A stretch of 22,706 nt of DNA from a virus: IMG/VR virus record IMGVR_UViG_3300028556_000042, positions 1 through 22,706 of that record. One strand, written 5' to 3'. The notes below the pieces were generated by a model, which worked only from the letters and a program-made list of their open reading frames with translations, ran no database searches and had not been told where the DNA came from. A program made the position numbers and the translations under genes. Shown piece after piece: positions 1 through 22,706 of this stretch. Each line of letters starts with the position of its first letter. The stretch's first letter is position 1.

Positions 1-40
1 CTGCAGAGTCAGAATTATCAAGATTCCCAGCCTTTCCATA

Positions 41-712
41 TCACCCGCCTTGCCTATAAACAAATTGCCCGTGAATTTTTAAGTGCTCGGCGTCGGCAGC
101 GCTGATTTCCTCATCTGGATACCTCTGCTTATCTGGGTTGTCGCTTTCCAACACCCATGAGCCATTGATTTTTCTGCGTAGCCTTTTAATGCGCAGCCCG
201 TCCGGATGTTCAATTGCATAAATTCTGTTGCTCTGTAGTTCGCGCTTTGTCACATCAAATATGACCATGTCGCCATCAATGATGAAATTCGACATGCTTT
301 CACCATCGGCATATATCGCAAATAGGTTTTTTGGTTTGACTTGGTATTTTTTAAAGAAGCTAATTTCCTTGAGAAGCTTGCCTTTGGGCTCTATATCTTC
401 GTTAAAGGTGCCACCACCACAAGACCCTTTTGCTGCAAAGTAAGATATCTCGGCAACTTTGTGATCATCATGATTGAATACAGACTCCACTGTAAGGGTA
501 GGCTCTAGTTTTCTATCCCCCCGCCCCGTCTCCAGCCACAAAGCATTGACCTTCAATTCTTTTGCAAATGTTGCGACGAGAGTAGTCCCGGCCGATTCGC
601 CGTTTTCAAGCTCTGAGAGAGTGCCTTGTTTGATGCCGACCTTGGATGCAAGTTGTTTTTGCGTCAGGCCAAGCTCTTTCCTGCACTCTTTAATTCTGGT
701 TCCAATTGACAT
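41..712 (-). CDS. CI-like phage repressor (HTH plus S24 peptidase)
   Basis: This 223-aa protein is the probable lysogeny repressor. It should bind the operators just upstream and shut off the rightward early promoter. Residues about 5-60 form an XRE-type helix-turn-helix (LGLTQKQLASKVG, then QGTLSELENG). The C-terminal half is a LexA/CI/UmuD S24 peptidase domain, with nucleophile Ser139 in ADGESM and general-base Lys176 in LRIKRL. The linker has SCGGG at residues 97-101, so self-cleavage may occur at Cys98-Gly99, as in UmuD, rather than at Ala-Gly. The frame stays open 74 codons upstream, but I chose the ATG at 710-712 because the protein then begins at a normal HTH N-terminus. No convincing Shine-Dalgarno precedes that ATG, and a TAATAT -10-like hexamer lies 4 nt upstream, so a leaderless message like lambda PRM is plausible. 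Family assignment is firm; the cleavage site is inferred. Confidence 0.93.
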   Translation of the reverse strand: MSIGTRIKECRKELGLTQKQLASKVGIKQGTLSELENGESAGTTLVATFAKELKVNALWLETGRGDRKLEPTLTVESVFNHDDHKVAEISYFAAKGSCGGGTFNEDIEPKGKLLKEISFFKKYQVKPKNLFAIYADGESMSNFIIDGDMVIFDVTKRELQSNRIYAIEHPDGLRIKRLRRKINGSWVLESDNPDKQRYPDEEISAADAEHLKIHGQFVYRQGG

Positions 713-775
713 TCCGATATTATTGCGACAATTGCAATCGGAATTCCTATTGACATTAAATATCGGAGTTCCTAT
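705..775. promoter_or_regulatory. Operator cluster between cI and cro (three related sites)
   Basis: Three related 14-bp imperfect palindromes lie here: 705-718 (read on the minus strand as ATCGGAATGTCAAT), 737-750 (ATCGGAATTCCTAT) and 762-775 (ATCGGAGTTCCTAT). Centre-to-centre spacings are 32 and 25 bp. The first overlaps the cI start codon. The second abuts the -35 of the rightward promoter. The third covers its spacer and the start of its -10. The layout is that of a three-site CI/Cro operator. Binding is inferred. Confidence 0.75.
717..743 (-). promoter_or_regulatory. Possible leftward cI maintenance promoter
   Basis: Read leftward, TAATAT (717-722) is a fair -10 placed 4 nt before the cI ATG. 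The best -35 is poor (TTCCGA at 738-743), and the spacing is slightly short. A weak -35 next to the middle operator would fit an activated PRM-type promoter that makes a leaderless or nearly leaderless cI message. This is an inference from position. Confidence 0.4.
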
Positions 776-778
776 ACT
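750..778 (+). promoter_or_regulatory. Rightward early promoter (PR-like)
   Basis: A perfect -35, TTGACA at 750-755, is followed by exactly 17 bp and a -10, TATACT, at 773-778. The expected start is at about 785-786, which is the A of the cro ATG, so the cro message should be leaderless. Operators at 737-750 and 762-775 touch or overlap both promoter elements, as expected for a repressed lytic promoter. Confidence 0.85.
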
Positions 779-785
779 GCATTCC

Positions 786-986
786 ATGGACATACAAAAT
801 ACCCTTTCAAGGCTGCTCAATGCAGGCCTTACACAAGTCGAAATTGGCAAAGCCATCAACCGCAGCCAAGCGACGATATCCGAAATGGCTACCGGCAAGT
901 CTGGATGCACGCGGCCATCTGCTGACGTGGTCATTGGCCTTGAAGGGCTGCTTCAAAAGCATTTGCTTAATACCAATAAAAACTAA
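786..986 (+). CDS. Cro-like HTH regulator
   Basis: A 66-aa protein encoded divergently from the repressor and driven by the strong promoter at 750-778. Residues 15-34 (LTQVEIGKAINRSQATISEM) form a clear helix-turn-helix, and the rest is a short helical tail. Size, position and orientation match a Cro or Cro-like antagonist of CI. The reading frame is open upstream to 474, but that part lies over the repressor gene and the operators, so the ATG at 786 is the sensible start. No Shine-Dalgarno is possible if transcription begins at 785-786. The family is recognised only at the level of a small phage HTH protein. Confidence 0.85.
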   Translation: MDIQNTLSRLLNAGLTQVEIGKAINRSQATISEMATGKSGCTRPSADVVIGLEGLLQKHLLNTNKN

Positions 987-991
987 ACCCC

Positions 992-1020
992 AAGGCATCT
1001 CCCTCGATGCCTTTTATTTT
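992..1020 (+). terminator. Intrinsic terminator after cro
   Basis: The stem arms GGCATC (994-999) and GATGCC (1006-1011) are perfect, extended by AA/TT, with a 6-nt loop and a TTTTATTTT tract. It lies 8 bp after the cro stop and before the cII-like gene, like the lambda tR1 position. The long operon downstream must be reached by readthrough, antitermination or a promoter I do not see. Confidence 0.85.
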
Positions 1021-1055
1021 CCCTCGCAACCTACAGGAAACTATAGGCAATTCTT

Positions 1056-1436
1056 ATGTCAATAAAAGCCACTACCCAAATGACCCTGGACTTCACGCCC
1101 GGTCTGACCGAGCGGCACAGAAGCCTACTCGACTGCGTGCGCGAGTCCGCCTACACGCAGCGCAACCCGCTCAAGACGATAGCCGCGGATATGGACATGA
1201 GCCAGTCCGATCTGTCACGCAAGCTTGCTGGTAATCCAGACGACCCGCGCCGGATGTCTGTGGAAGATTTCGAGAGGTACTTGGCGGCTACCGGTGACAT
1301 GACGCCTATTCATTACCTGGTCGAGAAATATCTGGTGGATGAAGAAGTCGCACAAAGGGCAGCTGCATCTGAATTGATGAAGAAAATGCCCGAGCTGCTG
1401 GCCCTGGTGCAGAAGCTGGCGAAGGTGGAAGCATGA
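1056..1436 (+). CDS. CII-like phage regulatory protein
   Basis: A 126-aa protein that heads the long rightward operon, in the place of lambda cII. Residues about 35-65 hold a DNA-binding helix pair (KTIAADMDMSQSDLSRKLAG), followed by NPDDPRRMSVEDFERYL and GDMTPIHYLVEKYL. This pattern recurs in phage regulatory proteins annotated as CII-like in proteobacterial prophages. The C-terminus is a Leu-rich amphipathic helix that probably oligomerises. The start at 1056 has a weak TAGG eight bases upstream; the in-frame ATG at 1080 is an alternative and would leave the HTH intact. Its target is unknown. The stop overlaps the next ORF by ATGA. Confidence 0.72.
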   Translation: MSIKATTQMTLDFTPGLTERHRSLLDCVRESAYTQRNPLKTIAADMDMSQSDLSRKLAGNPDDPRRMSVEDFERYLAATGDMTPIHYLVEKYLVDEEVAQRAAASELMKKMPELLALVQKLAKVEA

Positions 1437-1537
1437 CGCCGGCATTGCGTGACCGTTTGCGCCTGGAGCTGCTCTGGACGCGTATTTTAGTTATCCGTCG
1501 CCTGCGGGCTGTGCGGGATTTGTTTAAGGGGATGTGA
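1433..1537 (+). CDS. 34-aa Arg/Leu-rich micro-ORF
   Basis: This ORF starts within the stop of the cII-like gene (ATGA at 1433-1436) and ends at 1537, just before the HNH gene's start. Its product is strikingly basic and hydrophobic (for example RDRLRLELLWTRILVIRRLR) and could be one amphipathic helix. It carries the AAGGGG Shine-Dalgarno (1526-1531) of the next gene inside its last codons. It could be a coupling ORF that delivers ribosomes to the HNH gene, or a functional small protein. I do not recognise it. Confidence 0.5.
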   Translation: MTPALRDRLRLELLWTRILVIRRLRAVRDLFKGM

Positions 1538-1539
1538 TC

Positions 1540-1956
1540 ATGCCCATCAAACCAGAGAATAAAGCTCGATATCCTGAAAACTGGAAACAGATACGTGCAC
1601 AGATATTAGAGCGCGCTGGTAACTGCTGTGAAAAATGTAAGGTAGCCAATCGTGAACGAATTGCAAGAGGCGCAGGCAAGGATATTGACACCTATATGCT
1701 GAATGATGCTCGCGTATTTTGCGCCGACACTGGCGAATATTTTGGGCGTATGCCCATGTCGAATTATGAAGTGGGCAGCATGGTAGATATTGTTTTAACC
1801 ATAGCGCACCTTGACCACACACCAGAAAATTGCGATCCAGAAAACTTGCGGGCATGGTGCCAACGCTGCCATTTGCGTTACGACCACAAGCACCATATAG
1901 AAAACGCTCGCATTACGCGCAAAAGTAAATTAGCAGTTGGAGATTTATTTGCATGA
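1540..1956 (+). CDS. HNH endonuclease-like protein
   Basis: A 138-aa protein with a zinc-stabilised HNH layout: C30-x2-C33 (CCEKC), then AHLDH at 89-93 with the expected catalytic and metal His residues, Asn102 in PENLRAWC, and the second zinc pair C107-x2-C110 followed by His111. HNH proteins are metal-dependent nucleases. In phages many act in packaging or as homing enzymes, but this copy lies in the early operon, so a role in DNA metabolism is possible. I prefer the ATG at 1540, which has AAGGGG 8 nt upstream, over the GTG at 1534, which sits too close to it. The gene overlaps the next by ATGA. Confidence 0.85.
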   Translation: MPIKPENKARYPENWKQIRAQILERAGNCCEKCKVANRERIARGAGKDIDTYMLNDARVFCADTGEYFGRMPMSNYEVGSMVDIVLTIAHLDHTPENCDPENLRAWCQRCHLRYDHKHHIENARITRKSKLAVGDLFA

Positions 1957-2153
1957 GCTACCAATCCTCCGCAACAACCCAATACATTCACGGCGTGGTC
2001 AATAAAAACCTGTCGCCAGTGCATACGGTCTCGAAGACTTTGCCCTGCACCGGTCCGCGCTGCCGTGGCCGATATCGCTCTATACAGCAGTTCCGCAATG
2101 ACAAGGGCGACGCTATTTTCAAATTTTGCAAACTGTGCAGAGGGGGAAAATAA
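1953..2153 (+). CDS. Small zinc-ribbon-like protein
   Basis: A 66-aa protein with two cysteine pairs, C32-x4-C37 (CTGPRC) and C59-x2-C62 (CKLC), separated by a basic strand-rich stretch. This is the layout of a one-zinc ribbon, so nucleic-acid or protein binding is likely. It is translationally coupled on both sides: its ATG overlaps the HNH stop (ATGA) and its TAA overlaps the next ATG (TAATG). I do not recognise a named family. Confidence 0.7.
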   Translation: MSYQSSATTQYIHGVVNKNLSPVHTVSKTLPCTGPRCRGRYRSIQQFRNDKGDAIFKFCKLCRGGK

Positions 2154-2380
2154 TGCCTCAAGCAACCGATGAATTAAGAGCAATCTGGGGAATCTCAGAA
2201 GAAAAAGCATTTGAGCAGCTTGGTGATAATTTCGTAGTTGATAACGGAATAATCAGGCCAAAACTCAATTATGTCCAAACTGATAAAGACCTATCGGCAA
2301 TCGATTTCTTGTTTCAAGAATGGGATTATGGATATGAGCCACTGGAAGTATGCGATGCATGCAATGGGAAAGAGGTCTAG
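2153..2380 (+). CDS. Hypothetical protein, 75 aa
   Basis: An acidic small protein that starts at the TAATG overlap, with a good AGGGGG Shine-Dalgarno at 2141-2146. The frame is open further upstream to 2126, but the ribosome-binding site fixes the ATG at 2153. It ends with a single CDAC pair near its C-terminus (residues 67-70), so metal binding would need a second partner or a dimer. I see no recognisable domain. It sits in an early operon of small accessory proteins. Confidence 0.65.
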   Translation: MPQATDELRAIWGISEEKAFEQLGDNFVVDNGIIRPKLNYVQTDKDLSAIDFLFQEWDYGYEPLEVCDACNGKEV

Positions 2381-2382
2381 CC

Positions 2383-2904
2383 ATGGGTGAAATAGTCCTA
2401 TCAAAACGCTCTGACCTAGAGCTGACCGAAGCTCAGCGTGAAGTCTTACGCGACTGCCTATTTGGCATGGTTGACGGCCAGGCCGAGGAAGACCAGCGCG
2501 CATGGCGTAGATTCTGGAACGGCGTCTGGCGCATGGGATCTGGTGAGTTTTTCTCAATCACCACGCTGATACCGCGCTTTGGCCCCGCTCACCGCAAGCA
2601 GATGAAACTGGAGGGCGAGGTATTTGCCAACCAGGAGCGTTTCCACAATCGCGACATGTTCAGGCTTTGGCTGAAAGTCGGATCTGGCTGGGTTATCTGG
2701 TGTAGCGGTCCGAAGGGTGGCGTATTCCCGGTACCAAAATCAATTTCATATGCCAAGTGCGACGAAGGCGATTTTCAAGTGTATTGCGATGGCGTGATTG
2801 AATTCTTGCGCACGCCACATGCTCAGAAATATTTATTCCCGCACGCATCGGCTGCTGTCGCTGAGTTGAGCATGGAAACCATATTGACGCAGTTTGAAAG
2901 GTAA
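2383..2904 (+). CDS. DUF1367-like phage protein
   Basis: A 173-aa protein with features I associate with DUF1367 proteins of lambdoid and related phages: WRRFWNGVWRM, GEFFSI, then RFGPAHRKQMKLEGEVF, ERFHNRDMFRLWLKVGSG and PKGGVFPVPKSISYAKCDE. The biochemical function of the family is unknown. Members usually lie among nin-type recombination and replication genes, as here, next to the methylase and resolvase. The ATG at 2383 was chosen because AGAGG lies 7 nt upstream; the frame is open to 2350. The stop overlaps the methylase start (TAATG). Confidence 0.75.
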   Translation: MGEIVLSKRSDLELTEAQREVLRDCLFGMVDGQAEEDQRAWRRFWNGVWRMGSGEFFSITTLIPRFGPAHRKQMKLEGEVFANQERFHNRDMFRLWLKVGSGWVIWCSGPKGGVFPVPKSISYAKCDEGDFQVYCDGVIEFLRTPHAQKYLFPHASAAVAELSMETILTQFER

Positions 2905-3746
2905 TGATGACCGCACCAACACGGCCACTTGTTAGATATCACGGAGGCAAGTGGAAGCTTGCGCCATGGATTATCAGCAATTTTCCACAACACAAATGCT
3001 ACGTCGAGCCATTTGGCGGTGGCGGCTCGGTTCTTATCAGGAAAGAGCGCAGCTATGCGGAGGTTTATAACGATCTAGATGGTGAAATCGTCAATCTGTT
3101 CACAGTAGCAATGGATCAAGGCGAAGCTTTAGCACAACTGTGCGAAATCACGCCCTTTGCACGCAGTGAATTTGAACTCAGCTATAGCCCCGCATCAGAT
3201 TCACTAGAACAGGCCAGACGCACGCTGGTGCGTAGCTTCATGGGCTTTGGCAGCGCATCAGTCAGCCACCAAATTAGCGGCTTCAGAGCAAATAGCAATC
3301 GCTCAGGGACTACGCCAGCGCATGATTGGATTAATTACCCAGATGCTTTGCGTGCACTCATACAGCGCCTGCGTGGCGTTGTGATTGAGAACCGGGATGC
3401 AGCATCATGCATGAAACAACATGATGCACCAACCACGCTGCACTACGTTGACCCGCCATACGTACACGACACCAGGTATCTGAAGAATAAAACACATACC
3501 TACCGTCATGAAATGACCGACGCAGATCATGAGGCACTTGCTGAGTCACTTCATAACCTTAAAGGCATGGTCATACTCAGCGGCTACCACTGCGACCTAT
3601 ACGATGTCCTTTACAAAGGCTGGCAAAGAATCGAAAGAAAGGCCTTTGCCGATGGCGCCAAGGAAAGAACCGAAGTGCTTTGGATGAACGCAAGTGTTGC
3701 CGAAAAATTCACAGCAGAGAACGCGCAAAGGAAGATGTTTGCATGA
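2904..3746 (+). CDS. D12-class DNA adenine N6-methyltransferase
   Basis: A 280-aa SAM-dependent enzyme predicted to methylate adenine in a short DNA site. Diagnostic motifs are in the D12 (Dam-type) order: RYHGGK at 11-16 (motif X), PFGGGGS at 36-42 (motif I, SAM binding) and DPPY at 183-186 (motif IV, catalysis). Length is typical of Dam-like phage enzymes. Placement in the early operon fits protection of phage DNA from host restriction, or methyl marking for control. The target sequence cannot be read from the protein. There is no partner endonuclease of a restriction system beside it, so it is probably a solitary methylase. Two adjacent ATGs (2904 and 2907) make the exact first residue uncertain. 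Confidence 0.92.
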   Translation: MMTAPTRPLVRYHGGKWKLAPWIISNFPQHKCYVEPFGGGGSVLIRKERSYAEVYNDLDGEIVNLFTVAMDQGEALAQLCEITPFARSEFELSYSPASDSLEQARRTLVRSFMGFGSASVSHQISGFRANSNRSGTTPAHDWINYPDALRALIQRLRGVVIENRDAASCMKQHDAPTTLHYVDPPYVHDTRYLKNKTHTYRHEMTDADHEALAESLHNLKGMVILSGYHCDLYDVLYKGWQRIERKAFADGAKERTEVLWMNASVAEKFTAENAQRKMFA

Positions 3747-3820
3747 AGCGATCCAGCGTGCAGTTTAAAGAAGGCGTGGCACACACGCACCGGATACTTA
3801 AAAGAAAAGGATTGCTATGA
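3743..3820 (+). CDS. 25-aa basic micro-ORF between methylase and rusA
   Basis: This ORF starts in the ATGA overlap with the methylase stop and stops in an ATGA overlap with the rusA-like start. The product is short and basic (MKRSSVQFKEG at the start, ILKRKGLL at the end). Its final codons contain AAAAGGA (3805-3811), the ribosome-binding site of rusA. It bridges the only gap between two otherwise coupled genes, so translational coupling is the simplest role. Expression as a peptide is unproven. Confidence 0.45.
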   Translation: MKRSSVQFKEGVAHTHRILKRKGLL

Positions 3821-4254
3821 CATTCAGAGTCAATTTCACGATACCTGGCCAGCCGGTTGCAAAGGGCAGGCCCAGATTTTCGAGGCAGGGAAAAGTTGTG
3901 CGCACATATACAGACGCAGCAACACAAAGCTTTGAGAACCTGGTTAAGTTTGCTGCCGCTCATGCTATGTCAGGTCAGGAGCCGAGCGCGGAACCGTTGG
4001 CGATCGAAGTTCATCTATACATGCAAATACCCGCCAGCTGGTCAAACAAGAAGCGCTTACAGGCTATGCAAGGCATCGTCCTGCCTACCAAGAAGCCAGA
4101 CGCAGACAACGTACTAAAAGGCCTCAAGGATGGCTGCAACGGCATTGTTTGGCGCGATGATGCCCAGGTGGTTGAGATACTCCTGCGAAAGCGGTATGCA
4201 GAGACGCCATCGGCTGTTGTACATGTCAGTAACTTGTTAGGGGTGGCTGCTTAA
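3817..4254 (+). CDS. rusA: RusA-like Holliday junction resolvase
   Basis: A 145-aa protein that should cut four-way DNA junctions during phage recombination and before packaging. The family signature is clear: IPGQPVAKGRPRF at residues 9-21 near the N-terminus and KPDADNVLKGLKDGCNG at 93-109 followed by WRDDAQV. Asp95, Asp97 and Asp114 or Asp115 match the acidic metal-binding residues of RusA. Length is close to the usual 120-140 aa. Shine-Dalgarno AAAAGGA is 5 nt before the ATG. It lies between the methylase and the replication initiator, a common place in lambdoid early regions. Confidence 0.93.
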   Translation: MTFRVNFTIPGQPVAKGRPRFSRQGKVVRTYTDAATQSFENLVKFAAAHAMSGQEPSAEPLAIEVHLYMQIPASWSNKKRLQAMQGIVLPTKKPDADNVLKGLKDGCNGIVWRDDAQVVEILLRKRYAETPSAVVHVSNLLGVAA

Positions 4255-5033
4255 TGGCGCTCGAATGGTTCCGCATGTATTCAGAATTTGCTTCAGACCC
4301 AAAAGTCCAAAGCATGACCGAGCCAATGCAGCGCAGGTTGATAATGGTTTTATGTCTGCGTTGCAGTAACACCCTTGTAACGTTACATGATGACGAGATC
4401 GCTTTTGCACTAAGAATCAGTGAAGACGAACTCGCGCAAACAAAATCACTTTTCATTAAAAAGGGTTTTGTTAATGATGCATGGGAGGTCATGAACTGGG
4501 ACAAAAGGCAATTTGCCTCAGACTCAAGCGCAGCAAGGGTTGCAAGGCATCGAGAGGCAAAAAGACAAGCCCAAAAACAACCCGAAACACATGATGTAAC
4601 GGGTGGTAACGTTACAGTAACGCCCCAGATACAGAACAGAACAGATACAGAACAGATACAGAAACAGAGTAAAGAAAAACCTTTGTCGGCTTCGCCGCCG
4701 GATGGATATCCCGAAGAGTTCGAGGAAATCTGGCAGGCATACCCACCGAGGCCAGGTGCAAGCAAAAAAGATTCGTACAAAGCCTGGGCAGCACGGCGCA
4801 AGGAAGGCGTGACGGCTGAGGATTTGCTTGCTGGCGTTCTGCGATACGCGCAGTACGTGAACCGCGACCGTACCGCACCAAAATTCGTCAAACAGCCGGT
4901 TACATTTTTTGGTCCTGGAGAGCATTACAAGGCCGATTGGGCGATTGAAGCCCGGGCTTCGCCGCATTCAAAGCACTCAGGTTTTGACAAAATTGACTAT
5001 GACGCGGGGATGAAAAATGGACGAATCGAATAG
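4254..5033 (+). CDS. Phage replication initiator (O-like)
   Basis: A 259-aa protein with two domains joined by a polar Gln/Thr-rich linker. Residues 1-90 (EWFRMYSEFASDPKVQSM, then VMNWDKRQF) look like the winged-helix N-terminus of phage replication-organiser proteins. Residues about 150-235 (EEFEEIWQAYPPRPGASKKD, then KFVKQPVTFFGPGEHYKADW) form a C-terminal module common in such proteins and probably contact the helicase loader encoded next. The pairing with a DnaC-like gene mirrors lambda O and P. The linker DNA carries iteron-like repeats (4596-4667), so the origin may lie inside this gene. The start overlaps the rusA stop (TAATG). Exact family name is uncertain. Confidence 0.82.
   Translation: MALEWFRMYSEFASDPKVQSMTEPMQRRLIMVLCLRCSNTLVTLHDDEIAFALRISEDELAQTKSLFIKKGFVNDAWEVMNWDKRQFASDSSAARVARHREAKRQAQKQPETHDVTGGNVTVTPQIQNRTDTEQIQKQSKEKPLSASPPDGYPEEFEEIWQAYPPRPGASKKDSYKAWAARRKEGVTAEDLLAGVLRYAQYVNRDRTAPKFVKQPVTFFGPGEHYKADWAIEARASPHSKHSGFDKIDYDAGMKNGRIE
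4366..4387. repeat. GTAAC half-sites and 12-bp palindrome
   Basis: GTAAC occurs at 4366-4370, and a perfect palindrome TGTAACGTTACA lies at 4376-4387. The inner 10 bp (GTAACGTTAC) recurs at 4606-4615 in the same gene. These may be initiator or repressor binding sites near the replication origin. Confidence 0.45.
4596..4667 (+). repeat. Iteron-like cluster, candidate replication origin
   Basis: Four GTAAC half-sites (4596-4600, 4606-4610, inverted 4611-4615, 4617-4621) are followed by three direct repeats of AGATACAGAACAG or its one-base-longer variant (4627-4639, 4643-4655, 4654-4667). An A-rich stretch follows. The cluster encodes the hydrophilic linker of the initiator. Lambda's origin likewise consists of iterons inside the O gene, so an origin is a reasonable inference. 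The repeat may partly reflect a low-complexity linker. Confidence 0.55.
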
Positions 5034-5799
5034 AATCAATATGACAACGGATACAAGGGCAGCGAGTTGTGAATCCCATGGTGATTACACCTCGACAGCA
5101 TTCAAGCTTGGCGACAGAATTTTGCACTGGTCAGCGTGTCCGTTGTGCGCTGCCAGTGCCAAGACTGAGCGCGAGCAAGCAACAGCGCAGCGTGACGCGG
5201 AAGAAAGGCAAAAGCGCCTGGAGTCTAGGCTCAACAAGACCGGCATTCCGATGCGGTACCGGTCCAAGGACTTTGGCACTTTTATTGCGGATTCCGACGA
5301 AAAGGAAAAAGCCCTGGTCGTGGCTATGGAGTTTGCAAACAACTTCGCAAAGCATCGTGCGACTGGATCCACATTGCTTTTTCTGGGGCTACCAGGGACC
5401 GGCAAGAGTCACCTGGCCATCAGCATAGCCAAACACGTCATGCTGACGCAAACAGTGCTGTACACGTCTGCTATCGATGCTGTACGCATGATCCGCGACA
5501 CCTGGAGCCGCACATCTACGCAGACCGAAAGCCAGATTTTGTCATTGCTGGCTAGCATCGACTTGCTGATCTTGGACGAGGTGGGCGTCCAGTACGGGAC
5601 AGAAGCCGAGCAAATCACCCTGTTCGACATCATCGATAAACGGTACCGGGACTTGATGCCTACAATTTTACTAACAAATCAAAACAGCAAAGGACTGCGC
5701 GAATTTCTTGGTGATCGTAGCTATGACCGCCTCAAGGAAAACGGAACATCAGTTTTGTTTAAGTGGTCATCCCATCGCGGAACGGCGTTAGCAGAATGA
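5017..5799 (+). CDS. dnaC: DnaC-like AAA+ helicase loader
   Basis: A 260-aa ATPase expected to load the host DnaB helicase at the phage origin. An N-terminal zinc module (C18-x2-H21 and C41-x2-C44) is followed by a charged coiled stretch and the AAA+ core: Walker A GLPGTGKS at 124-131, Walker B LLILDE at 183-188, sensor-1-like LLTNQN at 218-223, and a terminal RSYDRLKENG segment with a candidate arginine finger. This is the DnaC/IstB-like group used by phages in place of lambda P. A GGGGA Shine-Dalgarno at 5006-5010 precedes the ATG at 5017, and the first 17 nt overlap the initiator gene. ATG 5041 is a less likely alternative. Confidence 0.92.
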   Translation: MDESNRINMTTDTRAASCESHGDYTSTAFKLGDRILHWSACPLCAASAKTEREQATAQRDAEERQKRLESRLNKTGIPMRYRSKDFGTFIADSDEKEKALVVAMEFANNFAKHRATGSTLLFLGLPGTGKSHLAISIAKHVMLTQTVLYTSAIDAVRMIRDTWSRTSTQTESQILSLLASIDLLILDEVGVQYGTEAEQITLFDIIDKRYRDLMPTILLTNQNSKGLREFLGDRSYDRLKENGTSVLFKWSSHRGTALAE

Positions 5800-6017
5800 C
5801 TGCAGCACTCACCCAACGCCAGGCCGAGGTCTACGCCCACATCTGCCAGATGTTCGACAGCAAGGGCCTGACGCCCACCAGGCAGGAGCTAACCACGCAT
5901 TTCGGCTTCCGTTCCACCAACGCAGCAGACAGCCATATCAAGGCCCTGGAGCGTAAGGGCTACATCACCACAGAGCCTTTCAAAGCTCGCACGATTGTTA
6001 TAAAGGAAAGGCAATGA
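5796..6017 (+). CDS. Stand-alone LexA-type winged-helix DNA-binding protein
   Basis: A 73-aa protein that is essentially only the LexA N-terminal DNA-binding domain: LTQRQAEVYAHI at 5-16, GLTPTRQELTTHFGFRSTNA at 24-43, then HIKALERKGYI. Full LexA is about 200 aa with an S24 peptidase; that half is absent, and the next gene follows directly. It could bind a LexA-like site in host or phage DNA but could not be removed by RecA-stimulated self-cleavage. Start is set by the ATGA overlap with the loader gene. Function is inferred from the fold. Confidence 0.85.
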   Translation: MTAALTQRQAEVYAHICQMFDSKGLTPTRQELTTHFGFRSTNAADSHIKALERKGYITTEPFKARTIVIKERQ

Positions 6018-6418
6018 CAGCAAAATTCCATGCGGTTGACAAGGAACAAGAGCAGCGCGATCTTCTGATTTACTGGCTGGACCAGTGGGCATTGTGGATG
6101 AACAACAACCATGCAGAAATCGCCAGGGACACCGGCGCTGGCGGTGAATCCATCGGAAAAAACGCGGTTAGCAATTTCTCGGTAGCTGCTGACGATTGCC
6201 ATTCAGTCTGGGACATCGAGCGGGAAAAGAAGGTCAGGGAGATAGACGCTCTGATCAATGATTTGCGACTGGAACAGCCCTGGACATACTGGGCAATCTG
6301 TAAGCGCATGGGCCTCATGAACTTCTGGAAGTATCCCAAGCTTGACCCGAACGAGGCATTTATCAATGCGCTGGAAGAGCTGCAGTACATGTGTGCGCAA
6401 AGAAAATTTGTGCCTTAG
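6014..6418 (+). CDS. Probable Q-like late transcription regulator
   Basis: A 134-aa protein at the end of the early operon. The central and C-terminal part (KVREIDALINDLRLEQPWTY, then WAICKRMGLMNFWKYP) looks like the helical DNA-binding tail of phage antitermination or late-activator proteins. No zinc motif is visible. The stronger evidence is context: it is the last early gene, and a promoter-like sequence plus a strong terminator follow at once, before the terminase genes, as in lambda Q-pR'-tR'. It could instead be a late sigma-like activator of the RinA/ArpU kind. Starts at an ATGA overlap. Confidence 0.6.
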   Translation: MTAKFHAVDKEQEQRDLLIYWLDQWALWMNNNHAEIARDTGAGGESIGKNAVSNFSVAADDCHSVWDIEREKKVREIDALINDLRLEQPWTYWAICKRMGLMNFWKYPKLDPNEAFINALEELQYMCAQRKFVP

Positions 6419-6447
6419 TTGCTTTTTTCTGGGAACTGACCTATATT
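6419..6447 (+). promoter_or_regulatory. Candidate late promoter (pR'-like)
   Basis: TTGCTT at 6419-6424, a 17-bp spacer and TATATT at 6442-6447 directly follow the stop of the presumed late regulator. Transcription would start near 6453 and meet the terminator at 6475-6513 after a short leader. The -10 matches the consensus at 5 of 6 positions; the -35 is weak (3 of 6). Confidence 0.55.
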
Positions 6448-6474
6448 TGCGACTGGGAAGAATTGCGCCCCATG

Positions 6475-6513
6475 AAAAAGCCCTGGTCATTCGTGATCGG
6501 GGCTTTTGCTTTT
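6475..6513 (+). terminator. Strong UUCG-capped terminator (tR'-like)
   Basis: A 14-bp stem runs from AAAAGCCC (6476-6483) with TGGTCA (6484-6489) through the tetraloop TTCG (6490-6493) to TGATCG (6494-6499) and GGGCTTTT. Only two pairs are G-U. It is followed by a T-rich tail (GCTTTT). It sits between the early operon and the late genes, so late transcription must pass it. Confidence 0.88.
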
Positions 6514-6523
6514 GGAGATCGCC

Positions 6524-6679
6524 ATGCCAAGCAAAGAGCAAGTACGCGAATATATGCAGCAGCGATCACAAGAGCATGCACCACCACCTAGCCTTGAGCG
6601 CATAAGAGAAATGCTCGGCTGGAAGTTGCAAGAAGAATACCGCAAGCAGCAACAAGCCCAAGCGCTGCGAAAAAAATAA
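6524..6679 (+). CDS. 51-aa Gln-rich helical protein
   Basis: A small ORF enclosed between two intrinsic terminators. It has a GGAG Shine-Dalgarno (6514-6517) six bases before its ATG. The product is very hydrophilic, rich in Gln, Glu and Lys, with a probable long helix (SLERIREMLGWKLQEEYRKQ) and a basic tail. I do not recognise it. It is the first gene on the predicted late transcript, so it could be an early-late regulator or a packaging-associated small protein. Confidence 0.6.
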   Translation: MPSKEQVREYMQQRSQEHAPPPSLERIREMLGWKLQEEYRKQQQAQALRKK

Positions 6680-6691
6680 AGGGTGGTACTT

Positions 6692-6733
6692 GGCCGCATA
6701 TCTTCGAGGGAGGGTATGCGGTCTTTTTTATTC
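6692..6733 (+). terminator. Second intrinsic terminator before terminase
   Basis: Arms GGCCGCATA (6692-6700) and TATGCGGTC (6715-6723) form a 9-bp stem with one G-U pair and a 14-nt loop, followed by TTTTTTATT. Two terminators in tandem ahead of the late genes support control by antitermination. Confidence 0.8.
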
Positions 6734-6768
6734 AGAGGCAGGATAATCCGAAAGGAACCCTGAAAAGC

Positions 6769-7074
6769 ATGGTCACTAAAATAGTGAGCAATAGTGCAAA
6801 GAAGAAGCCGCCAGCCGCAGGTAAGGGCAGGCCAAAGAATGCGCTGAACAAAACGACGCAGGCAGCAAAGGATGCTATTGCCCACGCTGCAGAAGAACTT
6901 GGCGGTGCTAAACGCCTTGTAGCCTGGGCAAAAGCAGATAAGGCCAATGAGCGCATATTCTGGGGAACGATCTATCTTAAGCTGCTGCCATTGCAGGTAA
7001 ATGGCGCTGGCGCGAATGGCGAGCATTTGATCAGCACTATATCTATCAAACTGATCAAGCCGAATGCAGATTGA
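6769..7074 (+). CDS. terS: Probable terminase small subunit
   Basis: A 101-aa basic protein immediately upstream of, and overlapping, the large terminase gene. Its N-terminus has the AGKGRPKNALNKTT motif followed by a helical segment (AAKDAIAHAAEELGG) and ERIFWGTIYLKLLPLQV. This pattern is common in small proteins upstream of the large terminase in proteobacterial phages. The small subunit recognises the packaging start and regulates the motor. It is shorter than many small terminases, so assignment rests mostly on position and this motif. The closest Shine-Dalgarno (AAGGA) is 13 nt upstream, which is long. Confidence 0.68.
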   Translation: MVTKIVSNSAKKKPPAAGKGRPKNALNKTTQAAKDAIAHAAEELGGAKRLVAWAKADKANERIFWGTIYLKLLPLQVNGAGANGEHLISTISIKLIKPNAD

Positions 7075-8311
7075 GTGCGAGTTCCCGGAGAAGCTGGAAT
7101 TCCTGTTCCAGCCAGCACGGTACAAGGTGGCGCGTGGTGGGCGCGGCAGCGGTAAGTCATGGGGCTTTGCCCGTGCCTTGCTGCTGCTGGGTGTGCAGGC
7201 AGTTGAGCGCGTACTTTGCACCCGGGAAATCCAGAAGTCTATCAAGCAGTCTGTACATCAACTGCTACGCGACCAGGTCGCCGCACTTGGCCTGGGTGAG
7301 ATTTACGAAGTACTGGAAACAGAGATTCGCGGCAAGAATGGCACGCGGTTCTATTTCAGCGGCTTGTCTGACCAGACGGCTGACAGTATTAAATCCTTTG
7401 AGGGTTGCACTAAGGTCTGGGTAGAGGAAGGCCAGAGCATCACAAGTAGGTCATGGGAAATACTCATACCAACGATACGCACAGCAGGCTCAGAAATCTG
7501 GGTAACTTATAACCCTGAGCTGGAAACAGATCCGACGCATCAGCGCTTTGTTGTGAAGCCACCTGATGATTGCGTCTCAGTGTTGATGAACTGGCGGGAT
7601 AACCCTTGGTTCTCTCCTGTGCTTGAAAAAGAGCGCCAGGATTGCTTGAAGCGCGACCCTGAAGGATATAAAAACATCTGGGACGGCGAGTGTAAGCCAG
7701 CGGTTACCGGCGCGATCTACTACAACGAGGTTGCGGCAGCTGAGAAGCGCATCACAAATGTCCCATACGACCCAATGCTGAAAGTGCATGTGATTGTTGA
7801 CTTGGGCTGGAATGATGCAATGGCAATCAGCCTGGTGCAAAGACAAAGCTCAGAATTGCGAGTGATTGAATACCTGGAAGACAGCCACAGAACATTGGAC
7901 AGTTACTCGGCTGAACTGAAGGCCAAAAATCTAAACTGGGGCAAGCTCTTCTTGCCACATGATGGCCGCAACAAGGATTTTAAGACTGGCAAGAGCGCAG
8001 AAGAAATCATGACGGCGCTGGGTTGGGACGTGGCAATCACACCCAGCATGAGTGTGGAAGATGGCATAAGGCTCACGCGCATGACATTTGGGCGCATGTT
8101 CTTTGATAAAGAAAAGACTGCCCGTCTGATTGAATGTGTAAAGCGCTATCGCCGGGTGATCAGCAAGACAACGAATGAGGCAGGCGCACCGATGCATGAT
8201 GAATTCAGCCACGGTGCCGACAACCTGCGCTATATCTGCATCAATGCAGAAGCAATGACCAATGAAGAATGGGGCGGCAAATTGACTTACCCAAAATTTA
8301 CTAATGCATAG
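7064..8311 (+). CDS. terL: Terminase large subunit
   Basis: A 415-aa packaging motor and nuclease that drives phage DNA into the prohead. ATPase: Walker A GGRGSGKS at 25-32, Walker B KVWVEE at 117-122, and the coupling motif VTYNP at 147-151. Nuclease: RNase-H-like metal residues Asp246 (IVDLGWND), Asp300 (LPHDG) and Asp386 (HGADN). This is the Terminase_3/PBSX-P22 type. Length is normal. The start overlaps the small subunit by 11 nt. All key residues are present. Confidence 0.97.
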   Translation: MQIECEFPEKLEFLFQPARYKVARGGRGSGKSWGFARALLLLGVQAVERVLCTREIQKSIKQSVHQLLRDQVAALGLGEIYEVLETEIRGKNGTRFYFSGLSDQTADSIKSFEGCTKVWVEEGQSITSRSWEILIPTIRTAGSEIWVTYNPELETDPTHQRFVVKPPDDCVSVLMNWRDNPWFSPVLEKERQDCLKRDPEGYKNIWDGECKPAVTGAIYYNEVAAAEKRITNVPYDPMLKVHVIVDLGWNDAMAISLVQRQSSELRVIEYLEDSHRTLDSYSAELKAKNLNWGKLFLPHDGRNKDFKTGKSAEEIMTALGWDVAITPSMSVEDGIRLTRMTFGRMFFDKEKTARLIECVKRYRRVISKTTNEAGAPMHDEFSHGADNLRYICINAEAMTNEEWGGKLTYPKFTNA

Positions 8312-8319
8312 GTGATTTT

Positions 8320-8607
8320 ATGAGCGACTATAGAATACGCAAGGTAGCCAATGGCTGGATCCTCAGTGAAATGGCAGAAAACTGCTCACCGAGTTTCCCT
8401 AAAGCTGAGCATGTTTTTAATAATGCTCAGGCTATGGCGAACTGGATTGCTACATTAGAAGGAAACGCTGGCAAAGCAATTGTTGGCGGCTCAAATCAAG
8501 CAAACGCTCAACTGCTTGGCAATGCATATGCTAATGCATCAAACCTCGGCGCTGGCATTGGTAGTGCTATGGATATAGCGCGCTGCGCTTGCGGCAGGAT
8601 TAGGTAA
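8320..8607 (+). CDS. Hypothetical protein between terminase and portal
   Basis: A 95-aa protein with a mixed N-terminus (YRIRKVANGWILSE, then KAEHVFNNAQAMANWI) that resembles small phage proteins whose function is unknown. The C-terminal half is unusual: an Asn/Ala/Gly-rich segment (LLGNAYANASNLGAGIGSAM) with glycine-zipper spacing that could pack against a membrane or another helix. A GGTGA sequence precedes the ATG. It is co-transcribed with the packaging genes. No function can be assigned. Confidence 0.75.
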   Translation: MSDYRIRKVANGWILSEMAENCSPSFPKAEHVFNNAQAMANWIATLEGNAGKAIVGGSNQANAQLLGNAYANASNLGAGIGSAMDIARCACGRIR

Positions 8608-8609
8608 GC

Positions 8610-10946
8610 ATGGCAAAAAAGATGTCAGAGGATGAATTAAAGGCGCTGGCCGGGCAGGAAATGCGCCAGAGCCTGGGCTATTCATCGTCCAAACTCTCGC
8701 AAGCCAGACAGAAGGCTGAGTACTATTACCTGGGTATGGCAGTCGGCGACCTTTCCCCGCCTGAGGTAGAAGGCCGTTCCTCTGTTGTATCAACCGACGT
8801 GCGCGACACCATAGAATCAATGCTGCCGCAATTGATGGTGACGTTTTGCGGTGGCGAAACTATCGTGGAATTTGAGCCACAGAACCCTGACGATGAAGCC
8901 AGGGCAAAGGCAGCGACCGAGTATATCAATTACCTATTCTTCAAGAAGAATAACGGCCACAAAATTTCCTATGTCTGGATGAAGGATGCCTTGTTGCAGA
9001 AAAATGGCATCGTTAAGGTGTGGTGGGACACACGCTTTGAGGAAAAGAAAGAAGAATACAAAGGGCTGAGCCAGATTGAGCTTGCCCAGATCATGGACGA
9101 CCCAGAGGTCGAGGTCATTGCCCAAAATGCCTATCCAGACGAGGAAGACGCCAAGCAGCGTCAGCAGGCTATTGAGCAGATGACGCAGCAAATGCAAGAG
9201 GCAATGGCAGCCGCACAGCAGGGCAATCAGCAAGCAGCTCAAACAGCGCAGCAAATGCAGGCACAGTTGCAGCAAATCCAGGCACAGCCGCCTGAACTGC
9301 TGTACGACATCACATGCAAGCGCGTGAAGACTGACGGCAAGATACAAATTGACAATGTGCCGCCCGAGGAATTCCTGATTGCACGCAATGCCAAGAATAT
9401 TCAGGATGCTAAGTTTGTCGGACACCGCGTCCAGCGTACTATCTCTGAACTCAAGTCGATGGGTTATAAGAACGTCGACGACATCAGCGGCGAGGATCAA
9501 AGCCAGGCTGTGAACCTGGAGCGCATCCAGCGTCTGAGCTGGAACGATGAAAACGCCTACTTGTCTGATGAGGTTACAAACGGCGATGAAAGCCAGCGCA
9601 GAGTCTGGATCACTGAATGCTATGTACGCTGCGACTTCGACGGCGACGGCATCAGCGAATTGCGCAAGGTGACGGTGGCTGGCAATCAGTTGCTTGATAA
9701 TGAAGAGGTGGATTTTATCCCCTTTGTTGATATCACGCCGGTGCCATTGCCTCATACTTTCTTTGGCCTGTCGATTGCTGACCTGGCCATGGAGAGCCAG
9801 AAGACCAAGACCAGCATCTTGCGCAGCCAGCTCGATAATCTGTATCTGAACGTCAATGGACGTTATTACGCAGTCGAAGGCCAGGTGAATCTGGATGATT
9901 TGCTGACTTCACGCCCTGGTGGCGTGGTGCGTATCAAGCAGCCTAACGCAGTTGGCCGCCTCGATCAGGGACAGGGCAATACCGGCGACGCGATGGGCTT
10001 GCTGGACTACACGCAGCAGGATCTGGAGAATAAGACAGGCTGGACGCGCTACAGCCAGGGCAATGACGCTGACGGTCTGAACCAGACTGCGCAGGGCATG
10101 AACATCATTACCAACAAGGCCGACATGCGCCTTGACCTGATAGCGCGCAACTTCGCCGAAGGCTTTACGGACCTGTTTAAACTGGTCCTGAAACTGATTT
10201 GCCAGCACCAGGACAAAAAAGTGCAGGTCAGACTTTCTAATGGCTGGACAGACATCGATCCGCGTGAATGGCGCAATCAGTTCGACGTGTGTATCAATGT
10301 CGGCATAGGCCTGGGCAACAAGGATCAAAAGGTTAATCACCTGATGGCCTTGCTGGCACAGCAAGAGAAGGTGTTCCCGCTCGGCGTGGCAAATCCTCAG
10401 GGCATTTACCAGTCAAGCTCTGAGCTTTCGCGCTTGCTTGGCTTCAAGAACAGCGATAAGTTTTTCAGTGATCCGGCGAAGAATCCACCAGCACCACCGC
10501 CACCAGATCCAGAGCAAGTCAAGGCCCAGGCCGCGCAGCAGACAGCGCAAGCGCAAATGCAGGCTGATCACGCCAAACATCAAGATCAGTTGCAGCTCGA
10601 GCAGTACAAAGTGCAAATGAAGACGCAGGAGCGGCATCAGGAGCTTGAGCTTGAGGCGCAGAAGCAGCAACAGCAAGCTGAAAACGACATGCGGGAGCGT
10701 CAGCATAAGGCACAATTGGATGCTGAGTTGCAGGCCAAGCAGATCGAGGCTGATGCATTGCAGGCGCAGCTTGATCATCAATTGGAGCTGGAAAAGCTGC
10801 AATTCGAGCGCTGGAAAACACAAGTTGATAATGAAACCAAACTTATGGTTGCGCGAATCAATGCTGAGGCCAAGCTGACATCGCAAGACATGTCTAACCA
10901 ACACTCCGCCCAGCAAGCGGAAACTAACGAAACAGAAGGCGAATAA
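8610..10946 (+). CDS. Portal protein (SU10-like)
   Basis: A 778-aa protein forming the ring through which DNA enters and leaves the capsid. The N-terminal third has the portal pattern of SU10/phiEco32-like podoviruses (VSTDVRDTIESMLPQLM, then KDALLQKNGIVKVWWD). Residues about 180-228 are a Gln-rich helical insert. DFDGDGISE at 342-350 looks like a calcium-binding loop. The core continues to about 620. The final 150 residues are a highly charged Gln-rich coiled coil that probably forms the portal barrel or projects inside the head. A portal of nearly 780 residues is long and fits the barrel-bearing podovirus type. The stop overlaps the next start. Confidence 0.92.
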   Translation: MAKKMSEDELKALAGQEMRQSLGYSSSKLSQARQKAEYYYLGMAVGDLSPPEVEGRSSVVSTDVRDTIESMLPQLMVTFCGGETIVEFEPQNPDDEARAKAATEYINYLFFKKNNGHKISYVWMKDALLQKNGIVKVWWDTRFEEKKEEYKGLSQIELAQIMDDPEVEVIAQNAYPDEEDAKQRQQAIEQMTQQMQEAMAAAQQGNQQAAQTAQQMQAQLQQIQAQPPELLYDITCKRVKTDGKIQIDNVPPEEFLIARNAKNIQDAKFVGHRVQRTISELKSMGYKNVDDISGEDQSQAVNLERIQRLSWNDENAYLSDEVTNGDESQRRVWITECYVRCDFDGDGISELRKVTVAGNQLLDNEEVDFIPFVDITPVPLPHTFFGLSIADLAMESQKTKTSILRSQLDNLYLNVNGRYYAVEGQVNLDDLLTSRPGGVVRIKQPNAVGRLDQGQGNTGDAMGLLDYTQQDLENKTGWTRYSQGNDADGLNQTAQGMNIITNKADMRLDLIARNFAEGFTDLFKLVLKLICQHQDKKVQVRLSNGWTDIDPREWRNQFDVCINVGIGLGNKDQKVNHLMALLAQQEKVFPLGVANPQGIYQSSSELSRLLGFKNSDKFFSDPAKNPPAPPPPDPEQVKAQAAQQTAQAQMQADHAKHQDQLQLEQYKVQMKTQERHQELELEAQKQQQQAENDMRERQHKAQLDAELQAKQIEADALQAQLDHQLELEKLQFERWKTQVDNETKLMVARINAEAKLTSQDMSNQHSAQQAETNETEGE

Positions 10947-11851
10947 TGGCACTCACAACGATAACCCAAGGCAATACGGCTGATGTCACGATTACAGATA
11001 ATGGTGATGTGCTGAATGTCATTCCTGCGCCTGGTGGTAGCGGTAAGCTGACCATTGTATCCGGGCTTTCTGGCTTCTTGGAGCGCGAATTCGGCGGACC
11101 AGTGCAGACAGATTTTCCCGCTTCCGGCGTAGTGCGCATCACAGCGACTGCGGGCAGTGTGCTCTATGAATTGGGCAATGGACCTAGTCGTGGTAATGCT
11201 GCAATTGGTGCGCAGCCTGAGGATATTCTGACTACTAAGCAGATATCAGCAATAGTGGCTGGTACGCCTGCAACGCTTACGAATCCGACGTTACAAGCCA
11301 CAAACTCTGTCAATAACTACACCCAGATATCAATACAGAACAAATCTGCAGGCGCGAATGCCAGTGCTGACTTAATTGCTTATCCGGATAATGTCACATC
11401 CTCAGATCTGACTGGTTTCATGGACGTGGGCATTACTTCCAGTGCGTACGCCCAGGCCGCCTACGCAATTACGGTGGCTAATGAAGGCTATGTTTTCATG
11501 TCCGCGCCATCTGGCGCCAGTAAGACTGGCAACATGATCATTGCTACGGATAGCACCGGCAGCACAAATGACATCATCTTTGGTACCAATGGATTTGCTA
11601 GCTTGACCAATCGCAAATACTGGATGTCTGGCGGCTCTGGTGTGGTGGGCTTTGGTGTTGGTGCCAAGGCAGCAGCGAATGCGGTCATATCGGCTACCAG
11701 CACCACCCAGGGCGTGCAATTGCCAGTCATGACCACGACCCAAAAGAACGCCATAGCAGGGCCTACGCCTGGCCTGCTCGTCTATGATTCAACCCTTGGC
11801 AAGCTCTGCATTCGTGTGGCTGCTGCCTGGGAAACTGTGACATCGGCATAA
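10946..11851 (+). CDS. Fibre-like structural protein next to the portal
   Basis: A 301-aa beta-rich protein. Residues 1-85 form a small beta domain (KLTIVSGLSGFLEREFGGPV). Residues about 120-225 carry the motif series ISIQNKSAGANASADLIAY, GFMDVGITSS, EGYVFMSAPSG and GNMIIATDSTGSTNDIIFGT, which I know from phage fibre and appendage proteins. The C-terminus (GVQLPVMTTTQKNAIAGPTP, then GLLVYDSTLGKLCI) is the end seen on fibre-like proteins. Its place between portal and scaffold suggests a head fibre or decoration rather than a tail fibre. That role is inferred. Confidence 0.65.
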   Translation: MALTTITQGNTADVTITDNGDVLNVIPAPGGSGKLTIVSGLSGFLEREFGGPVQTDFPASGVVRITATAGSVLYELGNGPSRGNAAIGAQPEDILTTKQISAIVAGTPATLTNPTLQATNSVNNYTQISIQNKSAGANASADLIAYPDNVTSSDLTGFMDVGITSSAYAQAAYAITVANEGYVFMSAPSGASKTGNMIIATDSTGSTNDIIFGTNGFASLTNRKYWMSGGSGVVGFGVGAKAAANAVISATSTTQGVQLPVMTTTQKNAIAGPTPGLLVYDSTLGKLCIRVAAAWETVTSA

Positions 11852-11852
11852 C

Positions 11853-12137
11853 ATGACAACGATCGAGCAGCGCCGCCATAATGGGGCAAGGGCACAAGAA
11901 GTATTGGAAAACGAAGCTTTTCAGCAGGCTTTTTCTGATATAGAAAACGAAATTCGTGAAAAGTGGGCAAATTCGCCAGCCCGTGATTCTGAAGGCAGGG
12001 AAAAACTCTGGATGTATCTTTCAATGCTGAAGAAAGTAAAAGCTCAGCTTGAAACTACGCTGGAAACAGGAAAATTGGCGACAATGGAACTTGAGCATAA
12101 AAAATCGATGCTTGAGCGCCTTAAAGATTGGGGTTGA
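11853..12137 (+). CDS. Conserved small phage head-region protein
   Basis: A 94-aa highly charged helical protein: GARAQEVLENEAFQQAFSDI, then REKWANSPARDSEGREKLWM and LKKVKAQLETTLETGK. This pattern recurs in small proteins in the head gene clusters of many phages and has no known biochemical role to my knowledge. It is likely a coiled-coil dimer. It lies between the fibre-like protein and the scaffold, so a chaperone or assembly role is possible. The ATG follows the previous stop by 1 nt. Confidence 0.72.
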   Translation: MTTIEQRRHNGARAQEVLENEAFQQAFSDIENEIREKWANSPARDSEGREKLWMYLSMLKKVKAQLETTLETGKLATMELEHKKSMLERLKDWG

Positions 12138-12139
12138 AA

Positions 12140-12325
12140 ATGGCAAAGCCAACTGAAGAAGAAGTAGCAGCACAGGAAGCGTGGGATAAGTTCGAGGCAG
12201 CAGTCATTGAAAAATGCAAAAGCCAAGGCCGTGTATATGATAAGGTTTCTTATCCATCGCCAAAGAAACGCACCATTGATGCAGAGTGGCCTATCAGTGT
12301 GGTTGATGGTCCTATAAACTATTAA
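12140..12325 (+). CDS. Hypothetical protein, 61 aa
   Basis: A small protein with an acidic helical N-terminus (PTEEEVAAQEAWDKFEAAV) and a Pro/Lys-rich tail. It starts at the ATG at 12140, preceded by GGGG; an in-frame TTG at 12128 lies inside the previous gene and is unlikely. I see no domain. It is the last gene before the hairpin-rich leader of the scaffold gene. Confidence 0.62.
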   Translation: MAKPTEEEVAAQEAWDKFEAAVIEKCKSQGRVYDKVSYPSPKKRTIDAEWPISVVDGPINY

Positions 12326-12338
12326 TCAGTAATTAAAA

Positions 12339-12370
12339 CGTCGTGAGACGCCGCGCCCGGGCAACCGGGC
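12339..12370 (+). promoter_or_regulatory. Tandem GNRA-tetraloop hairpins in scaffold leader
   Basis: Hairpin one is CGTC-GTGA-GACG (12339-12350). Hairpin two is GCCCGG-GCAA-CCGGGC (12355-12370). Both have GNRA loops. The scaffold Shine-Dalgarno AGGAG follows at 12378-12382. No U-run follows, so this is not an intrinsic terminator. The first hairpin shares its frame with hairpins at 13375-13386 and 14873-14884. Confidence 0.7.
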
Positions 12371-12390
12371 AATGACCAGGAGTGTAGAAA

Positions 12391-13374
12391 ATGGACAATC
12401 AGGCATCTGAATCCAGCAGTGAAAATAGCAGTACAGCATTAAATGTTGACGGTGGGGCCCAAGCCTTCGCCGCTTTTCTGGACCCGCAAGAGGCACCCGG
12501 GAAGAGCGCCCAAGAGTTGGAAAAGGAAGCGCTGGAAGACGTAACCAAGCAGCCTAATCAGCAACAAGAGCAAGACCTAGAGTTGCAACAGGCAGAGCTC
12601 GATGCAGGACAGGAAACAGTCACCATCAAAGTGGATGGCAAGGATGTGACCTTGAGTACTGCTGAGCTGGCAGATGCCTACAAAAACGGTCTGCGCCAGG
12701 CTGATTACACGCGCAAGACCATGGAAGCCGCCGAGCAGCGCAAAGCTGCTGATGCGCAAATCCAGCAAGCCCAACAAGAGCGCCAAGCCTATGCAAACAA
12801 CTTGCAGAAAATGGCAGCGCAACTTGAGGAAGTGCTGCAAGAGCAACAAGGAATAGACTGGTCAGAATTGCTTGAAAATGACCCGCGTCAATATCTGATG
12901 CAAAAAGACCTCTTTGAGAAGAGACAACTCGCGTATCAGAAAAATATTCAGCAACAGCAGCATATCGCTGCACTGAACCAGCAAGAACAAGCCGAGCATT
13001 TGGCACGTCACCTGTCAGACCAGCAAGCTGAGCTGCTTGCCAAGGTGCCTGACTGGAAAGACCCCAAAAAAGCAGAGGCAGAATCAACCGCTATCAGTCG
13101 CTATCTGGCTGAGCAGGGCTTTGATAAGAACACTGTCGATTCCGTCACTGACGCGAAGACAATTCTGATATCCCGCAAAGCCATGCTTTACGATGCAATG
13201 ATGGCAAAGGCGAATGCTGCCGCCAAAAAGGTGGCAGAAGTGCCGCAAAAAGTAATTAGACCAGGTGTAAGTGGCAACAACCAGGACAGTGACAAAGACG
13301 CCGCGCAAATGCGCAAATTGGCAAAATCTGGCCGGGTTGAAGACGCCGCCTCACTTTTCGCAAAATTCATTTAA
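12391..13374 (+). CDS. Capsid scaffolding protein
   Basis: A 327-aa protein directly before the major capsid gene. It is strongly hydrophilic, with Ser-rich and Gln-rich acidic segments, a short folded region (TVTIKVDGKDVTLSTAELAD), then long predicted coiled coils (residues about 100-230). A basic amphipathic C-terminal helix (AAQMRKLAKSGRVEDAASLF) could bind the capsid protein. These are the usual traits of an assembly scaffold that is removed from the prohead. No protease fold is visible. A tandem hairpin leader and a strong AGGAG site suggest high expression. Confidence 0.85.
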   Translation: MDNQASESSSENSSTALNVDGGAQAFAAFLDPQEAPGKSAQELEKEALEDVTKQPNQQQEQDLELQQAELDAGQETVTIKVDGKDVTLSTAELADAYKNGLRQADYTRKTMEAAEQRKAADAQIQQAQQERQAYANNLQKMAAQLEEVLQEQQGIDWSELLENDPRQYLMQKDLFEKRQLAYQKNIQQQQHIAALNQQEQAEHLARHLSDQQAELLAKVPDWKDPKKAEAESTAISRYLAEQGFDKNTVDSVTDAKTILISRKAMLYDAMMAKANAAAKKVAEVPQKVIRPGVSGNNQDSDKDAAQMRKLAKSGRVEDAASLFAKFI

Positions 13375-13386
13375 CGTCGAGAGACG
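13375..13386 (+). promoter_or_regulatory. GNRA hairpin in major-capsid leader
   Basis: CGTC-GAGA-GACG forms a 4-bp stem with a GAGA tetraloop. It starts right after the scaffold stop and lies 2 nt before the GGAG Shine-Dalgarno (13389-13392). Its end is 12 nt from the capsid ATG, the same distance as the hairpin at 14873-14884 from its own ATG. Confidence 0.65.
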
Positions 13387-13398
13387 CTGGAGAAAGAC

Positions 13399-14322
13399 AT
13401 GACAGCACCAAGCAATACCTATGTGACCACATCGGCGATTGGTAACAAGGAAGATCTCAGCGATATCATCTATCGCATTTCGCCAACCGCCACGCCTTTG
13501 ATGAACATGGCAGCCAAGGCCAAGGCCAGCAATACGCTGCATGAATGGCAAACACAGGATCTGGCAGCTGCGGTAACCACCAATGCACAGGCCGAGGGCG
13601 ACAACGCAAGTGCCAAAACTGTTACACCGACTGTTCGTATAAGTAACCGTACTCAGATCGCCTCTAAAACGGTGATCGTGTCCGGCACTCAACAGGCCAT
13701 GAACCCGGCAGGCCGCAAGGATGAACTGGCGTATCAGCTGTCCATGGCTTCGCTGGAACTGAAGCGTGATATGGAATCGGCCTTGTGCCAGCTGGACGTG
13801 GCCGCAACATCGCCACGCCAGGCACGTGGCCTGGTCGGCTGGGTTGTCGATAACGTCGACCGCAACGGCGGCACCCTGGCGTCATACACAGGCAACACTG
13901 GACGCACAAAAGGTACAGCACGGGCATTTACTGAGGCACAGCTGAAAAACGTGCTGCAGAAGTGCTATACAGCCGGTGGCGAGCCTGACACAGTGATGGT
14001 AGGCCCTGCACAGAAGCAAACATTTTCCACATTCAGTGGTAATGCAACCCGCTTCGACAAATCCGAAGACGCCAAACTGTACGCAGCAATTGACGTGTAC
14101 GTTTCCGACTTTGGTTCTTTGAAGGTGGTACCGAACCGCTTCCAGGATGCCAACGACGTGTTTGTATTGCAAGCGGACAAGCTGGCACTGGCTTACCTGC
14201 GCCCGTTCAGCACTATCGAACTGGCGACGACAGGCGATGCAGTGCAGCGTGAACTGGTGGTGGAATACACGCTGGAATGTCGCGCACCGAAAGCACATGG
14301 TGCGGTCTACGACGTTCTGTAA
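13399..14322 (+). CDS. Major head (capsid) protein, SU10-like/DUF5309
   Basis: A 307-aa shell protein. The N-terminus (TYVTTSAIGNKEDLSDIIYR, then SPTATPLMNM and HEWQTQDLAAA) and the following ISNRTQIASKTVIVSG are typical of the DUF5309/SU10 major head protein family, which adopts the HK97 fold. Later segments (EPDTVMVGPAQKQTFSTF, FGSLKVVPNRF, VFVLQADKLALAYLRPF) fit the A-domain core. It follows the scaffold gene, as is usual, and has its own hairpin leader and GGAG site, in line with very high expression. Length is normal for the family. Confidence 0.93.
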   Translation: MTAPSNTYVTTSAIGNKEDLSDIIYRISPTATPLMNMAAKAKASNTLHEWQTQDLAAAVTTNAQAEGDNASAKTVTPTVRISNRTQIASKTVIVSGTQQAMNPAGRKDELAYQLSMASLELKRDMESALCQLDVAATSPRQARGLVGWVVDNVDRNGGTLASYTGNTGRTKGTARAFTEAQLKNVLQKCYTAGGEPDTVMVGPAQKQTFSTFSGNATRFDKSEDAKLYAAIDVYVSDFGSLKVVPNRFQDANDVFVLQADKLALAYLRPFSTIELATTGDAVQRELVVEYTLECRAPKAHGAVYDVL

Positions 14323-14332
14323 TTAACAGCAT

Positions 14333-14352
14333 AGGGCGGCTTAGGCCGCTCT
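14333..14352 (+). promoter_or_regulatory. Hairpin between capsid and downstream structural gene
   Basis: AGGGCGGC (14333-14340), loop TTAG, and GCCGCTCT (14345-14352) form an 8-bp stem with one G-U pair. It is followed immediately by the GGAAGGGG ribosome-binding site (14353-14360), not by a U-run. It could stabilise the capsid message or tune the next gene. Confidence 0.65.
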
Positions 14353-14366
14353 GGAAGGGGATACAA

Positions 14367-14837
14367 ATGTCAGTTAATTTAATACAGCGTCCAGATGGTG
14401 GTGCGGATTTGCAGGATGCCAACGGGGCTGCAGTGGCCTCGTTTGGTGGCGGCGTACAGAACTATCGCAGCGCCAAGATAGCAAAGATCGCTATTGCTGG
14501 TGTTGCGGCTACCACTGGTGGTGCGCTTTTCTCATGGGCTAATCCTGAGAATAGTTCCATCATCATTGAGCGCTTCCAGATCGATATCACAACCAAATCA
14601 ACAGGCGCGGCCAATGGCTCGTTCGGGGTGGCAGCAAACGGTACCACATCAAGCGCAAACTTGATCGATACCTATGCGCTAGGCGGCACTGAGAAGGTAG
14701 TTGATAACCATGTCGACGGTTCTACAAATGGCAAGTTCGTGCAGAAAATGACGACTTCGCAGTATGTGACCGGCACAGGCTCTGCGACTACAGCTGGCCT
14801 AGTTGGCTTCGTGTATATCCACTACTACGTGATCTAA
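14367..14837 (+). CDS. Beta-rich small virion protein, possible decoration protein
   Basis: A 156-aa Gly/Thr/Ser-rich protein encoded directly after the capsid gene. Predicted beta strands dominate (SSIIIERFQIDITTKSTGAA, then LVGFVYIHYYV at the end), with several Ala/Gly loops. Position and composition suggest a capsid decoration or stabilising protein. I do not recognise a named family. The ATG at 14367, with GGAAGGGG upstream, was chosen over the open frame reaching 14277 inside the capsid gene. Confidence 0.75.
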   Translation: MSVNLIQRPDGGADLQDANGAAVASFGGGVQNYRSAKIAKIAIAGVAATTGGALFSWANPENSSIIIERFQIDITTKSTGAANGSFGVAANGTTSSANLIDTYALGGTEKVVDNHVDGSTNGKFVQKMTTSQYVTGTGSATTAGLVGFVYIHYYVI

Positions 14838-14842
14838 AAACA

Positions 14843-14861
14843 GGCGGGTGAAAGTCCCGCC
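14843..14861 (+). promoter_or_regulatory. GC-rich hairpin after the decoration-like gene
   Basis: GGCGGG (14843-14848) and CCCGCC (14856-14861) form a 6-bp all-GC stem with a 7-nt loop. The next bases, ATTTAATTAAA, are A/T-rich but not a clean U-tract. It may be a 3' stability element or a weak attenuator. Confidence 0.6.
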
Positions 14862-14872
14862 ATTTAATTAAA

Positions 14873-14884
14873 CGCTGAGAAGCG
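14873..14884 (+). promoter_or_regulatory. GNRA hairpin in leader of the 103-aa gene
   Basis: CGCT-GAGA-AGCG has the same frame as the capsid and scaffold hairpins, but the lower base pairs have changed together (CGTC/GACG to CGCT/AGCG). AGGAG follows at 14886-14890 and the ATG lies 12 nt after the hairpin. The compensatory change supports a selected RNA structure. Confidence 0.65.
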
Positions 14885-14896
14885 CAGGAGAATTTC

Positions 14897-15208
14897 ATGG
14901 ATGGTGCAATAACCGTATCAAGCCAAGGCTCAACCACTGGCATTTCAATTGCCACATCCGGCACGTCTGCCAGCGCAACAATACCGAACATGTCAACCGG
15001 TGAGTTGCCGCGCTTTATCCGTGTGGCTGCTACCGCTGCAGCTTGTGTGCGTTTGGCGGCTTCTGGTACGCCAACTGCAGTAACAACTGATCTTCAAGTC
15101 CAGCCAGGTGACGCTGTAATCCTCAGCGTGAACGGCAACACAAAGATAGCAGCAATACAGGTATCTGCTGCAGGCGTGGTGCAGGTCTCCCCGCTGGAGA
15201 ATATGTAA
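14897..15208 (+). CDS. Small beta-rich virion protein, 103 aa
   Basis: A Ser/Thr/Ala-rich protein with alternating beta pattern (LPRFIRVAATAAACVRLAAS, then LQVQPGDAVILSVNG and KIAAIQV). Such short beta proteins encoded just after the capsid are often decoration or head-completion proteins. I do not recognise a specific family. It has its own hairpin leader and AGGAG site, suggesting separate tuning of expression. Its TAA overlaps the next ATG. Confidence 0.7.
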   Translation: MDGAITVSSQGSTTGISIATSGTSASATIPNMSTGELPRFIRVAATAAACVRLAASGTPTAVTTDLQVQPGDAVILSVNGNTKIAAIQVSAAGVVQVSPLENM

Positions 15209-15492
15209 TGGCAGTCACGACCAATATTCATGTCGAAGGCGGCGATGTCACGTTTGAGCGCGTGCAGGACTGCACGGCCATCGCTGAGCATACCCAGGCT
15301 TTGCACAAAGAAGGCATACATGGCACCTCAGAAATGCGGCATGCAGCATCTTTTCCTATGGTGATTGTAGAGAAATATCTGAATGACAAAGGCATCAGCT
15401 TTCAGGAGTTCATGGCGGAAGCGGTACATGTGAAGAGCATGCTGGCTGATCCGGCCCTGTCTGCGTTTCGCGTATGGGGTGGACGGGTATGA
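15208..15492 (+). CDS. Small head-region protein, 94 aa
   Basis: A mixed alpha/beta protein: an acidic beta start (NIHVEGGDVTFERVQDCTA), a helix (IAEHTQALHKEG), then HAASFPMVIVEKYLNDKGIS and a final VKSMLADPALSAFRVWGG. The order resembles small head proteins of short-tailed phages, in which a final segment of the NDP..RFLRT type is common. The role there is unsettled, but the gene tends to sit between capsid and adaptor genes, as here. It is coupled on both sides (TAATG and ATGA). Confidence 0.7.
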   Translation: MAVTTNIHVEGGDVTFERVQDCTAIAEHTQALHKEGIHGTSEMRHAASFPMVIVEKYLNDKGISFQEFMAEAVHVKSMLADPALSAFRVWGGRV

Positions 15493-16097
15493 GCGCGATC
15501 ACCGATTACGCCAGTCTACAGACTGCAGTTTCAAGCTGGTTGCATCGCACCGATCTGACAGCCTTTGTGCCTGACTTTATTAGTTTGGCTGAGGGCAAAA
15601 TGTCGGCGGATATCAGTGCCCGCCCCATGGATGTTCGCACCAATCTGACTGCAACAATCAGCAATGCATACGTCACGCTACCTTCTGACATGCTGGAAAT
15701 GCGCAGGCTGTTGCTGGTGACTGATCCTGTTTATGTGCTTCGCTATGCGGCGCCGGATGAAATCACAGCAGAGTTTCCAACGGCGCAGGTAGGCAAGCCC
15801 ACAACCTTTACTGTCATTGGCTCGCAGATACAGCTTGCGCCGATACCTGACACTGCTTATTCGATTGAGCTGACATACAAACAAAAGATACCGTCACTGT
15901 CTGGCACAAACACCAGCAACTGGCTGTTGGCAGCTTTTCCAAACGTGTACCTGTACGCAGCTTTATGTGCAGCCCAGCCTTTCATCATGAATGACGCACG
16001 CATTCCGACGTTTGAAAAGCTGTATCTAAACAGTGTGGATGCCATTAATTCCATAGACTGGTATTCAGGCTCAACCATGTGCGTGAGGGCAAAATAA
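15489..16097 (+). CDS. Head-to-tail adaptor protein (SU10-like)
   Basis: A 202-aa protein that should form the ring under the portal and join it to the tail nozzle. The N-terminus (YASLQTAVSSWLHRTDLTAF, then VPDFISLAEGKMSADI) and YVTLPSDMLEMRRLLL match the phage adaptor family described for SU10-like podoviruses. The C-terminal half (LAPIPDTAYSIELTYKQKIP, then NWLLAAFPNVYLYAAL) is also typical. The start at 15489 is an ATGA overlap with the previous gene; the frame opens at 15474, but that start lies well inside the upstream gene. Confidence 0.87.
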   Translation: MSAITDYASLQTAVSSWLHRTDLTAFVPDFISLAEGKMSADISARPMDVRTNLTATISNAYVTLPSDMLEMRRLLLVTDPVYVLRYAAPDEITAEFPTAQVGKPTTFTVIGSQIQLAPIPDTAYSIELTYKQKIPSLSGTNTSNWLLAAFPNVYLYAALCAAQPFIMNDARIPTFEKLYLNSVDAINSIDWYSGSTMCVRAK

Positions 16098-18262
16098 TGG
16101 CACTGGAAACAGCAAACTATATCAATGACCTGACGATCACGAATCCTACGGCCAGCGATCCAAAGAGCCAGGGCGATGATCATATTCGCATGCTGAAAGC
16201 GGTATTGAAGGAGTGTTTTGCTGGCTTTACCGGCGCGGTAATTATTACTGCCACAGAGACAGGCACTGCGGATGCACACGTTCTCAATCCAGCAACAGCG
16301 CTGATTGCCTACACAACCGGGCTGCTGCTGCTTTATCGTCCCGTGAATGCCGGCACAGGCGCGTTGACTGTGAATGTCTCGGCTTTGGGTGCTAAAAACG
16401 TAAAAACCTTGCTCGGTGCCGACCCTACTACGGGCGATATCGTCGCAAATCAGCCTTTGCTACTGTGCTATGACGGCACAAACTTTGTCATTATCGCTGG
16501 CAGTGAGCAACTTCTACGAACCGGCAACCAGGTCATTACGGGCAATTGGTCTATTACAGGAAACTGGACGCTTACGGGTGACTTATCAGTGTCTGGCAGC
16601 TTGACTGGCCCAAGCATGACCGCCAAGGCCAATAAGGCTGGCGAGACTTACGCAGGTACGCACGATTTCACTGCCGCGACGCTGAATACCGCAACGCCAT
16701 CAACCGGCTCAAACGCAGCAAACAAAACCTATGTTGATGGCGTGGCCATGACAGCCGCATTGCCTGGGCAAAGCGCATTGACTGTCGGCATGGTTCCAAT
16801 CAGTGGCAAGACAACTGTAGGCGTTGCTGAGTGGGGCAATATCACCGTCAATGGTGGCGCGTCCACAACTAATCCTATGTCGTCTGATTTGACGCTGACT
16901 GCAACAAGTAACCGTGTGCAAGTCGTCTATCCAACTGGCCCAGGCTTTAAGATAATTTTGCCTGACGCCACGACAATGACGACCAGCAAGGGTTCGCAGA
17001 CATTGATAGCGATCAATCGCGGCGATTATCCTGTACGCATCGTGACAAATGGCTCAGTAGACACCATCGCGATTGTCGAAGGCTGGCAAGCCGCTGGCAC
17101 GACATTGGAAGACGCAAGCACAGCCACAGGCACATGGAAGGCCCATAATCTGTCATACGATGGCATGGGCTTGCGCCAGATGTATGCTGGCTCTGCTGTT
17201 CAAGTTGCTGCAAAGGCGATCAATGCCGCCCAGGGCCGTATGGCTGTTGCTTCGCTTGGCAATAATAAATTTGTCATGGCGTATTCTGACAGTACGAACT
17301 CGTTGGGCCGTTGCCTGGTTGTTGATGTTTCCGGCACTACGCCAACATATGGCACTGAGGTGTCATTTCACACCACAACTAACCCGACATTTATCAGCAT
17401 CTGCGCGCTGTCATCTACCCAGGCAATTGTCTGCTACCAAGATGGCTCTGGCGCAAATGGCGTATCGAAAACCATCAATATCTCTGGCAGTACGATCAGC
17501 TCTGTCGGCGCTGCATTCAACTTCAATGCTGGCAGTGTGAACTTCACCAATGTGCAGACCATTTCAAGCACCACTGCAATGGTTTTGTACAACGACACAT
17601 CAAACAACCTGAGCACTAAAGTTTTGACTGTCTCTGGCACCACGATAACGGGCGGCTCGGCTGGCCCAGTAGTTGCGGCAACAGCGAATAGTTACCAAAA
17701 CATTGCAGTATTGTCAGCAACAACCGCAGTTATTCTCTACACCACTGCCAGCACGAATCTGGTCTACATGGTGCAGAACATGGCTGGCAATGTAATCACA
17801 CCTGGCACGGCAGCCGCATTGATGAGTTCAGTAACGCCGAGCGAAATCACACTGGCAAGCCTGAAAGATGGCAGCAGGTTCATTTATTCATACGTTACTG
17901 GCACATCACTCAAGATTGCAACGGCAAGCGTATCAAGCACGACTGCAACGCCTTACACCGAAACCACTTTCAGGACTGGCGCTGTGACGAATTTAATCAT
18001 GACTTCAATCAATAACCGAAAAGTCGCTATGTCGCTGACGACTCCGGCAAGCATGACCGAGGCATGGGTATTGACCGTTGAGGCTGGCGGCTATGAAGTC
18101 ACAGGCGTGGCAGATGTCAAAGCATCGCTACCAATCACAACGCAATCTGCATCATCGTTTAATCAAACGCTGGCCGTCACGCCGAACGGCAAGTTGTTCA
18201 GCGGCTATAGGCTCACAGGTACCACCTTCCCTAACGGCACTGTAGTGGAAGTTTTAGGTTAA
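16097..18262 (+). CDS. Tail fibre with C-terminal propeller-like repeats
   Basis: A 721-aa probable receptor-binding protein. The N-terminal 40 residues (ETANYINDLTITNPTASDPK, then HIRMLKAVLK) are a common attachment module of phage tail fibres. A beta-rich neck follows, including the repeated strand pattern ITGNWSITGNWTLTGDLSVS at about 147-166 typical of trimeric fibres. From about residue 381 to the end I count seven repeats of about 50 residues, each with a core such as ALSSTQAIVCYQD, ISSTTAMVLYND and LSATTAVILYTT. This suggests a seven-bladed propeller that could bind a surface sugar. No peptidase or intramolecular chaperone is obvious. Coupled to the adaptor by TAATG. Confidence 0.8.
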   Translation: MALETANYINDLTITNPTASDPKSQGDDHIRMLKAVLKECFAGFTGAVIITATETGTADAHVLNPATALIAYTTGLLLLYRPVNAGTGALTVNVSALGAKNVKTLLGADPTTGDIVANQPLLLCYDGTNFVIIAGSEQLLRTGNQVITGNWSITGNWTLTGDLSVSGSLTGPSMTAKANKAGETYAGTHDFTAATLNTATPSTGSNAANKTYVDGVAMTAALPGQSALTVGMVPISGKTTVGVAEWGNITVNGGASTTNPMSSDLTLTATSNRVQVVYPTGPGFKIILPDATTMTTSKGSQTLIAINRGDYPVRIVTNGSVDTIAIVEGWQAAGTTLEDASTATGTWKAHNLSYDGMGLRQMYAGSAVQVAAKAINAAQGRMAVASLGNNKFVMAYSDSTNSLGRCLVVDVSGTTPTYGTEVSFHTTTNPTFISICALSSTQAIVCYQDGSGANGVSKTINISGSTISSVGAAFNFNAGSVNFTNVQTISSTTAMVLYNDTSNNLSTKVLTVSGTTITGGSAGPVVAATANSYQNIAVLSATTAVILYTTASTNLVYMVQNMAGNVITPGTAAALMSSVTPSEITLASLKDGSRFIYSYVTGTSLKIATASVSSTTATPYTETTFRTGAVTNLIMTSINNRKVAMSLTTPASMTEAWVLTVEAGGYEVTGVADVKASLPITTQSASSFNQTLAVTPNGKLFSGYRLTGTTFPNGTVVEVLG

Positions 18263-18288
18263 TCAGTGTCACTCACATAAGGACTATC

Positions 18289-18771
18289 ATGAAATTTACT
18301 AAACTTTTATTTGTTTCACTTTGTTTTCTGTCTGCGTCGGTATTTGCGCAAAATGGCAAGTTCGTCACAGATCAGCCTGTCTACAATAACATCACGCTGG
18401 GCCAGGCGAAATCAGTGAGCCCTTTGGATGTGGCGCTCGTAGATGCAAATCCAGCGACAAAAACAATCGCCATCACATATGCCGATGGCGTAACGGTGGA
18501 AAACTGGGTCTATGGCACATCTGCCGACTTCAATGCAGTATTCGATAACTTCGTTACTGGGAGTCGTGCGCAGGGTGCTGACTGGTATTGGGCACCTCAG
18601 TACTTCAGCAATGCACTGCGCAAGGTTTCCATTAAATCAATCAAGAAAACTAGCTGCGCTTATACAACATTTGGCGGCGGCTTCTGGACAGCCACAATCA
18701 CTATGAAGAGCGGTATGGTGATCACTGCCAGCGGCAACGACATCGGTATTTGCGCACGTCTGACAGATTAA
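18289..18771 (+). CDS. Exported protein of unknown function
   Basis: A 160-aa protein with a textbook Sec signal peptide: positive start (MKFTK), hydrophobic core (LLFVSLCFLSASV) and a likely cleavage at VFA-Q (after residue 20). The mature part is beta-rich and Trp/Tyr-rich, with two cysteines (123 and 155) that could form a disulfide in the periplasm. There are no transmembrane segments beyond the signal and no lipobox. It has its own AAGGA site but no promoter I can see, so it belongs to the late operon. It may act on the cell envelope, for example masking the receptor used by the adjacent tail fibre, but this is inference. Confidence 0.85.
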   Translation: MKFTKLLFVSLCFLSASVFAQNGKFVTDQPVYNNITLGQAKSVSPLDVALVDANPATKTIAITYADGVTVENWVYGTSADFNAVFDNFVTGSRAQGADWYWAPQYFSNALRKVSIKSIKKTSCAYTTFGGGFWTATITMKSGMVITASGNDIGICARLTD

Positions 18772-18788
18772 TTTAAACGGGGGATCAA

Positions 18789-19814
18789 ATGGCAGCCAAT
18801 CAATACAATACTGGTGGATATGGGTTCAATCCGCTTGATCCCCAAGCGGAGTTCATGACGAATGATCTAATGACTCGCCCTGCGACTGATCCAACATACG
18901 ACAGCGCATTCACCAATAATTACATGGGCGCATCTACTCCGGCTGAAGTTGCGGCGGCTGGTCTGCGTCGTGATGATGTGCCCGGTGCTGTTGTTGGTAG
19001 CGTTGCCGGTGCGCTCTCTGGCTATGCTGGCGGTGGCCTACTTGGATTGAACCAAAATCAGTCGGCCAATTTCCTCGGCGGCGCTGGTGGCCCCAACGTG
19101 GCAGGTAATGCGCAAGTCGCAAAGCCAGCACAACAGCCAGTAGGCAATACACCGACCAATGACCAGTACATCAACACCGGCACTTCATGGGTAAGAAACC
19201 CAGACTACAACCCGCTGCTAGAATTGCGCGGCGGTGCAATGCAGGCATACCAGCAAGATAATTCCATTGCTAACAAGATGGGATATCAAGATAACGGGTT
19301 CAATTATCAGCGCGAAGACCCGTTCGCAGGCCAGAACCTAAACGATGCATCTGTACAGTTTCATCTGAAGCAGTACATGGAAAAGAATCCAGGTTTTGTC
19401 CCGATTAACACGTATCGCGGCGAGGCACCACGCTTGCCAGGACAGATCAATCAAGACACAGGGCAAATGACGACTGAGCAGGGTTCGTATAACCCATGGG
19501 CCGGCAATACTGGATTTGTTCAGCCAATGCCATGGCAGGGTCAGCAACAGCAGCAAGCGCCTTATCAAGCGCCACAGGCGCAACAACAACAGAATCCATA
19601 TTTGCAGCCTTTCCAGCAAACAGCTGCTTATGGGCAGTCTGTAAATCAGAATTGGGGTGGCCAGGTGCAAAATCCCTACCGGAATCAGCAAAGGCAGCCG
19701 CAAGGCTATCAGCAGCCGCAGCAAGGGCTGCTGCAGCGGTTTCAAGGTCAGCAGCAACAGCAAACACCACAGGGCAACCGCTACGGGTTGTTAAGTGCAT
19801 ATGGCGCTCGTTAA
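18789..19814 (+). CDS. Gln/Gly/Asn-rich virion protein
   Basis: A 341-aa protein of mostly disordered composition. Residues about 66-90 (PGAVVGSVAGALSGYAGGGL) form a glycine-zipper hydrophobic segment that could insert in a membrane. Residues about 250-330 are dominated by Gln, Pro and Tyr with poly-Gln runs. Its position between the fibre and nozzle genes, and these traits, suggest an internal or ejected virion protein of a short-tailed phage. I cannot place it in a family. Strong Shine-Dalgarno (GGGGGA). The 3' end overlaps the next gene by 14 nt. Confidence 0.68.
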   Translation: MAANQYNTGGYGFNPLDPQAEFMTNDLMTRPATDPTYDSAFTNNYMGASTPAEVAAAGLRRDDVPGAVVGSVAGALSGYAGGGLLGLNQNQSANFLGGAGGPNVAGNAQVAKPAQQPVGNTPTNDQYINTGTSWVRNPDYNPLLELRGGAMQAYQQDNSIANKMGYQDNGFNYQREDPFAGQNLNDASVQFHLKQYMEKNPGFVPINTYRGEAPRLPGQINQDTGQMTTEQGSYNPWAGNTGFVQPMPWQGQQQQQAPYQAPQAQQQQNPYLQPFQQTAAYGQSVNQNWGGQVQNPYRNQQRQPQGYQQPQQGLLQRFQGQQQQQTPQGNRYGLLSAYGAR

Positions 19815-21351
19815 GGTTGAAAATGTAGGGCAATTCGGGGTCAATAAAGACCTGTCGCAACATGAGTTGCCCATCAATGCCTGGACTGATGCGCGTAACA
19901 TTCGGTTTCTGGATGGCTATGCTTACCAGTTCTATGGGCATGGTGAAGTCTACAATTCGCCTTCTGTGGTGCCGCAGTATGTCTTGCCTGTGAATATCTC
20001 AAGCAACCGCTACTGGGTGTATATGTCGGCGGCAAAGTCCTATGCTGTGACTTATTCCGGTGGCGTGGTAACCCATACTGATATTACGCACGCAACACCA
20101 CGCACTGGCGTAGTCAATCAGTGGACGCATGCCTTACTGTCTGGCCTGCCAGTTCTGAACGTAGGCGACACGTCCAAAGTCCCGATGTCATGGGACCTGA
20201 ACACTGCGAACAAATTTATTGACCTGGCGAACTGGCCTGCAGGAACCTATTGCAAGTCGCTCCGTTCCTATAAGAATTTCCTGGTGGCGCTCAATGTCAC
20301 AGCAGCCGGTACAGGCAAGCCTTTCCTTGTGAAGTGGTCACACCCAGCAGACCCTGGCGCCTTCCCATCATCATGGGATGCGACAGATGCAACCAAGGAT
20401 GCTGGTGAAACTGATCTTGCTGAGGCCACAAGCCCCATAGTTGATGGACTGTCGTTGCGCGACTCGTTCATCATTTACACAGAGAATTCGACGCACCGCA
20501 TGGATTATGTTGGTGGCCAGTCTGTTTTCAGGTTTTCCAAGATCATGGGCATGTCGGGCATGCTCAACCGGAATTGCGCAGTTGAATTTGATGGCTGGCA
20601 CTTCGTTGTCACTGGATCAGATGTGATTGTGCACGATGGCCAAGCGGCCACATCGGTACTGGATAAGATGACGCGGCGCTCGTTCTTTCAGACTATCGAT
20701 GTGACAAACCGCAGCATGGTGTTTGTGTTCAAGAATCCATTCCTGAATGAGATTTTCCTGTGCTATCCATCCATCGGTGCCAGCTCATGCGATAAGGCGA
20801 TGGTGTACAACTTTGTTGATAAGACAGTGTCATTCCGTGATCTGCCCAATCTGAACCACGCGAACTATGGCTCTGTCAGTAATGACCTGGGCGGGCTGTG
20901 GTCTCAAGATTCAGATTCATGGGACTCTGACCTGACCTTCTGGAATGGTCCAGACTACACGCCAGACACAGCCCGGGTGCTGATGGCATCGACAGACCAA
21001 AAGCTGTACATGCTGGACGCATCGGCAAGTTTTAACGGAAGCTTGCCTGCCGCATTCCTGGAGCGTCGCGGGCTGTCATTTGATACGCCAGAGAGCATCA
21101 AAACAGTAAAGGGCGTGCGTCCGCGTATATCCGGCAATGCTGGGCAAACAGTCACTGTCAGTGTTGGATATGCGAATACACCATACGATGAGCCTACATG
21201 GGTATCTGGCACTTACACGATAGGCACAACCGTTTCTGTTGATCTGTTCGCCAGTGGCCGGTACATCGCGCATCGGTATGCATCAGGCTCGGCTTTCCAA
21301 TGGCGTCTTGATTCAGTTGATCTGGATATCGAAACTAATGGTGCTTGGTAA
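19801..21351 (+). CDS. Tail nozzle-like protein
   Basis: A 516-aa beta-rich structural protein. The N-terminus (VENVGQFGVNKDLSQHELPI, then NAWTDARNIRFLDGYAYQFY) is a signature I associate with nozzle or hub proteins of short-tailed phages; such proteins are sometimes annotated as packaged-DNA stabilisation (P22 gp10-like). Later segments (LRDSFIIYTENSTHRMDYVG, then CAVEFDGWHFVVTGSDVIVH) repeat propeller-like strands. It would close the capsid below the adaptor and contact the fibres. The ATG at 19801 is chosen over the in-frame GTG at 19795. No clear Shine-Dalgarno is present, so it may be translated by coupling. Confidence 0.75.
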   Translation: MALVKVENVGQFGVNKDLSQHELPINAWTDARNIRFLDGYAYQFYGHGEVYNSPSVVPQYVLPVNISSNRYWVYMSAAKSYAVTYSGGVVTHTDITHATPRTGVVNQWTHALLSGLPVLNVGDTSKVPMSWDLNTANKFIDLANWPAGTYCKSLRSYKNFLVALNVTAAGTGKPFLVKWSHPADPGAFPSSWDATDATKDAGETDLAEATSPIVDGLSLRDSFIIYTENSTHRMDYVGGQSVFRFSKIMGMSGMLNRNCAVEFDGWHFVVTGSDVIVHDGQAATSVLDKMTRRSFFQTIDVTNRSMVFVFKNPFLNEIFLCYPSIGASSCDKAMVYNFVDKTVSFRDLPNLNHANYGSVSNDLGGLWSQDSDSWDSDLTFWNGPDYTPDTARVLMASTDQKLYMLDASASFNGSLPAAFLERRGLSFDTPESIKTVKGVRPRISGNAGQTVTVSVGYANTPYDEPTWVSGTYTIGTTVSVDLFASGRYIAHRYASGSAFQWRLDSVDLDIETNGAW

Positions 21352-21382
21352 TTCATAATTGTATTGAAACGTATTAAATAGT

Positions 21383-21658
21383 ATGAGAACAGCAAATAAC
21401 AATACAATTTCGTATTCACCTGGGCAAGTGCCGACAGATGCAGCAGAAATGCAGCGTTTCTTTACTTCTGAGCTGCAAAAAATAGCTGCGGCTATCACGG
21501 GCTTATCCCTGGGCCATCTGGATAAAACCACTGTTGCGCCAACAAAGCCCCGCGATGGTGACATCAGGTACGCAGATGGCACGCTGTGGAACCCAGGGTC
21601 AGGCGTCGGCGTGTACTACTTCAAGGGCGCAACATCTGTTTGGATATTTTTGGGATAA
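21383..21658 (+). CDS. Small conserved phage structural-region protein
   Basis: A 91-aa protein with the pattern ISYSPGQVPTDAAEMQRFFT, a helix (SELQKIAAAITGL), then LDKTTVAPTKPRDGDIRYAD and GTLWNPGSGVGVYYF. This order is common in small phage proteins encoded near tail genes. The C-terminal part resembles the end modules of fibre-associated proteins. Its function is not known to me. No Shine-Dalgarno is visible before the ATG; a TATTAA lies 5 nt upstream (21372-21377). Confidence 0.75.
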   Translation: MRTANNNTISYSPGQVPTDAAEMQRFFTSELQKIAAAITGLSLGHLDKTTVAPTKPRDGDIRYADGTLWNPGSGVGVYYFKGATSVWIFLG

Positions 21659-21660
21659 AT

Positions 21661-21984
21661 ATGAACGAATTATTTAATGCAAGCGCAGCACCGACTGGTG
21701 GCGGCCTTCTGGGGCGTATGGCTGGCGGAATGCCTGCTGCCATGCCGCAAAGTGCACCACAGGCAGCGCCGCAAGCTGGTGGCGATACAGCGCAGGCTAT
21801 TCAAATGGCGACAATGTTGTCTAAAAGCCCGACGCCAGAAGTGGCGCAGCAAATCATAGCGGAATTAACGCAACAAAAAACACCTGAGGCTATGCAATTT
21901 GTAAAGGCATTGTCGCAAGCCCAGGACAATCCTCAGGTGTTAAAACAGATAGCAGACATTGTATTACAGCACGCCAGCCAATGA
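21661..21984 (+). CDS. Ala/Gln-rich helical protein, 107 aa
   Basis: The N-terminal 45 residues are Gly/Ala/Met/Pro-rich and probably flexible. The rest forms amphipathic helices (TPEVAQQIIAELTQQ, then PEAMQFVKALSQAQDNPQVL). A GGGA sequence at 21652-21655 serves as ribosome-binding site. The protein could be a small virion or assembly factor of the ejection apparatus. I do not recognise a family. It overlaps the next gene by ATGA. Confidence 0.7.
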   Translation: MNELFNASAAPTGGGLLGRMAGGMPAAMPQSAPQAAPQAGGDTAQAIQMATMLSKSPTPEVAQQIIAELTQQKTPEAMQFVKALSQAQDNPQVLKQIADIVLQHASQ

Positions 21985-22442
21985 AAATCGAGCGCACTCA
22001 TGATATGCAGGTCGTCAGGGGGATATTGATGCATCCGCGCATCCTCCCGCATATCCACGAGGATGGAATGGTAGAAATAAATCCGGTTGATGTTGATGCG
22101 ATTTATTGGCTGTTGGTGATTGATGAAGATGAACCAGCAGGCGTGTTTATGGTTCATCCGCATAACCAGTCTTGCTACGAAATGCATACAAGTTTATTAC
22201 CAAGAATTTGGGGCCAGAAGGCAAGCGAGTCAGCGCAACTGCTTTTAAGGTACCTGTTTCAGGTCATTGAATGCAAAAAAATAATAACCAATGTTCCTGC
22301 GAATAACAAAAAAGCTCTGCGCTTTGCACTTGCAAATGGAATGAAAATAGAAGGCGTGAATCGTGAAAGTTATTTCAAAAACGGCGCACTGATTGATCAA
22401 ACGATGCTCGGCATCACAAGAAAGGAATGGCTATGCCAATAG
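21981..22442 (+). CDS. GNAT-like phage protein (DUF2824 type)
   Basis: A 153-aa protein with the layout of phage GNAT-fold proteins: MHPRILPHIHEDG near the start, IYWLLVIDEDEPAGVFMVHP, CYEMHTSLLPRIWGQKA, ITNVPANNKKALRFALANGM, EGVNRESYFKNG and DQTMLGITRKEW. This series is found in P22-like and other podovirus genes beside nozzle and ejection-protein genes. The acetyl acceptor is unknown, and the classical acyl-CoA loop (Q/R-x-x-G-x-G/A) is not obvious, so activity is uncertain. The position hints at modification of a virion or host protein. Confidence 0.82.
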   Translation: MKIERTHDMQVVRGILMHPRILPHIHEDGMVEINPVDVDAIYWLLVIDEDEPAGVFMVHPHNQSCYEMHTSLLPRIWGQKASESAQLLLRYLFQVIECKKIITNVPANNKKALRFALANGMKIEGVNRESYFKNGALIDQTMLGITRKEWLCQ

Positions 22443-22706
22443 CAGCCGCACTACCGGCAATCGCCTCAGTTGTTGGGGCTGGTGCCGCCGTATATTCAGC
22501 CAGCAAATCAGGGCAGGCTCAGACCAGCACGTCGCAAAGTAACCTGAACCCGGGCATGCAGGAACTGCTATACGGCGACGGCACAAAGGGTGGCCTGCTC
22601 TCATATAATCAATCGTTCCTGACCCAGCCAAAAATGCAGGGCCAGAACACGTTTGGACAATATGCTGACGCCTATCTGGGTGCTGATGCACCATACGACC
22701 AAGGCC
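22433..22706 (+). CDS. Partial internal or DNA-transfer virion protein (N-terminus)
   Basis: The frame is open from ATG 22433 to the end of the window (91 codons), so the gene is truncated by the window edge. AAGGA at 22421-22425 is well placed. The N-terminus (MPIAAALPAIASVVGAGAAV) is a hydrophobic Gly/Ala helix, followed by a Ser/Gln-rich region. Such N-termini occur in ejected internal proteins of short-tailed phages, and the gene position fits that, but the family cannot be decided from this fragment. It overlaps the end of the GNAT-like gene by 10 nt. Confidence 0.7.
   Translation, partial: MPIAAALPAIASVVGAGAAVYSASKSGQAQTSTSQSNLNPGMQELLYGDGTKGGLLSYNQSFLTQPKMQGQNTFGQYADAYLGADAPYDQG

Follow-up and report, generated by a model that had tools for sequence, protein, structure and literature searches.

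One small RNA element recurs at the translation starts of head and other particle genes in many bacterial viruses, most of them uncultivated, that are unrelated to one another. The element is described here from the window, a 22,706-base IMG/VR fragment, and from related and unrelated phages. Judged by sequence comparison, it is an RNA structure under selection of about 25 nt, consisting of an outer helix, a 3x2 internal loop, a 4-bp stem, and a GNGA loop. In the reading preferred here, with a probability of roughly 55%, it is a cis-acting element at virion-gene ribosome-binding sites, read by a trans factor that would set translation for all the particle genes together. The recurrence in many viruses suggests a common switch or tuner for virus-particle production that has so far gone unrecognised. 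The features of the window are as follows.

12339-12350, plus strand: inner hairpin CGTC-GTGA-GACG in the scaffold leader, without outer helix, ATG 40 nt downstream
12355-12370, plus strand: second GNRA hairpin GCCCGG-GCAA-CCGGGC, found by folding, between the scaffold-leader element and the scaffold Shine-Dalgarno, AGGAG 12378-12382
12391-13374, plus strand: scaffold protein gene (phrog_3927, PHROGs)
13368-13392, plus strand: whole capsid-type element, made up of a UAA flank, the inner hairpin, CU, and the GGAG Shine-Dalgarno at 13389-13392
13375-13386, plus strand: inner hairpin CGTC-GAGA-GACG in the major capsid leader, found by pattern match and covariance model
13399-14322, plus strand: major capsid protein gene (phrog_1328; Pfam SU10_MCP)
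14866-14890, plus strand: whole element of the 103-aa leader, its GGAG at 14887-14890, the outer helix weak (two U.G pairs)
14873-14884, plus strand: inner hairpin CGCT-GAGA-AGCG in the leader of the 103-aa gene, found by pattern match
14897-15208, plus strand: gene of about 103 aa, 3' of the capsid gene, assigned to no family by PHROGs or Pfam; the element is found in 28 of 52 unique orthologous leaders

A short hairpin had been claimed by the initial annotation in the scaffold, capsid, and 103-aa leaders. All three hairpins are present at these positions on the coding (+) strand, and they are the sole matches to the pattern CGYYGNGARRCG on both strands of the window (exactly 3, with 0.23 expected; 1 of 100 shuffles of the window reached 3). 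A covariance model scores the capsid copy (13368-13392) at 31.8 bits, E 2.6e-7, and the 103-aa copy (14866-14890) at 29.1 bits, E 1.6e-6. With filters off, it also finds the scaffold copy (12337-12352; 17.2 bits, E 0.0057). A fourth, weak match of the model to the window (4603-4628, E 0.013) is intragenic and without GNGA, and was dismissed.

The capsid and 103-aa copies do end 12 nt before their ATG, as had been stated, and in both of them GGAG starts 2 nt past the hairpin. The scaffold copy departs from this arrangement, with 40 nt between the end of the hairpin and the ATG at 12391. Each stem runs into CYGGAG or other sequence without the U-run that an intrinsic terminator has directly past its stem, and the earlier view that the hairpins are not terminators holds. 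The compensatory change that had been noted between the stems of the window copies is real but small, affecting two stem pairs. The weight of this evidence comes from the relatives, not from the window copies.

Capsid relatives were gathered from viral contigs and genomes, and comprise prophages of Undibacterium, Variovorax, and Pseudomonas as well as many uncultivated viruses. In their capsid leaders the stem occurs as CGTC/GACG, CGCC/GGCG, CGCT/AGCG, TGCC/GGCA, and GGTC/GACC. Viral contigs were then scanned with the pattern TAACGNNGNGANNCGCYGGAG, which leaves the two inner pairs free. Among the matches listed, the two free positions are complementary in 134 of 138 unique contexts, with C-G, U-A, and A-U all used, and a start codon is present in 131 of the 138, mostly 5-8 nt past GGAG.

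A second scan fixed the flanks only (TAACG, an 8-base gap, CGCYGGAG, 5 bases, ATG). With the eight core bases free, GNGA and both inner pairs appear in 61 of 68 contexts. A GNAA loop appears in none of the 68, although GNAA folds equally well. A reversed pattern, used as a chance control, gave 34 unique contexts compared with 163 for the forward pattern. Loops that are one base longer, GNGAN, are also found; of 61 contexts of this kind, 38 have a complementary stem and a nearby ATG. The loop had been called GNRA; it does have a GNRA-type fold, but the sequence that is kept, in nearly all well-formed copies, is specifically GNGA and not any GNRA. Rare copies keep the flanks and stem and have a UUGG or UUUU loop in place of GNGA (L431, approximately 5574-5602; G028, L304:1856-1880).

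The inner hairpin is only one part of the element. In a set of 221 copies chosen by inner stem, Shine-Dalgarno, and start alone, the flanks are conserved, with A at -2 in 206 copies and C at +1 in 187. The rest of the flank consensus is C/U at -4/-5, U at -3, A at -1, Y at +2, and GGAG. In 163 of the 221 copies, 2 nt separate the hairpin from GGA, and in 162 the start lies 5-6 nt past GGAG. From the conserved flanks, an outer helix is predicted that spans a 3x2 internal loop and has 3-4 bp of free sequence. The internal loop, in which one A hardly ever varies, is usually UAA/CY (YAA/CY or similar), and the inner 4-bp stem begins C-G, G-C. The short hairpin claimed at the outset is present, but the actual element is larger and two-tiered, including the outer helix and the internal-loop A.

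A test of the outer helix that is independent of the Shine-Dalgarno can be made with copies whose outer 3' strand is not a GGA Shine-Dalgarno, which are 44 of 164 unique copies. Three outer pairs form in 34 of these 44, compared with a mean of 5.4 and a maximum of 15 in 2000 shuffles, and the strands seen include UUUC/GAAA, CCUU/AAGG, GGG/CCC, GCC/GGC, and GCG/CGC. In an alignment of 98 sequences, the outer helix has a covariation score of 0.590, compared with 0.203 +/- 0.014 for shuffled alignments (0 of 500) and 0.13-0.21 for slid partners. All four outer pairs change on both sides. The rows of this alignment were selected for inner pairing, so support for the inner helix rests on the TAACGNNGNGANNCGCYGGAG and flank-only scans instead. 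The automatic consensus of RNAalifold contains the inner helix only, because the outer sequence is highly variable.

The UAA of the internal loop was also considered as a stop codon. The frame that ends at TAA is short in most TAA copies, and the hairpin begins directly past the stop of the upstream ORF in only 20 copies, so the UAA belongs to the motif.

In the capsid copy of the window, GGAG at 13389-13392 is the 3' strand of the outer helix, and only two U.G pairs are formed there. The weak outer helix of the capsid and 103-aa copies and its absence from the scaffold copy count against the preferred reading. The window lineage may be relaxing this helix.

The covariance model has 25 positions. 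When it was run on 81 genome pieces, approximately 95 copies were found at E < 0.1, all from element-bearing genomes, while ten element-free relatives gave no match under E 1. An ORF start with a Shine-Dalgarno follows 87 of the best 100 matches of this run. In the capsid-family loci, the model detects 164 copies with E values no higher than 0.1, and all 164 lie on the sense strand. Neither the Pseudomonas-phage loci that lack the element nor six named phages gave a match in this run.

The element is placed in three ways. In the capsid type, the Shine-Dalgarno is the outer 3' strand. In the scaffold type, it lies just downstream of the element. In the portal type, AAGG is the outer 5' strand, and the hairpin stands between AAGG and ATG. 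As in translational operator hairpins, a selected hairpin overlaps or abuts the ribosome-binding site. In the portal-type leaders of G021, G022, G025, G030, and G038 (for example L239:1368-1392), the fold would be needed to join the AAGG Shine-Dalgarno and the ATG. Tandem copies with differing stems precede a single gene in G039 (L290:6345-6369 and 6387-6411) and G036 (L256:894-918 and 927-952).

The element marks some genes and leaves others free. In unique leaders chosen by homology alone, the hairpin is found before 27 of 58 major capsid genes, 22 of 41 scaffold genes, 28 of 52 103-aa genes, and 13 of 35 portal genes, the portal of the window phage being SU10_portal. It is found in 1 of 39 unique TerL leaders, and in none of the tail-side leaders (94-aa gene, 0/68; SU10-adaptor, 0/68; 518-aa gene, 0/24). 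Control windows 300-700 nt upstream are about 1-2% positive, except for those of the 94-aa gene, which overlap the 103-aa leader.

Genomes tend to have the element at most of these genes or at none. Where three or four of the four leaders can be read, 24 genomes have no copy, 27 have three or more, and one or two are present in the remaining 3. The element label is strongly clustered on the capsid tree, where it needs 9 changes, at least 5 of which are forced by supported branches. Two carriers with the element at three genes each, L026 and L091, nest within the clade of the Pseudomonas phages, whose members mostly lack it. Judged by these leaders, the element is gene-specific and is gained or lost at several genes together. 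Such concerted gain and loss suggests dependence on a trans component. Between the copies within one genome, the stem sequence varies freely.

The initial annotation had proposed a selected RNA control element at high-output genes. Its first half is supported, as the element is found again in the leaders of homologous genes, and it also recurs in unrelated phages. The rule about output fails because the portal gene carries the element too, and “head/particle genes” is a better description. Tailed phages have approximately 12 copies of the portal protein per virion. The inclusion of the portal argues against a mere enhancer of high-output genes.

Downstream genes in unrelated lineages encode P22-type coat (phrog_283) and portal (phrog_156) proteins, a Mu gpT-like head protein (phrog_371), a decoration-like virion protein (phrog_1731), a major tail (tail-tube) protein (phrog_584), and others. 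The element is therefore common to phages with unrelated capsids. In the SU10-capsid family, the carriers with an assigned host are three from Undibacterium, one from Variovorax, and one betaproteobacterial MAG (103-aa gene). L091 is an exception, a MAG contig binned as Hyphomicrobiales. Four members of the family assigned to Pseudomonas are without the element.

In Undibacterium and Variovorax genomes, confident matches occur at the prophage only. The strict pattern was found in 1 of 398 Pseudomonadota genomes, where the inner pairs are not both formed and the match is taken as chance, and in 0 of 250 genomes of the order. No credible match was found in Venkman, ppBeUSDA76-2, the Manatee Spring uncultivated podovirus, HTVC106P, phiM5, a LUZ24-type phage, Rhodoferax P26218, EBPR podovirus 1, Pseudomonas KT1, Pantoea PdC23, SU10 (first 50 kb), or BPP-1. 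BLAST with short queries gave matches in microviruses and Rhizobium phages, but these are antisense within coding sequence and were discarded.

How might the element act? Factor binding fits best among the three functions that had been suggested earlier, as far as the comparisons tell. The factor would recognise the internal-loop A, the C-G/G-C step, and the GNGA loop. Specific recognition is suggested by the retention of GNGA where GNAA folds equally well, and by the near-fixed A and C-G/G-C step where other pairs vary. The sense-strand bias and the placement argue for action in translation rather than at the DNA level. Bound on or beside the Shine-Dalgarno, the factor would control translation of all the particle genes together, analogous to coat protein or Mu Com at their mRNA hairpins.

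Whether binding represses, by holding the outer helix over the Shine-Dalgarno, or activates is a guess, with repression seeming slightly likelier. A hairpin that keeps the Shine-Dalgarno open, another of the suggested functions, is a misfit, as the outer helix usually takes the Shine-Dalgarno in. Simple sequestration is not supported either: the predicted accessibility of the Shine-Dalgarno is 0.277, no lower than the 0.273 obtained with shuffled upstream sequence.

A profile by blastp and HMM families revealed no protein that is present in more than 10 of 27 element-bearing genomes and absent from 11 element-free ones, in contigs that are partly incomplete and from which small or fast-changing proteins could escape. 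This result, like the Shine-Dalgarno accessibility, counts against the preferred reading. The candidates left for the reader are a host factor, the host ribosome, and a fast-evolving small phage protein. Unrelated phages have the element in common, but the profile gave no phage protein common to them; a host protein, or the host ribosome itself, may therefore read the element. On a tentative and somewhat unlikely extension of this idea, the element would define a virion-assembly translational regulon, one RNA code taken up by unrelated dsDNA phages (SU10-capsid, P22-, Mu gpT-type, and others) because the same betaproteobacterial host RNA-binding factor or ribosome feature reads it.

Another model does without a regulator. 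The hairpin would be a standby or docking site, or an insulator, that raises or fixes initiation on the host ribosome. The fixed 2-nt spacing (163/221), the GGAG-start distance of 5-6 nt (162/221), and the pyrimidine-rich upstream strand agree with this. So do the presence of the element in unrelated phages with no shared phage protein, and the mainly betaproteobacterial hosts assigned to capsid-family carriers, the Pseudomonas members being without it. However, a docking geometry would not easily permit a hairpin before, over, or between Shine-Dalgarno and ATG. The GNGA-only loop and conserved internal-loop A exceed what an insulator needs, and other genes of the same operons, like host genes, lack the element. 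This model is somewhat unlikely.

Processing of the mRNA is less probable again. A nuclease would cut the unpaired UAA-rich flank, and the hairpin would shield the new 5' end of the head-gene mRNAs. The flank 5' of the window hairpins is indeed unpaired and A/T-rich or pyrimidine-rich, and polycistronic operons have one copy per gene. End protection nevertheless requires neither GNGA, nor the internal loop, nor a second covarying helix across the flank, and it leaves the fixed Shine-Dalgarno distance unexplained.

It is very doubtful that the copies are antitermination (nut) sites of the boxB kind, read by an N-type peptide. Lambdoid boxB resembles the element in its short stem and GNRA-type loop, sometimes with an extra base (GNGAN, as in the 38 complementary copies near an ATG). 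But the element has no conserved boxA, and its upstream bases track outer-helix pairing (UUUC, CCUU, GGG, GCC). It occurs in many copies, at the ribosome-binding sites of several late particle genes rather than in one leader. No N-like protein turned up in the general shared-family search (27 vs 11 genomes). An inverted repeat acting in double-stranded DNA, as operator or promoter, is hardly credible: such a palindrome would likewise yield paired changes in both arms, but all 164 matches lie on the gene's sense strand directly against the Shine-Dalgarno, with a fixed non-palindromic GNGA centre and stems that vary freely among one genome's copies.

The operators of RNA phages (MS2/R17) and the Mu Com/mom system are among the nearest known counterparts: in them a short hairpin, in which an unpaired A or the loop is conserved, overlaps the ribosome-binding site of a phage gene. 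The element similarly presents a hairpin with a conserved A and loop at the ribosome-binding site of phage genes. Unlike these systems, it is found at several genes per genome and in unrelated dsDNA phages, its loop is GNGA, and its cognate protein is putative. The coat-protein translational operator of phage M is kin to the MS2/R17 operators (PMC3561173).

FourU thermometers, which sequester the Shine-Dalgarno, are comparable in that the pyrimidine strand of the element often pairs with GGAG across the apical hairpin. In contrast to them, the outer helix excludes the Shine-Dalgarno in 44 of 164 unique copies and still covaries, and the element has a conserved internal loop and GNGA but no four-U rule. 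Comparative analysis of phage and metagenome sequences revealed the manA and wcaG leader RNAs (Weinberg et al. 2010, PMC2864571). The element is likewise a structured leader RNA found by comparison, but it precedes virion genes rather than metabolic genes and has a different structure.

Rfam 15 has no gathering-threshold match in the window, and nothing up to E 10 at the element in L066, L071, L096, and L167, so that the comparison with Rfam matched no family. A literature search, the 2017 survey of bacterial RNA motifs aside, found no description of the element. A structured ribosome-binding site or translational operator is a known kind of control; as a family, the element appears to be new.

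In double-stranded DNA phages, little is known of particle genes whose translation is coordinated through one shared RNA signal. The element is small and absent from Rfam, covariation supports it strongly, and it recurs in several genes and lineages, so that its reader can be fished for directly. Should a host factor read it, this would be a case of unrelated phages plugging into one host RNA-binding system, and the element would also be a small, portable part for translation control.

Other structures share these leaders. In close relatives, a different hairpin occupies the position of the second scaffold-leader hairpin (12355-12370). A hairpin of the type GGG-(T/C)G(A/G)AAGT-CCC with flanking pairs lies at 14843-14861 of the window, just 5' of the 103-aa element. 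The same type lies just 3' of the scaffold-leader element in relatives (L004 from 4390, L041 from 6949, and L086 from 6953), and may be another shared leader part. Distinct from the element is a strong hairpin at 14333-14351, GGGCGGC-TTAG-GCCGCTCT, with a fold z-score of -3.2. It is in the leader of a 156-aa ORF between the capsid and 103-aa genes. Finally, a repressor-like ORF is located at the left edge of the window (41-934, minus strand), with a helix-turn-helix and a LexA-type end recognised by eye, which suggests a temperate phage.
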